Source: a virus. From it: 64,000 bases of DNA. Positions 1 through 64,000 of the stretch are shown in pieces (position 1 is the stretch's first letter; every line of letters starts with the position of its first letter). Made by a program: the position numbers and the translations under genes. The stretch spans positions 1 through 64,000 of the IMG/VR virus record IMGVR_UViG_3300011115_000716; one strand, written 5' to 3'. The notes under the pieces were generated by a model, which worked only from the letters and a program-made list of their open reading frames with translations, was not told the DNA's origin and made no database searches.

Positions 1-1946
1 CCATCAACAAGAGGCACAACAATTTCAGCGTTGTGACCATCAATAGTCATACTGTCACTGTAACCCCAAGCCTTACGGCGTTCTTCATCCCACTGACGAG
101 TCTCATCAACAAAGCCTAAGGCAGTAATAACACCAGCCCTACGTAATCTGTGAATGATTTGGTCTTGTTCCTTAGCGTTATACCAAACACCATCAGTAAT
201 AACAATAAGAATCTTAATAGCACGCTCACTGTTAGCAAAGACATACTTGGCATAGTCAAGTGCTTGCTTAGGGCTAGTGCCACCAGCAGTGCCAACGAAT
301 GTCTTAGTTACCTTAGCCTTTTGATTAGCACTGTATAACATACGAGCATCATCAGCAAAGGTAAGCACTGTAGTGCTAGCACCTATCTTATCCATAGCAC
401 GCTTGATAGCCCACATAGAATCGTGTGCTGACTCGATAGTCCAGTTCATAGAGCCAGAGTTATCTAGCAAGATGACTGTCTCAATGTCTACGACATCTTC
501 ACGACCTTCATCCCATCTATCAAACACTTCATCAACAGCACCACCAGTAGCGTAACGATACACACTAAGTTTGCCACCACTAACTTTACGCTCCCAACCT
601 GGGTCATGCTCAGCACGGATAAGTTCTAGTTGATTAACAAAGGACTTGACTTGCTGTATAACTTCAGGTGCTACAGGTTTTTGCTGCTCGTAATTACTAC
701 GGGCTGGTGTTGGTTGATGCTTACTAGATAAAGTAGTCTCACCATTAAAGTTAGCAACCATATCATTGATATCTTCACGCAATGTATTCTTAATATTAGT
801 AAGATGCTTCTTAGCAATACTAGTTATATCATTTACCATACCAGGCTTAGGTTTACCACCAACAGATTGACTACTAGGCTTATCTGAATCACCATCACCA
901 GGCTTATCATTATCACCATCACCGTCACCGTCACTATCACCGTCACCATCACCAGGCTTATCACCAGGTTTATCTCCAGGTTGGTCACCAGGTTCAGGCT
1001 TATCATACTCTTCACCTTCTTCATCACCAGTAGACTCTGTGAACTCTTTGTCACGTTCCTTAAGAATCTTCTCAATGATACGGTCTTGACCTGCCTTAGG
1101 CATAGGTTTAGAACGTTCTGATGACTTGATGATAGAACCTTTGCCATCTTCATTCATATTAGGCATCTCTTGCCAACCACCATGTGGGTTACCATAAGGT
1201 GGATTCTTAGCAGGGTCCTTGAATGCTTCGTGAATGATGTCATGATACTCTTTGATGAGTTGCATTGCTATAGGTATCTGAGCACTGTCTGCTAAGTTAA
1301 GCACTGTGTATTTACTGATGATGTCAGATAACTCAGTGACTAACTCAGGCAGAACGAATGCCTTACGCAATGCTTTACGTAACTCAAGTGGAAGGTATGT
1401 TCTACCGTCTATTAACGGAAACAACATACCTAACTCAGTTGGGTTATCAATTAGATACTTAGCAATAGCTGCAGTAAACCAGTGCTTAACGTTACTATAC
1501 TTAGCACTTAAGAATACTTCAGTACGCTGGCTCTCTAGTGCATTGAACGCACGCTCATACTGATTACCACGAACCCACTTGACTAAATTACTACCAGCAC
1601 GAGGTGTTAATAAGATACGACCTATCTCGTGCAGAGATACACCACGAAGTTGCAACGCAACATCAGGGTCATTCAAGTCTCCAATATTTTTGGGATTGAA
1701 TGTAATATTCTCTGCATCTGATATAGCAATGGTACCTTTAGGCAACTCATAGAACTTATCTTTATCATCAGATACTGATACGTTAATCTGCCTAGCAGTT
1801 AACGCACTAGCAAACTTAGATACGACTTGAGCCATGCGTTCTTTTAGTTCATCTTGTCTATCAATAACATTAGTATTGTCAACCTTAAAGTCAATATCAA
1901 TACCAAGTTCATCATAATCAAATGAACCACGACCAATTTCAGTCAT
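1..1946 (-). CDS. VWA-domain protein, CobT-like (runs off left edge)
   Basis: Open frame of at least 648 codons starting at 1946 after a good ribosome site (AAAGGAG, five bases from ATG) and continuing past position 1. The C-terminal part is a von Willebrand A domain. Its MIDAS first motif DNSGSM begins at residue 495, followed by a GGTSP threonine motif and ITDG. Before it lies a low-complexity Gly/Asp/Pro linker around residues 330-370. A long N-terminal region, acidic middle and C-terminal VWA is the layout of CobT and of VWA partners of MoxR ATPases. The AAA+ gene directly upstream supports this. VWA proteins of this type bind the ATPase and a substrate through a metal ion. The phage substrate is unknown, and a true cobalt chelatase role is not shown. 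Confidence 0.85.
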   Translation of the reverse strand, partial: MTEIGRGSFDYDELGIDIDFKVDNTNVIDRQDELKERMAQVVSKFASALTARQINVSVSDDKDKFYELPKGTIAISDAENITFNPKNIGDLNDPDVALQLRGVSLHEIGRILLTPRAGSNLVKWVRGNQYERAFNALESQRTEVFLSAKYSNVKHWFTAAIAKYLIDNPTELGMLFPLIDGRTYLPLELRKALRKAFVLPELVTELSDIISKYTVLNLADSAQIPIAMQLIKEYHDIIHEAFKDPAKNPPYGNPHGGWQEMPNMNEDGKGSIIKSSERSKPMPKAGQDRIIEKILKERDKEFTESTGDEEGEEYDKPEPGDQPGDKPGDKPGDGDGDSDGDGDGDNDKPGDGDSDKPSSQSVGGKPKPGMVNDITSIAKKHLTNIKNTLREDINDMVANFNGETTLSSKHQPTPARSNYEQQKPVAPEVIQQVKSFVNQLELIRAEHDPGWERKVSGGKLSVYRYATGGAVDEVFDRWDEGREDVVDIETVILLDNSGSMNWTIESAHDSMWAIKRAMDKIGASTTVLTFADDARMLYSANQKAKVTKTFVGTAGGTSPKQALDYAKYVFANSERAIKILIVITDGVWYNAKEQDQIIHRLRRAGVITALGFVDETRQWDEERRKAWGYSDSMTIDGHNAEIVVPLVD

Positions 1947-1971
1947 GTATTTCTCCTTTACTATAAATAGA

Positions 1972-1991
1972 GTGGGGGCTTACGCCCCCAC
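1972..1991 (-). terminator. Perfect 8-bp hairpin between ATPase and VWA genes
   Basis: GTGGGGGC, four-base loop, GCCCCCAC, in the 56-bp gap between the two genes. There is no T run on the minus-strand side, so it may be an RNA processing or attenuation hairpin, not a full terminator. Confidence 0.4.
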
Positions 1992-2002
1992 CCTGATTGA
2001 TA

Positions 2003-3334
2003 CTAGACAGAATAACTGTCTAATGATACACCGATGTCTGCTGCAATAGCATCGATGTCTGCATCAAGACGCATCTTAATTGCTTCACGCTCACCATCAT
2101 CCTTAGGGAAGTTGTTAAGCAATGAATACACTGCAAAGCCAAGGTTAAGTTTCTGTGCTTGGTCAATGAAGTTCATCAGGATACGTGGTGACATTGGTGT
2201 AGTGAACTGGTCAGTAGTCTTGCTTGCTTCACGAATGCTCTGTGCAAACTGTAGCAATGACTCAGACTTGATGAACTTACGTTCTACATCAATATCGTAA
2301 TCAAACTCAAGCTTAGGTTGCATACGGTCAACTAAAGCAACATCTTGCTTAGTGACTGCATAACCTGTGCCTGTGTTCTGGTCAACGATAAACAAGCAAT
2401 CAGGGTGGACCTTGACAACCTTGTTAAGTTGGTCAATGATTAACTCACGCTCATTAAGGACACGCAAGAACAAGTCTGCTGCCTTGGCAGGCATACGACT
2501 TAGTTCATTGATAAGGATTACTGATGGCTGCTGAATCGCAGTAAGGAACTGGCTGTCTTTCCATACAACGCTGTTGCCAACGCCTGTAGGGAAGAAACGA
2601 CCGTGAACTTTGCTCTCGTCAATCTGACGGCTACCTTCAATAACTACGAATGGTAGGTGATTAACTGCTGCAAAGTTATACGCAAAACTAGTCTTGCCTG
2701 TACCAGCAGGACCAGTGATAAGTAAAGTCCTTTGATTATGCTGACAATACTTAGCAACAGTAGCATCGCTAATATTGCCTGGCATTGTTCGGTCAAAGTA
2801 AGGCTTTACTTCTGGTATAACTAGAACGGCATCGCTGTTGCTAGTTGGTGTTGCTATTTCCATAGGTGTCTCCTTAGACATCTCGGGTTGGACAAGTAAC
2901 GGAATTGCTACTTGCTCTTGCACCACTGGCTGTGGTGTGGCTTGTGTTACTAGAACAATTGCTTGCTCATAAATAGACAATGAACTTGGGTCATTCAATG
3001 CTTGGTCTAGTAGATTTTGGAACTCTTCTAGAGCAGACCTTGAACTAGGCTTAGTTGTTTCAGGTAATTTCTTACCTAACTTCACCAAAAACATTGATGG
3101 TGTTATTGTGGAATTGATTACTCTATCTTCTGATGGAGTAGTCTTGAGTGATACTGGCTGTCCGACTAGTAACTCATCTTGTTCAATGAGCACATCGCCT
3201 TCTATCCAAGCACCAGCACGACCTCGACCTTCGCCTAATCGTGAGAAGATACGAACATCTTCAGTAGTAGGAACTACTGCTACTGTTCGCATCTCGCCAC
3301 TAGAAGTCTGAGACTTCATCATAGCTGCGTACAT
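2003..3334 (-). CDS. MoxR/CobS-type AAA+ ATPase
   Basis: 443 residues, ATG preceded by AAAGG at six bases. Walker A GPAGTGKT is at 208-215 and Walker B VILINE at 272-277. The Walker B region, followed by SRMPAKAADLFLRVLNE, resembles the MoxR/CobS group. The first 200 residues are not an ATPase core: they contain a possible beta-rich domain (1-90) and a Pro/Gln-rich linker (about 130-170). Members of this group remodel or load proteins together with a VWA protein, and such a protein is encoded immediately downstream. CobS-like genes are known in some other phages. The substrate in this phage cannot be told from sequence. Confidence 0.88.
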   Translation of the reverse strand: MYAAMMKSQTSSGEMRTVAVVPTTEDVRIFSRLGEGRGRAGAWIEGDVLIEQDELLVGQPVSLKTTPSEDRVINSTITPSMFLVKLGKKLPETTKPSSRSALEEFQNLLDQALNDPSSLSIYEQAIVLVTQATPQPVVQEQVAIPLLVQPEMSKETPMEIATPTSNSDAVLVIPEVKPYFDRTMPGNISDATVAKYCQHNQRTLLITGPAGTGKTSFAYNFAAVNHLPFVVIEGSRQIDESKVHGRFFPTGVGNSVVWKDSQFLTAIQQPSVILINELSRMPAKAADLFLRVLNERELIIDQLNKVVKVHPDCLFIVDQNTGTGYAVTKQDVALVDRMQPKLEFDYDIDVERKFIKSESLLQFAQSIREASKTTDQFTTPMSPRILMNFIDQAQKLNLGFAVYSLLNNFPKDDGEREAIKMRLDADIDAIAADIGVSLDSYSV

Positions 3335-3345
3335 ATGTTGCCTTT

Positions 3346-3738
3346 CTATTCGGTTGGACTATCAAATTCAATGTCACTCATAATGTCATTGAACTTGCTA
3401 GTAATTTCCTGATTAGCCATTGCTTCATCAGTGCTTTGCCAGGCCATTGTAGGCGTGCCTGTAATAACGCCTTGTATATAACGATGAGTATCTCCCTCAG
3501 CATTAACTAAATACAAGACCCCGTCCTTAACTTCAGCATTAGGATGCTTCTTTAAGGTTATTTCTAGGAATCCCTGGCTCATTGCCTTGGCTGATTCTAA
3601 TGTTGGAAATTGCATTTCAAGCACTTCCAACGCATCCTCACCGTTAACAATGGTGCAATCTAGGCATTTCTTAACAATGTAATAAGATAAGTTGCCGTTG
3701 ATTTCACTTGCTGTGATTCTAGGAATGTTGTTATCCAT
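3346..3738 (-). CDS. Hypothetical protein
   Basis: 130 residues, ATG start after AAAGG, 11 bp upstream of the ATPase gene and so probably in its operon. The fold looks mixed alpha/beta, with Cys24 and Cys27 as the only notable pair. It ends in an acidic tail. I do not recognise a family. Being first in the ATPase-VWA operon, it could be a partner of that pair, but this is inference. Confidence 0.75.
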   Translation of the reverse strand: MDNNIPRITASEINGNLSYYIVKKCLDCTIVNGEDALEVLEMQFPTLESAKAMSQGFLEITLKKHPNAEVKDGVLYLVNAEGDTHRYIQGVITGTPTMAWQSTDEAMANQEITSKFNDIMSDIEFDSPTE

Positions 3739-3900
3739 TAGGACACCAACCTTTCTATATAATGGACTACTAACGGTTGTTAGCAGGTTTGTCTATATTG
3801 CTATAGACACTACATATATAAGACTTGTTTATATAAGTAATGCGTATAGCAACGCTGGCAAAATGTTTGTGTTGGGCTCGCCATCGCCCTGTGGTATAGA

Positions 3901-3968
3901 CAAGCCCCCTGCTTGAGGTTACTAGTCGAATAGACTTATTATGTAACGCTCAATATACAGGGGGCTTG
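3901..3968 (-). ncRNA. Nested three-stem hairpin
   Basis: An outer 11-bp stem (CAAGCCCCCTG with CAGGGGGCTTG) encloses a second stem (TTGAG-GTTAC with GTAAC-CTCAA, one bulge) and a third (AGTC/GACT, loop GAATA). Three nested stems in 68 bases are unlikely by chance and suggest a folded RNA element. Confidence 0.45.
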
Positions 3969-4192
3969 AGGTGTGTTCATATAATTTGAAATTAAGTTAG
4001 CTAAACTAACTGGGCCATCAGGGTAGTAGAGAACTCAGCACTCAGCAAATTAATCTACCCTTACACCAGGGAACCACTACGAATATACCAGCCAGAGTAT
4101 ATAAGTTCGGCATCTCACCAACTCAGGCTTTGATTGACTGGCCTAGCCACACCAGATGCTATGTACTACTACATAGAATTCTTATTTGTAAT

Positions 4193-4326
4193 GCCTGTCT
4201 AGTTCTAGGGTTACCGGAGTTTCTACACCCTTGTCGTGGTCTATAAGCATTTCAGAGTATACCCTTACTAATCCGCAACCTAACCTCGTTGTATCTAACA
4301 TCTTTAGCCCTTGGTTCTAGACAGGC
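4193..4326 (-). ncRNA. 134-base element closed by a 10-bp stem
   Basis: GCCTGTCTAG at 4193-4202 pairs with CTAGACAGGC at 4317-4326, and the helix can be extended inward with one bulge (CTAGGG with CCCTTGG). This is the pattern of a closed structured RNA of about 134 bases. Its function is unknown. Confidence 0.35.
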
Positions 4327-4333
4327 ACTACGC

Positions 4334-4383
4334 CCTTTACATTTTGTAAAGGTTAGCCACTAGCAACATCTCTGCTGCTAGTG
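4334..4383 (-). terminator. Double hairpin downstream of leftward gene
   Basis: The first hairpin on the minus strand is CACTAGCA/TGCTAGTG (4358-4383), followed by CCTTTACA/TGTAAAGG with a 3-base loop (4334-4352). They follow the stop at 4402. There is no long T run, so termination is plausible but not certain. Confidence 0.35.
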
Positions 4384-4401
4384 ACAGTTCCTTACAAACT
4401 A

Positions 4402-4905
4402 TTAGAACTTGTTTAGGAAGTTAAAGTCCTTAACCTGAATTTCTACTGTGCCTGTAGGTAGTAACTCTAGCATCTGCAGTGCTTTCTTGAAGTGAAAGAT
4501 AACTGCATCAATTGATATTGGACGGTTATATGAATCAAAGTACTGAGGAATTGCTTTATACAATTCACCATTCTTCTTTTGCATATCTTCTCTGAATTGG
4601 TAACGACTAAACTCTGGTCGTGGAGTTAGTGCACTAAGGTCAACACCATTCAAGTAAAGAGTTGCTGCTGAATTGCCTCGAATATCTATTGATAGGTTCT
4701 GAACATCTTTAGCTGAACTAAGAAGTGCCTTAGCTGCCTTAACATTCCAAGCCTTGAGGTCTTTCTCATACTTTTCTTCTGCTGCTTTGTAATCAGCATC
4801 ATACTTGTCTCGTGCAGTGTTATACGCTTTGATGCTATCTTCTAGCGTCTTTAACTTTGTAGTAATTTGATTGCGTGTTGCTACTACATTGATTTGTTGT
4901 GCCAT
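4402..4905 (-). CDS. Hypothetical coiled-coil protein
   Basis: 167 residues. ATG follows an AAGGCGGAG ribosome site. Residues 10-60 are strongly helical and charged, rich in Lys, Glu, Asp and Ala (coiled coil). The C-terminal half is mixed. No family recognised. It is the last gene before the structured gene-less region. Confidence 0.78.
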   Translation of the reverse strand: MAQQINVVATRNQITTKLKTLEDSIKAYNTARDKYDADYKAAEEKYEKDLKAWNVKAAKALLSSAKDVQNLSIDIRGNSAATLYLNGVDLSALTPRPEFSRYQFREDMQKKNGELYKAIPQYFDSYNRPISIDAVIFHFKKALQMLELLPTGTVEIQVKDFNFLNKF

Positions 4906-4965
4906 TTGTTGCTCCGCCTTTCTAAACGGTTATTGCTATCTGTTAACGGAATTGCTAACAGAAAC

Positions 4966-5133
4966 TTACTTGCTAGGCTTGTACCCATCAGCAAACATCT
5001 TAGCGTTGTGTACTCTGATAGCACCTATCTCTCTATCAACATGCTGTAGTTTTACATTAGCCTTACGCTCTACCCAGAACCAAAACTTCCAGCGTAGTAG
5101 TTGACGATTGGATATCTTACGAAACTCACTCAT
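4966..5133 (-). CDS. Small basic hypothetical protein
   Basis: 55 residues if started at the ATG at 5133, whose first base overlaps the stop of the upstream gene (TAATG), suggesting translational coupling. A longer frame with a TTG start at 5178 exists but lies inside the upstream gene and lacks a ribosome site. The protein is rich in Lys, Arg and Trp (RWKFWFWVERK). No family recognised. Confidence 0.6.
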   Translation of the reverse strand: MSEFRKISNRQLLRWKFWFWVERKANVKLQHVDREIGAIRVHNAKMFADGYKPSK

Positions 5134-5276
5134 TAGATTCTCACCAGCCTTAACTTGATGCCTAAGCGTATATACCAAGGCAACTGGCTTATAGCATAGT
5201 CTGATACGTGCCAGCCCTTACAGTCTGGACATTCATACGCATCTTCAGTGCCTGTATATTTATAGTGCTTGTTCAT
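5133..5276 (-). CDS. Small zinc-knuckle-like protein (47 aa)
   Basis: Frame from ATG at 5276 with a strong ribosome site (AAGGAAGG, six bases away) to TAA at 5133. It has one CPDC knuckle followed by a GWHV segment, so it could bind metal with help from His23 or a partner. It overlaps DUF3039 upstream by 17 bp and the next gene by 1 bp, as expected in a compact operon. Confidence 0.65.
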   Translation of the reverse strand: MNKHYKYTGTEDAYECPDCKGWHVSDYAISQLPWYIRLGIKLRLVRI

Positions 5277-5514
5277 TTGTAGCCTTCCTTATTCCTAGGA
5301 CAAATCCTTCTGAGAGTAGTCCTGATTTAGTTAGTTCTTCTAGTTCTTTCTTGATGTCGTAGAGTGATTGGCACTCTGGACATACAGGAAACTTTTGTGG
5401 GTCATTACTAGGCACGAACTCTATGCCACATACTGCCTTAATTATTTTGCCATTGACATAGCCTTCCATTGCTTGGACTACATCTGTATAGTGGGCGTAC
5501 TTTTGTTCACTCAT
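5260..5514 (-). CDS. DUF3039-like protein
   Basis: 84 residues. The pattern AVCGIEFVPSNDPQKFPVCPEC matches the actinobacterial DUF3039 signature as I remember it (a Cys, then VP-x-DP-x-x-FPVCP-x-C), which probably forms a small zinc site. Function is unknown in cells and phages. It is useful mainly as a hint that the host is an actinobacterium. The coding region overlaps the next gene by 17 bp. Confidence 0.72.
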   Translation of the reverse strand: MSEQKYAHYTDVVQAMEGYVNGKIIKAVCGIEFVPSNDPQKFPVCPECQSLYDIKKELEELTKSGLLSEGFVLGIRKATNEQAL

Positions 5515-5750
5515 TAATTTTCCTCCAGTGTTTTATATATCTCTTTCATAAGATAAGAGATATCTCGTTGTAACCCTACTGTCCATATTGCTTCTATGAT
5601 TGGTAGGCTTGGGCATTTGTTGCCCCGTTCTATGTCAGACAGATGACCTAAGGCTACTGAAGCCCTAGAAGACACTGTCCTTAATGTGATGTCGTCTTGC
5701 TCTCTAATTCTTCTTAGAGTGTGTCCTACTGCTGTGTTAAGGTCCATCAT
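5514..5750 (-). CDS. XRE/ClgR-like helix-turn-helix regulator
   Basis: 78 residues, almost all one HTH domain. RIREQDDITLRTVSSRASV is followed by the recognition-helix-like GHLSDIERGNKCPS, which resembles actinobacterial ClgR (GYLSEVERGRKEPS type). It should bind DNA as a dimer. Two adjacent ATG codons (5750 and 5747) follow AAGGAGTA. It is the only clear transcription factor in the leftward block and could control the divergent region. No operator was identified for it. Confidence 0.75.
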   Translation of the reverse strand: MMDLNTAVGHTLRRIREQDDITLRTVSSRASVALGHLSDIERGNKCPSLPIIEAIWTVGLQRDISYLMKEIYKTLEEN

Positions 5751-5971
5751 TACTCCTTAAAGTATGCTGATACGGCTGCCCATATGAATGTGATACAACT
5801 TAGCACCATAAAGGCTATACACAATGACATTGCACTAGAGTATGCTTTCATTGCTTCAGGTGTTTCATTCATATAGTATTGAAACTCATACTCGTTAGCT
5901 AACTGCCACGATACAAAGCCACTAAGTAGCAAAGCAAATGCTAGTAGTGTCTTGAGTCCTGTTTTACTCAT
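5750..5971 (-). CDS. Small membrane protein, two transmembrane helices
   Basis: 73 residues from the ATG at 5971, which has AAGGAG eight bases upstream; a GTG nine bases earlier lies too close to that site. Two hydrophobic segments (about 7-23 and 45-66) are separated by a short polar loop. It overlaps the gene before by ATGA and shares one base with the HTH gene. Possible roles are superinfection exclusion or membrane anchoring; none can be shown. Confidence 0.7.
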   Translation of the reverse strand: MSKTGLKTLLAFALLLSGFVSWQLANEYEFQYYMNETPEAMKAYSSAMSLCIAFMVLSCITFIWAAVSAYFKE

Positions 5972-6141
5972 TTGTTCCACTCCTTAGTCTCAACATTCCA
6001 AGTCTGTTTAGAACGAGGTGTAGTGCTACCGTATTTTGCTTCTCTAACCTTGAGCCTAGCGATTGCTCGCTTGCTAGTGTTAGGTGGTGTTACAGGTGTT
6101 ACAGGTGTTACTGGCTTGTTAGCCTTGACTGATTTAGTCAT
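5968..6141 (-). CDS. Small basic protein with VTP repeats
   Basis: 57 residues from ATG at 6141 (AAAGGAG, six bases). It has a threefold Val-Thr-Pro repeat near residue 10, encoded by a 9-base tandem repeat, then a basic segment (RAIARLKVREAKYG). An in-frame upstream start exists but lies inside the preceding gene. Family unknown. Confidence 0.62.
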   Translation of the reverse strand: MTKSVKANKPVTPVTPVTPPNTSKRAIARLKVREAKYGSTTPRSKQTWNVETKEWNK

Positions 6142-6370
6142 TTGTTTCTCCTTTGAGTATTGAATCATACTGACGACCAAGTTCAACTAGTCGTTCAGTG
6201 TCTTGACGTTGTTTCTCTTCGGTTATATATTGTTCTATTGCTATTGACCTTAGATTTCTTAGATATGATACCTTTTCGGATGCTTCTCTAATGATTTTTT
6301 GCTGTTCAGCAATTTTTTCATCAACGTTCCTAACAACATAATCAGGAACTTCTATATCTTCATTGCTCAT
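6134..6370 (-). CDS. Hypothetical coiled-coil protein
   Basis: 78 residues, mostly one charged helix from residue 15 to 70 (heptad-like Glu, Lys, Ile and Leu). ATG preceded by AAAGG at some distance. First gene of the small operon running to 4966. Family unknown. Confidence 0.7.
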   Translation of the reverse strand: MSNEDIEVPDYVVRNVDEKIAEQQKIIREASEKVSYLRNLRSIAIEQYITEEKQRQDTERLVELGRQYDSILKGETND

Positions 6371-6397
6371 TGCTATACCTACCTTTCAAATAGGTTG

Positions 6398-6467
6398 GGG
6401 GGCTTAGCTACTTCTAGATAACGACTACCTGAAAGGTTGCGTGTCTCTTGGTTGCAACTAAGCCCCC
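6398..6467 (-). ncRNA. Hairpin element closed by GGGGGCTTAG/CTAAGCCCCC
   Basis: A 10-bp perfect stem encloses 50 bases with a minor CCT-GAA-AGG hairpin. It resembles the 3901-3968 element in using a C/G-rich outer stem with a CTTAG or CTTG end. It sits in the 264-bp gap (6371-6634) on the leftward strand and may be an attenuator or structured RNA. Confidence 0.35.
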
Positions 6468-6520
6468 GTCTTACCCTTAGAACGCCCCGACAATTAGGTA
6501 TAAAACAACACCGGGGGTCT

Positions 6521-6541
6521 AAGGGGGCTGTGCCCCCTTTT
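6521..6541. terminator. Strong GC hairpin, terminator-like
   Basis: AAGGGGGC, loop TGT, GCCCCCTT followed by TT on the plus strand. Leftward genes flank it, and on that strand it is followed by TTAGAC, which is weak for termination. It may separate the 6635-7356 pair from the 6370-4966 operon. A second 8-bp stem (CTCTCTAT/ATAGAGAG) lies just beyond, with a minus-strand TATAAT inside it. Confidence 0.5.
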
Positions 6542-6634
6542 ACTGCTCTCTATGGGGGACTTTATTATAGAGAGACAGAGAAGACTTAGAGGATAGATAA
6601 CCCACTTACTATCCTTGCTTCTATTGGAGAAGAC

Positions 6635-6988
6635 TTACTTAATGTAGTTCTCTACATATTCTGTTACAAACTGTAGGAAGTTGCTCTCTCTAGTAGGGTC
6701 AGTATCAAGATATTTACACGAGTAACAACCGACTTCTTCTATATTGGCAAGGAGAGAGTCATAGGCGTTCTCTTGCTTAGATATCTCGTTGTTCTCTCTA
6801 CTCATAGGCATAATAACTATACCTATATCAGAGAGTCCTGCTCTTACCATTACAACGGCATTACGGCTTGCTGTAATGATTTCTGTGTGCTTACACCCTT
6901 TAGACTCTTCTATGGTCTCTACGGGCTCTACAGGGCTTTCTTGACGTATCTTATAGCCACAGCCACAGCTACATCTTTTTTCACTCAT
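6635..6988 (-). CDS. Hypothetical protein with N-terminal Cys cluster
   Basis: 117 residues. The start contains CSCGCG followed by a second pair (CYSC, about residue 88-91), so a metal site is possible. ATG has GGGAG six bases upstream and overlaps the previous gene by four bases. Family unknown. Confidence 0.72.
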   Translation of the reverse strand: MSEKRCSCGCGYKIRQESPVEPVETIEESKGCKHTEIITASRNAVVMVRAGLSDIGIVIMPMSRENNEISKQENAYDSLLANIEEVGCYSCKYLDTDPTRESNFLQFVTEYVENYIK

Positions 6989-7356
6989 CGGTTTCTCCCA
7001 TCAGACACCACTTTCTTTGGCTTATGTGTTAGGTCAATCTGTCGAAGCATTGCTTCTTCTAGACTGATAGTCTCTCCACTTGGTAGAGTGACTTGGATGT
7101 TGCTGTTAGTAGGCAAGACTCTTGGCTTCACCGTAGTGACGCTTTCGTCTTTGTCTCCATTAAGAGCAGCATTTAGGACTTTGTTCTTTCCTATGATTGC
7201 GGCTTTCAACTTTGCCCACTCTTCGTTAATCTCATCTTGACTAGCAAGAGGGTTATTCTTGACATAGTCATACTGAAACTCTCCGTAAGACACTTTGACT
7301 TGCTGCTTAGCAACACGCTTGACATTGTGTCTACTCCGACGATTACGGTCAGACAT
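6985..7356 (-). CDS. Hypothetical protein
   Basis: 123 residues with a basic N-terminus (first 20 residues Arg/Lys rich), a central mixed region and a basic C-terminus. ATG follows AAAGGAG with a short four-base spacer. Overlaps the next gene by ATGA. Family unknown. Confidence 0.72.
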   Translation of the reverse strand: MSDRNRRSRHNVKRVAKQQVKVSYGEFQYDYVKNNPLASQDEINEEWAKLKAAIIGKNKVLNAALNGDKDESVTTVKPRVLPTNSNIQVTLPSGETISLEEAMLRQIDLTHKPKKVVSDGRNR

Positions 7357-7460
7357 ACTTCTCCTTTGTGTGTAGTACCTGATAACAAGCGACTTCTTCC
7401 CCTGTACATCTGGGCAGACCAGCTGTCAGGCTCTGCTTGCTTCTTAGCAGTAGCCAAGAG

Positions 7461-7516
7461 TGCCCCGGTAAGACTCGAACCTACCTGTACCAGCCTTGTA
7501 ATACTGGTTTGGGGCT
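7461..7516 (-). other. tRNA-like fragment, Val(TAC)-type, no D arm
   Basis: The minus strand shows a canonical T arm (GTAGG, loop TTCGAGT, CTTAC) followed by an acceptor-like CGGGGCA. Before it is an anticodon-arm-like hairpin with loop ATTACAAG on an ACCAGT/GCTGGT stem, which suits anticodon TAC. The 5' side gives only GCCCC for pairing and there is no D arm, so it is not a normal tRNA gene. The 5' half is replaced by another hairpin (7511-7541, GGGGCTT/AAGCCCC). It could be a decayed tRNA, a tRNA mimic or the 3' half of a tRNA kept as an attachment core. Confidence 0.3.
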
Positions 7517-7568
7517 TGTGCCTAGGTATTATGAAAGCCCCCTAGGCTTAGGGCTTGGTGTGTATGGT

Positions 7569-8051
7569 TTAGAGAGACTTCTGTAGTGCTACTAGAGTCT
7601 CGTAAGCCCATTTAGCCTTACGGAACTCTTCTACGGTTCCCTCGTGAATGAAGAAGACCTCTTCCTGAGAAGCGCCTTTCTCCATCATGCGTGTCATTTC
7701 CCAAGCGCGTGCTCGTGCTTCCTTGCCCTTAGCCAAGAATACGAAGTACGGGTCTGTGGTACGACCTGCGGCAGTTTCGTCTTTCCAGATAGCCTCGGCT
7801 TCTGGGCAGGCGAATACAATAGCAAGACGGTTAGCCATCTTGCGGTTGTTGTTCATAGAGATAGCAAGGACTTCAGGGTTTACCTTAGTCTCGCTTACTG
7901 TGAACAGTGCCTTAGCGAAAGATGTAAGAGCAGCCTTGAAGTTCTCTGCCTTAGTCTTAGCGCCTTGGATTTGACGGGTTAGTGCGTCGCTGGTGCCCTT
8001 ATCGGCAGGTGATGCCAATAGGTCAAAAGCGTTAGAGTATCGTGTTGCCAC
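7569..8051 (-). CDS. Hypothetical protein
   Basis: 160 residues, largely helical and Ala/Lys/Glu rich. ATG is preceded by GGAGGT, six bases away, the best ribosome site in the leftward block. It is the first leftward gene after the divergence region and directly downstream of the duplicated leftward promoters, so probably early and well expressed. Codon use is closer to G/C-ending than its neighbours. Family unknown. Confidence 0.82.
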   Translation of the reverse strand: MATRYSNAFDLLASPADKGTSDALTRQIQGAKTKAENFKAALTSFAKALFTVSETKVNPEVLAISMNNNRKMANRLAIVFACPEAEAIWKDETAAGRTTDPYFVFLAKGKEARARAWEMTRMMEKGASQEEVFFIHEGTVEEFRKAKWAYETLVALQKSL

Positions 8052-8274
8052 GGTACACCTCCATTGTTGTAGTTGTATACCCTATGGAAGCGGTATAGAC
8101 GGCGGATGCCATCGCCCCCCTGCTGTGTCTCGCACACAGTAATACAAAGTAATTCCCATAAGGTCAGGGGGACCATACACACACAAAACCAAAACCATTG
8201 ACCAACTAGAACACCATAAGAAGCGGTGCCTGTATAGAACAACAGGTATAACCTAACTGACGGCATACCAAGTG

Positions 8275-8294
8275 TTTATAACAATTGGGATACA
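8275..8294 (-). promoter_or_regulatory. Leftward extended -10 promoter, distal to parS
   Basis: Minus strand reads TGTATCCC-NN-TTGTTATAAA, giving TG-N-TATAAA, an extended -10. No good -35. The conserved TGTATCCC upstream may be an activator or phage-specific box. Confidence 0.45.
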
Positions 8295-8382
8295 ACTGCC
8301 AAACACTAGGCGAGCAACTACACCCGAAACGGGCGTGTTGTTGTTGCCGACAATTAGATACTAACTGACGCCAGCCGAACCG

Positions 8383-8402
8383 ATTATAACAAAAGGGATA
8401 CA
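8383..8402 (-). promoter_or_regulatory. Leftward extended -10 promoter, proximal to parS
   Basis: Minus strand reads TGTATCCC-NN-TTGTTATAAT, a perfect extended -10 (TG-N-TATAAT), second copy of the repeat. It would drive 7569-8051 and perhaps genes beyond. Confidence 0.5.
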
Positions 8403-8476
8403 TTTATTTACATTTCAGGGAACTAATGCCCAGGTCAGACACGCCGTTGAGGCCACTAGATGTCAGGCAGTAGCCT

Positions 8477-8492
8477 AGTTTCACGTGAAACT
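8477..8492. promoter_or_regulatory. parS: parS-like palindrome
   Basis: AGTTTCACGTGAAACT is a perfect 16-bp palindrome whose inner 14 bases equal the core of the bacterial ParB site (consensus TGTTTCACGTGAAACA); only the outermost pair differs. It lies in the divergence region. No parA or parB gene is visible in the window, so host ParB would be the natural binder. Confidence 0.7.
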
Positions 8493-8496
8493 TATG

Positions 8497-8511
8497 CTTA
8501 AAACGCCCCTG
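8497..8511 (+). repeat. 15-bp repeat, copy 1
   Basis: CTTAAAACGCCCCTG, 20 bp upstream of the gene at 8532. An identical copy precedes the gene at 9239. Probably a shared upstream control or leader element. Confidence 0.5.
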
Positions 8512-8512
8512 C

Positions 8513-8525
8513 AGTATGGCATACT
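8513..8525 (+). promoter_or_regulatory. Inverted repeat overlapping the leader of the first rightward gene
   Basis: AGTATG-G-CATACT, six-base arms, ends six bases before ATG 8532. It could be an operator or a translational control site. The gene has no clear ribosome site here. Confidence 0.3.
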
Positions 8526-8531
8526 GGATGA

Positions 8532-8822
8532 ATGAGTGAAGAACGCGGTAAAATACCATGTCCTGGTTGTGGGGGGTATCTTCGCCTAAATAATGACACC
8601 CTAAGGTTTGCTCATGAAGGACCTCATGACCCAGATTGTAATTTTAAATCTGTTGAGCCTATAAACTTTCAAGTTATTACTGCTTATAAAAGGGGTATGT
8701 GGAGGTTTACTCCTGACGGTAAAGTAGAAAGAACACCGACTCCACCTATTAGTGGAGAACAGTTTGGTAATTCAGATAATGTCATTAACGTAGATTTTAA
8801 GAACAAAAAGCGTATAGAATAA
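8532..8822 (+). CDS. Small zinc-ribbon-like protein
   Basis: 96 residues. CPGCGG near residue 10 with His-rich GPHDPDC near 31-37 gives four potential metal ligands (two Cys, His, Cys). The rest is unknown. First rightward gene after the divergence region. An overlapping three-codon mini frame (ATG at 8528) sits just before the start. Confidence 0.72.
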   Translation: MSEERGKIPCPGCGGYLRLNNDTLRFAHEGPHDPDCNFKSVEPINFQVITAYKRGMWRFTPDGKVERTPTPPISGEQFGNSDNVINVDFKNKKRIE

Positions 8823-8841
8823 TATAAACAAAGGATTTATT

Positions 8842-9201
8842 ATGAAGCCACCTAAGAGTAGATACTCTCCAAAGCCACCAAAAGAGACTGTACTAGACAA
8901 AGTAAAAAAAGTTTCTAAAAACACTGTCGTTGGTGGAGCTCTAGGAGCTGCTGCAAGTATGGCTAAAGACAGACTTGCCGGTGAACCAAGCAGGCTTGAG
9001 ATTAAAGACAGAATTGGCGAAGACCCACTGGGCCTAGGCAATGGCCACATTTACTCTGGTGAAATAATCCCAGGAACAGGTGTTTACCCAGAACAAATGA
9101 TGCAAAATGCTGCTGACTGGGGGTTTAAGGCTGCGGCAGGTGTAGCGATTGTTAGCGGTCTTCACCATGCTCTCGGCAAGCAGTGGCGCAAAGGTAAGTA
9201 A
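8842..9201 (+). CDS. Hypothetical protein with hydrophobic Gly/Ala segments
   Basis: 119 residues with a basic Pro-rich N-terminus. Two Gly/Ala-rich hydrophobic stretches follow (about 33-45 and 94-108), which could insert in a membrane. ATG lies after AAAGGA. Family unknown. Confidence 0.72.
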   Translation: MKPPKSRYSPKPPKETVLDKVKKVSKNTVVGGALGAAASMAKDRLAGEPSRLEIKDRIGEDPLGLGNGHIYSGEIIPGTGVYPEQMMQNAADWGFKAAAGVAIVSGLHHALGKQWRKGK

Positions 9202-9209
9202 AACCTAAA

Positions 9210-9224
9210 CTTAAAACGCCCCTG
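9210..9224 (+). repeat. 15-bp repeat, copy 2
   Basis: Second exact copy of CTTAAAACGCCCCTG, 14 bp before ATG 9239. Confidence 0.5.
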
Positions 9225-9238
9225 TAAAGGATACTTGT

Positions 9239-10435
9239 ATGGCAAAAAAGCCAGAGGCAGACCCTAACGCGTTACTTTGCGTTACTTGTGATAAACAAGT
9301 AGAGAAGAACGACGTAGGCGAATTAGTCCACAAAAACCAAAACGTAAAAGACCATGAGGTCATTAAAGCTATTAAGTTTAGCGACTGGGCTGATAAACTC
9401 AATAAACTTCGTGGAATTAAGCCAGCAGAGCCTGTTAAAAAGGGTAAAAAGGGTGCAAAAGCTCCTACAGAAAAGAAATCTGACGCAAAACCAGGTCCTA
9501 AGCCTGCTGAATCAGAGAAAATCAAGCCAAAGTCCTTAGCACAGCGTAACAGACGCTATAAAAGAGCTGATATCGGTGTTGAAGGCTGGACTAAAGAGCA
9601 AAACGACAAAAAAGCAGCTATAGAAGCTAAAAAAGCTGAAGCAGAACGCACTCTTCCAGACCTTTATTACCACCGTATTAAAGGATTGCACTACCCAAAT
9701 GCTAATAGCATGACTCCAGTCATCAATCCGGCTACTAAAGAGATTGTTGTCCCTAAGACAGGGGCAATTACGGGTAAGTTTTCTGGAGTAATTCCTACAG
9801 ATACCTCAAAACCTAGCGAGGTTGCCGGTCAAGAGCACGTAGATACACATCCAGAACATGCCTGGGAGACTGCTGTAGACATCCGTAGCATTGAAAAGAC
9901 AGGGCAAGCGACCCCTCTAATTGGTCCTGGACCAGATGAAGGGTCTAACCGTAGCGGTCCGAGTCACGCATTCTTTGGTCAGATGGCCGATTGGGCTCGT
10001 GAGCACAAAAAACTCTTTGACCAAGCAGATAGGTATGAATACACATTAGCAAAACCTAGTCTAACCCTAACAACTGGTGTTAAGAACAGAGTGTTTACTC
10101 AACAAGACGCAATACAAAATCCAAACGCATGGATAGTAAAACGTCGTCTAAAGTTTTGTGCAGACTGTGCACCAACAGTACTAAACCCTGGAACAGGAAA
10201 AAGAGTAAGAAACCGTGCTCAATCTGTAACAAGACCTGCTCCACTAGAACTTCCTTCTGTAACATCATTACGTCAAGGAGGAAAAGACGATACTGTAATA
10301 GCTCAAAGAGGTAATTTAGGTTTAGTAAACAAAGATAAGCCAGGTCCAATTCCTGCAAGCATAGCCCCACGAGCACCAAGGACAGAGGGCTTTGAGGCAG
10401 GCAAAAGCGAAGCTACAGGGGCGCCCAAGGTTTAA
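9239..10435 (+). CDS. Hypothetical protein with two zinc-knuckle-like pairs
   Basis: 398 residues. CVTC near the N-terminus and CADC near residue 303 are the only Cys pairs, followed by a Lys/Pro/Ala-rich flexible stretch (about 60-105) and a long mixed region. No enzyme motif seen. Flexible, basic and modular, it may be a virion or DNA-associated protein. Family unknown. Confidence 0.75.
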   Translation: MAKKPEADPNALLCVTCDKQVEKNDVGELVHKNQNVKDHEVIKAIKFSDWADKLNKLRGIKPAEPVKKGKKGAKAPTEKKSDAKPGPKPAESEKIKPKSLAQRNRRYKRADIGVEGWTKEQNDKKAAIEAKKAEAERTLPDLYYHRIKGLHYPNANSMTPVINPATKEIVVPKTGAITGKFSGVIPTDTSKPSEVAGQEHVDTHPEHAWETAVDIRSIEKTGQATPLIGPGPDEGSNRSGPSHAFFGQMADWAREHKKLFDQADRYEYTLAKPSLTLTTGVKNRVFTQQDAIQNPNAWIVKRRLKFCADCAPTVLNPGTGKRVRNRAQSVTRPAPLELPSVTSLRQGGKDDTVIAQRGNLGLVNKDKPGPIPASIAPRAPRTEGFEAGKSEATGAPKV

Positions 10436-10478
10436 AAATCGTTAGGGCCGAAAAAAAGCCCGTCGTTGTGAGGATATT

Positions 10479-10796
10479 ATGGCTAGAAATACAGGTGACT
10501 TCCACCAGTATAAGTTCCAGTACTCCCCTGGATTGAGGGGAGAAGTTAACCACATAGTTACTGCTACTCATCCAGATAGCTCTGACCTTGTAGGTTATAT
10601 GGAATGGACAAAAGATACTGGAGAGACCAGGCATATTGAGGTAGATAAAGAACACCAACGCAAGGGCGTTGCCACAGGCATGTGGAACTTTGCAAAGAAT
10701 GTTGCAGCAAATAGCGAAGGCAAAATTAGACGTCCACAGCACAGCCGTGTTCAGACAAAGTCTGGTAAAGCATGGGTTAAAAAGGTTGGTAAGTAA
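10479..10796 (+). CDS. Short GNAT-like acetyltransferase
   Basis: 105 residues. The segment IEVDKEHQRKGVATGMWNFA fits GNAT motif A (a beta strand, then Q/R-x-x-G-x-A for acetyl-CoA pyrophosphate, then a helix). The domain is shorter than usual (about 140-150), so it may be a minimal or inactive version. Substrate unknown. It shares one base with the next gene. Confidence 0.65.
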   Translation: MARNTGDFHQYKFQYSPGLRGEVNHIVTATHPDSSDLVGYMEWTKDTGETRHIEVDKEHQRKGVATGMWNFAKNVAANSEGKIRRPQHSRVQTKSGKAWVKKVGK

Positions 10797-10993
10797 TGGC
10801 TAAAAACAGAGAGTACTGGGCTCGTAAAGAGCACTTTGAACGAACTGGTTCATGGCCAGAAACTCCAAAACAACGTGCGGCTAGAGAAGAGGGCCCTACA
10901 GAGGCCGCTCACCCGGTAGTTTCTTCTGCACAGCTGGACCAGGTCTCCAAAGTAGTAGAAGCATGGCACAAAGCAAACCCAGGATTTAGATAA
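10796..10993 (+). CDS. Small hypothetical protein
   Basis: 65 residues, hydrophilic and helical, starting at a TAATG overlap with the GNAT gene. N-terminus resembles a small DNA-associated helix (REYWARKEHFERTGSWPET). Family unknown. Confidence 0.65.
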   Translation: MAKNREYWARKEHFERTGSWPETPKQRAAREEGPTEAAHPVVSSAQLDQVSKVVEAWHKANPGFR

Positions 10994-11002
10994 TAGTTAA
11001 AC

Positions 11003-11031
11003 TTGACAAGTAGTCATTAAATATATAATAT
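11003..11031 (+). promoter_or_regulatory. Strong sigma70-like promoter
   Basis: TTGACA at 11003-11008, 17-bp spacer, TAATAT at 11026-11031 (a TATAAT with a 15-bp spacer also overlaps). It lies about 100 bp before the Hsp20 gene. The best promoter match in the rightward block. Confidence 0.65.
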
Positions 11032-11129
11032 AAATATAGATACGCCAATTGGGTATCGTAAACAATAGTCCGCCTTATGGGGACCACTCGCCAGATGGCG
11101 GACGCTTATCTACGTCTAAGGAGTAGAAA

Positions 11130-11651
11130 ATGCACATAGAACCATATCCACACGACCCGTGGGATAAACACAAAAAACCAAACCCATATGACCCATGGGA
11201 TAAACACGACAAGTGGCAAAAGCCAGTGCCCCCAAAGCCTGCGACAATTGCTGACTTGTTCCCCCGCCTAGACCGCCTTTCAATTGGCTGGTCTCCTATC
11301 CTTGACCAACTCAAGGAAATCACTGATACCAAACCAAGTTACCCTCCATACGACATTGTGTCGTTGAAGGATGACGTAAACCTACTCAACGTGGCCGTAG
11401 CAGGCTTCACACGGGACGAAATCACCGTAACCGTGCAGGAGTCCGTTTTAACCATTGAAGGCCGTCAGAGCGACAAACAGCGTGGTGAGGTAGTATACCA
11501 AGGTATTGCTACTCGTGACTTCAAACTAAACCTTGCTGTTGCTGAGTTCTGGGAAGTTACAGATGCCAAGCTTGAGAACGGTATGTTAACTATTCAATTC
11601 AACAGGGAACTTCCTGAAGAAAAAAAGCCGAAAGTCATTGACATCAACTAA
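11130..11651 (+). CDS. Hsp20 / alpha-crystallin small heat-shock protein
   Basis: 173 residues. Residues 70-173 form an alpha-crystallin domain: YDIVSLKDDVNLLNVAVAGF, then DEITVTVQESVLTIEG and a late GMLTIQFNRE strand. The first 45 residues are unusual: a duplicated PYPHDPWDKHKK / PYDPWDKHDK segment rich in His, Pro, Trp and Lys. Hsp20 proteins hold unfolding proteins as ATP-independent chaperones and are known in cyanophages and other environmental phages, often thought to help capsid or tail assembly. Here it has its own strong promoter. ATG follows AAGGAG. Confidence 0.9.
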   Translation: MHIEPYPHDPWDKHKKPNPYDPWDKHDKWQKPVPPKPATIADLFPRLDRLSIGWSPILDQLKEITDTKPSYPPYDIVSLKDDVNLLNVAVAGFTRDEITVTVQESVLTIEGRQSDKQRGEVVYQGIATRDFKLNLAVAEFWEVTDAKLENGMLTIQFNRELPEEKKPKVIDIN

Positions 11652-11715
11652 TCTTGGTGTAGACTAGTAACCTGGGGAAGTCAAGGCTTCCCCAGGTTTA
11701 GCATAGGAGAATAAA

Positions 11716-11823
11716 ATGGCAAAGCCAAAAGGTAACCGTAACGACAATCGCCCAAATGGTAAGGCTTCTAAAAAGTCCCCAAAGGTATTTGATGCAATTA
11801 AGCGTAAGCTAGTTAAGGCCTAA
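11716..11823 (+). CDS. Tiny basic protein (35 aa)
   Basis: ATG at 11716 with AGGAG five bases before. Product is Lys/Asn-rich with no hydrophobic core. Ends one base before the FmdB-like gene. Function unknown. Confidence 0.6.
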   Translation: MAKPKGNRNDNRPNGKASKKSPKVFDAIKRKLVKA

Positions 11824-11824
11824 G

Positions 11825-11998
11825 ATGCCTACCTATCAATACAAGTGTGAAACTTGTGAATCTACTGTTAGTCACGTAATGACTGTATCTGAAGAACGTA
11901 AAATGCCTGAATGCTTACCTTGTAAGAAAGATATGGTCAGAGTATTTTCTGCGCCTTCACTGACCTTTAAAGGTTCGGGATGGGGGTCTGACAGATGA
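11825..11998 (+). CDS. FmdB-like zinc-ribbon protein (57 aa)
   Basis: Starts MPTYQYKCETCES, then ECLPC, and ends FSAPSLTFKGSGWGSDR. This is the FmdB family pattern: YxYxC-xx-C, a second Cys pair, then a FKGSG motif. It probably binds one zinc. Function is unproven in phages. ATG overlap with the next gene. Confidence 0.8.
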   Translation: MPTYQYKCETCESTVSHVMTVSEERKMPECLPCKKDMVRVFSAPSLTFKGSGWGSDR

Positions 11999-12330
11999 TT
12001 CCTTCAACAATTAAGATAGGTACCCAAGTTTGGACTATCGTAGAGCACACGTCTAAAGAAGATGGGATGCTTTATGAAGATAACTATGGGTACACTCTAG
12101 AACGTCGTAACATGATTGTTCTTGATAAAGATGCTTCTGATACCCGTAAGAAACAAGTACTGATGCATGAAATACTACACGCTATTCGTTTTACTTTCTT
12201 TACTGGAAGTAAAATGAACCCTAAGCTAAACTTTGAAGATACAGAGCACTATTTCATTGGTATGTATGAAGAAACGTTACTTATGGTGTTTAAAGACAAC
12301 CCACAGCTTTTAGAGTACTTAATTAGTTAG
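11995..12330 (+). CDS. ImmA/IrrE-like zincin metallopeptidase
   Basis: 111 residues with HEILHAIRF at 58-66 (HExxH zinc site) in a helix after a small N-terminal beta region. Downstream FEDTEHYF could supply the third ligand. Proteins of this shape often cleave HTH regulators to switch phage or mobile-element genes on, but a target is not apparent. ATG overlaps the FmdB stop. Confidence 0.7.
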   Translation: MIPSTIKIGTQVWTIVEHTSKEDGMLYEDNYGYTLERRNMIVLDKDASDTRKKQVLMHEILHAIRFTFFTGSKMNPKLNFEDTEHYFIGMYEETLLMVFKDNPQLLEYLIS

Positions 12331-12444
12331 TAGTTGCCCAACACAAACATCTATGCTAAGGTCTTACCTATAACTTAATAGAGAATGTCACTTAGACAAT
12401 AAACGACCCCAGTACTAACTACCCAGGAAAGGTAAGGTCGCCAA

Positions 12445-12972
12445 ATGAAAAAGTACGTAATAATAGCCAGCATAATTTTAACATTAGCTGGTTGTTCTGC
12501 ATCAGCATCACTTGCTGTTTCACAGGACACATCCGTAACAAAGCAACATCAAATAAAACAACCAACTTTAATTGAGATAGGTAAAGCACACCGCAATACC
12601 ACTCAAATGAAAAAGGTTATCAAGTACCTAGAAACTCGTGTAGGAAAAACTTCTTATGTGTTTTCAGGTGCCAGTCCCCGTGGATGGGACTGTTCAGGTC
12701 TAGTTCGTTGGACTTATGAACGATTCGGTATTGAACTACCACATTCAGCAAATAAACAAGGTCATCTAGGTAAACGTGTTCACACACCTAAACTGGGAGA
12801 TATTGTGGTGTTTGCCTATAATGATTCTACTAATTTCTATCATGCCGCTATTTATATTGGCAATGGCAAAATAATTAATGCACACTATGGAGCACATTCT
12901 ACAATCATTCAACCCCTTACCGATTACAAAAATAATCAAATAAGGTTTGTGAGAGTAGTCAAAACTCTATAG
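12445..12972 (+). CDS. NlpC/P60 cysteine peptidase, probable lipoprotein
   Basis: 175 residues. N-terminus is a lipoprotein signal: Lys-Lys, hydrophobic stretch, then lipobox LAGC with Cys17. The catalytic domain runs from about 55 to 175, with catalytic Cys83 in WDCSGLVRW, His133 in HAAIYIGNG and His147 as third residue. NlpC/P60 enzymes cut D-Glu to diaminopimelate bonds in peptidoglycan peptides. A phage lipoprotein in this family could act at the membrane face of the wall during lysis or block superinfection. AGGAAAGG ribosome site. A terminator follows. Confidence 0.88.
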   Translation: MKKYVIIASIILTLAGCSASASLAVSQDTSVTKQHQIKQPTLIEIGKAHRNTTQMKKVIKYLETRVGKTSYVFSGASPRGWDCSGLVRWTYERFGIELPHSANKQGHLGKRVHTPKLGDIVVFAYNDSTNFYHAAIYIGNGKIINAHYGAHSTIIQPLTDYKNNQIRFVRVVKTL

Positions 12973-12977
12973 ACAAG

Positions 12978-13016
12978 TAGCCCCATCAGTTTAGGCTGGT
13001 GGGGCTATTTCTTTAT
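12978..13016 (+). terminator. Rho-independent terminator
   Basis: 12-bp stem TAGCCCCATCAG/CTGGTGGGGCTA with loop TTTAGG, then TTTCTTTAT. Six bases after the NlpC/P60 stop. Confidence 0.8.
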
Positions 13017-13049
13017 GTCATACTTAATATGACTTTAAAGGAGTTACTA

Positions 13050-13316
13050 ATGGCTTTATGTTGCACAAGTGGGGTCCAACTAAAAAACATCGGGCATATG
13101 CATAAGATGCTTGAAGGTGGGTTAACTGATGACACTCGTCCTTATAGCGCGACACCTTATGGAGATAAGACTAAAAAAGCTATGGGTGAAAACAGCTCTT
13201 TTGATGGACGTGGCATTGGTGATAGAAGAGATGATGCAGGCGGAGTAAAACCTGCATCAGAAACAGACTACACAAAGACTACTGTTAAAGCTACTGACCC
13301 TGGATTCTATAACTAA
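13050..13316 (+). CDS. Hypothetical protein
   Basis: 88 residues from ATG 13050, chosen because AAAGGAG is six bases upstream; an upstream GTG frame lies over the terminator. Contains CC near residue 4 and is otherwise hydrophilic, Gly/Asp/Lys rich. Shares one base with the next gene. Confidence 0.65.
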   Translation: MALCCTSGVQLKNIGHMHKMLEGGLTDDTRPYSATPYGDKTKKAMGENSSFDGRGIGDRRDDAGGVKPASETDYTKTTVKATDPGFYN

Positions 13317-13669
13317 TGATTAACAGAAGAATAGCTCCAGATAGAACTAAGGGAATGTTTGCGGGTATGCTTGCAGAAATTGGTAATTACTTATCTGGGA
13401 ATATTGCTCAGAATAGTAGAGTTACTTATCCTAGTACCCCACAGTATTCAGGAACTGCTGCCATTGATACATTGGGAAAAGATGCTTGGATTAATTTTCC
13501 TGCGAGAGTAACGACTCAAGCAGCAACTTCTAACCCAGCATTGATGGACCCAGGTTCAAACCTAGATGCTGTAAACCAAAACATGTCTCTAGCTCAACGA
13601 GCTGGATTAGATGGAAACATTGCTACTGGTGACCCACAAGGTGTTGGTTATATGGCCAGTGGAATTTAA
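13316..13669 (+). CDS. Hypothetical protein, possibly virion
   Basis: 117 residues, Gly/Ala/Asn/Gln rich with no enzyme motif. Composition resembles small virion or capsid-associated proteins. TAATG overlap start. Confidence 0.6.
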   Translation: MINRRIAPDRTKGMFAGMLAEIGNYLSGNIAQNSRVTYPSTPQYSGTAAIDTLGKDAWINFPARVTTQAATSNPALMDPGSNLDAVNQNMSLAQRAGLDGNIATGDPQGVGYMASGI

Positions 13670-13717
13670 AAAAATAAAGTATCCTTATATAGAAAACACA
13701 ATCTCCTCACTAATTTG

Positions 13718-13745
13718 TTTACAAGTTGTAGCAATTTAATATTAG
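13718..13745 (+). promoter_or_regulatory. Possible promoter before holin-like gene
   Basis: TTTACA, 16-bp spacer, TATTAG, about 14 bp before the ATG at 13759. Weak match but well placed in a gene gap. Confidence 0.3.
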
Positions 13746-13758
13746 TTAGAGGTCCTAA

Positions 13759-14022
13759 ATGAAACTTACTGGAAATGTCCTTCTTAGAATTTTGGCGACG
13801 TTTGTCGCGTCCGCACTTGGCGTTATCGGTGCTGGTTCCCTTGGTGGTGTGGCTCCCGCTACTGCTGCCCTTGTTGGCGGTATTTTGGCTGTCGCTAAGG
13901 TAATTGAACGTTTGTCTCTTGCTTTCCTAGAGGATGGCAAACTATCTAACGCTGAAATCAATGCTGCCTTCCAGCAGTCTCTTCAGCTAAAGAATGTAAA
14001 AGAAGAAGAGCCAAAGAAGTAA
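13759..14022 (+). CDS. Holin-like small membrane protein
   Basis: 87 residues. Hydrophobic residues 5-48 form one long or two short membrane helices (Ala/Gly/Leu/Val rich), followed by a helical acidic/basic tail with a DGKLSNAEINAAF segment. Size and position, beside a PA14 surface protein and near M23 endolysin genes, fit a holin, which would form membrane lesions to time lysis. ATG has AGAGGT upstream. Shares one base with the next gene. Confidence 0.6.
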   Translation: MKLTGNVLLRILATFVASALGVIGAGSLGGVAPATAALVGGILAVAKVIERLSLAFLEDGKLSNAEINAAFQQSLQLKNVKEEEPKK

Positions 14023-15767
14023 TGCGGCTGTTGCGTATACTCGCAACGCTATCCGTAACACTACTTTTAGCTCTTACCCCTTTACTATTCCCAGCATCAG
14101 CGTATGCCCAAACACTTAATGAAGCAGAGTCTGCTCTTTCATCTGGAAAGCAAGAGTTAATTGATGCTACCCAAAATAGGAAACTAGCGGACCAAACAGT
14201 ATCCTCAACATTAACAAACTTGCAGTCTTCTAATACAGATGTTGAAACTGCACAAAATAATTACGATAAAAACCTAATCTCAGACCCAACTTGGGTTAAC
14301 CCAACTCAAGAGGTAGAGCACACTCGCTTAGTGCCTAAAACTGAATTAGTTTCTAAAACTACCCCTGTATCTCACATTGAAACAATTACACATACAAATA
14401 TGGTAGAAGTTCTAACCAGTATCCCCCACACAACCATTGTTGAACACACTACTACAACAGTAGTTCCTGGTGGGTTAGTAGCTAAGTCCTATAACCGTCA
14501 AGGTTACAATAATGCCCCTCCACTTCCCCTGTCCGAGGAAACTCCTCTAAACACTGAGAATGTTTCAAACATTGACTTTCAGTGGGGTGGAGGACAGGTT
14601 CTTAACTCAGGCAAATCCGAAGATGTACTTGTAGCTTTTGAAGGTAACCTTATGGTGCCAGTTGATGGTTGGTACAAGTTCTATGCTCCTGGTGACGATG
14701 GAATAAAGCTAGATATTGCTGGAATGAAACTTATTGATGACTGGCGAGATAAGGGTGGAGGCGGAACAGTCTCTGAACAGGTTTGGATTAGAGCTGGTAT
14801 TTTTTATCCAACCACTCTTTATTACTATGAAAATGGTGGAGGTGCTTGGGTTCAGCTTTACTATTCAACTCCAGCCTCAGGATTCCAAATAGTTCCAGCT
14901 AGCTGGTTTGGGGAAAAAACAGTAACAGAGACTACTTATGAGGAAGTTGTTACTTGGGAAACTGTAATCACATACGAAGAAGTTGTGACTTACGAAGACA
15001 TCACAGTTTGGGAAGACGTAACTACTTGGGAAGAAGTTACCACCATGGTTGAGGAGGTATACTTTACAGTAGAGTTAGTTCCAAATCAATTTGCCCCTTT
15101 AATAAAAGATGATGCACTTTTAGCAATTGTAAATGAAAAAGTCATTATAAAAAATATTGCACAGCAAAACTACGATGAGGCAGTAGCCACCCAAGCAGTA
15201 GCTGTTTCTAGAGAAGTGGTTGCAATTAAAGCAATTCCTGATTTAGAACAAGCAGTTATTGACGCTACACCGGTTGTTGTTCCACCTGTTGTTGACCCTC
15301 CAGTAGTGCCAGACCCACAGCCAGAACAAGGTTCAAAGGAAATCCCGGTAGTTATTGAAAATCTTATGGATGTTGACCTACAAGCAGTAGACCCTACTGA
15401 ACTTACTGAAGCACAAGCAGAACAACTTGTAGAGGCAGCCCTTGTTGTATTTGAAACAGCAGAAGAAGGCTCACCAGAATATGCTCAAGCGTTGGATGCA
15501 CTTTACCTTGCAGCCGAACAAGACGACATTGTGGTGGATGAAGCACTTGCTAACATTCCTGGTGTTGGTCAAGCCGCTGTTGCTATTGCTAACGTATTGA
15601 ATGCCATTAGTAACGTAGGTGCAGACATTTCCCCTAAAGCTCGTAAGAAGGCTCAAAACCTTGTAGTTACTACCCTAGTTGTTGGGCAGATTGCTCAATC
15701 AGCCGCCCTAGCAGCCGCTTCGGGTGGTTCATCATCTTCTAATAGAATAAACAGGAGAAAAGAATGA
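14022..15767 (+). CDS. Secreted PA14-domain stalk protein
   Basis: 581 residues. Signal peptide 1-29 (cleavage after ASAYA likely). Helical region 30-85. Eight hexad repeats of V-x-x-T type at about 97-149, rich in Lys, His and Arg. PA14 domain at 150-296 (GWYKFYAPGDDGIKLDI is the core). A second run of acidic hexads (TYEEVV, TWETVI, TYEDIT, VWEDVT, TWEEVT) at about 300-350. Helical region 360-415, Pro/Val linker 416-435 and a C-terminal hydrophobic helix near 545-570 with a basic end. PA14 domains bind carbohydrates. The two opposite-charge repeat runs could pair as a stalk holding PA14 at the tip. Ends ATGA-overlapping the next gene. Confidence 0.8.
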   Translation: MRLLRILATLSVTLLLALTPLLFPASAYAQTLNEAESALSSGKQELIDATQNRKLADQTVSSTLTNLQSSNTDVETAQNNYDKNLISDPTWVNPTQEVEHTRLVPKTELVSKTTPVSHIETITHTNMVEVLTSIPHTTIVEHTTTTVVPGGLVAKSYNRQGYNNAPPLPLSEETPLNTENVSNIDFQWGGGQVLNSGKSEDVLVAFEGNLMVPVDGWYKFYAPGDDGIKLDIAGMKLIDDWRDKGGGGTVSEQVWIRAGIFYPTTLYYYENGGGAWVQLYYSTPASGFQIVPASWFGEKTVTETTYEEVVTWETVITYEEVVTYEDITVWEDVTTWEEVTTMVEEVYFTVELVPNQFAPLIKDDALLAIVNEKVIIKNIAQQNYDEAVATQAVAVSREVVAIKAIPDLEQAVIDATPVVVPPVVDPPVVPDPQPEQGSKEIPVVIENLMDVDLQAVDPTELTEAQAEQLVEAALVVFETAEEGSPEYAQALDALYLAAEQDDIVVDEALANIPGVGQAAVAIANVLNAISNVGADISPKARKKAQNLVVTTLVVGQIAQSAALAAASGGSSSSNRINRRKE

Positions 15768-15952
15768 AAAAAGTAAAGAAATTCCTAGTGGCTTTGCTTA
15801 GAGACCTGCTTGACCAGGCTTGGACCCTTTTAGGTCTAGCTCTTGGTTGGGTTCTTCTTGAAGGCTCTGCTCGTGACATTGTAGGTAAGTTGATTGGTGT
15901 TACCCTTCTTATCTGGATTGTTACTTTCCCACTGCGTAACCGTGACGAATAA
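15764..15952 (+). CDS. Small membrane protein, possible second holin
   Basis: 62 residues. Hydrophobic segments at about 17-32 and 42-55 with a basic N-terminus (KKVKK) and charged C-end. It overlaps the PA14 gene by four bases and precedes the M23 endolysin, so an antiholin or spanin-like role is possible. Confidence 0.6.
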   Translation: MKKVKKFLVALLRDLLDQAWTLLGLALGWVLLEGSARDIVGKLIGVTLLIWIVTFPLRNRDE

Positions 15953-15986
15953 GAGATAATAAAACTATCTATCTGAAAGGACAACC

Positions 15987-16445
15987 ATGTCTGAAATTGT
16001 ATATCATGAACCATTTGATAAAAAACTTAGAGGCGATGAACTTGGTAACTTGGCTCCGTACCGTAATGGGCGACCACACCGTGGGCAAGACTGGCACCCT
16101 GCCGAAAAGTCTGCTATTCACGCTATTTGTGACGGTACTGTCGGGCTAGTTGACTGGTCTGATGTTTTAGGTAACTTTATTGTTCACTCTTCAAAAGACG
16201 CTAAACACTGGGTGCTTTATGCTCACTTAGCAAAACCAAGCACTCTTAAAAAGGGTGACAAGGTTGAAGGTGGCAAAACTGTTCTTGGATTAGTTGGTGG
16301 TGGAAAGAACACTCCTTCAGGTTCAGCATCTACTGGTGCACATCTACACATGACTGTTGCAACAATGGGAAAGAACTACCAAGGCGTAGAAGCACACTTG
16401 CTTCCATTTGAGCGTCTAGTAGACCCTCTAACCCTCTTTAAGTAA
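15987..16445 (+). CDS. M23 peptidase endolysin
   Basis: 152 residues, nearly all one LytM/M23 domain. Zinc ligands are visible as H31 and D35 (HRGQDW) and H119-x-H121 (AHLHM), with H80 (YAHL) as the catalytic helper. M23 peptidases cut short peptide bridges in peptidoglycan. Without a signal peptide, it should reach the wall through the holin. ATG follows GAAAGGACAACC. Confidence 0.9.
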   Translation: MSEIVYHEPFDKKLRGDELGNLAPYRNGRPHRGQDWHPAEKSAIHAICDGTVGLVDWSDVLGNFIVHSSKDAKHWVLYAHLAKPSTLKKGDKVEGGKTVLGLVGGGKNTPSGSASTGAHLHMTVATMGKNYQGVEAHLLPFERLVDPLTLFK

Positions 16446-16446
16446 A

Positions 16447-16638
16447 ATGTTTTCCCGTAAACCCGTGGTACCCAATAATCGCTCTATAAAAACTTTGATG
16501 AGTGAGTTTAAGGCACCCCGGGATTTTGCTAGTAATAGTAGAAACTCCGGAAGGGAGCTTGCTAGCATTAGAAGCTGGGCACGGAGGGGTCGTCAAAATT
16601 CAGAAGGTTTTGGCGGAGGAAGAGTCGTAGGTAAATAA
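16447..16638 (+). CDS. Small basic hypothetical protein
   Basis: 63 residues, Arg/Ser/Asn rich, likely disordered. No separate ribosome site: it starts directly after the endolysin stop. Function unknown. Confidence 0.6.
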   Translation: MFSRKPVVPNNRSIKTLMSEFKAPRDFASNSRNSGRELASIRSWARRGRQNSEGFGGGRVVGK

Positions 16639-16639
16639 T

Positions 16640-16984
16640 ATGGACCAAATTGTCCTTTACTGGGCTGCAGGAGTCATTGCAGTTGGAAGTGCACTCGGGT
16701 TGCTATGGAAACTTATAAAGCCTTTGTGCGACCGTATACACGCTGCTATGGATGCTTGGGACGCATTCCTTAGAGATTGGGCTGGGGAACCGGCATCACC
16801 TGGACGTTCCGCCGTGCCGGGTGTAATGGAGCGCTTAAACCGTATTGACGGTGAATTGAAGCGAAACGGCGGCTCTTCTATGAAAGACGCAATAAATCGA
16901 GTTGAAAAAAAATTAGAGCAAATAGATGCTAGGCTCGAGGACGGTAATAAACGATTTGAAGCTATTGAGGAAAAAATATTGTGA
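16640..16984 (+). CDS. Membrane protein with C-terminal coiled coil
   Basis: 114 residues. One transmembrane helix at about 5-27, then a linker and a charged coiled coil (65-114) with an NGGSS break. This shape recalls DUF2746-type actinophage proteins, often placed near lysis genes. Overlaps the next gene by four bases. Confidence 0.6.
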   Translation: MDQIVLYWAAGVIAVGSALGLLWKLIKPLCDRIHAAMDAWDAFLRDWAGEPASPGRSAVPGVMERLNRIDGELKRNGGSSMKDAINRVEKKLEQIDARLEDGNKRFEAIEEKIL

Positions 16985-17481
16985 TTATTCCAGAATTTGA
17001 TAAAAGTAGAATTGCTAGCCCTGATGCTATCAAAGGTGCTGTAGACACTTTAACTAGTGAAATGCAAAGAAAAGATGAAAGAACCAAAGTAAGGGTAAAA
17101 GAAAACTGGGATGCCGCCAAGAAAGCAAACCAGGCAGCCATAACCGCAGCTGAAAAAACAGCTGCAAGAAAAAAAGCGGCTACTGCTAAAAAAAGAGCCG
17201 CAACTCGAGCTGCCAATAAAACTAAAGCTGTAACTACAACTACTAAAACGTCTGTTCCTGGCCAATCAGGTGCTGCCAAAGGTAGACCAAATACTAAAGC
17301 TAGTACTAAGACTGCCGGTCCTGGGGTAAACAAGATGGCTAAGGCTACTATTAATAAAACTGCTGCAAGAAATGTAAGAAAATCTACAAAAGTTACTCCA
17401 GTTACTAGCGTTCCTAAAATTAAACCGGTTAATGGCGCTGGTAGACGCACTAATGGTGCTCCAAAAAAGCGTATGCGTTAA
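16981..17481 (+). CDS. Histone H1-like Lys/Ala-rich protein
   Basis: 166 residues, GTG start overlapping the gene before. From residue 40 to the end, Ala, Lys, Thr, Arg and Pro dominate (AARKKAATAKKRAATRAANK), like bacterial H1 or Hc1 tails. It should bind DNA or RNA electrostatically. Role could be genome condensation or host nucleoid effects. Not a homology claim, since composition alone drives it. Confidence 0.65.
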   Translation: MIIPEFDKSRIASPDAIKGAVDTLTSEMQRKDERTKVRVKENWDAAKKANQAAITAAEKTAARKKAATAKKRAATRAANKTKAVTTTTKTSVPGQSGAAKGRPNTKASTKTAGPGVNKMAKATINKTAARNVRKSTKVTPVTSVPKIKPVNGAGRRTNGAPKKRMR

Positions 17482-17548
17482 TATTGAGTTTATGCTTTAA
17501 ATTTTTCTAAAATAAGGCAATCTTATATTAGAATTAAAGGAGTTTACT

Positions 17549-17785
17549 ATGGCTAATTGTGCCAATTGCAGTTCAGACGCTTTATATGTCTATCAGATTA
17601 CTTCTGATTATGGCATTAACTATTGCCAACGTCACCTCCCGTCAATCCTATCTCGTGGACATCAACCAAACCTATTTGCAGCTCCTGTTGAGGAGTCTGT
17701 GGTTGAGGCCCCATCTAAGGGGAAAAAGAGCCAGGCAGTAGTTGAGCCTGAAGACGTGGTAGAAGACGATGCCCTTAATTCGTAA
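17549..17785 (+). CDS. Small Cys-zinc protein with acidic tail
   Basis: 78 residues. CANC near the start and CQRH near residue 27 form a possible zinc site (Cys-x2-Cys then Cys-x2-His). Acidic, Val-rich tail. AAAGGAG ribosome site. Overlaps the next gene by 17 bp. Confidence 0.68.
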   Translation: MANCANCSSDALYVYQITSDYGINYCQRHLPSILSRGHQPNLFAAPVEESVVEAPSKGKKSQAVVEPEDVVEDDALNS

Positions 17786-18011
17786 GTTTGCCGTACAGGG
17801 ACACGCTGTCCCCAACGGCTATAGCAGTCCCCGTGGACCGTTCCCGCCTGAGATTTTCGCGCAGAATCCTAGGGCGTATGACGAATCATTTCAATCCGAC
17901 TCCTTACCTGAAGCATTTGATGATATACGTATGTTTAGGTGTAAATATTGCACTGACATACTCTACGAGGATGAATTAACTAACCATGATTGCAATCAGG
18001 AAGAAGAATAA
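17769..18011 (+). CDS. Small zinc-finger-like protein
   Basis: 80 residues. CKYC near residue 58 and HDC near 73 give a possible zinc site near the C-terminus; N-terminal half is Pro/Gly rich. It overlaps the Cys-zinc gene and precedes the PASTA protein. Confidence 0.65.
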   Translation: MPLIRKFAVQGHAVPNGYSSPRGPFPPEIFAQNPRAYDESFQSDSLPEAFDDIRMFRCKYCTDILYEDELTNHDCNQEEE

Positions 18012-18013
18012 AA

Positions 18014-18694
18014 ATGGCAACAAATAATAATGGTCATCTACTAGATGACTCAGGAAACGTAGTCGTTGACTTTGTATGGGGTAACTTTCCTCTACAGCCA
18101 AACGACGTACGCCCAGACACAGCAACTGGTCGTCTAGACTTTGCTCTATCTAACCACACCACCGCTGAAGGAGGCTGGAATGGATATCCTCTGTTTGAGC
18201 CAAACACCGATGGAGAGTTCACAGGTTCTGCCTATGCTTACACCCCATTCATCGTTGTACCTAACGTTCTAGGTCTAACCACTGCTTTGGCTTTGGATGC
18301 ACTTAAGGACGCTGGTTACGTAGCTGCAAACATTACCCAAACCACAGGGGTAACAAACACTGCTACTCAGCCAACAGGCATCAACGTGACTACAACCACT
18401 GCTGCAACTGTAACTGTTGCTGGTGGAACAACCTCATGGCCTGTAGGCACTAAGGTAACTATCTCCGCTGGAACAGGCATCCCAACAGCACTTGTTGGTA
18501 CTTGGTCAGTAACTGGTGGTAACGGAACTACCATTATCATCTCAGGTACTGGTTGGACAGTAGCAAACACTGGAGCAATTACTCCAGGAACCAGACTAAC
18601 TGGTGCTTCTGGAACTGTAAAGACTCAGACTGTTGCTGCTAACGCAGACAGCATTGCACTTGGTACTGCAATTACTACCACTTCTTGGGCTTAA
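18014..18694 (+). CDS. Virion protein with PASTA domain and FCCH-like module
   Basis: 226 residues from ATG at 18014 (ribosome site AGGAAG nine bases away; an in-frame TTG further up is less likely). A PASTA domain (VVPNVLGLTTALALDALKDA) sits at about 78-105 and a beta-rich module (TTSWPVGTKVTISAGTGIP) follows at about 125-205. PASTA domains bind peptidoglycan or beta-lactam-like groups, so this may decorate the capsid or tail and touch the wall. It sits at the head end of the module. Confidence 0.7.
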   Translation: MATNNNGHLLDDSGNVVVDFVWGNFPLQPNDVRPDTATGRLDFALSNHTTAEGGWNGYPLFEPNTDGEFTGSAYAYTPFIVVPNVLGLTTALALDALKDAGYVAANITQTTGVTNTATQPTGINVTTTTAATVTVAGGTTSWPVGTKVTISAGTGIPTALVGTWSVTGGNGTTIIISGTGWTVANTGAITPGTRLTGASGTVKTQTVAANADSIALGTAITTTSWA

Positions 18695-18711
18695 TTCTTA
18701 GGAAGTAACTA

Positions 18712-19392
18712 ATGCCTAATCTTGAGGGAGCGACGCCTGGCGGCTATGATGCTGCTACGGCGTCCTCCTTTGAGAAGGGTATGACAGCCGATGCTGAAGG
18801 CAATCTTTTTTATCAGCAATTTTCAAACTCTAAATATGCTGGACAATATAACCCAGTAGAGTATGACAGCATTGAAGGCGAAACTGATGAGAATGGAATT
18901 CTCATCGACCCTAACGCATCCCCAGAGGGTCCTGCTCCACTTACAGATGTTCCTACATCTTCAACAAATGTTAGGCGACCTCGCACAGTAGCTGCCGGCT
19001 ATGATGAGCAGCGACAAGTTCTTACTGTTATGTTCCGTGATGGAACCCTTTTTAACTTTTATAACGTGGATGCTGGTACGTGGAAAACATTCCACAACTC
19101 TTATTCTAAAGGTCCTATGTTAAACCTTTGGAACAAAGGTACGTATAGCCCTGGAGCTCTTCTTACATCTCCGCACTCTTATGGACCGGCAGACACTTCA
19201 AATGTAAGCCCTGAGGTCTTAGCGGGTATTTACCGTGTTGCACGTTCCAGCCAATTCCGCTATGCTTCTAATAAGGGTACAGTGTATCGCACTGCCCAAG
19301 GTAAGGCCTATACTCCACCTAAATCAAAAAAAGGTAATGCACCAAAAAATACTCCACCTGCTGCAAAGGCACATAAACCACATAAACCATAG
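18712..19392 (+). CDS. KTSC-domain virion protein
   Basis: 226 residues. VAAGYDEQRQVLTVMFRDGT at about 95-115 and FNFYNVDAGTWKTFHNSYSK after it match the KTSC pattern (AxGYD, V-x-F-x-x-G, then a helix with a KG at the end). Flanks are low complexity with a Lys/Pro-rich tail. Function of KTSC is unknown. Position suggests a head-associated role. Confidence 0.68.
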   Translation: MPNLEGATPGGYDAATASSFEKGMTADAEGNLFYQQFSNSKYAGQYNPVEYDSIEGETDENGILIDPNASPEGPAPLTDVPTSSTNVRRPRTVAAGYDEQRQVLTVMFRDGTLFNFYNVDAGTWKTFHNSYSKGPMLNLWNKGTYSPGALLTSPHSYGPADTSNVSPEVLAGIYRVARSSQFRYASNKGTVYRTAQGKAYTPPKSKKGNAPKNTPPAAKAHKPHKP

Positions 19393-19398
19393 GAAACA

Positions 19399-19725
19399 AT
19401 GCCCAAGGTTCACAACATCGGAAAACAACACTTTTTTCAATATATGCGTTTCCCCGCTCAATGGGGGCGTAAGATTGCAGTTAAAGGTTACACTCAAGAA
19501 ATAAGAGAGCCCTTTAGAACATCTGAGCCGTGGATTATCCGGTTACCGTTTTATAGAGCTCTTGTAGTTGGTAAATGGACTGGAACACAACCAAATGAAG
19601 AATCGGCATTACAAAACGCACTAAGAGGACGGATATTAACTGATGAAGATTTCACTAAAGAAAAAGGATGGACTCCAGCCAAGTACAAAACTGGAGAAGA
19701 GAGTGTCTGGAATTGGGACGTCTGA
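19399..19725 (+). CDS. Hypothetical protein
   Basis: 108 residues, ATG after AGGAAACA. Aromatic and basic (several Trp). No family recognised. Being two genes before the large terminase, it could be part of packaging. Confidence 0.65.
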   Translation: MPKVHNIGKQHFFQYMRFPAQWGRKIAVKGYTQEIREPFRTSEPWIIRLPFYRALVVGKWTGTQPNEESALQNALRGRILTDEDFTKEKGWTPAKYKTGEESVWNWDV

Positions 19726-19888
19726 TTTAATTATGTGGGCTGAGAATGCCCTATTTGTTATTGGCAAAGAAGTTACCCATCATCAACGTGATAAAGACAT
19801 GGATGCTATTCTTGAAGCCGAACTTGGTGCAGAAGCCTTACTTGTAATTGTTCGTGAGTTAAAGAAACGCGCTGAAAATGACTGGTAA
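19703..19888 (+). CDS. Hypothetical protein, candidate small terminase piece
   Basis: 61 residues if GTG at 19703 is used, supported by GGAG six bases upstream; an ATG at 19733 would give 51. Helical, with an Ala/Glu/Leu C-terminus. It directly precedes the large terminase and overlaps it by 11 bp. It is too short for a normal small terminase, so this is only a positional guess. Confidence 0.5.
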   Translation: MSGIGTSDLIMWAENALFVIGKEVTHHQRDKDMDAILEAELGAEALLVIVRELKKRAENDW

Positions 19889-21542
19889 TCACGAAGAAGA
19901 AGAAACTTACAGAGATGATGACGAGCAATATGAGGATAATCCCTGGGAGTTAGATGACGAGGATGAAGATGAGCAATTTCAGGAAATTACTCCTGAGATG
20001 TACGCTGATGAAACCTTAGATGAGTTTGAAGAACTAGATGAGGAAGATGACCTCGATGAGTTTTCCCAAGATTTTGTTGACCGATTAATTGATAAGATGA
20101 TGCAGTTTATGGTTGTGTTGGTTGGCCACGACCTGCATCCATACCAAAAGCCTTTGGCTAGACGAATGATGGAATCTATCATCATAAATGATGGTGAAGA
20201 AATCACAGCACTTGCTGCACGTCAGTCTGGTAAGTCAGAAACAATTGCTGACACAGTATCTACGCTTATGGTTCTTCTTCCTAGGCTTGCTAATATATAC
20301 CCAGAGCTTTTAGGAAAATATAAAGATGGGTTGATGGTTGGGCTATTTGCTCCTACTGAATCACAGGCTGAAACACTGTTCAGCAGAACTGTAACTCGAC
20401 TTAGCTCTGAGCGAGCTTTGGATGTTTTGAGCGACCCAGAGATTGATGATGTTGCCGCTAAGGTAGGTGGCGTTACCAAAATGATTAGGCTAAAGAAGTC
20501 GGGCAGTAGCCTAACAATGATGACTGCTAACCCAAGAGCAAAGATTGAGTCTAAGTCGTTCCACCTTATTGTTATTGACGAATGTCAAGAAGCGGACGAC
20601 TTTATTGTAAATAAGTCTATCTCTCCTATGCGTGCCTATTACGCAGGAACCATGGTAAAAACCGGAACACCTACAACTTCTAAGAATAACTTTTACCGTT
20701 CTATTCAGCTAAACAGGCGTAGACAAACAGGTAAACGAGCTAGACAGAACCACTTTCAGTGGGACTGGAGAGACGTATCAAAATATAACGATAACTATAA
20801 TCGGTTCATTAAAAAAGAAACACTTCGTATTGGAGAAGATTCAGATGAGTTTCAAATGTCGTACAACTGCAAATGGCTACTTGAACGCGGAATGTTTGTT
20901 ACGAGTTCCGTCATGGATGACCTTGGTGACACATCTCAAGAGCTCGTCAAAGTTTGGCATCAAACCCCTGTTGTGGTTGGAGTCGACCCAGCTCGAAAGA
21001 TGGACTCCACTGTTGTTACGGTTGTCTGGGTTGACTGGGACCGTCCCGATGAGTTTGGCTATTTCGACCATCGAGTCCTTAACTGGCTTGAAATCCAAGG
21101 AGATGACTGGGAAGAGCAATACTTCCAAATAGTTAACTTCTTATCTAACTACGATGTTCTTGCTATTGGAGTAGACGCCAATGGTGTTGGTGACGTAGTT
21201 GCCCAACGTCTAAAAGTACTTATGCCTCGTGCTGAGGTAATACCATTAACATCTAGCCAATCAGAGCAATCTAGTAGGTTTAAACACCTACAAGCTTTGA
21301 TTCAAAGGGAGATGTTATCATTCCCTGCTCACGCAAAGACGCGCCGACTTAATCTGTGGAAGCGTTTTTATCAACAAATGATTGATGCTGAAATTCAATA
21401 TAAAGGTAACAGCTTTACTGTTGCTGCCCCGAGAGAAGCTTACGCTCACGATGACTTTGTTGATAGCCTGGCTATTGCTTGTTCTCTTACAAAAGAACTA
21501 GTTATGCCTACCGTAGAAGTTGGAACAAACCCTTTCTTCTAA
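19878..21542 (+). CDS. terL: Terminase large subunit
   Basis: 554 residues. ATPase: Walker A AARQSGKSE at about 113-121 and Walker B IVIDE at 231-235. Nuclease: VVVGVDPARK with D370, GVDANGVGD with D433 and HDDFVDSLA with D525/D526/D529 supply the RNase H-like metal site. The protein powers DNA packaging and cuts the concatemer at the portal. The first about 65 residues are an unusual Asp/Glu-rich extension. A small terminase was not recognised. Confidence 0.95.
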   Translation: MTGNHEEEETYRDDDEQYEDNPWELDDEDEDEQFQEITPEMYADETLDEFEELDEEDDLDEFSQDFVDRLIDKMMQFMVVLVGHDLHPYQKPLARRMMESIIINDGEEITALAARQSGKSETIADTVSTLMVLLPRLANIYPELLGKYKDGLMVGLFAPTESQAETLFSRTVTRLSSERALDVLSDPEIDDVAAKVGGVTKMIRLKKSGSSLTMMTANPRAKIESKSFHLIVIDECQEADDFIVNKSISPMRAYYAGTMVKTGTPTTSKNNFYRSIQLNRRRQTGKRARQNHFQWDWRDVSKYNDNYNRFIKKETLRIGEDSDEFQMSYNCKWLLERGMFVTSSVMDDLGDTSQELVKVWHQTPVVVGVDPARKMDSTVVTVVWVDWDRPDEFGYFDHRVLNWLEIQGDDWEEQYFQIVNFLSNYDVLAIGVDANGVGDVVAQRLKVLMPRAEVIPLTSSQSEQSSRFKHLQALIQREMLSFPAHAKTRRLNLWKRFYQQMIDAEIQYKGNSFTVAAPREAYAHDDFVDSLAIACSLTKELVMPTVEVGTNPFF

Positions 21543-21548
21543 AAAGTT

Positions 21549-21576
21549 TTGAGTTAAGGCAGAAAAATAGTACATA
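21549..21576 (+). promoter_or_regulatory. Repeated late-promoter-like motif, copy 1
   Basis: TTGAGTTAAGGCA then A-rich spacer and TACATA, 16 bp between the TTGAGT and TACATA boxes. A near-identical element precedes the scaffold gene. Confidence 0.4.
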
Positions 21577-21637
21577 AAGCCCCAAACTAGTAAAGGAAAT
21601 ACTCGAGTTTTCCACTATCAAATTTAAGGAGTTCCCC

Positions 21638-22033
21638 ATGGGTATTGCACCAAACCCTATGTTCCCAGAGCGCGCAGCTCAGGGATATGAAATCAAGCCT
21701 GCAGGTAATGAAGAACGTCGCGGCCCACTTCGCTTTGAAGAAGGTATTGCTACTGACACTGACGTACCTACCGACTTCCAGAAGGGTATCATGAACGGCT
21801 TTGCAGCTGCTCCTGGTCGCCCAAACCGCAACGCTCCAGTATGGCAGAAGCCAGCTGCTGAGACCATGTCAGAACGTGCACACGTAGGTTCTTGTTCATG
21901 GATTGAAGCACCTACCTTCCTTAGTGAATTTGCTTATGGTTCTTACTCACAGAACTCAGAGCAGGTTATTGAAACTAAAGTTGTTTCAGGTGGTCGCGTA
22001 CAGCGTCTAAACCCAACAGTCGTAAACGACTAA
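21638..22033 (+). CDS. Hypothetical head-region protein
   Basis: 131 residues, ATG after AAGGAG. Contains VGSCSW at about 88-93. Gly/Pro-rich N-terminus. Sits between the large terminase and portal, so a packaging or head role is possible. Family unknown. Confidence 0.7.
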   Translation: MGIAPNPMFPERAAQGYEIKPAGNEERRGPLRFEEGIATDTDVPTDFQKGIMNGFAAAPGRPNRNAPVWQKPAAETMSERAHVGSCSWIEAPTFLSEFAYGSYSQNSEQVIETKVVSGGRVQRLNPTVVND

Positions 22034-22054
22034 TTTAAGAGTTTAACAACCTTG

Positions 22055-22082
22055 CCCCACTTTGCAATAGTAGAGTGGGGTT
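22055..22082 (+). terminator. Hairpin, possible terminator
   Basis: CCCCACT/AGTGGGG stem with a 12-base loop, followed by only two T. Weak terminator or attenuator. Confidence 0.4.
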
Positions 22083-22095
22083 AGGAAGTTGACCC

Positions 22096-22350
22096 TTGAG
22101 GAGCAAATTGTCTGACGTCCCAGTTAATGAAAAGCTTTATGCCATGGTAGTAACCCAGGCCAAAGCTAAGTACCGTATTTATCCGAGCCCGGGTGCCTCG
22201 CACTGGGTACATCGTAGATATTTGGAACTGGGTGGCAAGTATATTGACTCTGAAGAAATTGCAGAGCGCAAGAGAATTATGAGAGCCTGGCAAGAGCGTA
22301 AAGCTAAAGCACGTGGCCACAATGATGACGACAAGAAGGATAGTAAGTAA
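22096..22350 (+). CDS. Hypothetical protein before portal
   Basis: 84 residues with a TTG start at 22096, supported by AGGAAG seven bases upstream; a second TTG at 22108 follows GAGGAG with a short gap. It has a conserved-looking YPSPGASHWVHRRYLELGGK stretch and a basic C-terminus. Family unknown. The TAATG overlap with the portal gene supports translation. Confidence 0.65.
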   Translation: MRSKLSDVPVNEKLYAMVVTQAKAKYRIYPSPGASHWVHRRYLELGGKYIDSEEIAERKRIMRAWQERKAKARGHNDDDKKDSK

Positions 22351-24080
22351 TGTCATTTCTTGACTTTTCCCCACCAAGCTATAGAGCTTCGTCATCTGAC
22401 CTTACTATCAGCATTTCGCCTTTGGGGCTTGTAGAACTTGCTGACGAAGAATTTGAGGTCCACGGTCCTCGTCTAAACCGTTATAGTCTTAACTGGGCTA
22501 TGTACCTTGGCCATCACTGGGGTTATCGTCGTGAACAAGGTGAAATGCAAATTTCCCTTAACTATTACCGTGCGTTCATTGACTATATTGATAGATTTAC
22601 TTTTGGTAATGGTGTACATTTCCGTAGTCCTAAAGCTACTGAAGCTATTATCCCAGGTCGACTAGAGCGTGTTTGGAATATTGACAATGACAAAATGCGT
22701 GTTCTATTGGAAATGGCTCAGCTTGGGTCTATCACTGGCGACTGCTTTGTAAAGGTTGCTTATGAAGAGGCTTGGGAAGACAGCATTGGCCGTCTACACC
22801 CAGGACGTGTTCGCATTCTTCCATTGAACTCGGCCTTTGCTTTCCCTGAGTTCCATCCTCACGACCGTAGTCGTTTACTTAGATTTAAACAGAAGTACCG
22901 TTTTTGGGGAACATCCCTAGAAGGTACTCGCCAGGTCTTTACTTACACCGAAATTCTTACTGATGACGTTATTGAAGAATACGTCAATGATGAGTTGATT
23001 GACTCAAGACCAAACCCACTAGGTTTGATTCCTGTTGTACACATTCCAAACATTCCGGTGTCTGGTTCTCCATGGGGTTTGTCAGATGCTCATGATATTA
23101 TTTCTATTAACCGTTCATATAATGAAATCGCTACAGACGTAGCTGACATTATTAACTACCATGCTGCTCCTGTTACAGTTATTGTTGGTGCTAAGCAGGG
23201 TAACCTTGAAAAGGGTGCTAAGAAGGTTTGGGGTGGTCTTCCAAAAGACGCTCAGGTATTTAACCTTGAAGGTGGTTCTGCGGGATTAACTGGAGCTATG
23301 CAATACATGCAAATGCTTAAGCTGTCTATGCACGAAATGATGAACGTTCCTGAGTCTGCTCTTGGCCAGGCTCAGCCTATTTCTAACACCTCAGGTGTTG
23401 CTCTTTCTATTCAATTCCAACCTTTAATGAACCGTTATGCACAAAAGTCATCGGTTTATGGTAAAGGCCTAGAACGTATCAATGAGCTAGTTATACTAAA
23501 CCTTGCTATCAAAGAACCAGAAACTCTTACATATAACCCAGATACTGATGGCCCATTAGCAGAAGGTCAACTTACACAGTTAGACCCTAACGACCCTATC
23601 ACTTACATTACTTATTCCCATTTCCCTCCACCACTACCTTTAGACAAGCTAGTTCTTCTTAACGAACTTCAGCAAAAAATGTCTATGGGACTTGAGTCTA
23701 AAGAAGGCGCTTTGCGTGCTTTGGGTGAAGAATTCCCGCTTGAGAAGATTAGCGAAATTCGTTCTGAACTTATGGATGACGCTAAGGGCGAAGGCGCTCT
23801 TAATCTTGTTAAGGCAGAGATTCAAAAACAACTTATGGATATCACCGGAATGATGGTAGGACCTGACGGTACTGCTACTCCTATGGACCCTATGATGATG
23901 GGTGACGGAGATGTCATGGGTGATGGACAACTAGGTCCTAAGGGACAAGGCGTTGACCCACAAGGAGACGCAGAGATTGCTCAAGCAGAATTAGCAGCTG
24001 AGCAACAGATACGCCAAGGTTTGATTAACGATGCTTACGGAGAAAAAATACCTCCAAGAAGTACAGTTGACAAAGATTAA
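22350..24080 (+). CDS. Portal protein
   Basis: 576 residues. Typical portal layout: N-terminal alpha/beta wing, then NRSYNEIATDVADIINYHAA, an Ala/Gly clip segment, then a long helical barrel and a Met/Gly/Asp-rich tail (about 510-535). It forms the 12-subunit ring for DNA entry and exit. Order terminase-portal-scaffold-capsid supports the call. Confidence 0.9.
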   Translation: MSFLDFSPPSYRASSSDLTISISPLGLVELADEEFEVHGPRLNRYSLNWAMYLGHHWGYRREQGEMQISLNYYRAFIDYIDRFTFGNGVHFRSPKATEAIIPGRLERVWNIDNDKMRVLLEMAQLGSITGDCFVKVAYEEAWEDSIGRLHPGRVRILPLNSAFAFPEFHPHDRSRLLRFKQKYRFWGTSLEGTRQVFTYTEILTDDVIEEYVNDELIDSRPNPLGLIPVVHIPNIPVSGSPWGLSDAHDIISINRSYNEIATDVADIINYHAAPVTVIVGAKQGNLEKGAKKVWGGLPKDAQVFNLEGGSAGLTGAMQYMQMLKLSMHEMMNVPESALGQAQPISNTSGVALSIQFQPLMNRYAQKSSVYGKGLERINELVILNLAIKEPETLTYNPDTDGPLAEGQLTQLDPNDPITYITYSHFPPPLPLDKLVLLNELQQKMSMGLESKEGALRALGEEFPLEKISEIRSELMDDAKGEGALNLVKAEIQKQLMDITGMMVGPDGTATPMDPMMMGDGDVMGDGQLGPKGQGVDPQGDAEIAQAELAAEQQIRQGLINDAYGEKIPPRSTVDKD

Positions 24081-24101
24081 TGTCTTATTTTAAGACATTA
24101 T
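24081..24101 (+). terminator. Short hairpin after portal
   Basis: TGTCTTA, loop TTT, TAAGACA, then TTATT. AT-rich stem, weak terminator. Confidence 0.4.
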
Positions 24102-24128
24102 TGAGTTAAGGCACAAAATAGTTATATT
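24101..24128 (+). promoter_or_regulatory. Repeated late-promoter-like motif, copy 2
   Basis: TTGAGTTAAGGCA with TATATT 16 bp after TTGAGT. Same block as 21549-21576. Located between the portal terminator and the scaffold gene. Confidence 0.45.
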
Positions 24129-24213
24129 TTGCGTTTTACTTATCATATAACAGTTAAGGTCTAGTGGCATTAATTCGGAAAACGACCATCGAGAATGAAA
24201 AGAGGTTAGCCTT

Positions 24214-24981
24214 ATGGCTGATTTGGAAAACACACAAGAAGTAGTTGAATCTACTATTTACACACCTGAAGAAGCATTTGCGGAGGAAACGCTATTGCCA
24301 AACACTGACAAGGTTGCTGAAGCAATTCAAAAAGCCCGTGCTCAGGAAAAAGCAAAGCTATATCCTCAGGTAGAAAAGCTACAGGAAGAAATTGCTTCTC
24401 TCCGTTCAGAGAAGCATGAACGCGAATCTAAGGACGCAGAACGTAAAGCACTACGTGCAGCACGTGAAGCTCAAGCCGCTGTTGAGCGTAAGAGGCAAGA
24501 AGAATCAGAACTTGAAGTTCGTGACTTACTTGCAAGAAAAGAAGAAGAGTGGGCTGAAAAGCTTAACTCCGAACGCCAAGAGCGTGAGAAGGCATTTGCT
24601 CTTCTAGAACGCGAGCGTGAGTTTCAGGAGCTATCGGCATTCCGCCAACAGCGTATGGAAGCAGAACGCGACAATATCATTCCAGAACTTGTTGACCTAA
24701 TTTCTGGTAATTCCCGCGATGAAATCGAGCAGAGCATCGCTGGTCTAAAAGAACGCTCTGCGAAAATCTTCGACTCTGTTGCGCAAGTTGCACAGCAAAG
24801 TCGCAAGGAAATGGTAGGAACTCGAATCACGAGCCCTGCTTCTGGACCCCTCGACAACGACTCGGACTCACGTACGTACTCGCCTGATGACATTTCTAAA
24901 ATGTCTTTGTCAGACTATGCGAAGAATCGTTCCAAGTTACTTGGAAACAGCAAAAACAGTGGACAGGGATTGTTCGGGTAA
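24214..24981 (+). CDS. Capsid scaffolding protein
   Basis: 255 residues, almost entirely charged helix from 50 to 165 (Glu, Arg, Lys, Ala), then a disordered Ser/Asp tail. Position directly before the major capsid gene is the classic scaffold place. It would guide capsid assembly and be absent from the mature particle. No protease domain is seen, so cleavage may need another gene. Confidence 0.82.
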   Translation: MADLENTQEVVESTIYTPEEAFAEETLLPNTDKVAEAIQKARAQEKAKLYPQVEKLQEEIASLRSEKHERESKDAERKALRAAREAQAAVERKRQEESELEVRDLLARKEEEWAEKLNSERQEREKAFALLEREREFQELSAFRQQRMEAERDNIIPELVDLISGNSRDEIEQSIAGLKERSAKIFDSVAQVAQQSRKEMVGTRITSPASGPLDNDSDSRTYSPDDISKMSLSDYAKNRSKLLGNSKNSGQGLFG

Positions 24982-25025
24982 TTCAAAAAACCTAATCTAA
25001 CGACCGCTTCTGAAAGGAGCAAAAA

Positions 25026-26207
25026 ATGGCAGGTTCTGCTGTTACAGGTACGGGAGCCCTCGCGGGCGCACCTACCGCATATTCAGGTTCAAATAGCCAG
25101 CTTTCACAGGCTATCCAAACTATCTGGTCGAAGGAAATTCTGTTCCAGGCGATGCCAATTCTTCGCTTTGAGCAGTTTGCAGTTAAGAAGACAGAACTAG
25201 GTGTTGCACCTGGTCTGCGCGTTAACTTCCTTCGTTACAAGAACTTCGCAGTGGACCCAACTCCACTTACCGAAGGTGTCCGTATGACAACCTCCGCTCT
25301 AACCGCAGAGCAGATTGCTATTACCGTTGCTGAGCACGGCTTTGCAGTTGCAGTTTCCGAATTGCTACTGAACGCTTCGTTCGACGACATCATGGCGTCT
25401 TCTTCACGTTTGCTTGGTCGCCACATGGCACAGTACCTAGACGTACAGGCACGTGATACACTATCAGCTGCTACTTCAGCAACTTTCGGTTACGACCGTA
25501 CTGCATACGACGGTGCTACCAACTTCAACCTATACCAGGAAGGTAGCGTTGCTACCGCTGTATCAGGCTCTAACACTTCTGTTGGTTCTGGTACTGCTGC
25601 TGGTAAGTACAAGTTGACCACTGGAGCTATCAAGGACTCAGCACTTGTGCTTGCGTCTAAGAACATTCCAAGACTAGGTGAGACATACGTCCAGTTCATT
25701 CACCCTAAGCAGTCTCGTGACCTTCGTTCAAACCCAGAGTTTATCGAAGTAACCAAGTACGCTGCTCCAGGTAACTTCATGCTAGGTGAAATCGGTCGTC
25801 TATACGACGTAGTATTCATCGAGACCACACAGGTCAAGAAGTATGCAACTGGTGCTAGCGTTACTGACTACACCTCAAAGGTTGGTGCTCCTGCAGACCA
25901 GTACGGTTATCCTGTAAAGGCTAACACTGGTCCTGGTCAGGGTGGTAACCCAGCTCTTACCCAGTTCGGAAACGGTGCTGGTGGTACTGGCTCTGCTTAC
26001 CCAACTGACACAACAACTCTTACCGCAGACGTGTATGAGTCAATCATGATTGGTGACAACGCATTTGGTCACGCAATCTCTCTACCAGTTGAGCTTCGTG
26101 ACGGTGGTGTTCTGGACTTCGGTCGTGAACACGCACTAGCATGGTACGCCATCTGGGGTCTAGGTATCATTACCGACCAGGCTATCAACAAGGTTTACAC
26201 CAACTAA
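25026..26207 (+). CDS. Major capsid protein
   Basis: 393 residues, HK97-fold type from its position and pattern. N-terminal Gly/Ala arm, then TIWSKEILFQAMPILRFEQF, an E-loop-like segment, and a C-terminal A-domain ending in WAIWGLGI. It resembles the N4-gp56 major capsid group. Codon use is shifted to preferred codons (many GTT, GGT, AAC), as expected for the most abundant virion protein. Strong ribosome site AAAGGAG. Confidence 0.9.
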   Translation: MAGSAVTGTGALAGAPTAYSGSNSQLSQAIQTIWSKEILFQAMPILRFEQFAVKKTELGVAPGLRVNFLRYKNFAVDPTPLTEGVRMTTSALTAEQIAITVAEHGFAVAVSELLLNASFDDIMASSSRLLGRHMAQYLDVQARDTLSAATSATFGYDRTAYDGATNFNLYQEGSVATAVSGSNTSVGSGTAAGKYKLTTGAIKDSALVLASKNIPRLGETYVQFIHPKQSRDLRSNPEFIEVTKYAAPGNFMLGEIGRLYDVVFIETTQVKKYATGASVTDYTSKVGAPADQYGYPVKANTGPGQGGNPALTQFGNGAGGTGSAYPTDTTTLTADVYESIMIGDNAFGHAISLPVELRDGGVLDFGREHALAWYAIWGLGIITDQAINKVYTN

Positions 26208-26226
26208 TAGCCAAACCCTTCGTCGA

Positions 26227-26249
26227 GGGGGGCCTCAAAAGGGCCCCCC
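26227..26249 (+). terminator. Hairpin after major capsid gene
   Basis: GGGGGGCC, 7-base loop, GGCCCCCC. Very stable, no T run. Probably limits read-through or stabilises the capsid mRNA. Confidence 0.6.
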
Positions 26250-26288
26250 AACACAAACAAACAAACTAAAACAAGGAGAATAAATATC

Positions 26289-26672
26289 GTGGCAAATAAA
26301 CCCACTAGTCCACAGGACACAACAGGACGCGCAGTAGAAGATGCTGCAAGGCGTAACGCAGCTGAATTAGCTGCTCGCAAAGATGAAATTGCATTATCTC
26401 GTCAGGCAGAAGTTACAAGCCTAGAGAATGATGTATTCGACCCAAGACAACCAGATGCTCCAATCTTGCTAGACGAGGTTGAGGAACTTGGTGTTAATGT
26501 CACTGCTGATGAGTTCGTTATCATCCGTACAATTTCAGACATTGAAGACATGACTTATGGTGTAGTAAACGGTGCTCCGCAGAACTTCACCTTTAAAGCC
26601 GGAGTTAAGTACAAGGTTCCAGTCGATTTGGCTTCATACCTTGCTCGTCTAGGTTATACCTGGAAAGCTTAA
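26289..26672 (+). CDS. Head-associated hypothetical protein
   Basis: 127 residues, GTG start. Helical and charged N-terminus, then a compact C-terminal half (YGVVNGAPQNFTFKAGVKYK) that looks like a small beta domain. Directly after the major capsid, so a decoration or head-tail connector role is possible. Confidence 0.65.
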   Translation: MANKPTSPQDTTGRAVEDAARRNAAELAARKDEIALSRQAEVTSLENDVFDPRQPDAPILLDEVEELGVNVTADEFVIIRTISDIEDMTYGVVNGAPQNFTFKAGVKYKVPVDLASYLARLGYTWKA

Positions 26673-26684
26673 TTTCTTTAAACT

Positions 26685-26733
26685 GTCCGTCCTGCTGGCC
26701 CCCGCCTCCTCGTCAGCAGGGCGGACTTTTTTA
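26685..26733 (+). terminator. Strong rho-independent terminator
   Basis: GTCCGTCCTGCTG pairs with CAGCAGGGCGGAC and is followed by TTTTTT. The best terminator in the window. It separates the head block from the connector/tail-fibre block. Confidence 0.9.
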
Positions 26734-26790
26734 CGCTGTATTTACTCGTAATATGCGAGAACATAAATATATAGAATTTTTGGAGGAGTA

Positions 26791-28125
26791 ATGGCTACTA
26801 TTAACAGCCTAATCTCACGTGTTAGAGTTGAACTTGGCGACCTTGGTAAGAGTTTTGTTACCCAGTTTGTTGCGGATGGTTCCACTAACCGTTTTAAGTT
26901 GCACTACGCTCCCCTAGACTCAACTACAGTAACAGTTCAAACTAAGTGGCTATCTAACGGTACTACGTATAATATTACTGCTAACTCTCATATTGAAGAA
27001 TCTACCGGTGTTCTTGTTCTACTTCAAAATGACGGGGTTACTCCTTTAGTTCCTGCTGATGGCGATGAGATTACTGTAACTGGTAGCTACTACAGATACT
27101 TTACTGGTGCGGAACTAACTCAGCTTATTAATGATGCTTTTGTTCAACATTCTTTAAATGCTTTAGACAGCACGGGTCGTAAAGTTACTTTAGATAACTT
27201 GCCAGTTAATGAAGAGTACCCGTTAACTATCTACGCCGTAACTTTAGCTCTGTATACACTAGCTACAGACTCTGCTTTTGATATTGATATTTCTGCTCCA
27301 GATGGCGTAAGCATTCCTCGTTCTGAGCGTTATCGCCAGTTGATGGAAATGGTTCAAACTCGTCAATCTCAATACAGAGAACTTTGTGCTCTTATGGGTA
27401 TTGGGCTATACCGTATTGAGGTATTTGACCTAAATAGAATTTCTAAGATGACTAATCGTCTTATTCCTAGGTATCTTCCTCAAGAAGTTGATGACCGCTC
27501 ATACCCACAGCGTGTCGATATTCCTGCCCCAACTCTTGGTAATAAGCCAACTACTTGGCCTACAGAAGCTGGAGAAGTTACTGCTTATCAGGGCCGTGCG
27601 TTTACAACTTCTCTTACATTTAACGACAACTATGCTGGTAAGACTTTTATTGCCAACCTTCTAAACCAGCGGGGTTCAGTACTTGTAGTTCAGCCGTTTA
27701 CTCTAAGTGTGTCAACAACTGATACAGATGTTATAACAGGTGCAGCTAGAACTTCTGGAAGCACTACTGTAACTATAACTACAAGTGCAGCCCATGGGCT
27801 AATTGCAGGAACTGCTATTGTCATTACTGGTGTTGACGCTACTGTTAATGGTGGTGGTACGGTAGTTGCTGCCCCAACACCTACAACGTTCACCGTTACT
27901 AGCACAGTTACTACTGCTCTTTCTTTGACTGGTCTTACTGGTCAAGTTGAAACTAATGCAGCTAAGAATTACACATTTACATTAAGCTTTACTGCTGACC
28001 AAACATTACGTTTGGCAGAGCGTACCTATTGGTCCCTTTCTACTGTAGATGCATTTACTGCTGCTCAAGTTGAGATTAAGGGCGGAAACTTCTTTACAGT
28101 TCGTAGCAGCACGGTGGTGCTGTAA
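26791..28125 (+). CDS. Head-tail connector with FCCH-like module
   Basis: 444 residues. The N-terminal half (1-240) is mixed alpha/beta and connector-like (FTGAELTQLINDAFVQHSLN, then a helix near PRSERYRQLMEMV). A beta-rich module at about 325-385 has the pattern AAHGLIAGTAIVITGVDATV and a TPTTFTVTS strand. Position after the head block fits an adaptor; the family is not certain. Confidence 0.65.
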   Translation: MATINSLISRVRVELGDLGKSFVTQFVADGSTNRFKLHYAPLDSTTVTVQTKWLSNGTTYNITANSHIEESTGVLVLLQNDGVTPLVPADGDEITVTGSYYRYFTGAELTQLINDAFVQHSLNALDSTGRKVTLDNLPVNEEYPLTIYAVTLALYTLATDSAFDIDISAPDGVSIPRSERYRQLMEMVQTRQSQYRELCALMGIGLYRIEVFDLNRISKMTNRLIPRYLPQEVDDRSYPQRVDIPAPTLGNKPTTWPTEAGEVTAYQGRAFTTSLTFNDNYAGKTFIANLLNQRGSVLVVQPFTLSVSTTDTDVITGAARTSGSTTVTITTSAAHGLIAGTAIVITGVDATVNGGGTVVAAPTPTTFTVTSTVTTALSLTGLTGQVETNAAKNYTFTLSFTADQTLRLAERTYWSLSTVDAFTAAQVEIKGGNFFTVRSSTVVL

Positions 28126-28126
28126 A

Positions 28127-28552
28127 ATGACTATTTACCCAGAAAAAGATGTTGCTTTACTGCAACAACCAAATGAAACTATTGTAAATTATGATAGCGC
28201 GTATTTTTCTGTTCCTAATGACCAAGCTCAGCCTGAGGTAGATACTGCACTATTGCCAGGTGTTCCTGGGCAACGTGGTCCTGCTGGACCTACTGGACCT
28301 ACTGGACCTACTGGACCTACTGGACCTACTGGTGCTACTGGTGCAACTGGAACTTCAGGTGGTTTTTTAACATTCACACAAAATGCAGTTTCTACTACAT
28401 GGACTATAACTCATGCTCTTGGGTATTACCCAGCGGTTACAACAACTGATTCAGCAAATACAGTAATAGACGGTACAATCTCTTATCCATCTCTAACTTC
28501 AGTAGTAGTAACTTTTGGTATTGCTACCAGCGGCTTTGCTTATCTATCTTAG
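28127..28552 (+). CDS. Collagen-like tail fibre protein
   Basis: 141 residues from ATG 28127 (two bases after the previous stop). A Gly-X-Y run (GPTGPTGPTGATGATG) at about 46-75 forms a triple helix. A C-terminal beta domain has TWTITHALGYYPAVTTTD and SVVVTFGIATSGFAYLS, a common tail fibre tip. It probably trimerises as a host-recognition fibre. An in-frame upstream start lies inside the connector gene. Confidence 0.78.
   Translation: MTIYPEKDVALLQQPNETIVNYDSAYFSVPNDQAQPEVDTALLPGVPGQRGPAGPTGPTGPTGPTGPTGATGATGTSGGFLTFTQNAVSTTWTITHALGYYPAVTTTDSANTVIDGTISYPSLTSVVVTFGIATSGFAYLS
28286..28330 (+). repeat. Five perfect 9-bp tandem repeats
   Basis: GGACCTACT repeated five times in the collagen segment. 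In-frame copies, so slippage would change fibre length without a frameshift. Confidence 0.75.
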
Positions 28553-28560
28553 GAAAATAA

Positions 28561-29913
28561 ATGGCTAGAAAATTTTTAACCCCAATTGACCTCACTAAAC
28601 TTGAGATTCAAAATGTGGCCCTACAGAACCTTGGCTCAGACCCAGGTACGCCAGCTACTGGTCAAATCTACTTTAATACTGGCGGTTCAGTTAAAGTTTA
28701 CAGCGGCTCTTCTTGGCTAACTCTTAGCACTACTGGTGGAACTGTTACGTCTGTAACTGGTACTTCTCCGGTCGTATCTAGCGGAGGAACTACTCCGGCT
28801 ATCTCTCTAGCTTCTGGTTACGGTGATACCTTAAACCCTTATGCCGCTAAAACAAATAACTACGTTTTGGCTGGTGCTGCTTCTGGTGCCTCAACTACGC
28901 CAACATTCCGCGCTTTAGTTGCTGCTGATATTCCGACCCCCCTTAACGCAACTACTTTTAGCGGCGCTATTGCTATGGGTACCAACAAAATTACTGGGCT
29001 TGGAGACCCTTCAGCTGCTCAAGACGCTGCTACTAAAGCATATGTAGACACTATTGCCACTGGTATTAACGCTCACGAGGCTGTGTCTTACGCTTCAACT
29101 GCAAACATTACAGGAACTTATGCAAACGGTACTGCTGGTGTAGGAGCAACTCTTACAGGAACTGGCTCTCTGGTAATTGATGGGTATACTTTTGTTTCTG
29201 GTGACGCAGGTACAAACGTTGCAGGTGGAACTGGTATTAGAGTCTTATTGAAAGACCAAACCAATACTGACCAAAATGGTATTTACGCCCTAACTGCTTG
29301 TGTTTCTACGACTAGCTGGACACTTACCCGTGCCTATGACTATGACGCCCTTGGTGAAGTAGCCGCTGGTGACTTTACCTATGTGCTTCTTGGAACCGCA
29401 AACACTAAGTTTACTTTTGTTGAAACTAGCAAACCTGCCGCTATTAGCGGTGTTGGCACTGCCCTTAACGCTATTACCTTTGGCGTATTTGCTAACGGTA
29501 ACCTTAGCGGTATTGTAACGGGTACTCAAGGCGGTACTGGCATAAACAATGGTTCTAAAACTATTACTATTAGCGGTAACGTTACTATTGGTTCTAGCAC
29601 AGATACCGTTGCATTTGCAACTGGTGGTGCTACTACCGTAACTTTGCCTACTAGCGGTACTCTACTTACCTCAGCAACTGCTGTTACTGCTGGGTTTACT
29701 AAAAAAGCAGCCAGTACTGTTGCTCTTACAGCAAACACACAGGCTACTATTAACCACGCATTAGGAACTCAAGCAGTTATTGTACAAATGTATGAAACAA
29801 CTTCTAGCCTTCCAACTAATTTAGTGGATATGGACGTGGTAGCATTTGACACAAACAACGTAAAAGTTACTTCTCAAACTGGCGGAACATACTACTACGT
29901 AATTATTGGATAA
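28561..29913 (+). CDS. Tail fibre protein
   Basis: 450 residues, Gly/Thr/Ser/Ala rich. N-terminus MARKFLTPIDLTKLEIQNVA with TGQIYFNTGGSVKVYSGSSW, a mid GTNKITGLGDPSAAQDAATK motif and a C-end (TINHALGTQAVIVQMYE, then YYYVIIG). All are common tail fibre features. Probably trimeric. Confidence 0.78.
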   Translation: MARKFLTPIDLTKLEIQNVALQNLGSDPGTPATGQIYFNTGGSVKVYSGSSWLTLSTTGGTVTSVTGTSPVVSSGGTTPAISLASGYGDTLNPYAAKTNNYVLAGAASGASTTPTFRALVAADIPTPLNATTFSGAIAMGTNKITGLGDPSAAQDAATKAYVDTIATGINAHEAVSYASTANITGTYANGTAGVGATLTGTGSLVIDGYTFVSGDAGTNVAGGTGIRVLLKDQTNTDQNGIYALTACVSTTSWTLTRAYDYDALGEVAAGDFTYVLLGTANTKFTFVETSKPAAISGVGTALNAITFGVFANGNLSGIVTGTQGGTGINNGSKTITISGNVTIGSSTDTVAFATGGATTVTLPTSGTLLTSATAVTAGFTKKAASTVALTANTQATINHALGTQAVIVQMYETTSSLPTNLVDMDVVAFDTNNVKVTSQTGGTYYYVIIG

Positions 29914-29916
29914 TAA

Positions 29917-31425
29917 ATGACTAAAAAGATATTAACTGATTTAGATGCTACTGGGCGTACAATAACTGTCGCTACCCTTACTGGAACCACTGGAACCACA
30001 TTGGCTATTTCACAACCTTCTGTTTCTGCTGCTACTGGCAATGGCATAACAATTACTGGAGGAAGTACCACACTCGCTTCTGGAAGTCCTATTGGCGGTT
30101 CTGTATTAATTACAGGTGGTGCACAGACAAATGGAACAATTTCTTCTGGAACTGGTGGTCCAGTAACTATTACTGGTGGTGCTGGCGGTGCTAACTCTAC
30201 TGGTGGAAGTATCTCTCTAATTGCTGGTGCGTCTGCAGGTGGAAATGGGTCTATTAATATTGGTACATCAAATACTTCTTCCATAAACATTGGACTTACT
30301 TCACCTGCAACAATTACAAACATTTCTGGAACGCTTCAACTTGCTGGAACAGGTTTAACAACTACTGCTTCAAAATTAAACTATTTAACTTCAGCAACAG
30401 GAACAACTGGAACAAATACTACTAACATTGTATTTTCGACATCACCAATTTTTGCGACATCTGTAATTGGTTCTGCATCTATGGATGTATTTAATACTAT
30501 TAGCACAGCAATTAACTTTGGTGGAGCAACAACTGGTACATCAACTTCAACAGGTTTAGTTATTGGTTCTACTGCTACTGGTGCTACATCTTGGACTAAT
30601 ATTGCTACCGCTGCTTTGACAGGTGCTTTTACTAAAAACGTAAATATTGGTACTGGTGGTACAACAGGTTCAACCACAACAATTAATATTGGTTCAACAG
30701 TTGGTTCTACAACTACAATAAATGGAACTGGGACTATGACTGGTGCCTTAGTTCTTGCTCTTGGAACGAACGCTCCATTAATACCTTTAAAATTTCTTAC
30801 CAATACTACAACCCCAACTGCTGTTGCTGGTGGTATGGATTATGACGGAACGGTATTTTATCAAACACCTAATGCAACTTCAGGTAGAGCAGTTGACGTA
30901 GACGCTTATTATTATGCTAATAGTGCTTCATATACCATGGATTTTTCTACAGATGCAACTGCTAAAAGCGTTTTGGGTTCATCTACCGCAGGAATTACAG
31001 TTGCGGCAGGAACAACGTATGAATATGAACTATATTTTACTTTTAGAGGTTCTTATGGGCTCACTGGTGCTCAAACACCTACGTTTGGATTTACTTCAAC
31101 CACGGTAACCCTTTCCCCAGTTGTAGCCTATAACCATTTTATTGAAACGGGCTCTAATACAACAGGATACACAACAGGAACATCTTTAACTGCAACTCAA
31201 ACAACAACGACTAGAGCATTGACAGCCTTGACCGTAGGCTCTGTCTATTATTTTATTAAATCTAGGGGCATTATTAGAGTTACAGGCACAGGAACAGTAA
31301 AAATCTATCCATCAATTTCAGCAAATGCCGCAAATGCTGATAATACTTGGACTTCTCCTGCTGGAACAATTTTTAAATTAACACCAATTGGTAATGGAAC
31401 AGTAACAGCAGTGGGAATTGCGTAA
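29917..31425 (+). CDS. Tail fibre protein
   Basis: 502 residues, very rich in Thr, Gly and Ser. The N-terminus (MTKKILTDLDATGRTITVAT) is short. A long beta repeat of NIGSTVGSTTTINGTG type follows, as in beta-helical fibre shafts, then a C-terminal jelly-roll-like domain (about 350-500). Host recognition is probable. Confidence 0.72.
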   Translation: MTKKILTDLDATGRTITVATLTGTTGTTLAISQPSVSAATGNGITITGGSTTLASGSPIGGSVLITGGAQTNGTISSGTGGPVTITGGAGGANSTGGSISLIAGASAGGNGSINIGTSNTSSINIGLTSPATITNISGTLQLAGTGLTTTASKLNYLTSATGTTGTNTTNIVFSTSPIFATSVIGSASMDVFNTISTAINFGGATTGTSTSTGLVIGSTATGATSWTNIATAALTGAFTKNVNIGTGGTTGSTTTINIGSTVGSTTTINGTGTMTGALVLALGTNAPLIPLKFLTNTTTPTAVAGGMDYDGTVFYQTPNATSGRAVDVDAYYYANSASYTMDFSTDATAKSVLGSSTAGITVAAGTTYEYELYFTFRGSYGLTGAQTPTFGFTSTTVTLSPVVAYNHFIETGSNTTGYTTGTSLTATQTTTTRALTALTVGSVYYFIKSRGIIRVTGTGTVKIYPSISANAANADNTWTSPAGTIFKLTPIGNGTVTAVGIA

Positions 31426-31475
31426 CAGACTAAGTTAAGCCTCTACTGGGCTAAATAAACATTTAGAATAGGGTT

Positions 31476-32114
31476 ATGCCTAGAAAAACACTCATACAAA
31501 TACGCAGAGACACTTCCTCTAACTGGACATCCATTAATCCAGTACTTGCCAAGGGTGAGTCTGGCCTAGAAACAGATACTAACCGTACAAAAATTGGTAA
31601 TGGAGTATCTACTTGGACTCAGCTTGTGTATCAAAATGTTCCTTTTTATGGAGCATTTCAAGATAACACAACACAAACAATTGCTAGTACTACAGTTGCT
31701 TATGCAGTAAAGCTTACGGAAACAGACTTTAGAAATGGAGTATCTGTTGTTACTAATGGGTCAGCACTTACTAGAATAACGTTTGATTATGCTGGGTTGT
31801 ATAACCTTCAATGGAGTGGTCAGTTTACTAATGCCAATAGTGCTGCTCAAGATGTAACTGTTTGGTTAAGAAAATCTGGTACTGATGTTACAGGAAGTTC
31901 TGGGCACATTACAGTCCCCAGTAAACATGGGTCAGTGCCTGGGGCTACAATTAGCTCTTGGAACTACTTTATACAGGTTACGGCTGGTCAGTATGTAGAG
32001 CTTATCTGGCACGCAGATAGCACTGATGTAGCACTAAGTTATTATGCTACTGGAACTTTGCCAACTACACCAGCAACAGCATCTGTTATTTTAACAGTTC
32101 AGCAAGTAGCCTAA
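31476..32114 (+). CDS. Fibre with C1q-like tip
   Basis: 212 residues. N-terminus TLIQIRRDTSSNWTSINPVL then AKGESGLETDTNRTKIGNGV is a common fibre attachment motif. C-terminal half (about 55-212) looks like a C1q/TNF-like trimeric jelly roll (FDYAGLYNLQWSGQF, VELIWHADSTD). Same N-terminal motif as the next gene, but here it is uninterrupted. Confidence 0.72.
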   Translation: MPRKTLIQIRRDTSSNWTSINPVLAKGESGLETDTNRTKIGNGVSTWTQLVYQNVPFYGAFQDNTTQTIASTTVAYAVKLTETDFRNGVSVVTNGSALTRITFDYAGLYNLQWSGQFTNANSAAQDVTVWLRKSGTDVTGSSGHITVPSKHGSVPGATISSWNYFIQVTAGQYVELIWHADSTDVALSYYATGTLPTTPATASVILTVQQVA

Positions 32115-32157
32115 TTAAATTAGCCTTAAAATAAGATTATATAGATAAGGATTTATA

Positions 32158-33120
32158 ATGCCTGCAAATACCGTGATTAAGCTTAGAGCTGGTACTCAAT
32201 CAGAGTGGTCAGCCACATCTAAAACTAAAACACTTACTGGTGCTGCAATAGCCACCCCTAGTGCTACCGTTACAGTTGTGAGGTACACAGCAGCTAGCCA
32301 TAGTTTTGTAGTTGGAAACAGAGTCACTATTACTGGAATTACTGTTTCTAGCGGAAGTGCAACTCCTTATAATATTGCTGGTGGCGTAATTTACGCTGTT
32401 GCTGCTGGTACTTTTGATATTAAAGTTGACCAAGGAACTGTTGCAGGAACATATAGCTCTGGTGGTACGGCAACCCTAGTAGTACTTGCTAAGGGTGAAA
32501 CTGGGTTTATAACTGACTCTAATAGTTTAAAAATTGGAGATGGCAGCAGTGCTTGGGAAGTTCTTCCTTATCCTAATCAACCTATGTACCAACATCTTGG
32601 TACTCTTAAAACTGTTGCTGGAAGTTCAAATGTTCAAAATTTATTTTTGAATAAACTGGCATTAAATGCAAACACTGTTTACTATTTTCAAATTCAAGGC
32701 ACTATAAATGGAATTGATAACACAGTTGGATTAAAGTTTGGGTTTAATCAAACAAGCATGACTGCCTGGACTTATGCAAGGTATAACTGGAATTGCGGCG
32801 TCCGAGCTGCAGTAGGTAGTGGTGGTACTGTTTATTACTCTACTTCAACTAAAACATTTGCTGGAAGCAATGCTGGAAGTGCTGATGCAACCTCAATACT
32901 TGTTGAACTTCTACCTTCCACAGCCATAGACACCGATACAGTATTTTTTACTATTACTGGAACTATTAGAACTGATAATGGAGATTCGTATTTTCAACCA
33001 CAAATCCAATTTACAACTAGTCCCGGAACTGGATTGAGCCTACTTGCTGGAAGCTACGCTATGATTCAACCATTGGGTCCATCTTCAATTGATTCCGTAG
33101 GTAACTGGGTATCTAACTAA
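32158..33120 (+). CDS. Fibre with inserted FCCH-like module
   Basis: 320 residues. The N-terminal motif IKLRAGTQSEWSAT is separated from LAKGETGFITDSNSLKIGDG by about 85 residues carrying AASHSFVVGNRVTITGIT and YNIAGGVIYAVAAGTFDI. This is the same motif that is contiguous in the preceding paralogue, so a module was inserted. C-terminal domain (about 145-320) is beta-rich. Confidence 0.72.
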   Translation: MPANTVIKLRAGTQSEWSATSKTKTLTGAAIATPSATVTVVRYTAASHSFVVGNRVTITGITVSSGSATPYNIAGGVIYAVAAGTFDIKVDQGTVAGTYSSGGTATLVVLAKGETGFITDSNSLKIGDGSSAWEVLPYPNQPMYQHLGTLKTVAGSSNVQNLFLNKLALNANTVYYFQIQGTINGIDNTVGLKFGFNQTSMTAWTYARYNWNCGVRAAVGSGGTVYYSTSTKTFAGSNAGSADATSILVELLPSTAIDTDTVFFTITGTIRTDNGDSYFQPQIQFTTSPGTGLSLLAGSYAMIQPLGPSSIDSVGNWVSN

Positions 33121-33722
33121 TGCGTGGAAATAAAATCCAAGGTAGATTTGACCTAGATTACGAAACCCTCTCTATGTATGAGGGTATTGCTGAGGATTTA
33201 GGTGGGACAGTAGGTGTTGACGTAGATTGGTGGCGTTGGCAAGACTACTACCTACAAGATAACTACACAACTATTGTTGATGACATCTACGATGTAGGCA
33301 GCTCTGTCACTGGCGGTGGACGTCGGTGGATGCTCCCATTTAAGTTCCCTGTTGTTATGGCACAGTTTGTTCGTGGTACTAACGTAATGAACCAAAGAGG
33401 TTTCTATGTTACAGACACTTTACGACTGGTTATTAGCGCTGGAGATGCAGAACGACTTCTACCTAGTCTTTTAACTAACTCTAACAACCACATTAAAGAC
33501 CGAATAGTATATCGTGGCGAAGTGTTTGTTCCAACCCGAGTTTTGCCACGTGGTTCCTTTGGGTACAACTGGGCTGTAGTGACTATTGACTGCAACCAAA
33601 TGAACGCTGAGGAACTTGTTAATGACCCTCAATTCCTTAAATACGCTACCCCAGCATTGGCTGAGGCTAGAACTATTGGCTATGGTTATGGTGACTATGG
33701 CTCTGACCCTTATGGAGAGTAA
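33120..33722 (+). CDS. Probable neck / head closure protein
   Basis: 200 residues. Aromatic (WWRWQDYY near residue 37) and beta-rich (RWMLPFKFPVVMAQFVRGTN, VYRGEVFVPTRVLPRG). Position between the fibre genes and the neck/tail genes suggests a head closure or neck role, not certain. Starts on the stop of the gene before. Confidence 0.55.
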   Translation: MRGNKIQGRFDLDYETLSMYEGIAEDLGGTVGVDVDWWRWQDYYLQDNYTTIVDDIYDVGSSVTGGGRRWMLPFKFPVVMAQFVRGTNVMNQRGFYVTDTLRLVISAGDAERLLPSLLTNSNNHIKDRIVYRGEVFVPTRVLPRGSFGYNWAVVTIDCNQMNAEELVNDPQFLKYATPALAEARTIGYGYGDYGSDPYGE

Positions 33723-33724
33723 AA

Positions 33725-33940
33725 ATGCCACTTGTTAAACCTACAGTAGGACAGACCGCTTGGGGTACTACCTTAAACACTGCCCTTGATTATTTAGACA
33801 CAAAAGTAGGACCGTGGGTAACAGTGCCTGCAACCGCTACTTCTACTGGAGTTGCAGGCCAAGTAGCCTACGCTTCAGGATTCTTGTACGTATGTGTTGC
33901 AACCAACACCTGGAAAAGAACCGCTTTAACAAGCTGGTAA
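33725..33940 (+). CDS. Small fibre-like protein
   Basis: 71 residues. Second half (VPATATSTGVAGQVAYASGF, then VCVATNTWKRTALTSW) is a frequent fibre-end motif. May be a leftover fibre end or a cap. Confidence 0.55.
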   Translation: MPLVKPTVGQTAWGTTLNTALDYLDTKVGPWVTVPATATSTGVAGQVAYASGFLYVCVATNTWKRTALTSW

Positions 33941-33941
33941 T

Positions 33942-34064
33942 ATGCCTTTTCTATCTCAAGCCCAACGTGCATGGATGTACGCTAATAAGCCTAAGATGGC
34001 TAAAGAATGGGAAAAGCATACCAAAAAAAAGAAATTAGTTAAGAAGGTAAAACATGACAACTAA
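33942..34064 (+). CDS. Tiny basic protein (40 aa)
   Basis: MPFLSQAQRAWMYANKPKM start is a recurrent phage small-protein pattern (SxAQxxWMYANKPxMAKEWEKHT). Lys-rich end. Overlaps the next start by 11 bp. Confidence 0.62.
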   Translation: MPFLSQAQRAWMYANKPKMAKEWEKHTKKKKLVKKVKHDN

Positions 34065-34212
34065 ACACGTTAAAATTGCTAAACCTAAGACTTCCCGTCC
34101 TAAAAAAAATGGTAAGGCTCCTGTGACAGTTAAGGCTCATCACACTGCTAAAGTTGCTAAAATTAAAGGCAAGAAACCTGTAAATACTAAGTCTAACTAC
34201 GGAGTAAACTAA
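34054..34212 (+). CDS. Tiny Lys-rich protein (52 aa)
   Basis: MTTKHVKIAKPKTSRPKKNG start; no hydrophobic core. Ends in TAATG shared with the next gene. Confidence 0.55.
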   Translation: MTTKHVKIAKPKTSRPKKNGKAPVTVKAHHTAKVAKIKGKKPVNTKSNYGVN

Positions 34213-34346
34213 TGCCACGTAAAGCTAAAACTAACGAAACAAATACTAAGGACCACATTGGACGTGGAGGAAAAACTGTTCTTCCTAGACATGCCGGTAA
34301 GATAACAAAGCCCGCTAAGCACATGGGAACTCGAAAGGGTAGATAA
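34212..34346 (+). CDS. Tiny Lys-rich protein (44 aa)
   Basis: MPRKAKTNETNTKDHIGRGG start, basic throughout. TAATG junctions on both sides. Confidence 0.55.
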   Translation: MPRKAKTNETNTKDHIGRGGKTVLPRHAGKITKPAKHMGTRKGR

Positions 34347-34651
34347 TGGCTACTCCAGCATGGACTCGTAAAGAAGGTAAAAACCCTAAAGGCGGACTAA
34401 ATGCCAAGGGACGCGCATCTGCAAAAGCAAGTGGGCATAACCTTAAAGCTCCAGTGAAGAGCGGAAACAACCCTCGTAGAGCCTCTTTCCTGGCCCGTAT
34501 GGCGGGTAATCCTGGACCTGAACACAAGCCTAACGGAGAGCCTACACGCCTCCTACTGTCCTTACAGGCCTGGGGGGCATCATCTAAGGCCGATGCACGT
34601 AAGAAAGCTGCAGCTATCCGTAAGCATAATGAAGGTAAGAAACATGGCTAA
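34346..34651 (+). CDS. DUF6321-like basic protein
   Basis: 101 residues. ATPAWTRKEGKNPKGGLNAK and NLKAPVKSGNNPRRASFLAR match the small phage/virus pattern I associate with DUF6321. Function unknown; basic. Confidence 0.62.
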   Translation: MATPAWTRKEGKNPKGGLNAKGRASAKASGHNLKAPVKSGNNPRRASFLARMAGNPGPEHKPNGEPTRLLLSLQAWGASSKADARKKAAAIRKHNEGKKHG

Positions 34652-34901
34652 AGTAACCGCTGGTGGCCTAAAGCACAGAGTTACTAAGAAAAAAGAAGAC
34701 CGTGGTGCGGGTGATAGAGGCGACATAATTGTTGAACAAACCAGTGAGTCTGGTAAAAAAGAACGTATGAATCTTACTAGACTTGCAGGAGCTAAAACTG
34801 TAAAACAGGGTGTAAAAGCTACTAAGGCTTATCACAAAAAACACCCTGAGATTGGTAAAGGTAAGCGTAATGGCCGCAAAACCACCAGCAAAAAAAAGTA
34901 A
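34644..34901 (+). CDS. Small Lys-rich protein
   Basis: 85 residues from ATG at 34644 (GAAGG eight bases upstream). An earlier in-frame start lies inside the preceding gene. VKATKAYHKKHPEIGKGKR near the end. Basic. Confidence 0.55.
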   Translation: MAKVTAGGLKHRVTKKKEDRGAGDRGDIIVEQTSESGKKERMNLTRLAGAKTVKQGVKATKAYHKKHPEIGKGKRNGRKTTSKKK

Positions 34902-35070
34902 ATCTAAGGTTAATGAAGCTGGCAACTACACCAAGCCCGAGCTTCGTAAGTCATTGTTTAAAAAGATTAAAGCCGGTACTAAGGGCGGTGACCCAGGCGA
35001 ATGGTCTGCCCGTAAGGCACAACTTCTAGCTGCTGAGTATAAGAAGGCTGGCGGAGGCTACAAGAACTAA
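34870..35070 (+). CDS. DUF5872-like basic protein
   Basis: 66 residues from ATG 34870. YTKPELRKSLFKKIKAGTKG then GEWSARKAQLLAAEYKKAGG is a recurring phage small-protein motif, near DUF5872 in my memory. Function unknown. Confidence 0.58.
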   Translation: MAAKPPAKKSKSKVNEAGNYTKPELRKSLFKKIKAGTKGGDPGEWSARKAQLLAAEYKKAGGGYKN

Positions 35071-35306
35071 TGGCTAAAGCAAAACCTCAACAAGACTTAG
35101 ACAAGTGGACTAAGGAAAAATGGAGAACCTCAGATGGTAAGCCGTCTAAGGGTAAAAAGCGCTATCTTCCTTCAGCTGCTTGGAATGACCTGACTCCTGC
35201 TGAAAAACGTGCTACAAATAGAGCTAAGGCTAAAGGAAACAAAAAAGGTAAGCAGTTTGTTGCTCAGCCAAAGAAAATTGCTAGGAAGACAGCGAGACAC
35301 AGATAA
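35070..35306 (+). CDS. Basic protein related to DUF5872 group
   Basis: 78 residues. DLDKWTKEKWRTSDGKPSKG and RYLPSAAWNDLTPAEKRATN followed by GKQFVAQPKKIARKT match the small Lys-rich family often found beside the previous type. TAATG junctions. Confidence 0.58.
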   Translation: MAKAKPQQDLDKWTKEKWRTSDGKPSKGKKRYLPSAAWNDLTPAEKRATNRAKAKGNKKGKQFVAQPKKIARKTARHR

Positions 35307-35587
35307 TGGCAGAGACCAAGAAATTTGGCCCATACAAGGGCTCTAAGGCTAATGGAGGCCGTCCTATCTATGTCTATAAGACTAAGGGCAAAGACGGTAA
35401 ATGGCACACTACAAGCAAAAATAAAGCTCGTGCTGAGTATGAAGAGAAAAACGGCAAATTACCCCGTAATGTTGACGTAGACCACAAAAATAATAAACAT
35501 GCTGATGACCGTAAATCTAATCTGCGTCCTTTGAAGCATGGAAAGAACACCGCTAAAGAAAACAAGCGGAGAGCGGGAAAGAAATAA
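35306..35587 (+). CDS. HNH-like nuclease, small
   Basis: 93 residues. VDVDHKNNKHADDRKSNLRP matches an HNH core (DH, N, then DxRxxNLR). The N-terminus (GPYKGSKANGGRPIYVYKTK) resembles AP2-type or homing endonuclease leaders. Basic and short, it may be a small homing or nicking enzyme. Confidence 0.6.
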   Translation: MAETKKFGPYKGSKANGGRPIYVYKTKGKDGKWHTTSKNKARAEYEEKNGKLPRNVDVDHKNNKHADDRKSNLRPLKHGKNTAKENKRRAGKK

Positions 35588-35850
35588 TGGCTAAAAATCC
35601 AAAAGAACTACGTAAGGTAGAAAAAACTGGAGCGGCTAGAGTTCGTGCCGCGGATAAAAACAAAGACCCACGTAAAGTTCCAGGGATGAAAGCTTATAAA
35701 GCGGTATCTAATAAGCCTGGTAAAAAGGGATTAAAGTATGACACCGCTCTTATGAAGGGTCAAGATAAAGAAATTGCTAAGACATCAAAACGTACAGGGC
35801 CCTTCTCTTCTCCTGTAGCTAAAAAGAAAACTGTTCCAGGAAAGAAATAA
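35587..35850 (+). CDS. Small basic protein
   Basis: 87 residues, Lys/Ala-rich with GKKGLKYDTALMKGQDKEIA. Family unknown. TAATG junctions. Confidence 0.55.
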   Translation: MAKNPKELRKVEKTGAARVRAADKNKDPRKVPGMKAYKAVSNKPGKKGLKYDTALMKGQDKEIAKTSKRTGPFSSPVAKKKTVPGKK

Positions 35851-36425
35851 TGTCTAGACAACCTAATCAAGCAGATAGAGATTTCTTAAATGTAGTGGGC
35901 ACTAAGTTAGACACAGCTAAAGGCGATAGGCAACTAACCTCTGGTATGCCTAACCCAAACAGGACACCAATTACTCGAAAAGGACTAGCTAAAGTCTATA
36001 CCCGTTTTGCTGGAGCAAACCATGGAACTGACCTTGCTTTGCAGAAAACTGCTGAAATGCTTGGTGGAGAAGACAAGATTCATGAGGCTCAGCAAAGGAG
36101 TGCTCAAAGCAAAGAAGCTTTAAGAAAAAGCATTGATACTTGGAGAGCTAGTGGAGGAGACTCTGGTCCAGTATCACGTGTTTTACGTAGAGCTGTTGGA
36201 CTTCCTGCTTCTAGACTTGAGGCTGCAGCACGAGAAGGTGTGGTTCAAGGATATCAAGGAACTGCCGGATTCATGGAGGATGCTGCCCGTGCGGGCAGTA
36301 GTGACGCCGTGATTATAGGAAACCTACGTCCTGAGCAATTTGAAGAGACAGTAAACAAGCAACGTGGTAGATTTAAACTAGCTAAAGAGCAGGCCATTGG
36401 TCCTGACGGTAAAAGGAACAGATAA
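35850..36425 (+). CDS. Hypothetical protein
   Basis: 191 residues, helical and basic. The largest of the mini-gene run. No enzyme motif. Family unknown. Confidence 0.65.
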   Translation: MSRQPNQADRDFLNVVGTKLDTAKGDRQLTSGMPNPNRTPITRKGLAKVYTRFAGANHGTDLALQKTAEMLGGEDKIHEAQQRSAQSKEALRKSIDTWRASGGDSGPVSRVLRRAVGLPASRLEAAAREGVVQGYQGTAGFMEDAARAGSSDAVIIGNLRPEQFEETVNKQRGRFKLAKEQAIGPDGKRNR

Positions 36426-36484
36426 TGAACGAATGTAAATGCGGCAACTGCGGTTGCGGAAAGAAGGAACCAAATGGCAACTAA
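36425..36484 (+). CDS. 19-residue Cys-rich peptide
   Basis: MNECKCGNCGCGKKEPNGN. Starts on the preceding stop (TAATG) and overlaps the next gene by 11 bp. CKCGNCGCG is metal-binding-like. Probable but very short. Confidence 0.4.
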   Translation: MNECKCGNCGCGKKEPNGN

Positions 36485-36728
36485 GAAGTGTGGCTGTGGT
36501 AAGTGTGCAGCATGTAAGAAGTCTAAGATGGGCAAGAAGATGCCTCCTTGGATTGGTTCTAAAGAAGACAAGAAGCAAGATAAGAAGCTTGAAAAGGGTA
36601 TGACCCCTGCTCAGAAGAAGCGTTTTGAAGCTGCTGACAAGAAGATGGACGCTAAGAAGCCTTCTAAGAAGGAAGACATCAAGAAGGACAAGGCTCTAGC
36701 AGCTCGTATTAAAGGAAAGAAGAAGTAA
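36474..36728 (+). CDS. Cys-knuckle Lys-rich protein
   Basis: 84 residues. N-terminus CGCGKCAACKK repeats the Cys pattern of the tiny gene before it; the rest is Lys-rich helix. May bind metal and nucleic acid. Confidence 0.58.
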   Translation: MATKKCGCGKCAACKKSKMGKKMPPWIGSKEDKKQDKKLEKGMTPAQKKRFEAADKKMDAKKPSKKEDIKKDKALAARIKGKKK

Positions 36729-36730
36729 AA

Positions 36731-36904
36731 ATGGCTCGTAAACCTATAAAAGTAAAAGAAGAAAAAAATCGCCCTATTACTCCAGCGTTACGGGCTAAAG
36801 CAGCTAAGGTAGCTGGCCCTATAGCTAAAAAGGGGACAGTGCTACCTAAAAGCACTGCACAAAGAATTGCTAAGGCAGCTGGTCCGTCTTTTAAGAAAAA
36901 GTAA
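36731..36904 (+). CDS. Small basic protein (57 aa)
   Basis: ATG 36731 to TAA 36904. Two copies of an IAK-type segment (VAGPIAKKGTVLPKSTAQRI, then AKAAGPSFKKK). Basic. Followed by a terminator. Confidence 0.55.
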   Translation: MARKPIKVKEEKNRPITPALRAKAAKVAGPIAKKGTVLPKSTAQRIAKAAGPSFKKK

Positions 36905-36918
36905 TTCCAACACAAACA

Positions 36919-36946
36919 AACCCCTTGCATTGCAGGGGGTTTTTTG
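36919..36946 (+). terminator. Rho-independent terminator
   Basis: AACCCCTTGCA/TGCAGGGGGTT stem then TTTTT. Ends the mini-gene run. Confidence 0.85.
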
Positions 36947-36959
36947 TTATTGTGGACCC

Positions 36960-37334
36960 ATGAAGAAACCAAAAAAGGTACTACATCGGCTATCTGAATT
37001 AGACATAGATTTAATGATGGGTTGGTGTGCTGGCTGTGAGACTTTAGTTAAAATCATTAAAGATAAGATATACAACGGTGAGCAGCTGTATCGGTGTAAA
37101 AACAGGCATAGGGAGACTACTGATGCCTCTAAAAAACCTTATAAAAAGCATAAAAAGACTATATGTGAACATCCTGACTGTACAGCCAATATCCTCTATT
37201 CCTGCCAGTTAACGGTTGACCATATTGATGGAAACCGCCATAATAACGAGTTGTCTAATTTGATGACCCTATGCCATAACTGTCATGCTCTTAAATCTTT
37301 TCGTAGCAACGACTACTTAAATAAATACGATTAG
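36960..37334 (+). CDS. HNH endonuclease
   Basis: 124 residues from ATG at 36960; a longer upstream frame would cross the terminator. CxxC zinc pairs (CAGC; CEHPDC; CHNC) surround the core LTVDHIDGNRHNNELSNLM (HNH). Typical free-standing phage HNH enzyme, homing or packaging-linked. Confidence 0.82.
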   Translation: MKKPKKVLHRLSELDIDLMMGWCAGCETLVKIIKDKIYNGEQLYRCKNRHRETTDASKKPYKKHKKTICEHPDCTANILYSCQLTVDHIDGNRHNNELSNLMTLCHNCHALKSFRSNDYLNKYD

Positions 37335-37370
37335 CCTTTAATTTCCCTTAAAATTCCCTATCCTTAACTT

Positions 37371-37403
37371 GTAGCTGTTCGTGCGAGCAGTTGCCTACTT
37401 TTT
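37371..37403 (+). terminator. Hairpin with T run
   Basis: GTAG then CTGTTC, loop GTGC, GAGCAG, bulge TTGC, CTAC, TTTTT. Probable terminator after the HNH gene. Confidence 0.45.
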
Positions 37404-37434
37404 GTAGAACCTGCGCCTTTATAAGGATATGCGA

Positions 37435-37641
37435 ATGTCTGAAAAGAACTTCAACCCTTGGTGGAAACACGTAAACGATTATCAGCAATTTGATGAACGT
37501 GAAGAGTTTCTCCGTGGAGCGATGGGCTATAGACCTAACAATAAGCAAGATGCTATGTTAAGCCTCTTACTTGCGGGTTATACAAATCAGAAATTCGATA
37601 TTCCTAGGTCGATAGGTTCTAAAAATGATAATAGACCCTGA
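37435..37641 (+). CDS. Hypothetical protein
   Basis: 68 residues from ATG at 37435 (AAGG eight bases upstream); an earlier ATG is too close to that site. Helical and aromatic. Possibly part of the neck. Overlaps the next gene by 17 bp. Confidence 0.6.
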   Translation: MSEKNFNPWWKHVNDYQQFDEREEFLRGAMGYRPNNKQDAMLSLLLAGYTNQKFDIPRSIGSKNDNRP

Positions 37642-37930
37642 AGCTTATGATAACGCTCTTCGTGACACTGCTGGAAATATGACAGCAGAGTTACGTAAAG
37701 ATGCTATAGACCACGGCTGGCACCAAGATGTTGTAAATAACATGCGTGTCGAGTACAGTGACGAAGCAGGGTTTAAAGTTAAAATCCACCCTGATTATCA
37801 CGACCGTGCGTTTAAGCATGAATACGGTCAACCAGGCACGCAGCCCACTGCCGTTATTCGCAAGTTTCGTAATAGAGACACCGAATCTGATAAAGATTTT
37901 ATTAAACACTTAGATAAGCATTCAGGATAA
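37625..37930 (+). CDS. Tail-completion or neck-like protein
   Basis: 101 residues. Layout resembles gp10-like tail completion proteins: N-terminal helix, then MRVEYSDEAGFKVKIHPDYH and FKHEYGQPGTQP. Position before the tail terminator fits. Family call is uncertain. Confidence 0.5.
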   Translation: MIIDPEAYDNALRDTAGNMTAELRKDAIDHGWHQDVVNNMRVEYSDEAGFKVKIHPDYHDRAFKHEYGQPGTQPTAVIRKFRNRDTESDKDFIKHLDKHSG

Positions 37931-37932
37931 AT

Positions 37933-38598
37933 ATGGCTTTTTTGTTGGGTGAGGATAAAGCTCTGAGGGAACGCCTTCAGGGCATAGTTGTGCACGACCA
38001 AAAAGCTGATGCTACTAGCACTCCTCGTCAAGTTAGTGTTTTCTTTGGCCAGCCTGACCAAGAAATTAGGTCTCAGGTCTACCCGTATATAACAATAGAT
38101 TTAATTGATATTAACAGAGATATGGAACGAGAAATGCGTGGTAAAACCGACGCAGACTACTTAGTTCCAGATAACGTTACTATTAGTTCTGGACAGTCTT
38201 TTGAAACAGACTTGCCAATTCCAGTTACTCTTGACTACCAGATTACTGCTTATTCACGTAATCCACAGCACGATAGAACTCTTATGGCACAGCTTCTACA
38301 TTCAAAACTTCCTTTTAGATTTGGCTACCTAGAAATAGTGGAAAAGAGTGTGACCGTAGGTCAGACTACTACAAACACTAATACTATGCGTCGCCTAGAT
38401 GTTCTGGATGTCTCCAAACGCGATATGACTGAATCGGGTAAGAGACTATTCATGAATGCTGTAACTGTTCGTGTCTCGAGTGAAATACCTCAAGATACTT
38501 ACAGAAAACTAATCGGTGTACAACAGGCAGTTATACGCGTTACAACAAAGCCTGACGTTTCAACTCAAATTACTGAGACTTTTACAAAAACTGTATAA
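37933..38598 (+). CDS. Tail terminator-like protein
   Basis: 221 residues, mixed alpha/beta (YPYITIDLIDINRDMEREMR, LDYQITAYSRNPQHDRTLMA). Position directly before the sheath suggests tail terminator. Family match not certain. Confidence 0.55.
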   Translation: MAFLLGEDKALRERLQGIVVHDQKADATSTPRQVSVFFGQPDQEIRSQVYPYITIDLIDINRDMEREMRGKTDADYLVPDNVTISSGQSFETDLPIPVTLDYQITAYSRNPQHDRTLMAQLLHSKLPFRFGYLEIVEKSVTVGQTTTNTNTMRRLDVLDVSKRDMTESGKRLFMNAVTVRVSSEIPQDTYRKLIGVQQAVIRVTTKPDVSTQITETFTKTV

Positions 38599-38638
38599 TC
38601 TGGAAACCTCCGAAAAACTAACTAACCAAGGAGTCTAA

Positions 38639-40219
38639 ATGACTGTGTATAACCACCCTGGAGTTTATATCAATGAACTTCCATTAACGGTAACCACCAA
38701 CGCATTTGGCTATTCAGCTAATGCCTCCGGTGCTATCGTGGCTCAATTTGCAAAGGGCCCAACAACAATTACCCGAGTTACTTCTTACTCTCAATTTGAA
38801 GATAAATTTGGTAGCATAAATGGTAGCTATCCTGCTACCTACAGCGTAAAGATGTTCTTCAACAATGGTGGAACAGACCTTTACGTTCGTCGTGTAGTCG
38901 CTTCAGATGCTCCACAAGCAACTGTTGCCTTGTACGATACCGCTGGAACTCCTGTAAAGATTGCTGATATTCAGGCAAAGTACAAAGGTAATGACGGCGT
39001 GTCTCTACGTATTAAGGTAGATAACAAAACTACTATTAATGGAAAAGACTACTACGACTTCCATGTATACTTTGACGATGGTGACAGTGACTACATAAGC
39101 AGTAGTTTTACTCAGTCTAGAGCATCTCTAAACACTGAAATTGAGCGCTTTAACTCAGTTAGCTTTGACCAGCCTGATTCAAGTAGCTACATTAAGACTG
39201 TTCTTGCTTTGTCCTCAACTAAGGTTCAAGTTAATGGAGCTGTAACTACTCCTACTGCTACAATAAACTCTACCTACTTGCCATTGACAGGTACACTAAG
39301 CACTGCTGCTCTTGTTAAGGCTGACTATACTGGTGACACTGGAAGCTTAGCAACAGTTGCTTCTTACACTGTTCTAAACGAGTACAATGTTGTTGACTGT
39401 CCACTTGTATTTTTCCTTCCAGATGTGCCTAAGTTTCTCAGTTCTTCGGATGCTCAAAGTGTATTTAACGCCACTATTTCATGGGCTGAAGTAAACACAA
39501 GCCGTTTTGTAGTGCTAGATACTCCGGCAGAATTGAGTGTTGCAGGTGCTGGAACTTTTGCTAGTTCTTTGAGCGTATCAAGTCGTGCGGCAGTTTACTA
39601 CCCACATGTGTACATCAAAGATACTTCAATTAGCGGTAGCCCACTTCGTAAGATTGGTCCAGCTGGTGCTGTTGCAGGTTTATATCTGTTTACTGACCGA
39701 AAGTCTGGTCCTTACAAGACTCCTGCCGGTATTGGAGCTAAGATTCAAGATGCACTTGCTATTGAAAAGCTACTTACCAATGATGACCTAGACACTCTAA
39801 ACAACACTACCTATCCATTGAACGCTATTCGTAACGTTCCTGGTGCTGGAATTGTTGTAATGGGTGGACGTACTCTAAAGCAGGATGGAACCGCTAACCG
39901 CTACATTGCAATGCGTCGTTCTCTAACCTACATCGAAAAGAGTTTGTCAGACCTTACTCAGTTTGCTGTATTTGAAAGCAACAGTGAGATTCTATGGTCT
40001 CGCATTACAACTGCTCTAGCTGCGTTCTTAAACACATATCGCAATCAGGGCGGTCTTCGTGGCGCAACACCAGAAGATGCTTTCTTTGTAAAGTGTGACT
40101 CAACTAACAACTCAACTCAATCAATTGCTAACGGAATTGTTAACATTGATGTTGGTGTTGCTCTTGAGTACCCAGGTGAGTTTGTAATCATCAACCTAAG
40201 CCAAATCGTCGGCCAGTAA
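38639..40219 (+). CDS. Tail sheath protein
   Basis: 526 residues. N-terminal HPGVYINELP and GAIVAQFAKGPTTITRVTSY are classic contractile sheath motifs, and the C-terminus (FVIINLSQIVGQ) closes the core domain. It contracts to drive the tube through the wall. Strong ribosome site, preferred codons. Confidence 0.95.
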   Translation: MTVYNHPGVYINELPLTVTTNAFGYSANASGAIVAQFAKGPTTITRVTSYSQFEDKFGSINGSYPATYSVKMFFNNGGTDLYVRRVVASDAPQATVALYDTAGTPVKIADIQAKYKGNDGVSLRIKVDNKTTINGKDYYDFHVYFDDGDSDYISSSFTQSRASLNTEIERFNSVSFDQPDSSSYIKTVLALSSTKVQVNGAVTTPTATINSTYLPLTGTLSTAALVKADYTGDTGSLATVASYTVLNEYNVVDCPLVFFLPDVPKFLSSSDAQSVFNATISWAEVNTSRFVVLDTPAELSVAGAGTFASSLSVSSRAAVYYPHVYIKDTSISGSPLRKIGPAGAVAGLYLFTDRKSGPYKTPAGIGAKIQDALAIEKLLTNDDLDTLNNTTYPLNAIRNVPGAGIVVMGGRTLKQDGTANRYIAMRRSLTYIEKSLSDLTQFAVFESNSEILWSRITTALAAFLNTYRNQGGLRGATPEDAFFVKCDSTNNSTQSIANGIVNIDVGVALEYPGEFVIINLSQIVGQ

Positions 40220-40238
40220 TCTAAGGAGAAAATAAACC

Positions 40239-40868
40239 ATGGCTACAGTAATCAATAACCGTTCCACACTTGAGACAGACCCAATCAGAAACTTTAGGTT
40301 TCTGGTTACCTTCAAGCCGCTAAACTCTGGTGACGCTACCTGGCTTCCAGGTGGAGCAAACAAAGTCACCGTTGGATTCACCTCGGTTTCGGGATTGGCA
40401 GTAACTACTGACTCAATTCCTTACCGTGAAGGCGGGTACAACACCACTGTCCACCAGATTCCTGGTCAGACAACTTTTGCACCTATCTCACTACAGCGTG
40501 GTGTCGTTCTCGGCACTAAGCAGCACTGGGACTGGATGCGTCAGTTGTTTGCAACAGTACAGGGGGGAACCAACCGTTCAAACCAAGCAACTAACTTCCG
40601 TTGTGATGTTGAGATTGCAGTGCTATCACACCCAATTGCAGGTTCAGGTGGAGCTAACACCGAACTAACAGGGGTTAACTACACTGACCACGTCTCAATG
40701 CGTTTTCAGGTTTACAATGCATGGCCAACCAACGTTGCATACTCTGACCTAAACGCGGGTGACAACGCTATCTTTGTAGAGCAGATGACTCTAGTTCACG
40801 AAGGTTTCGATGTTAACTGGGCAACAGACCTAACAGCTAATGGTTCAGCAAAGCAATTTGCTAACTAA
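40239..40868 (+). CDS. Tail tube protein
   Basis: 209 residues, T4 gp19-like. DPIRNFRFLVTF near the start, then VSGLAVTTDSIPYREGGYNT and LVHEGFD. Makes the hexameric tube. Order sheath-tube is typical of myoviruses. Confidence 0.93.
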   Translation: MATVINNRSTLETDPIRNFRFLVTFKPLNSGDATWLPGGANKVTVGFTSVSGLAVTTDSIPYREGGYNTTVHQIPGQTTFAPISLQRGVVLGTKQHWDWMRQLFATVQGGTNRSNQATNFRCDVEIAVLSHPIAGSGGANTELTGVNYTDHVSMRFQVYNAWPTNVAYSDLNAGDNAIFVEQMTLVHEGFDVNWATDLTANGSAKQFAN

Positions 40869-40895
40869 TTAAAAACTAAAACAGGAGAATAAATC

Positions 40896-41708
40896 GTGAA
40901 CGAAAAAGTAACAGCCAACAACCCGGATTTGCTAAATCAACTCGCAAACCAGGCAATGTCGGAAGGTAAACAACAAGAAGTAGCCTTTTCGGAGATTACC
41001 TACCCTTCAGAGACTTTGGTGCTCCTTCCTGGCGGCTATATAAATGCCGCTAGGGAGGTCACCAAGACTGCTGAAGTTAGAGAACTAACTGGTAAAGATG
41101 AAGAATATATGGGTAAAGCACCTACTCTAGCTAAAGCTTTTAATGGGCTTTTGGAAAGAGCTGTGGTATCTATTGGTGATGAGCCAATAACTGCAGATAT
41201 AGTAGACCAACTACTTGTTGGTGACCGCGATGCTTTGCTTTTAGGAATATACAAAGTAACTTTTGGAACAACTGCAGAACTTCAGGGTTTTTGCAATGGC
41301 TGTTCTGAATATAAAGATGTAGAAATTGATGTGGATGAAGATATTAAAATATCTACTTTAAAAAATCCAATTGATGACCGCATCTTTACTGTCCAGGGTA
41401 AAAAGCACAAATATCTTGTTACCCTACCCACTGGTACAACTCAGAAAACTCTGTTAAATAATTCAGATAAAACAATCCCAGAACTAACCACCCTGCTTCT
41501 AGAGCAGACAGTCTTAGAAATTGATGACAACCCAGTCATTAGTAAACTTCAAGCTCAAAATATTGGTTTGGCTGACCGCCGCAAGATTGGTGAGGAACTT
41601 GCAAAGCGTGCTCCTGGACCAAAGTTTAGCAATATTGAAGTAGACTGCCCTGATTGTGAAGGAAAGGTAGTGGTCCCAATCAGTATTGGGGCTTTATTTC
41701 GCTTCTAA
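40896..41708 (+). CDS. Tail assembly chaperone, frame 0 product
   Basis: 270 residues, GTG start. Cys pairs CNGC (about residue 132) and CPDC (about 251) suggest a zinc site, like T4 gp26-type baseplate/hub proteins. Place between tube and tape measure is where tail assembly chaperones lie. A downstream open frame (41689-41865) that lacks a start probably joins by a +1 shift at a GGGG run near 41688. Confidence 0.72.
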   Translation: MNEKVTANNPDLLNQLANQAMSEGKQQEVAFSEITYPSETLVLLPGGYINAAREVTKTAEVRELTGKDEEYMGKAPTLAKAFNGLLERAVVSIGDEPITADIVDQLLVGDRDALLLGIYKVTFGTTAELQGFCNGCSEYKDVEIDVDEDIKISTLKNPIDDRIFTVQGKKHKYLVTLPTGTTQKTLLNNSDKTIPELTTLLLEQTVLEIDDNPVISKLQAQNIGLADRRKIGEELAKRAPGPKFSNIEVDCPDCEGKVVVPISIGALFRF

Positions 41709-41865
41709 AGTTGCTAATTACAGGACGCTATTAGAGGAATGGGCCTTGATTTCAATTTCATTTACTGGATGGACTTTAAATGAAATTAAAGAGATAAGCC
41801 CAAGAGAAAGAACTAACTGGTTAGAGATGGCTAACTTTTTTGGAAAAGTAAACAGAAAGCTATAG
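41689..41865 (+). CDS. Frameshift extension of tail chaperone
   Basis: Open in the +1 frame from before GGGG to TAG at 41865. Reads YFASKVANYRTLLEEWALIS then FTGWTLNEIKEISPRERTNW. It has no ATG, GTG or TTG with a ribosome site of its own. With a +1 slip at GGG (41688-41690, re-pairs at 41689-41691), the fusion would be 322 residues (265 before the slip, 57 after). Confidence 0.65.
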   Translation, partial: GLYFASKVANYRTLLEEWALISISFTGWTLNEIKEISPRERTNWLEMANFFGKVNRKL

Positions 41866-41866
41866 T

Positions 41867-44116
41867 ATGAGTGATAAAGACCTTACTGGTAAAGATTTAG
41901 CAAAAAATCTCAGCTCCTCCAAGAAGGATGCTGCTGCAGTTGCTAAATCTGCTAAGGAGATTGAAAGCAGCCTATCTAGGGCAGCTAGGGCTATCTCTGG
42001 AGCATTTGGTAAGGGCGGCTTTATGGCCGGTGGTGGTACCGGTATTGGTATTGGTGGTGGTGGTGGTATCGGCGGGGGTATGCCAAAACAAGCTGATATG
42101 AACAGCAATAGCCTTCAGCGGCCTGGAATTGGTTTAACTGACTTTACTAACTTTGCTGGTGGTATGGCAAAGGGTCTTGGTAATTTCTTACCAGACGTTT
42201 CTTCTACAATTCAACGTGCTGGAAATTATTATAATGCCACAATTATGGGTGGCTATAGAGGCTCTCAAAAAATCTCACGGGGTGAAGTCGACGATAGAAC
42301 TTATGGTGTATTAGCATCTATGGGGGGAATTACAAGCGCTGGTTCAAGTTCAAATGTGGCTAACATCTTTGCTAATCAAGGCATGGTTGCAACTAGTGGC
42401 ACTTATATGCAAAATGTTCGTGGAGTAGGTAACGCGGCTAGATATTTAAACATGTCTAATGAAAAAGCAGCTAATGCTATTGGTGGACTTGGTATGGGTG
42501 CAAGTTCTGCTAATATGATGAGAAACTTTGGTGTGTATACCACTGACCCAACTACGGGTAAAGAACGTAGCATGAGTGAAATTTTTGAAGACCTTGCTGG
42601 AAGATTTACAAAACCTGGAGCCAATGCATCTTCTGAGGATGTTCAGAATTCCATCCGTAAAGGTGCTCTTGGAGCTGCTATCTCTGCATCTGGACTGAGT
42701 GATGACCAACAAAGCTTATTTAAGCAGTACATGATTGACCGTGCTGGTGGGAATAAGATGGATTTAAGTAGTCAATCCGCTATGAATAATTTAATGGGTA
42801 AAGCTGGAAAAATGGGAAATAGTAACCCATTAAATGCAATGATGGACCTTGAAACATCTGGAGAAGGTGCTCAAAAAAGTGCTACTGGTGCTTATACTCA
42901 AGGTATTGAAACTGCGGCTATAGCTTTAAAAGGTTTGGATGCAGTTGCTGGGGCGTTAGCCTCAAAGGTTGGTGCTTTTACTGCCGGACTACAACTTACT
43001 CTTGGCTCAAAAACTGGTAGCGGTCTTTTAGATATGGTTGGTGCTAGCCTTAACTTAATTAGCAGTGGTATGGAAGCTGCTGAATCTGCTGACCCAACAG
43101 GTTTATCAAGAGTTTTTGCTGGCAACGCTGCGATTTCCACTGGAACAGCTGGGTTACTTGTACCGGCTTCTTTGGCAATAACTGGTGCTGGAGCTGGTGC
43201 TCTTGGTGTTACTGGCGCAAGTGATGCTAAGGGTGGTGGTGACGATGAAAAACCAAATCCTCTTGCAAATCTAAGTGATGCTGGGTTTACTATTGGTGGA
43301 ACTGAAAAGACCGTTGTTGGCCAGCCTATCGAAGGTGCGCTTAAAGTTAGTGGTTACAAATTTGGTGACCCAGTAACTGTTGGAGAACAAAAAGGTAAGC
43401 CACATTCAGGTATTGATTACGCAGCAACTACTGATACAAGAGTATACGCTGTTGCAGACGGAACTCTAAGAAACGTGGTTAGAGGTATAGAGACAACCGA
43501 TACATGGGGCAAGACTGGAAATGGTAATTATGTGTGTATTGACCATGGAATGGGTAAGAATAAGCTGAATTTATTTAGTTATTATAAGCATTTAAGTAAA
43601 GTTAACCCAGCACTTAAACAAGGTAAACCTATTAAAAAAGGAACTTGGTTAGGTAATGCTGGTGAGACTGGAGATGCCGACGGTGTTCATTTGCACTACC
43701 AAGTAGTAGAGGGCAATATAAATGTCGACCCTAAACTTTTGTCAGCCAAATTAGGTAATAAGGCTGGAACCAAAGTTAAAATGGAAATGTCTGATAACAC
43801 CACGTCTATGTTTAATGCCGCTATGGGAATGCTTCAAAACGGAGATATAAACACCCTAGCTTCTGCAGTTCTTGGTTCAAGTAGTTCTACTACTGGTTTT
43901 TCTCTTAACTCCACTTCTCCCGCAAATGCATATGCTAATGCTGGTGATACAGGTACTGGAGGTACTAGTGGTTCTGGAGGCAATGTAACTAACAACGTTG
44001 GCGGAATTACTGTAAACATTAAAGATGCTAGTCCTGAGTCCGCTAAAAAGTTTGCGGAAATTGTTCAAGAATATTTAAATAGTCAAACTTTGACTTCTAA
44101 TCTTGGGAGCCTATAA
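41867..44116 (+). CDS. Tail tape measure with M23 domain
   Basis: 749 residues. N-terminal charged helix, then a Gly-rich run (about 45-70), mid helical/tape region, and an M23 domain at about 495-625: HSGIDYA, then HLHYQ. The C-terminus returns to helix. Tape measures fix tail length; the peptidase would open the wall at injection. By the usual 1.5 Angstrom per residue rule, the tail would be near 110 nm. Confidence 0.9.
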   Translation: MSDKDLTGKDLAKNLSSSKKDAAAVAKSAKEIESSLSRAARAISGAFGKGGFMAGGGTGIGIGGGGGIGGGMPKQADMNSNSLQRPGIGLTDFTNFAGGMAKGLGNFLPDVSSTIQRAGNYYNATIMGGYRGSQKISRGEVDDRTYGVLASMGGITSAGSSSNVANIFANQGMVATSGTYMQNVRGVGNAARYLNMSNEKAANAIGGLGMGASSANMMRNFGVYTTDPTTGKERSMSEIFEDLAGRFTKPGANASSEDVQNSIRKGALGAAISASGLSDDQQSLFKQYMIDRAGGNKMDLSSQSAMNNLMGKAGKMGNSNPLNAMMDLETSGEGAQKSATGAYTQGIETAAIALKGLDAVAGALASKVGAFTAGLQLTLGSKTGSGLLDMVGASLNLISSGMEAAESADPTGLSRVFAGNAAISTGTAGLLVPASLAITGAGAGALGVTGASDAKGGGDDEKPNPLANLSDAGFTIGGTEKTVVGQPIEGALKVSGYKFGDPVTVGEQKGKPHSGIDYAATTDTRVYAVADGTLRNVVRGIETTDTWGKTGNGNYVCIDHGMGKNKLNLFSYYKHLSKVNPALKQGKPIKKGTWLGNAGETGDADGVHLHYQVVEGNINVDPKLLSAKLGNKAGTKVKMEMSDNTTSMFNAAMGMLQNGDINTLASAVLGSSSSTTGFSLNSTSPANAYANAGDTGTGGTSGSGGNVTNNVGGITVNIKDASPESAKKFAEIVQEYLNSQTLTSNLGSL

Positions 44117-45345
44117 TGTCAGTTCAACAAATTTCAGCTATTAGAAATAACTTAGTTACATCAGATTTAAAAAATAGAATTGCACAATTGCAGTCTGATG
44201 TAACTGTGCTTGATGATGATATTTCTAACAGGACCATTGCGCTAAATGGTGCTAATCCTGCAAATGATTCAATAATTATCTCAAAAAATGCAGAAAAAGT
44301 TACTAAATTACAGCAAATTGCGGAACTGCAGGCTCAATTAAGTGCAAACGAACTTAATAACTCTCAATCATCTATTATTGCTACAAAATCTGCGGCCAAG
44401 TCTGGTAATGCATATACTTCTGGTTCTTTTAGTAATACTCCTGGGTATGGTGTGGGCCATATTACAAAACCTAGTAATGATATGGAGTATAACGTCCCAA
44501 GTGTAGTGGACGCATATTACAGCACTAGGGCAAGTTTTTTAACTGCGGCTGAGTTTTCTTCAAATAGACCTGGAACAGTTGCATCGGCTAATGAGCTATG
44601 GACTGGCTCTAAATCTAGTAAGGGAATGATTGTTAGTTATACTCCGCCATCAAATAACGTAGAGTATCAAGGTGGGCAAGCCCCACCTAGCTCTATAAGC
44701 ACTTCAGGAGTTAACTACGGATTCCAGTTTATGTATAACCCAGCTACTATTTCTATGGATTATTCTGGTATGCCTAACGTTGACCAAGGCTTTGAGCTTA
44801 GTGGGAAAGATAAGTTTGTTTTATATGGAACCAATATAACTCAAAGCACTATTAGTTTTCAACTTCTTATCAATCGTATGTTTGATATGAAATACTATGA
44901 TGAATATGGTCGTTTAAAAGCTGGTGCTCAAAAAGCGTATGCAGGTAAGGTACCCTCAGCAACAGCTCAAAATCAAATTTATACCATGGGAACTATGTAT
45001 GACGTAGAATACCTGCTTAGAACATTGCTTGGATACACTCTTAAGAGCTATCTAAGAAACAACCAAACTGCTGACATGGGGTATTTAGGTGCTCGTCCTG
45101 TTGAGCTACACTTAGGCAAGTCTCTTAGATACCTTGGAACTGTTACAAGTCTTACAATTAACCATGTAATTTTTAACGAGCAAATGGTTCCTCTGTTTAC
45201 TAATGTATCAGTAGGATTTGCTCGTTTACCAGATTATCCTTTGTCCAACACAAACCAATCGGTAGTTCCCCCACTTCTTCAGGATATCAGTACCCGTGGG
45301 GAATTTTCAGGGAGTACCTATGATGGTGGAAGCCCCGGAAGGTAG
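44116..45345 (+). CDS. Baseplate or distal tail protein
   Basis: 409 residues. First 80 residues coiled coil, then a low-complexity linker and a C-terminal beta domain (GVNYGFQFMYNPATISMDYS, ISFQLLINRMFDMKYYDEYG). Follows the tape measure, where baseplate hub components lie. Shares a base with the tape measure stop. Confidence 0.65.
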   Translation: MSVQQISAIRNNLVTSDLKNRIAQLQSDVTVLDDDISNRTIALNGANPANDSIIISKNAEKVTKLQQIAELQAQLSANELNNSQSSIIATKSAAKSGNAYTSGSFSNTPGYGVGHITKPSNDMEYNVPSVVDAYYSTRASFLTAAEFSSNRPGTVASANELWTGSKSSKGMIVSYTPPSNNVEYQGGQAPPSSISTSGVNYGFQFMYNPATISMDYSGMPNVDQGFELSGKDKFVLYGTNITQSTISFQLLINRMFDMKYYDEYGRLKAGAQKAYAGKVPSATAQNQIYTMGTMYDVEYLLRTLLGYTLKSYLRNNQTADMGYLGARPVELHLGKSLRYLGTVTSLTINHVIFNEQMVPLFTNVSVGFARLPDYPLSNTNQSVVPPLLQDISTRGEFSGSTYDGGSPGR

Positions 45346-45353
45346 TAAAATAT

Positions 45354-45629
45354 ATGATTTATTCAGATAGTAGATACGCGACTGGAACCATACTTAAAGC
45401 ACAAGATGCTAGAAGTGGGGAGTATGTTGTTGCCGTTTACCGCAACTGGCCGGCAATTAAAACTTCTTTTTATTACTATACCTGGGTTGAAGGTGACCGA
45501 ATTGATTATGTAGCTCAGGTTCTTTTAGGTAGCTCGTCTTTTTGGTGGAAGATTATGGATTTAAACCCCGAGTATTTAGACCCTTTTACTATACCTATTG
45601 GAGCAACAATAAGGATTCCAAGTGTCTGA
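45354..45629 (+). CDS. gp53/LysM-like baseplate protein
   Basis: 91 residues. YYTWVEGDRIDYVAQVLLGS followed by WWKIMDLNPEYLDPF and IPIGATIRIP are typical of gp53 or LysM-like baseplate wedge proteins. Overlaps the next gene by 8 bp. Confidence 0.72.
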   Translation: MIYSDSRYATGTILKAQDARSGEYVVAVYRNWPAIKTSFYYYTWVEGDRIDYVAQVLLGSSSFWWKIMDLNPEYLDPFTIPIGATIRIPSV

Positions 45630-46908
45630 CGTAACACATAACAAGTACAGAAAAGGCACATCTTATAAAGTTAGCTGGCCTTCTTTACCCTCTCTTAGTG
45701 CACAACCTATAAGAATTGACCTTATTCAAAAGCAGTACAACCATGACGTGGTTATCTTAGAGTATTCAATAGTTAGCCCTCTTTATTTTGACACAATTAA
45801 AACCGGTATATTAGTAAAATTTACTTGGACTCAAGAGGGGCTAAGTAGAAGCTGGGTTGGGTATGTTTCATCTATTGACAGAGTTATTAATAGCCGTCGC
45901 GATATAACTATGAAAATACATTGCGTTGGTGCTAGCTACAGGCTTAAGGAAAGAGCTACAAGGGTGTTTATTAACTCTTCCATACCTGAAGCGGTTCAAA
46001 CAATTGCTAAAGAATTTGGCTTACATTACTCCGGGATTAATGACGCTAGAAGATTTTCGCAACTTGCCATGGCCGGGCATTCTTATTGGGAATGGATTCA
46101 AGAGCAGGCTAAAAGAATTGGGTATGCTCTGGTTATTGACGGAACTAATTTAATATTTAAACCTATAGACAGCATTATTGATGAGAATTTTAGTACTACT
46201 CCGGTAATGAGTTTTGACACTACTCCTACTCCAACAAACACAATGTATTTAGATAGAACTTTAGACTATTTTATGGCTCTAAATGGAGAGCATATTGAAA
46301 CCGGGGGAGAACTACGTGTTAATAAGGTTGTTGGTGGTGTTGACCCAATTACTAGTACACCGTCAGTTTACATGGCTAAACCAAATGCACTTGGAAAATC
46401 AGTTAGAAATAATGTTAGCGATGTTTTGTTTACTCAATATAAATCTACTGAAGTTGCAAATGGCGGTAAGTCTGTGGCCCAGGCGGCGGAAGGAATTGCT
46501 CATACATCTAGGTTCTCATTGCCAGCTAATGCCAAAGGTCAGGGAGACCCCCGTTTAATGCCATTTGGTACAGTTCTTATTAAGGGAACGGGTGAATTGA
46601 CTGACGGGTATTGGTTGGTAAAAGAAGTTATTCATACTCTTCACCGTGTTGGAGACTACATGGCAACGTTAAATCTTCTTTCGGATGGACTTGGTAATAC
46701 TAAGGAATCGGTTTTTAGAAACAGAGATAATAGCGCTAGGGGCAGTGTAAACTTAAATGAAGCCCTTAAAAATAATGGTAAACAATCAGGGTTGTTCTCT
46801 GAAAATGATGCTAAAGCTGTTTTTCCATATGATATTGTAAAAATAGATGACCAAGGGTTTAATCGTACTCCAGCTGTCTGGAAAAGTGGAAAGGCTAGTG
46901 TGAACTAA
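45622..46908 (+). CDS. Baseplate hub, late control D-like
   Basis: 428 residues, GTG start. Hub-type beta domains (WVGYVSSIDRVINSRRDITM, AVQTIAKEFGLHYSGI) and a C-terminus that closes (DGYWLVKEVIHTLHRVGDYM). Resembles the gpD/gp27 hub that connects tube to spike. Confidence 0.78.
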   Translation: MSDVTHNKYRKGTSYKVSWPSLPSLSAQPIRIDLIQKQYNHDVVILEYSIVSPLYFDTIKTGILVKFTWTQEGLSRSWVGYVSSIDRVINSRRDITMKIHCVGASYRLKERATRVFINSSIPEAVQTIAKEFGLHYSGINDARRFSQLAMAGHSYWEWIQEQAKRIGYALVIDGTNLIFKPIDSIIDENFSTTPVMSFDTTPTPTNTMYLDRTLDYFMALNGEHIETGGELRVNKVVGGVDPITSTPSVYMAKPNALGKSVRNNVSDVLFTQYKSTEVANGGKSVAQAAEGIAHTSRFSLPANAKGQGDPRLMPFGTVLIKGTGELTDGYWLVKEVIHTLHRVGDYMATLNLLSDGLGNTKESVFRNRDNSARGSVNLNEALKNNGKQSGLFSENDAKAVFPYDIVKIDDQGFNRTPAVWKSGKASVN

Positions 46909-47342
46909 TGACTAAAGTAAATGCACTTGAGTATGCTATTAGTTTTCCTTTTACTATTGATGGATACGGTAATATCTCAAAAACTTCAAATCAATCTGAA
47001 ATTTGGGAAGCAAGAGTTAAATCTGCTATAGGAACAGCGATTAGTGAACGGGTTATGCGTTCAGATTATGGAACAAGAATTCCTGAATTATTTTTTGATA
47101 CTCAAGATGCACTGGATACGGGTATTCGTAAAGAAGTAACTAGGGTATTTGCTAGTTATCTACCTTTATTAACCCTTAACTCTGTAAATGTTGAATATGA
47201 AAATCTATTATTCGGAAAAACGACTGGTTTTGCAACCACGGCAACTATTTCTTACACTTTGCCAAATCAAACAACTACAACCACTAGGGTCAATGTAGTA
47301 ACTATTAACAAAAATATTCCACCTTATGAGGAGAATCAATGA
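46908..47342 (+). CDS. Baseplate wedge, gp25-like
   Basis: 144 residues. ISERVMRSDYGTRIPELFFD is the gp25/gpW lysozyme-like wedge motif. Part of the inner baseplate that triggers sheath contraction. Confidence 0.88.
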   Translation: MTKVNALEYAISFPFTIDGYGNISKTSNQSEIWEARVKSAIGTAISERVMRSDYGTRIPELFFDTQDALDTGIRKEVTRVFASYLPLLTLNSVNVEYENLLFGKTTGFATTATISYTLPNQTTTTTRVNVVTINKNIPPYEENQ

Positions 47343-49675
47343 CAACCCCAGTTAGCAATATCCCTATTTCAATTGATTACACTAGTAGAGATTACTACGC
47401 ATTAAGGGATGCCCTTATTCAACGAGTAAAAGAACGAACTGGTAATAAATGGTCAGGTAATGACCCCTCTGATTTTGGTGTTGCGTTAGTAGAGTCTTTT
47501 GCTTATATGGGAGATTTAGTTAATTATTACATTGACCGTGTTGCTAATGAATCTTATATAGGTACTGCGACTCAGAGACAAAACGTTCTTAATTTAGCCT
47601 CTATGCTTGGGTATACTGCTGGTGGGTATACTTCTGCAACTGTTAACGTAACTCTTACTAATTCAGTAAATGTTGGTTATAGGGGCCAGGTTGGCGCAAG
47701 TCAGCTTTCTGGAGGTATCGCAAGATTAGTAATACCTAATGATAATACATTTGAGGTAGGTAACCTAGTAAACGTTTCTAATTTAACAAGAAGCGAGTAT
47801 AACGGAACGTTTACTATTACTTCAAAAAATCTTGGAGCTAATGAAATTGAATTTGTGCCTTTAAATAGCTCCGTTACTGCGGCCGGTAATGGCACCATTG
47901 TTGTGTTTACTACACCTAGCACACATAACATTTTAATTGGAGAAATTGTTACAACTTCTGGGTTTACTGGTGGGTCAACTGCGTATAACTTAGCAAACAA
48001 GACTGTTACAGCAGTTACCGCAACTACTTTTACTGTAACGGCTGCGGTAAGTGGTACTGCTACTGGAGGGGTTGTTAAATACGCTGATATTGCAACAGGT
48101 GCAAACATTAACGGGTATGTGCACGATATTGGGTATGTTACTGTTCCCGCAGGTACTCAACTATTTTCAGAAATATCTGATAACGGAGTAGTTTATCAAG
48201 TTATTTTTACTACTCTAACTACAGCCGCTGTTCCGTATGTAAATGATGATGGTACTGGAGGTTCTCAAACAGTTATTGCACGACATGGTATTGATGTTTC
48301 TACTCTAAGTTCAAACCAAGCTAATAGCTCTATTACCCCAGATATAAATGGAGAACTTATAGGCTATTCGACGGGGGAGGCTGACCAAGTAGTTTCCCTT
48401 ATAGAAACAGAAGTGGATATAAGTACATTAATTGTGTATGTTGAAAATGGTAATACTTTTGATACATGGACAGCTGTTCAATATCTTGAAGACTATACGT
48501 CAACTGATAAAGTTTACAGAGTATCAATTGATGCTGACGATAACATTTTTATTAATTTTGGTGATGGAATAGGCGGAATAATTCCTACAAAAGGTAGCCG
48601 TATAAAAGCTGCATACTATAAGGGGTCTGGTCTGTTAGGAAACATCCCTGCTTACTCAATTAAGTCTATTTACGACGTACCCGGAGCCACAACTTCTGCT
48701 CGTACGTTAATTATGTCTAAAGTTACTCCTTCAAATGCAGTAGCTGCTACTGGAGGAGATGGTCCAGAATCATTAGACAGTATTAGACACAACGCCCCAA
48801 GTGCGCTTAGAGCATTAAATAGGGCAGTAACTTTAGAGGATTTTTCAAATTTAGCTCTATCTATTCCACGTGTTGGTAAGGCAAATGCTGTTGCTTCCTT
48901 ACCTACTTCAATTAGTGTTTACATTGCTCCTGAAAGGAGTACTTCAAATAACGAGACCACTCCTGGAATTACAAGGGTGGACACTGTTGATACCCCAACT
49001 CCTGACTTAGTTATTTTAAAAAGTGAAGTAAGTTCATTTTTAGCTGATAAAAGTCAAATAGGAACTACTGTAACTATTTTAGAGCCTAAATATTCATACA
49101 TTTATACAACTATCCAATATAGTAAACTAACTAACTACTCTCAAACTGCAGTGGAATCTGCAATTAGGGCGTCTTTACTTACAACGTATTCTTATGATAA
49201 TTTAGATTTTCAAAACGTTATTACTCCTCAAATGATTGAGGATACTTTAAGAAAAGTAGATGGTGTTCAGAATGTTTTAGTTAAATATTTGTATAAAACA
49301 GGCAGTGGAGCTGGAAAAACTACCCTAGCTGGGGATTTTAATGAAATATTTGTGTTTACTGATGGCAATACTACTTTAGAGCCGTCTTCAAACGAATCTC
49401 GTCTAGATGTAAGTGGTGGGTTAACTTCTTCAATTACTATAACCCCTACATATAACCAAAACGTTTATCAGTATACCGCAACTACTAGCGCCTCAAGCAT
49501 AACTTTAACAGCAACAGCAAGCTTGGGAACTATTGCTATTGCAAATATGGCTACTGTTAGTGGGGCGTCTAGAACAATAACCTTAAATACTGGAGTAAAT
49601 AGCATTGAAATTGCTGTGACTGCTGCTGATGGCATTACTACAAGTAAGTACACTGTAACGGTTGTTAAGTCATGA
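47339..49675 (+). CDS. Baseplate J-like protein with two FCCH-like modules and a cadherin-like tail
   Basis: 778 residues. J-type core at both ends (DYTSRDYYALRDALIQRVKE, SFAYMGDLVNYYIDRVANES; SALRALNRAVTLEDFSNLAL). Two beta modules are inserted near residues 125-235 (NTFEVGNLVNVSNLTRSEYN; STHNILIGEIVTTSGFTGGS). The last 80 residues form a cadherin-like beta sandwich (TPTYNQNVYQYTATTSASSI to the C-end). Overlaps the gp25-like gene by four bases. Confidence 0.85.
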   Translation: MTTPVSNIPISIDYTSRDYYALRDALIQRVKERTGNKWSGNDPSDFGVALVESFAYMGDLVNYYIDRVANESYIGTATQRQNVLNLASMLGYTAGGYTSATVNVTLTNSVNVGYRGQVGASQLSGGIARLVIPNDNTFEVGNLVNVSNLTRSEYNGTFTITSKNLGANEIEFVPLNSSVTAAGNGTIVVFTTPSTHNILIGEIVTTSGFTGGSTAYNLANKTVTAVTATTFTVTAAVSGTATGGVVKYADIATGANINGYVHDIGYVTVPAGTQLFSEISDNGVVYQVIFTTLTTAAVPYVNDDGTGGSQTVIARHGIDVSTLSSNQANSSITPDINGELIGYSTGEADQVVSLIETEVDISTLIVYVENGNTFDTWTAVQYLEDYTSTDKVYRVSIDADDNIFINFGDGIGGIIPTKGSRIKAAYYKGSGLLGNIPAYSIKSIYDVPGATTSARTLIMSKVTPSNAVAATGGDGPESLDSIRHNAPSALRALNRAVTLEDFSNLALSIPRVGKANAVASLPTSISVYIAPERSTSNNETTPGITRVDTVDTPTPDLVILKSEVSSFLADKSQIGTTVTILEPKYSYIYTTIQYSKLTNYSQTAVESAIRASLLTTYSYDNLDFQNVITPQMIEDTLRKVDGVQNVLVKYLYKTGSGAGKTTLAGDFNEIFVFTDGNTTLEPSSNESRLDVSGGLTSSITITPTYNQNVYQYTATTSASSITLTATASLGTIAIANMATVSGASRTITLNTGVNSIEIAVTAADGITTSKYTVTVVKS

Positions 49676-50088
49676 TAAAAGACTCAGCTGGTAATCAAAG
49701 GTTTTACGGAGTATACAGAGCTGTTGTTTTTAACAACCAGGACCCAGAAGCTTTAGGAAGGCTTCGTCTTAAAATTCCTCAAATATTTGCAGAAACTCCT
49801 ACTGGGTGGTGTTGGCCTGTTAACCCTGCGGGAATTAGTTTGTCGTCTCCGGCAATTGGGCAAGGAATTTGGGCTATGTTTGAGGGTGGAGACCCTTCCT
49901 TTCCTCTTTGGTTGGGTGTTTTTGGTTTAGAGGTCAGTTCATCTAAAAATATTGCTATCAATCCGGTTTTAAATGGTACTCCAATTCCCGATAATTTTTC
50001 GTTCAGTTCAACTAATACAAGCAATAACATAGACATAGTAAAAAGTTTAATAAGCGTTGCCTCAGCAATTGACGGCGGAAACGCGTAA
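49672..50088 (+). CDS. gp5-like baseplate spike, N-terminal OB domain only
   Basis: 138 residues. FYGVYRAVVFNNQDPEALGR, GWCWPVNPAGI and WAMFEGGDPSFPLWLGVF are typical of gp5/VgrG-type OB folds. The triple-helix needle part is missing, so a separate tip or short spike is expected. Confidence 0.82.
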   Translation: MIKDSAGNQRFYGVYRAVVFNNQDPEALGRLRLKIPQIFAETPTGWCWPVNPAGISLSSPAIGQGIWAMFEGGDPSFPLWLGVFGLEVSSSKNIAINPVLNGTPIPDNFSFSSTNTSNNIDIVKSLISVASAIDGGNA

Positions 50089-50114
50089 AATAGTAAAGAA
50101 GCCTAGGAGAAAAA

Positions 50115-51104
50115 ATGGCATTATACCCCAGTAACGCAGTATCATTTGGTGCTGACCGTGTTAATTTATCTAGCAGCGTTCTAGCTGAGGATGTCAACTC
50201 TCTATATCGTGAGGTAGTAGCAATCTCTCAGGACTTAGTTGGAACTAGTAACCCAACTGCAGGTGCGCTTATTTATAGCGCCGCTTGGGGATTAGGTACA
50301 GTTGACTTTACTACAACAACATGGCCAAGCCTTAAAGCTAGACTTCAGAATATTGAAACTGCGTTGTATAAAACTTATACATTTAGTTTGGATATTAGAG
50401 GGTTAGCGGCGTCCAATACGGTTCAAAGTATTGACGCAAAAACAGTTGGTTTAAATGTTAAAACTGGAGCAATTACTTCGTCAACTTTATCAAGTGCTTC
50501 TGGAACTGATGGTGCTACGGTTACTTACACTGGAGCTAACACATTTTCAGTGGGCCAAAAAGTCACAGTAACTGGGTTTACTATTGCAACCGGGACAACT
50601 TTAAACTTTGTTTTACAAACAATTACCGCAGTTACTAGCAATGACTTTACCATTGCTGCTCCTTCTGTAACAGGTGTTACAGGAACTACCTCTGGTATTA
50701 GTACAAGCCTAACTATTGTTGGAGACATCACTGCGGTTGTTGCAGGAATGACAGTAACTGGAACAAATATTGCATCTGGAACAAAAGTGTCTAATTTTAG
50801 TGGACAGATAGTTACTTTAGATACTGCTTCAACTGGTACCGTATCTGGAAGTATTTCTTTTACGACAAAAGGTACTACTAGCGGAACTGGTTCTGCAACT
50901 GCATACCAAACAACTTCTCTACAACAATGGCAAAAAACTGATAATACAGTTGTTGCGTCTGTTAGTCCAGACGGTAATTTTGCTGCGCTTGGTACATTTA
51001 CTGCTGGTTCTAACTCCACTATTGGGGGAACACTCGCAGTAACTGGTGCAGCTACATTTGGTGGCGAAGTCACTGCTGCTGTAATAAACGGTGGAACACC
51101 TTAA
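50115..51104 (+). CDS. Baseplate/fibre protein with FCCH-like modules
   Basis: 329 residues. The N-terminal 110 residues are helical and baseplate-like (SSVLAEDVNSLYREVVAISQ). Then one or two beta modules (ANTFSVGQKVTVTGFTIATG; GDITAVVAGMTVTGTNIASG), then a fibre C-end with GGTLAVTGAATFGGEVTAAV. Confidence 0.65.
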   Translation: MALYPSNAVSFGADRVNLSSSVLAEDVNSLYREVVAISQDLVGTSNPTAGALIYSAAWGLGTVDFTTTTWPSLKARLQNIETALYKTYTFSLDIRGLAASNTVQSIDAKTVGLNVKTGAITSSTLSSASGTDGATVTYTGANTFSVGQKVTVTGFTIATGTTLNFVLQTITAVTSNDFTIAAPSVTGVTGTTSGISTSLTIVGDITAVVAGMTVTGTNIASGTKVSNFSGQIVTLDTASTGTVSGSISFTTKGTTSGTGSATAYQTTSLQQWQKTDNTVVASVSPDGNFAALGTFTAGSNSTIGGTLAVTGAATFGGEVTAAVINGGTP

Positions 51105-51117
51105 CTAAGGAATAGCT

Positions 51118-52830
51118 TTGGCTAGATATAATAATTTTAAATATGGTGATGGGACACTATATGGTGAGTTAACTGCGTCAAAATACTCTGCTTCGCCATT
51201 TGTAGCATACTCACAAGATTATCAAAAAGTTGTTTTAACTTGGGGAGCTATTCAAGGGGATGCAGGTAACCCAGTTGTACTTTATCAGCTGGTTCGTAAT
51301 CAATACGCGTATTCTGAAACACAAACTGATGGCGTAATTTTATTTACTGGTTCTTTTAACCCACAATTATTTACTGATACTGTTCAGCTGGCTTCTGGCA
51401 GATTTGCATTTTATACAATATGGGTAAAGCTTCAAGATGATTCTTGGGTGCTTACAGGTGTTACTGAGGTGCTGGTTCCTAGTAAGCATTCCTCAAGAAT
51501 TTATCCTAGATATATTGACGAAACAAACACTGCAATTCCTGCTGATATTTTACTTCAAACAACTCATGAAAGATTTTTAAGCTACATACCTAGGGTGTTT
51601 ACATCAAGTGCTGGTCTTACAGATGATTATGTTGATGAAACGTCTGATTTATCTTTGTTTTTAGAGGGGTTCTCGTTTACAATTGATGAGTTTTTAACTT
51701 ATAGCCAACTTATTCTTCCTGGAGTAAGTGGTAAGTATAGTAATGCGGCAATAGTTAAACTCCAAGGTGACCAACTAGGGGTTCCCGAAGACCCGCAAGG
51801 GTTGACTAAAACTCAAAAAACATTTGTTAGAGATTCTATCTATATTTATTCTCGAAAGGGAACAAAAGTTGGGTTAAATAGATTTATTAAAGCAATAACT
51901 GGGTATATTCCAACAACTACTGTTAGTTCTAATTTAATTCTTTCTATTCAAGATAGTACTTTTTACAAGGGAATTGGTAACTGGAGCATATCAAATGGTA
52001 CCGTTTCTATGAACGCTACTAATACCTCAGATGTCCCTACTCCCGGAGGGACAGCCACTTCAGTTAGTGGTACTAGCGGTACATCAACTCTTACTGTAAC
52101 TAACGTGGGGTTTAATATTGCAGTTGGGCAAACGGTTAAAGGAAATGCAAATATTCCTGCTAACTCGGTTGTTACTGCTACTAGTGCTCCTTCTGGAGTT
52201 GGAATTACCGTAACAATTAATACTACTTTGACTGGTAGTTTGTCTTCTGCTACTGGGATTACATTTGATGATGCAAATGGGTTAGTTATTGACAGCACTT
52301 GGATTTCAACTATTGATGCAACTTCTGGTACTTATCCTAGTATTAGCCTTGGACAAAACTCCCCGGTATTAACAGGAATACCAGTTATTGCGGGGAATAG
52401 TTACTCCTTTAGTTATTGGGTAAAACGTAATAGCACTTCTGGCAGCATTTACGGTCAATCAATTCTTTGGTACAACCAGCATGGTGTTCAAATTTCTGAT
52501 TCTCCTGCACTGGTTGGTCAAACAGTGACAACAAGTTGGGTTAAAAAAACCTATACTAAAACAGCACCTACTGGAGCTGTTTTTGCGGCTATTGGGTTAA
52601 CGTTTACTGGGGGGCCTGTTTACTACCTCGACCGTGTTCAGTTTGCTGTATCTAGTGAGGTAAACTATTCAGAGGCTAGGGCAATTAAAATTAGCGTTGC
52701 CTCAAATACCCAAACTCGTATAGCTAAAATTCCTAGATTAAACTTTGAAATTACTAAGTATTTACCTATAAATACCCCATATATCATAACCTCTGCAAGT
52801 GGGTTTGAAAGTTCTGGGATTTCGTCGTAA
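51118..52830 (+). CDS. Tail protein I-like wedge with CBM-like end
   Basis: 570 residues, TTG start after AAGGAA. Residues 150-260 resemble tail protein I (HERFLSYIPRVFTSSAGLTD, SIYIYSRKGTKVGLNRFIKA). A beta module follows (NVGFNIAVGQTVKGNANIPA), then a carbohydrate-binding-like jelly roll (GNSYSFSYWVKRNSTSGSIY; GGPVYYLDRVQF). It would link baseplate wedge to a receptor. Confidence 0.7.
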   Translation: MARYNNFKYGDGTLYGELTASKYSASPFVAYSQDYQKVVLTWGAIQGDAGNPVVLYQLVRNQYAYSETQTDGVILFTGSFNPQLFTDTVQLASGRFAFYTIWVKLQDDSWVLTGVTEVLVPSKHSSRIYPRYIDETNTAIPADILLQTTHERFLSYIPRVFTSSAGLTDDYVDETSDLSLFLEGFSFTIDEFLTYSQLILPGVSGKYSNAAIVKLQGDQLGVPEDPQGLTKTQKTFVRDSIYIYSRKGTKVGLNRFIKAITGYIPTTTVSSNLILSIQDSTFYKGIGNWSISNGTVSMNATNTSDVPTPGGTATSVSGTSGTSTLTVTNVGFNIAVGQTVKGNANIPANSVVTATSAPSGVGITVTINTTLTGSLSSATGITFDDANGLVIDSTWISTIDATSGTYPSISLGQNSPVLTGIPVIAGNSYSFSYWVKRNSTSGSIYGQSILWYNQHGVQISDSPALVGQTVTTSWVKKTYTKTAPTGAVFAAIGLTFTGGPVYYLDRVQFAVSSEVNYSEARAIKISVASNTQTRIAKIPRLNFEITKYLPINTPYIITSASGFESSGISS

Positions 52831-52839
52831 GATATCTAT

Positions 52840-53097
52840 ATGGATATTTTTTATATAACTTTAGTAACTGGAATGGCTACGGGATTTACTCTCGAGCTTC
52901 TGTCAACAGTATTTAGCAAAGCCTCGATTAAGCTTCTTAGGCTAGTATTTGTTCTCCCCGTCTCCTTCACCGCCGCTTATTTTTTGGGCGTAACTTCGCC
53001 TGTTTTGTGGGTTGTAGGGGTGGCCGCTAGTTTCTTTACATTGTTTGTGTTGCGCTGGTTGGATAAACCTGTTACGATTCAAAATATTCGGCGTTAA
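52840..53097 (+). CDS. Small membrane protein, three helices
   Basis: 85 residues. Hydrophobic stretches at about 4-20, 31-50 and 54-70, with a basic end. Last gene of the tail block, first before replication. Function unknown; holin-like size. Confidence 0.6.
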   Translation: MDIFYITLVTGMATGFTLELLSTVFSKASIKLLRLVFVLPVSFTAAYFLGVTSPVLWVVGVAASFFTLFVLRWLDKPVTIQNIRR

Positions 53098-53108
53098 GAA
53101 AGGTTCAC

Positions 53109-54050
53109 ATGGATGAGTTATTCCTATTATCGTTAACTCCATCCGAACTTCGTACTTATCTAGCGTTGCGTCATCTATCGAATGAATCTGGCCTGGTCAA
53201 GGCAACTATGGTTGAACTTGGCGAGGTAACTGGGTATTCCCGGGAGAGTATTCGTTTAGCTGTTCGCGAGCTTGAAAGTAAGGGTTTGGTTGAGACTCAT
53301 AGGACTAAACGTAACCTAGGTAGGCTGTATAAAAATGAGTATCAACTATTGCAAGTTGACTTGGCATCAACAGCTGTCTATACTGATAGAAGTAGTCAGC
53401 AGACTACTATAACTACTAAAGCAATAAATACTTCGTATTTATTGGGGGCTAACGCCCCAAGAGAGGCAAAGATGAAAAAGGAGATTGTTTTGAACAAATG
53501 GAGTCCAGACGCGGATGACAACATCGCTGGTGTTGGTAGATTTGATAATGAGATTGCTATTGCTCGTGAGGGTACAAAGGTAAGCAAACGTGACCCAAAG
53601 ACTAGGTACTTGCGCTCAGAGTCTGAATGGACTGCGTCAGATGTTGCTTCAGAGTTCTCGTCTCGGGTTTACGCTAGAGTTCGGGGTATCCCAGGGCTAG
53701 TAAACACCGCAAACGTTCGTGGAGCTCTATCAAAATGGCGTAAACAGCACGGGATAACCGCCGACATTGAGCTAGAGATTATGGCCATGTATTTTGCTGA
53801 TGACCGCTTTTTGGTTAACGCTAGAAAGAACCCAAAGTTTATTGTCGGTGGTTTTTTAAGGATGTTCACAACTCATTTAGACAAGGCCCTAGAGAACCTA
53901 GGATTACCACCAATTCCGGTTGAGGAGCCTCTTGTTGCGGATTCTGAGCGTAAGGTATATGTTTATGCTTCAGACGGTAAAGCGTTTGACAATTCGCTTC
54001 CAGGCCGTAAAGCTAGGGACCGTTACGAACTATCTATGAAGGGAAAATAA
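53109..54050 (+). CDS. Replication initiator-like wHTH protein
   Basis: 313 residues. N-terminal winged helix (SPSELRTYLALRHLSNESGL, then VTGYSRESIRLAVRELESKG) is typical of phage replication or helicase-loading proteins (DnaD or protein O-like). C-terminal helical domain (SEWTASDVASEFSSRVYARV, RGALSKWRKQHGI). Adjacent to the DnaC-like ATPase, so it probably recruits the loader to the origin. Confidence 0.7.
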   Translation: MDELFLLSLTPSELRTYLALRHLSNESGLVKATMVELGEVTGYSRESIRLAVRELESKGLVETHRTKRNLGRLYKNEYQLLQVDLASTAVYTDRSSQQTTITTKAINTSYLLGANAPREAKMKKEIVLNKWSPDADDNIAGVGRFDNEIAIAREGTKVSKRDPKTRYLRSESEWTASDVASEFSSRVYARVRGIPGLVNTANVRGALSKWRKQHGITADIELEIMAMYFADDRFLVNARKNPKFIVGGFLRMFTTHLDKALENLGLPPIPVEEPLVADSERKVYVYASDGKAFDNSLPGRKARDRYELSMKGK

Positions 54051-54776
54051 ATGGCATACAACATCGCAGAACTCAGCCCCCTAAAAAGGAACTGGTTATA
54101 TCGTAATTCAAATATTCCTCACCGTTTCTTAGGTTTGGAACCATCAGACATTGAAAAAGACAAGGGTGCTTTTCCAGAAGAGATTACTGACTGGGTTGAG
54201 TCCGCTCTTCGTGGTGAAGTAATCAAAGCTATTGGCGGCCTAGGAGTAACTGGCGTTGGACTTCTGTTTGATGGTAGTCCAGGTCTTGGTAAGACAACTC
54301 ACGCTGTGACAGCAATTATGGAGTTTGTTCGTAATTTACCAGAGAGCGATGAAGAGATGCGCAAGATTCTCGGAGCCTCAGCCGCTGACTTTGGTCAGGC
54401 TATGCGTCCTGTGTATTACCTGACTTTTCCTGATTTCTTGTCAAAGAAGAAAGCTACGTTTGATGCCAAAGGCGACGAGCGGGAGCTCTTAATTGCCGAG
54501 ATGGAGGGATTCCACGGACGCTCCAAGATGGACCACCTAAACGTTCGTGTCTTAGTTCTAGATGACCTAGGAAAAGAATATGGTTCCAAGTACGACGACT
54601 CATCATTTGACGAAGTACTGCGTTCCCGCTACGATAAAGCTCTACCAACAATCATTACCACTAACCGTGACCGTGAAGATTGGGAAAAAGTATATGGCAA
54701 AGCTATGGGAAGTTTTGCTTTTGAGGCGTTCCACCTGGTTCGTCTTGTAGGAAAAGACCTTAGGAAAGAGGGTTAA
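54051..54776 (+). CDS. DnaC-like helicase loader ATPase
   Basis: 241 residues. Walker A GSPGLGKTT (about 79-87) and Walker B VLVLDDLGKEY, then TIITTNRD. Typical DnaC/IstB-type AAA+. Should load the DnaB-like helicase encoded three genes on. Confidence 0.88.
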   Translation: MAYNIAELSPLKRNWLYRNSNIPHRFLGLEPSDIEKDKGAFPEEITDWVESALRGEVIKAIGGLGVTGVGLLFDGSPGLGKTTHAVTAIMEFVRNLPESDEEMRKILGASAADFGQAMRPVYYLTFPDFLSKKKATFDAKGDERELLIAEMEGFHGRSKMDHLNVRVLVLDDLGKEYGSKYDDSSFDEVLRSRYDKALPTIITTNRDREDWEKVYGKAMGSFAFEAFHLVRLVGKDLRKEG

Positions 54777-54778
54777 AA

Positions 54779-55090
54779 ATGGAAGACAATCGTAGAACAA
54801 TTCAAATATTTATTTCTAATAAACTAAATACTAAAAATGAACTTGAGGTAAGTGAAGTTTCAATGAATGCAGAAAGCACTGGTAGCATACAGTGCACCTG
54901 CAAGGACTATAAAAAATTAGAAATATGCAAACACGCCAACTATGTAATAAAAAAAATAGAAGATAATGAAGGAAGTTTTGGATTATTAATTCCAGAAAAT
55001 GTTCCGGACGAGGTAGCATTTCTTGCGTTTAATGATGCCGATTCTTCTCGTAATTTTATTCTTAATTATGGAAAAATAGAGGTGATGTAA
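54779..55090 (+). CDS. SWIM zinc-finger protein
   Basis: 103 residues. C39-x-C41 and C50-x-H52 (CTCKDYKKLEICKH) form the SWIM motif, known in recombination and chromatin proteins. It may bind DNA or partner proteins. In the replication run. Confidence 0.82.
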   Translation: MEDNRRTIQIFISNKLNTKNELEVSEVSMNAESTGSIQCTCKDYKKLEICKHANYVIKKIEDNEGSFGLLIPENVPDEVAFLAFNDADSSRNFILNYGKIEVM

Positions 55091-55506
55091 TGCGCGGAGG
55101 CGACATATCTAATGACACGCCTCCTCGTATTATTGTAGTAATAGATGTGGTCTGTGAATCAATAATAAAAGAAGAACGCAAGTTTATTCGTGGCACACAG
55201 TTTCGCACCTACTCAAAATTAAATAATCTAGCTCTATCTGAACTATGGAGAATTTCTGACCGGTATGGATTATCGGTAGAACTTGCAGCTTTTGAAAATG
55301 AGCTTTGGACTCAAGAAACTCTTGACGCATTTATTGATAAGCTCGAACGTCGTGGTGGAAACCCATTTAACTACGCTGAGCTTTACATAAACATCGAGGA
55401 CTTTATTGGGGACCTACCTTATCGCAATAATTTAAAAGGTGTGATAGATTTACAAAGTCGTGTTGCAAGATACGGCTCATGGGGTATCGAACTAAACAAC
55501 TTATAA
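55090..55506 (+). CDS. Hypothetical replication-region protein
   Basis: 138 residues, mixed alpha/beta (RIIVVIDVVCESIIKEERKF; ELYINIEDFIGDLPYRNNLK). No family. Position suggests replication or nucleotide role. TAATG overlap start. Confidence 0.65.
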   Translation: MRGGDISNDTPPRIIVVIDVVCESIIKEERKFIRGTQFRTYSKLNNLALSELWRISDRYGLSVELAAFENELWTQETLDAFIDKLERRGGNPFNYAELYINIEDFIGDLPYRNNLKGVIDLQSRVARYGSWGIELNNL

Positions 55507-55517
55507 GGGAGCAATAA

Positions 55518-56768
55518 ATGGCACACGATAACGAATACAGGCTTGTAAGCAAGGTAATTGCAGAACGCCACATCATTCCAGTACTAGAACACGGAATCAA
55601 AGATGACTGGATTATTGACGATGACTTGCGTCGTATATGGAAATTTGTACGTGAGCACTATGCAAATTACCGTGAGGTACCGACTGTAGTTGCTGTAAAA
55701 GACAACTTCCCAAACTTTCAAATTCTTAAAGTCGAAGACACGATGGATTATCTTATTGATAAGATGGTCGAGTTTCGTCGTAACTCTATAACTCGTCAAG
55801 GTGTCACCGAGGTTGTCCAAAAGATGACTATGAATGACCATGACGCTGCTCTTATGGAGATGGGTAAAGTAATTACCCTTGTTAATGACCAAGGAGTTAT
55901 TGGTACTACACATATTGACTTGACTCGTGACCCAGACAAACGCTGGGAAGAATACGAAAACATTCAAAACTCTGTTCTCCTTGGAGTCCCTACAGGATTT
56001 GAGAAAATTGATGAGGCAACTGCAGGGCTCCAAGGCGGACAGTTAATTACTGTGATTGCTCCACCAAAGACAGGTAAGTCACAAATTGCTCTACAGATGG
56101 CAGTGAACGTGCACAAGTCCGGAATGGTTCCTATGTTCCAGTCGTTTGAGATGAACAACCACGAGCAGTCACAGCGCCATGACTCTATGAGGGCTCACAT
56201 TAGCAATGCCCGTCTTCGCCGTGGAAAGCTTAACCCATCAGAAGAAGCTCGCTATAAAAAGATGCTGTCTTATATGGACCAAGCTCACCCATTCCATCTG
56301 GTCGATGCGGTTAACGGTTTAACTATTGATTCTTTACTAGCTAAGGCCGAGCAACTAAACCCAGACATTCTATTCGTAGATGGTGTGTATCTGATGCTCG
56401 ACCAGGTTACTGGCGAGGCTAATACTCCGCAGGCTTTGACAAATATTACTCGTGGCTTGAAGCGTGTAGCACAGCGTCTCAATATCCCTATTGTTATTAC
56501 AACACAAACACTATTGTGGAAGATGAAGGGCGGAAAGGTTTCTGCTGACTCCATTGGTTACTCGTCATCCTTCTTCCAAGACTCTGATGTCATCCTTGGT
56601 TTAGAACCAGTTGAGAATGATGACATGGTTCGTTTACTAAAGGTTGTTCAGGCCCGTAACTGTCCCCCATCAGAGACAAGTATTACTTGGAACTGGGATA
56701 CGGGGTGTTTCCATGATGAAACAGCTCAGGCAACCTGTAAGTTCTGTACTCCTTGGAGTTTGCCATAA
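55518..56768 (+). CDS. dnaB: DnaB-like replicative helicase
   Basis: 416 residues. N-terminal helical domain 1-150, then RecA core: Walker A APPKTGKSQ at about 181-189, SFEMNN, then ILFVDG (D288), and a late QDSDVILGLE. Family SF4. Would unwind the fork. It shares one base with the primase gene. Confidence 0.9.
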   Translation: MAHDNEYRLVSKVIAERHIIPVLEHGIKDDWIIDDDLRRIWKFVREHYANYREVPTVVAVKDNFPNFQILKVEDTMDYLIDKMVEFRRNSITRQGVTEVVQKMTMNDHDAALMEMGKVITLVNDQGVIGTTHIDLTRDPDKRWEEYENIQNSVLLGVPTGFEKIDEATAGLQGGQLITVIAPPKTGKSQIALQMAVNVHKSGMVPMFQSFEMNNHEQSQRHDSMRAHISNARLRRGKLNPSEEARYKKMLSYMDQAHPFHLVDAVNGLTIDSLLAKAEQLNPDILFVDGVYLMLDQVTGEANTPQALTNITRGLKRVAQRLNIPIVITTQTLLWKMKGGKVSADSIGYSSSFFQDSDVILGLEPVENDDMVRLLKVVQARNCPPSETSITWNWDTGCFHDETAQATCKFCTPWSLP

Positions 56769-57745
56769 TGTATGACATTCCTTTAGCTTTAACTGCGCTA
56801 GGAGTAGACTTTACTGACCACGGTCATGAAGCGTTAGCTTTATGCCCTACTCACTATGAGCGCACAGGTAAAGAAGATAACAACCCATCTTGGTGGATTA
56901 ATCTTGAGACCGGACTACATACTTGTTTCTCCTGCGGATATAAGGGAAATCTTTTACAATTAATATGTGACATTAAAGGGTTCTACTTTAATGACAAGTA
57001 CGACTACCGTGCCGCTGAATCTTGGCTAGCAAACGCCGCAGAAATCTCTATAGAAGACCTGCAGGCTGCTTTGATGGCTATGCCATCTTATATAAATGAG
57101 TACGCTAAACCCTTGGAGATGTCTGAGGCTCGTCTAGCAGTGTTTGTTGCCCCTCCGCAAAAGGCTCTAGATTCTCGCAGTATTACCGCTGAAGATGCAG
57201 CTGAGTACGGTGTTCTATGGGACACTAAGTCACAGACATGGATTCTACCTTTACGTGAACCAACCTCAAAGAAATTAATGGGATGGCAAGAAAAAGGAAC
57301 AGTAGACCGTACATTTAAAAATCGCCCAGCAGGGTTACAAAAATCCAGGACATTATTTGGAGTTAGGAATCAAAACGAAGATGTGGTTGTTGTTGTTGAA
57401 TCTCCTCTTGATTGCCTCCGCCTATCCGCTGCTGGTATTTGTGGAGCGGTTGCTATCTGCGGCTCATCCCCGTCAGAAGAACAAGTCAAACTCCTCCGCT
57501 CCTCAGGAAAAATCATCGCTGCCTTTGACAACGACAAAGCCGGTCAAAAAGCCTCAAAAGTCCTCTTAGAATTTGGTATTAAATACAGTTTAAATTTGCA
57601 CTTTTTCAACTATGGTAGTAGTAGAGTCAAAGACCCTGGCGATATGACTGATGAAGAATTGCGCTGGGGTGTGGAAAACGCCATATCAGCACTTTTTGGA
57701 GAATCAGCCTATGTTCAAGGGAACGCTCAAGCCGTATCAAGTTGA
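56768..57745 (+). CDS. DnaG-like primase
   Basis: 325 residues from ATG at 56768 (GGAG nine bases upstream; TAATG overlap). N-terminal zinc site C26, H29, C53, C56; Toprim motifs VVVVVESPLD (E211) and AAFDNDKAG (D254, D256). Makes RNA primers. Its end is overlapped by the next gene by 35 bp. Confidence 0.88.
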   Translation: MYDIPLALTALGVDFTDHGHEALALCPTHYERTGKEDNNPSWWINLETGLHTCFSCGYKGNLLQLICDIKGFYFNDKYDYRAAESWLANAAEISIEDLQAALMAMPSYINEYAKPLEMSEARLAVFVAPPQKALDSRSITAEDAAEYGVLWDTKSQTWILPLREPTSKKLMGWQEKGTVDRTFKNRPAGLQKSRTLFGVRNQNEDVVVVVESPLDCLRLSAAGICGAVAICGSSPSEEQVKLLRSSGKIIAAFDNDKAGQKASKVLLEFGIKYSLNLHFFNYGSSRVKDPGDMTDEELRWGVENAISALFGESAYVQGNAQAVSS

Positions 57746-59279
57746 GGCAGTAGCCAAGATGGTCGAACAAAGATGCATCTTAGTAGCCTATGAAATGGGT
57801 CTTGGTAAAACACCAATGACCATTGCAGCCATCGAAGAGCTTCGAGGCAAAGGCAGAATGACTAGAACTGTACTAGTTCTATGTTTAGCATCTTTAAAAT
57901 ATCAATGGGAAAAAGAAATTCTTAAATTTAGTGACTCTTCAGTTATTGTTATAGACGGAACTCCTAAACAACGAAAAGAACAGTATGGCCAAATAGTCAA
58001 TAATGATTATGTGGTTATGAATTATGAACAAGTTTTAAATGATTGGGACATTATTAAAACTTTTGATTTTGATGCCGTAGTGTGCGATGAGGCAACGGCT
58101 ATAAAAGGATTTAGAGCCAAGAGAGCTAAGAAAGTTAAAGATTTATCCAAGAACATCCCGGTAAGATTTGCCCTAACAGGAACACCAATTGAAAATGGTA
58201 AGCCAGAGGAGATATTCTCTATCATGCAATTTGTTGACCCAAAAGTTCTTGGCAGGTTTGACATCTTTGATAAAACATTTATCGTTAGGAACTATTTCGG
58301 TGGAGTTCAAAGATACCGTAATCTCCCCACTCTTCACTCCGCTTTAATGAAGCATACAGTCAGAAAATCTCAAAAAGATGATGATGTTAAACCGTATCTA
58401 CCTGACGCAGTTTACAGAGAGCCACTACTAGTTAAGTTAGATAGCAGTGCTCAAAAAGTTTATAACTATATAGCTACTGATTTGTTAAACCTATTGACCG
58501 AAGCTAAAGAGTTATTTGGTTCTAATTTTAATTTGGCAGCTCATTACGGCCAAGCATTTGACCCCGGTGACCCAATGAATGAGATGCGGGGGCAAATTAT
58601 GTCTAGAATTTCAGCCCTACGAATGCTTTGTTCTAACCCATTCCTGCTTCACAGCAGTGCTGCAAACTTTGAAAAGCAAACAGGTAAAGGCAGTTCTTAT
58701 ATACATTCTCTTCTAGAAATCTTAGATGGGGTCTCTAAAACACCTAAACTAGACTCAGCTATTAGTTATATAAAAGAACACCTCGATATTGACTCTTCCT
58801 ACAAAGCCGTGGTATTCTCTTCTTACCTGGAATCAGTTGACCGAATAGTTGAGCAGCTTTCCCAATCAGGAATAACTGCAGTAAAATACACAGGAGAGAT
58901 GAATGCCAAACAAAAAGAAGAAGCCAAAGTCAGCTTCCAGACTAGAGCTGGAATTCGCGTTCTGGTTAGTAGTGATGCTGGTGGGTACGGCGTGGATTTA
59001 CCTCAAGCTAATCTCCTTGTAAACTATGACCAGCCATGGAGCTCTGGACTTGCGGTACAACGTAATGGTAGAATAAACCGTACATCCAGCGACTGGACAA
59101 CAATTACAATTCAAGATATATTAGTAAAAGATTCAATTGAGCAACGTCAGTATGATATGCTCAAGCAAAAGGGCAACGTTGCAGGAGCAATTCTAGATGG
59201 GGCTAACATAAACTCTAAGGGTGGAGTTGACTTAACAGTAGGAAGCCTTATAGAGTTTATAACAAATAAGATAATCTAA
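57711..59279 (+). CDS. SNF2-family helicase
   Basis: 522 residues from ATG at 57711 (GGAG nine bases away), overlapping the primase end. Walker A YEMGLGKTP, DEAT box at 126-129 (VVCDEATAIKG), TGTPIEN and a late NGRINR (motif VI). Likely translocates on DNA, to clear proteins or aid replication/recombination. Confidence 0.87.
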   Translation: MFKGTLKPYQVEAVAKMVEQRCILVAYEMGLGKTPMTIAAIEELRGKGRMTRTVLVLCLASLKYQWEKEILKFSDSSVIVIDGTPKQRKEQYGQIVNNDYVVMNYEQVLNDWDIIKTFDFDAVVCDEATAIKGFRAKRAKKVKDLSKNIPVRFALTGTPIENGKPEEIFSIMQFVDPKVLGRFDIFDKTFIVRNYFGGVQRYRNLPTLHSALMKHTVRKSQKDDDVKPYLPDAVYREPLLVKLDSSAQKVYNYIATDLLNLLTEAKELFGSNFNLAAHYGQAFDPGDPMNEMRGQIMSRISALRMLCSNPFLLHSSAANFEKQTGKGSSYIHSLLEILDGVSKTPKLDSAISYIKEHLDIDSSYKAVVFSSYLESVDRIVEQLSQSGITAVKYTGEMNAKQKEEAKVSFQTRAGIRVLVSSDAGGYGVDLPQANLLVNYDQPWSSGLAVQRNGRINRTSSDWTTITIQDILVKDSIEQRQYDMLKQKGNVAGAILDGANINSKGGVDLTVGSLIEFITNKII

Positions 59280-59288
59280 GGAAGTTAA

Positions 59289-59543
59289 ATGGAGCACTCA
59301 AAAGAAGATTTAATTAAAATTGTTCTAAACATCATACATGAAGAAACCAACTACCCAGAGTCTAGAATAGGATTAAAACAGTCTTTAGCTGATGATTTAG
59401 ATATAGACTCTATCTCAGTAATGACCATCTTGATAAACACCCAGGAACAGACTAAGATAGAAATACCTGATGAGGACTGGGCGTCCTTGACAACTGTAGA
59501 ACTTTTAGTAAACTATTTACTAGAAAAACAAAAAGGAGAATAA
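59289..59543 (+). CDS. Acyl carrier protein
   Basis: 84 residues. LADDLDIDSISVMTILI carries the phosphopantetheine Ser (about S41) in the D-S-I/L motif, in an all-helical 80-residue fold typical of ACP. Acidic. In cells ACP carries acyl chains on a 4'-phosphopantetheine arm. No fatty acid or polyketide enzyme is visible, so it would rely on host holo-ACP synthase and partners. Has its own ribosome site (AAGGAAG) inside the replication run. Confidence 0.85.
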   Translation: MEHSKEDLIKIVLNIIHEETNYPESRIGLKQSLADDLDIDSISVMTILINTQEQTKIEIPDEDWASLTTVELLVNYLLEKQKGE

Positions 59544-59544
59544 A

Positions 59545-59985
59545 ATGGCTAATTTAATTCCAGAAGAACCGCGCGAATTTGCAGACCCAGAGGATTTTAA
59601 AACCCAGGTTGCTGAGTATATCCGTCTAAAAGCAAGTATGAAGTTAATGGAAACTCGTACCAAAGAGTTGAACAAACTTATCTCTCAGAAGATTGATGAG
59701 CAGGGTTACGAAGATAATGACGGAAACTGGCTTATTGACCTAGAAACCCCAATTGATGGAATTTCTCGTTTAGAGAAAATGCGTAAGTCTTCTCGTAAGC
59801 TAGACGAAGATGTTGCAGAAACAATCATCGTTGCAGCTGGTATTGAAGAAGAAGTTTACGAAATGGTAAAAACCTTAAGTGAAGAAAAGCTTATGGCTGC
59901 TTACTATGACGGTAAGCTTACCGAAGAACAACTTGACACTATGTTCCCTGTTGCAATATCATGGGCACTCTGGACAAGAAAGTAA
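59545..59985 (+). CDS. Hypothetical protein in replication run
   Basis: 146 residues. N-terminal coiled coil, then a compact domain (KLDEDVAETIIVAAGIEEEV, DTMFPVAISWALW). No enzyme motif. Two bases after the ACP stop, so co-translated. Confidence 0.68.
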   Translation: MANLIPEEPREFADPEDFKTQVAEYIRLKASMKLMETRTKELNKLISQKIDEQGYEDNDGNWLIDLETPIDGISRLEKMRKSSRKLDEDVAETIIVAAGIEEEVYEMVKTLSEEKLMAAYYDGKLTEEQLDTMFPVAISWALWTRK

Positions 59986-59994
59986 GATTTAAAT

Positions 59995-60480
59995 ATGCCA
60001 GGAATGCGTAGCGAAAAAGATATCCTCGAAGCTTTCGAGGGTCTTGACCGCGCACCTGGCTCAAAGAAATTACGCAAACCGACCACCGCAGTTGCTGAAA
60101 AGCGCCGTAAGAAAATTATGGGTGAATCGAATGGCTGGGATGCAAATCCCCTCCTTCGCAGCATAAAAGGTGTGGAGACAGAACTGTTTACAATCAGCGC
60201 TCTAGCAGATGCTTTAGAGAAGAAGATTGTTACTATTCGTCTATGGGAGAAAAAGGGATACATCCCTGCTGCTCCCTACCGCTTGCGTTCTAAGAGTCTT
60301 AATGGTAAAAAGGTATTAGGTAATCGTGTTTACACAAGAAGCCTAATCGAGATTACCATTGAGGAGTTCACAAGGCGTGGACTTCTTGGTTCTGCTCGTG
60401 TAGAATGGAACCAACATCACGACTTAACAGAGGTTATTATTAATCGCTGGAAAGACGCGGTGGAAAACCGAGAGTCGTAA
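59995..60480 (+). CDS. MerR/excisionase-like HTH protein
   Basis: 161 residues. A winged helix near 60-100 (TISALADALEKKIVTIRLWE, then KKGYIPAAPYRLRS) matches the MerR/Xis DNA-binding fold. Basic N-terminal leader. Could regulate or position DNA, perhaps in recombination. Confidence 0.72.
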   Translation: MPGMRSEKDILEAFEGLDRAPGSKKLRKPTTAVAEKRRKKIMGESNGWDANPLLRSIKGVETELFTISALADALEKKIVTIRLWEKKGYIPAAPYRLRSKSLNGKKVLGNRVYTRSLIEITIEEFTRRGLLGSARVEWNQHHDLTEVIINRWKDAVENRES

Positions 60481-60532
60481 GACCTCCGACAAAATGAGAG
60501 CCGCAAGGCCTCCGACCGAAAGAAGATACACT

Positions 60533-61192
60533 ATGGCTATTACACAGCCTTCGTTCAACGCTGATGACTACCTAGTAGAAGACAGTGAAACTGCAACACC
60601 AAAGCACGGCACCACTGTGCAGGCAGGATGGGGAGCAGCAGCTGCTTTTCTAAAGCCTACAAAACAGAAGAGTCTGTATCCTACAGACATGAAGTTCAGC
60701 GAGCAGGCACAACTTGTGCGTTTCCTCAGTGACGAACCATTCATGGTTTACGAACTACACTGGATTGACGCAATCAAAGAAGGCCGTCGTTCATTCATTT
60801 GCCTAGGCGATGAATGCCCACTGTGCACCATTGCTGGTGACACTCCACGTCCAAAGTTCGCTTTTAACGTGATGGTAATGACTGACGAAGTTCCAAGCGT
60901 TCAGATTCTTACCGCCCCTATCACATTCGCCCGTCAGCTACAGGCTGCTAACGAGGACCCAAAGTTGGGCCCATTGTCAAAGCACTTCTGGGCTATCGCT
61001 CGTCTCGGTACAGGTCGCGAAACTCAGTACACGCTTAACCGTGTCAAGTCAGCTGACCTTGCAGAAGACTGGGAGTTGGATGCGGAAGACCTGATGGCTA
61101 CTCTTACCGATGCTGTTGCATACGGTCCAGAGGCTATCTACGTCGCCCCACGTGAAGATATGCTAGCAGTAGCACGTCAGCTCATTTCCTAA
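60533..61192 (+). CDS. ssDNA-binding-like protein
   Basis: 219 residues from ATG 60533. DECPLCTIAGDTPRPKFAFN is a zinc-containing OB-like pattern seen in phage SSBs of the T4 gp32-type (by position and pattern). Acidic C-terminal tail near 190-205. Just before DNA polymerase. Confidence 0.68.
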   Translation: MAITQPSFNADDYLVEDSETATPKHGTTVQAGWGAAAAFLKPTKQKSLYPTDMKFSEQAQLVRFLSDEPFMVYELHWIDAIKEGRRSFICLGDECPLCTIAGDTPRPKFAFNVMVMTDEVPSVQILTAPITFARQLQAANEDPKLGPLSKHFWAIARLGTGRETQYTLNRVKSADLAEDWELDAEDLMATLTDAVAYGPEAIYVAPREDMLAVARQLIS

Positions 61193-61206
61193 CCAACTCA
61201 CTCACT

Positions 61207-61253
61207 GTGGGGAGCCGGAGGCTGTTTCTCCCTTTCTTACTTCGGCTCCCCAC
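61207..61253 (+). terminator. Strong hairpin between SSB-like and polymerase genes
   Basis: GTGGGGAGCCG pairs with CGGCTCCCCAC, 25-base loop, then TTCT. Stable, T-poor. Confidence 0.55.
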
Positions 61254-61274
61254 TTCTAAACTTTTAGGGGCATT

Positions 61275-63275
61275 ATGAACATCATCACAACTGTTGAACA
61301 GTTACAAGAATTTATAGAGTATTACTCTAAAGTCGATGCGTTTGCATTTGACGTAGAAACAATTGGCGATGACCGTTTATACCCAGTCATCAATGATGTT
61401 TGCTGGATTTCGTTTGCGACTGATGGTCGTGTAGACGTTATACCAATGGGCCACCCTAATGGCGAACTACAGGATTACGATAAGCCCCTTCTTCTTGCAG
61501 GCCAGCGTAGGTTAGCAGATGGTAAGGAGCTTTTAGACTCACACTACTCAAAAGATGAACGTAAGTGGATTCCTAAATTTAGTGAACCACCAACCCAACT
61601 AACTCCAGGGCAAGTTTTTAAAGCAATACAGCCACTTATGTTTGGAGACAAACTAAAGATTGGTCACAACGTTAAATTTGACCTTAAATCAATTGCAAAA
61701 TATTTTGGTGGTAAGGTGCCATCTAAACCTTTCTTTGATACCCTAACCGCACAGTTTATTATAAATAACTTAAATAAAAATAACCTTAATCTTAAAGACT
61801 CAGTAAAACGTGAACTTCATGTTGAAATGGAAAAAGGAGTTGGTGAGAATGTTGCTTTACACAGTTTTTCTGCTGTTGCTAATTATTCTGGTATTGATGC
61901 CGAGCTAACTTGGGAACTTTATAAAACCTTGCTTCCCAGAATTTCTGGTGGACTTACCAGAGTCTGGAAGTTAGAAATGGATGTCTTAGGTGCTCTATGT
62001 GACATGGAGTTGACTGGCGCATACATTGATACTAAAACTCTTGAAGAACTTGCTGAACAAATTAGCGAAGATAAAGAAAATGCAAAAGCCTTGGCATTTA
62101 AAGTTGCGGGGGAGGCATTTGCCATCAACTCTGTCCCAGCCAAACAGAAGCTTTTGTTTACAGCCGAAGATGGTAAAAAACCTCGCATAACTCCAAACAC
62201 AAAGTTTAAAAACGTTTTAACTACAAAAGGCTTTGAAACTCAACGTGCCGGAGGGCAACTAACTTCTGCACATTATTCCGTATCTGCGGATGCACTTGAG
62301 TATTACCGTGGCAAGGACGACCTTGTAGATGCACTATTAGGGTACCAAGACTTAAACAAGCTTATGACTACCTATGTAACCCCCTATGCAGGTGGAACAG
62401 TGGAGCGTGAAACTAACGGTAAAAAGACCTCTAGCGAGCGTAAGAGCCTCTTAATAAACGGACGTGTACATACCAACTTTAAGTCTCACGGGGCCGAGAC
62501 GGGCCGGTTTAGCTCGTCTGAGCCTAATTTGCAGAACATCCCATCATCTGGGGATTACGGTAAGCTTATCCGCAACCTATTTGTTGCTCCTCCTGGACAT
62601 AAGCTAGTTGTTGCTGACTACTCTCAGATTGAACCTCGTGTTATTGCATCGTTTAGCGATGACCCTCTTTTGGTTGATAACTATATGACTGGCAAAGATA
62701 TCTACACAACAATTGGTGACACAATGGGAGTAGACCGTAAAGCAGGTAAGGTTCTTGTGCTAGCCATTTCGTATGGTGTTGGACCTGACAAAATTGCTGC
62801 ATCTATTGGCTGCTCTGTAACAGAAGCCAAACAACTTCTTCGTGATTTTGAAGCTAAATTTTCATCTATTCCTAGATACAAAGGAAAAGTAGTACGCCTA
62901 GCCAAACACTCAGGACCAGTACCTTTTGTAGAGACTATATTTGGTCGTCGTAGATATATTCCAGATTTGCTTCAACGTGACCCAGGCCTACTTGCTCGCG
63001 CAGAACGTCAAGCATTTAACACAGTTATTCAGGGCTCAGCGGCAGATATTATGAAATTAGCTCTTGTCCGTGCACATTCATGCTTTATAGATGAAGATGA
63101 TATAAATGTAATATTGACTGTTCATGATGAACTTGTTACAATTACACCAGAAGACCGTGCAGACGAAGTAGCAGAGGCTATTCGCGTTTCTATGGAAGGA
63201 ATACAACTTAAGGAGATTACTGTTCCACTTATCGCAGACGTTAAAATTGTTGACAAGTGGGGTGAGGCTAAATAA
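61275..63275 (+). CDS. polA: DNA polymerase I-type (family A), no 5' nuclease
   Basis: 666 residues. 3'-5' exonuclease: FDVETIG (D26, E28), GHNVKFD, YSGIDAE. Polymerase: motif A ADYSQIEPR (D448), motif B GKVLVLAISYGVG and motif C VHDELVT (D618). No 5'-3' nuclease domain, as is usual for phage replicases. Would copy the genome. Confidence 0.93.
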   Translation: MNIITTVEQLQEFIEYYSKVDAFAFDVETIGDDRLYPVINDVCWISFATDGRVDVIPMGHPNGELQDYDKPLLLAGQRRLADGKELLDSHYSKDERKWIPKFSEPPTQLTPGQVFKAIQPLMFGDKLKIGHNVKFDLKSIAKYFGGKVPSKPFFDTLTAQFIINNLNKNNLNLKDSVKRELHVEMEKGVGENVALHSFSAVANYSGIDAELTWELYKTLLPRISGGLTRVWKLEMDVLGALCDMELTGAYIDTKTLEELAEQISEDKENAKALAFKVAGEAFAINSVPAKQKLLFTAEDGKKPRITPNTKFKNVLTTKGFETQRAGGQLTSAHYSVSADALEYYRGKDDLVDALLGYQDLNKLMTTYVTPYAGGTVERETNGKKTSSERKSLLINGRVHTNFKSHGAETGRFSSSEPNLQNIPSSGDYGKLIRNLFVAPPGHKLVVADYSQIEPRVIASFSDDPLLVDNYMTGKDIYTTIGDTMGVDRKAGKVLVLAISYGVGPDKIAASIGCSVTEAKQLLRDFEAKFSSIPRYKGKVVRLAKHSGPVPFVETIFGRRRYIPDLLQRDPGLLARAERQAFNTVIQGSAADIMKLALVRAHSCFIDEDDINVILTVHDELVTITPEDRADEVAEAIRVSMEGIQLKEITVPLIADVKIVDKWGEAK

Positions 63276-63682
63276 TGGGAAAGAAAAAGAAAAACAAAGT
63301 CTGGACAATAAATGATGTCTCAGCAAAATTACGCGAGTTTATACTTGATTCTCAAATACAAAACTCACATGAATTAAGTGTGATACTTGGCTGTGGAAAA
63401 ATTAGCGATGAGCTTGCAGAAAGAGAAGAAGAAGAAAGCGAAAAACGCGTTGCCCGTATTTCACATTTAATTCCCCTTCTTTTTGCACATTCTCATGCTT
63501 TAGCTGAAGGTTCAATAGAATTTCAAAAAACAAATATACCTCCCGAGTTAAGGAATCTATCAGACGAGATGTGGCAAGAAAGTCGTAAGTTAATGGAGCA
63601 AATCGCAATGTCAGCACTTGTGGGCTCAGTATCTCAACTAGTAGACTTAGGTTTGGTAAAGCTTCCAAAGGAGAAGAAATGA
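63275..63682 (+). CDS. Hypothetical protein
   Basis: 135 residues. Basic N-terminus (MGKKKKNKVW), then helical. Starts on the polymerase stop (TAATG). Family unknown. Overlaps the next gene by ATGA. Confidence 0.68.
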   Translation: MGKKKKNKVWTINDVSAKLREFILDSQIQNSHELSVILGCGKISDELAEREEEESEKRVARISHLIPLLFAHSHALAEGSIEFQKTNIPPELRNLSDEMWQESRKLMEQIAMSALVGSVSQLVDLGLVKLPKEKK

Positions 63683-64000
63683 ATAACGCAGATTGGTGGT
63701 CTAAAAAGTTAGGCCAACAACCACAGGCTCCTCAAGGACGTCCTGACCCAACACCTTCTATGCCACCTTCACAACAGCCAATGCAACCGATGCCTGCATT
63801 TCAACAACCGCAAACAACTAAAGCGCAATCTGCTAACCAGACTGCTTCTTGTCCTGACTGCGGGTCGGGCAATTACTTTTCTATTCAAAATGCAAAAGCA
63901 CGTTGCTACGACTGTGGGTATCCCGTGGAGCAATCCGGGTCGCGTTACGGCGGTCTCGCTGGTGCAAATGTTCAAGGCGCACCTAAAGATGCAAAAGGAA
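63679..64000 (+). CDS. Zinc-ribbon protein (runs off right edge)
   Basis: At least 107 codons. Pro/Gln-rich N-terminus (about 15-45), then CPDCGSG and CYDCGYP give a zinc ribbon at about 58-80, followed by SGSRYGGLAGANVQGA. Continues past the window, so its full role is not visible. Confidence 0.7.
   Translation, partial: MNNADWWSKKLGQQPQAPQGRPDPTPSMPPSQQPMQPMPAFQQPQTTKAQSANQTASCPDCGSGNYFSIQNAKARCYDCGYPVEQSGSRYGGLAGANVQGAPKDAKG

Follow-up and report, generated by a model that had tools for sequence, protein, structure and literature searches.

Why would a phage place a PA14 domain between two runs of six-residue repeats, in an exported protein encoded among genes that resemble a lysis region? 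The gene that raises this question lies in a window of 64 kb (the whole stretch of DNA analysed here), taken out of a virus record of 90,052 bases. Tail sheath and baseplate genes are encoded by the phage, and its terminase is about 50% identical to that of Streptomyces phage BRock. Two WhiB genes are also present in the record, both outside the 64-kb window. Outside actinobacteria and the phages that infect them, the regulator WhiB is not known (PMC10611076). Because 38 of the 39 records sampled from phages carrying the stalk protein family described below contain it, the host of the source phage is very likely an actinobacterium. The source is most likely a freshwater phage of actinobacteria, and the protein an exported fold-back stalk with a membrane anchor and a sugar-binding tip.

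The first-pass annotation had described an open reading frame at 14022-15767 in which PA14 lies between the two repeat runs, and both its coordinates and its layout proved correct. From the N-terminus, the 581-residue protein is composed of a signal peptide, a helix, about nine hexads, PA14, about nine further hexads, a helix, a linker, a hydrophobic C-terminus and a basic tail:

14022..15767, plus strand: candidate stalk lectin, whole gene (581 aa)
14022..14108, plus strand: predicted signal peptide, residues 1-29, with AYA followed by Q at the cleavage site (from sequence; h-region KD19 2.07)
14115..14270, plus strand: predicted N-side helix, residues 32-83 (52 aa; AlphaFold2, pLDDT 86-96)
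14304..14465, plus strand: N-side hexad run, predicted strand of residues 95-148 (54 aa), period 6, length paired with that of the C run
14472..14912, plus strand: PA14 head, residues 151-297 (Pfam, RsgI3 profile, Foldseek and invariance)
14694-14699, plus strand: D225-D226 in the PA14 head, invariant among relatives
14916..15077, plus strand: C-side hexad run, acidic, predicted strand of residues 299-352 (54 aa; AlphaFold2, period 6)
15111..15266, plus strand: predicted C-side helix, residues 364-415 (52 aa; AlphaFold2, pLDDT 73-95)
15267..15359, plus strand: Pro-rich linker (from sequence; residues 420-446 have a pLDDT below 50)
15360..15764, plus strand: conserved C-terminal region with a signature shared with relatives, ending in the basic tail NRINRRKE
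15660-15716, plus strand: hydrophobic C-terminal helix, residues 547-565 (KD19 1.69)

The repeats on both sides of PA14 have a periodicity far above chance, as the first reading of the sequence had proposed. At lags 6 and 12 the N run has a mean identity of 0.29 and the C run one of 0.32, compared to 0.12 and 0.15 in shuffled sequences, and the level of the runs was reached by 0 of 2000 shuffles. No known repeat family was found for the hexads, Pfam, PHROG and NCBIfam giving no match outside PA14. The runs had also been described as basic on the N side and acidic on the C side. The C run is indeed strongly acidic (E14 D2 K1), but the N run is about neutral, with K2 R1 H5 (eight basic residues, five of them His) versus E6, which makes zipping by opposite charge a weak proposal. 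Across relatives the net charge ranges from -4.5 to +2 in the N run and from -3 to -22.5 in the C run, and therefore charge neutralization is not the rule overall. A pure charge zipper was rejected because the N run is near neutral. The charges of individual hexads are anticorrelated (0 of 5000 shuffles as strong), but we make no claim from this value, because it is inflated by the kinship of the sequences.

Do the two runs nevertheless pair with each other? Scans of viral contigs yielded more than 100 relatives of the stalk protein, among them proteins with the same hexad-PA14-hexad layout and runs of matched length. The N run was measured from a DPxW motif to PA14, and the C run from the end of PA14 to a PLIxDP motif. 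This gave nine length classes (N/C: 26/30, 32/36, 39/42, 44/48, 51/53, 56-57/60, 63/66, 74/78 and 93/96). In 25 dereplicated members the run lengths co-vary in steps of six (r = 0.9995), with the C run always 2-4 residues longer than the N run. The window protein (57/60) and L049 (39/42), for example, differ by -18/-18, L072 (39/42) and L079 (93/96) by +54/+54, and L013 (56/60) and L057 (74/78) by +18/+18. In L069 the runs are 32/36 with an extra lectin-like insert behind the C run, the C value being set by eye. In L020, L022 and L186 the hexads are missing from both sides, and members that bear another head retain matched runs.

A tree of the PA14 domain (28 rows, three of them lacking hexads, with weak support at many forks) implies at least 11 changes of hexad number, an approximate count, with no one-sided changes; every change is two-sided because all tips of this tree obey the length rule. 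Since one tandem duplication cannot extend two runs that are split by a domain, the pattern argues for selection for equal length and hence for pairing, which would be the simple reading of the matched run lengths. Secondary evidence is provided by the coil lengths of the two sides in hexad members, which show a rough correlation (rho 0.82, with crude borders). Both strands appear to be adjustable in length by whole hexads, and it is rare for pairing to be revealed, with no structure solved, by matched insertions and deletions flanking a domain.

AlphaFold2, run with 31 sequences, predicts a helix (residues 32-83), a strand (95-148), PA14, a strand (299-352) and a helix (364-415). The helices expected outside both repeat runs are thus confirmed in the model (52 residues each), and the runs themselves become two strands of equal length (54 residues each). 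The pLDDT of the strands is 80-90 in their outer part (up to 89 in the N strand) and drops to 43-59 halfway along the ribbon, with an overall pTM of 0.33. At these values we infer the pairing of the runs from the need of each predicted strand for a partner, together with the length rule. For a member with another head (L027) the same helix-strand-head-strand plan is predicted with a mean pLDDT of 84. Allowing 3.3 Å for each residue in a strand and 1.5 Å for each in a helix, the ribbon would measure about 18 nm and the helical part 8 nm, which adds up to a stalk of about 26 nm. Between them, the paired length changes and the AlphaFold2 prediction give strong support to a fold-back stalk with PA14 at its tip.

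The nearest design known to us is that of the streptococcal antigen I/II proteins (SpaP, SspB, AspA), which likewise have matched flanking repeats and a swappable head on a stalk. In antigen I/II, the head is held out on a long stalk formed by the pairing of the two repeat regions that flank it, and heads vary while stalk and anchor are kept (PMC3178794). There, however, the α-helix of the A region pairs with the polyproline helix of the P region, whereas the stalk lectin is predicted to pair strand with strand and helix with helix. Antigen I/II also has an LPXTG sortase anchor, while the C-terminus of the stalk lectin has a hydrophobic helix and NRINRRKE and no LPXTG. Unlike antigen I/II, the stalk lectin is phage-encoded and has a two-TM partner. 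By analogy, it would work like the antigen I/II fold-back stalk, yet it is not a member of that family.

What does the stalk carry? Residues 151-285 match PF07691 (PA14) with a Pfam E of 4e-9 (37 bits vs. a cut-off of 24), profile comparison of the head with RsgI3 gives an E of 2e-28, and Foldseek finds a resemblance to the PA14 lectins MpPA14, Flo5 and Epa1. The head is a sugar-binding fold as judged by profile and predicted fold. The pair D225-D226 is invariant in 31 relatives and aligns with the DDG of the adhesin PA14 domain 6m8m. In MpPA14, two consecutive aspartates in cis linkage (DcisD) hold the sugar-binding calcium (PMC8092209). D225-D226 provides the consecutive Asp-Asp of Ca-dependent PA14 lectins at the corresponding ligand site, and the putative glycan binding may thus be Ca-dependent. 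The head fold and the Asp-Asp pair are common to the stalk lectin and MpPA14, Flo5, Epa1 and RsgI3; the difference is that PA14 is mounted here inside a fold-back stalk. Sister proteins have other domains in place of PA14: SUEL-lectin-like ones (best E 6.6e-7, just below the Pfam cut-off), a β-sandwich akin to Fbs1, CBM16 and an alginate CBM, or swapped heads of further kinds. Judging from these sequences, the stalk lectin probably binds envelope glycans.

Two kinds of unusual member were also seen. The head of L122 looks by eye like a right-handed β-helix with repeated NNT/NNS rungs and has no Pfam match. Four other proteins (L091, L097, L098 and L103; 1271-1512 aa) carry PA14 midway in long Gln/Thr/Ala-rich predicted coils and have no hexads.

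The neighbours of the gene bear on both its anchoring and its function:

13759..14022, plus strand: holin-like small membrane protein, its stop codon and the start codon of the stalk gene overlapping in TAATG
15764..15952, plus strand: 62-aa protein with two predicted TM segments (2TM), whose start overlaps the stop of the stalk gene (ATGA)
15987..16445, plus strand: M23 peptidase without signal peptide (Pfam E 6e-14), probable holin-dependent endolysin

The overlaps TAATG and ATGA suggest coupled translation of the holin-like, stalk and 2TM genes. Among the 85 testable loci (at least 900 nt of sequence downstream of the stalk gene), the 2TM gene follows the stalk gene in all 85, within 200 nt in 76 of them, and a relative of the holin-like protein lies at most 1.5 kb away in 66. 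Conversely, 75 of 78 proteins encoded upstream of a 2TM gene carry the C-terminal signature of the stalk family, whatever their head. The holin-like protein itself has a weak PHROG holin match (E 0.005) and a match to phrog_26427 (E 4e-17). Downstream neighbours at other loci (86 distinct) include 13 M23, 9 PG_binding_1, 4 CHAP and 1 amidase, with double counting possible. M23 relatives were found in only 30 of 108 loci, which counts against the lysis-linked reading. On the upstream side, a strong terminator-like hairpin of 16 pairs is present at 12975-13010 of the window, just 3′ of an NlpC/P60 lipoprotein gene that it parts from the next genes.

Export and C-terminal anchoring had been proposed from the signal peptide and the terminal helix. 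At the N-terminus, a hydrophobic stretch is accompanied by an AxA-type site (A27-Y28-A29). At the other end the hydrophobic stretch (KD19 = 1.69) precedes the basic tail, and the value exceeds 1.6 in 91% of 88 relatives. Beyond these sequence signals, the proposal is supported by a natural fusion in phage DSL-LC01, where a stalk-like protein and a 2TM-like segment share one open reading frame (profile comparison probability 92%, E 6.5e-7, a single comparison). The fused gene (L191, OQ999401, 11698-14532, minus strand) encodes an exported protein of 944 aa that bears CBM-like heads, contains Thr-rich linkers and runs at its C-terminus into the 2TM-like protein. The stalk protein may form a complex with the 2TM protein. 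We hold the anatomy, that of an exported and membrane-anchored fold-back stalk lectin, with considerable confidence.

How could such a protein act? There is strong support for an antiparallel two-stranded ribbon in which the two hexad runs, N-side and C-side, are matched one-to-one, with the outer helices at the base of the stalk and PA14 at its far end. The stalk would be long enough for PA14 to reach the outer surface of a thin Gram-positive wall or extend beyond it; there PA14 would bind envelope glycans through its Ca-binding Asp-Asp site, while the C-terminal helix would remain in the membrane alongside the 62-aa two-TM partner. Late in infection, this membrane-tethered glycan grip would help to break or release the envelope, as a LysZ-like third lysis step in actinobacteria; that the protein acts at the end of infection we infer. 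LysZ of Corynebacterium phages is membrane-anchored, with 177 aa, a single TMD and N-in/C-out topology, and is proposed to promote lysis via envelope glycans (as described in PMC13056207). Compared by description, the stalk lectin has the opposite topology, which counts against the LysZ-like reading, and it has 581 aa, an exported N-terminus, a C-terminal anchor and a long stalk. As a whole, a membrane-anchored fold-back stalk lectin with LysZ-like, lysis-linked action is the best explanation at hand, and we judge the chances for and against it to be evenly balanced; the role in lysis taken by itself falls just short of that.

The first-pass annotation had also suggested that the protein might alter the host surface or superinfection, beyond lysis, which is plausible. 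The stalk would then lift PA14 past the wall, where it would shield host glycan receptors or take them up itself, excluding superinfection, or would cause infected cells to adhere or clump, and lysis would need none of this. Stalk lengths that extend past the wall and vary widely, up to long coils, fit such a display better than a fixed wall-disrupting task, and heads are exchanged among unrelated sugar-binding folds, as in streptococcal antigen I/II (PMC3178794). The near-obligate 2TM operon, the frequent holin-like gene and the nearby hydrolases, on the other hand, look more like a core function of late infection than like an accessory gene for exclusion. We consider surface display a serious possibility, though one below even chances. 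A role in lysis is at least as likely, because of the strict operon with 2TM, the often present holin-like gene and the peptidoglycan hydrolases nearby. We favour the lysis-linked role, with surface display close behind, and the present evidence fits both.

Several multimeric fibre shafts contain short repeats. The runs could be unpaired within the chain and lie along one shaft of an oligomer, for example a trimeric β-spiral, with which the monomer prediction and its low mid-ribbon pLDDT are compatible. The assembly of one type of run would, however, need no equal change in the other, whereas the two match within 2-4 residues in 25 of 25 distinct members, so we regard an oligomer as improbable. 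A virion fibre or decoration that uses PA14 on host sugars is very improbable: PA14/CBM-like folds do occur in phage tail proteins (a swapped head matches tailspikes in Foldseek), but the signal peptide, the hydrophobic C-terminal helix and basic tail, the position of the gene before the terminase and outside the head-tail-baseplate genes, and the fusion to a two-TM membrane protein all speak against it. A two-component spanin, which comprises an inner-membrane protein and an outer-membrane lipoprotein, was also considered and rejected, as no lipoprotein partner is directly linked and WhiB points to actinobacterial hosts.

A broader reading takes the membrane-anchored stalk lectin as one of a phage-specific class of envelope effectors in Actinobacteria, in which a head-swappable, length-adjustable stalk lectin and a dedicated two-TM protein, working as a complex, would tether glycans to the membrane and trigger or complete lysis, as a Gram-positive spanin counterpart on a new β-ribbon stalk. 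We offer this as speculation and think it rather unlikely. From their sequences, hundreds of related phages appear to carry the stalk device with other tips, always adjoining the 2TM protein, whose family is represented on at least 599 viral contigs and on a single contig in GTDB. The only host-borne copies are on one GTDB contig, a Flavobacteriaceae MAG that is phage-contig-like. In INPHARED, searches with the stalk protein and with the 2TM protein found no cultured phage that has the cassette, and the holin-like protein matches only DSL-LC01, itself metagenome-assembled. A literature search found no paper on the stalk protein. Three UniProt entries from uncultured Caudovirales (A0A6J7WSJ6, A0A6J5L639 and A0A6J5KND8; “PA14 domain containing protein”) belong to the stalk family at near full length, as judged by both fold and sequence (29-42% identity), and are named for the PA14 domain only. 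As far as our searches show, what is new is the ribbon of paired hexad runs, the exchange of heads and the 2TM partner, which is obligate.

Lysis and receptors of freshwater Actinobacteria are little studied. Should the family bind envelope glycans, a dedicated, head-swapping device against host surface sugars is present in hundreds of phages of these bacteria. The stalk lectin makes it possible to test how phages whose hosts lack an outer membrane complete lysis or change the surface of an occupied cell.

The start of the stalk gene is itself peculiar in part of the family. At 24 loci (including L002, L003, L004, L051, L053, L057 and L062-L066) no ATG, GTG or TTG precedes the signal peptide of the stalk gene, and at most of these an AGGAGA-type ribosome site is found about 6-8 nt upstream of an ATT codon. 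The sequences make a conserved ATT start likely for the stalk gene in those loci, which would hold expression low.
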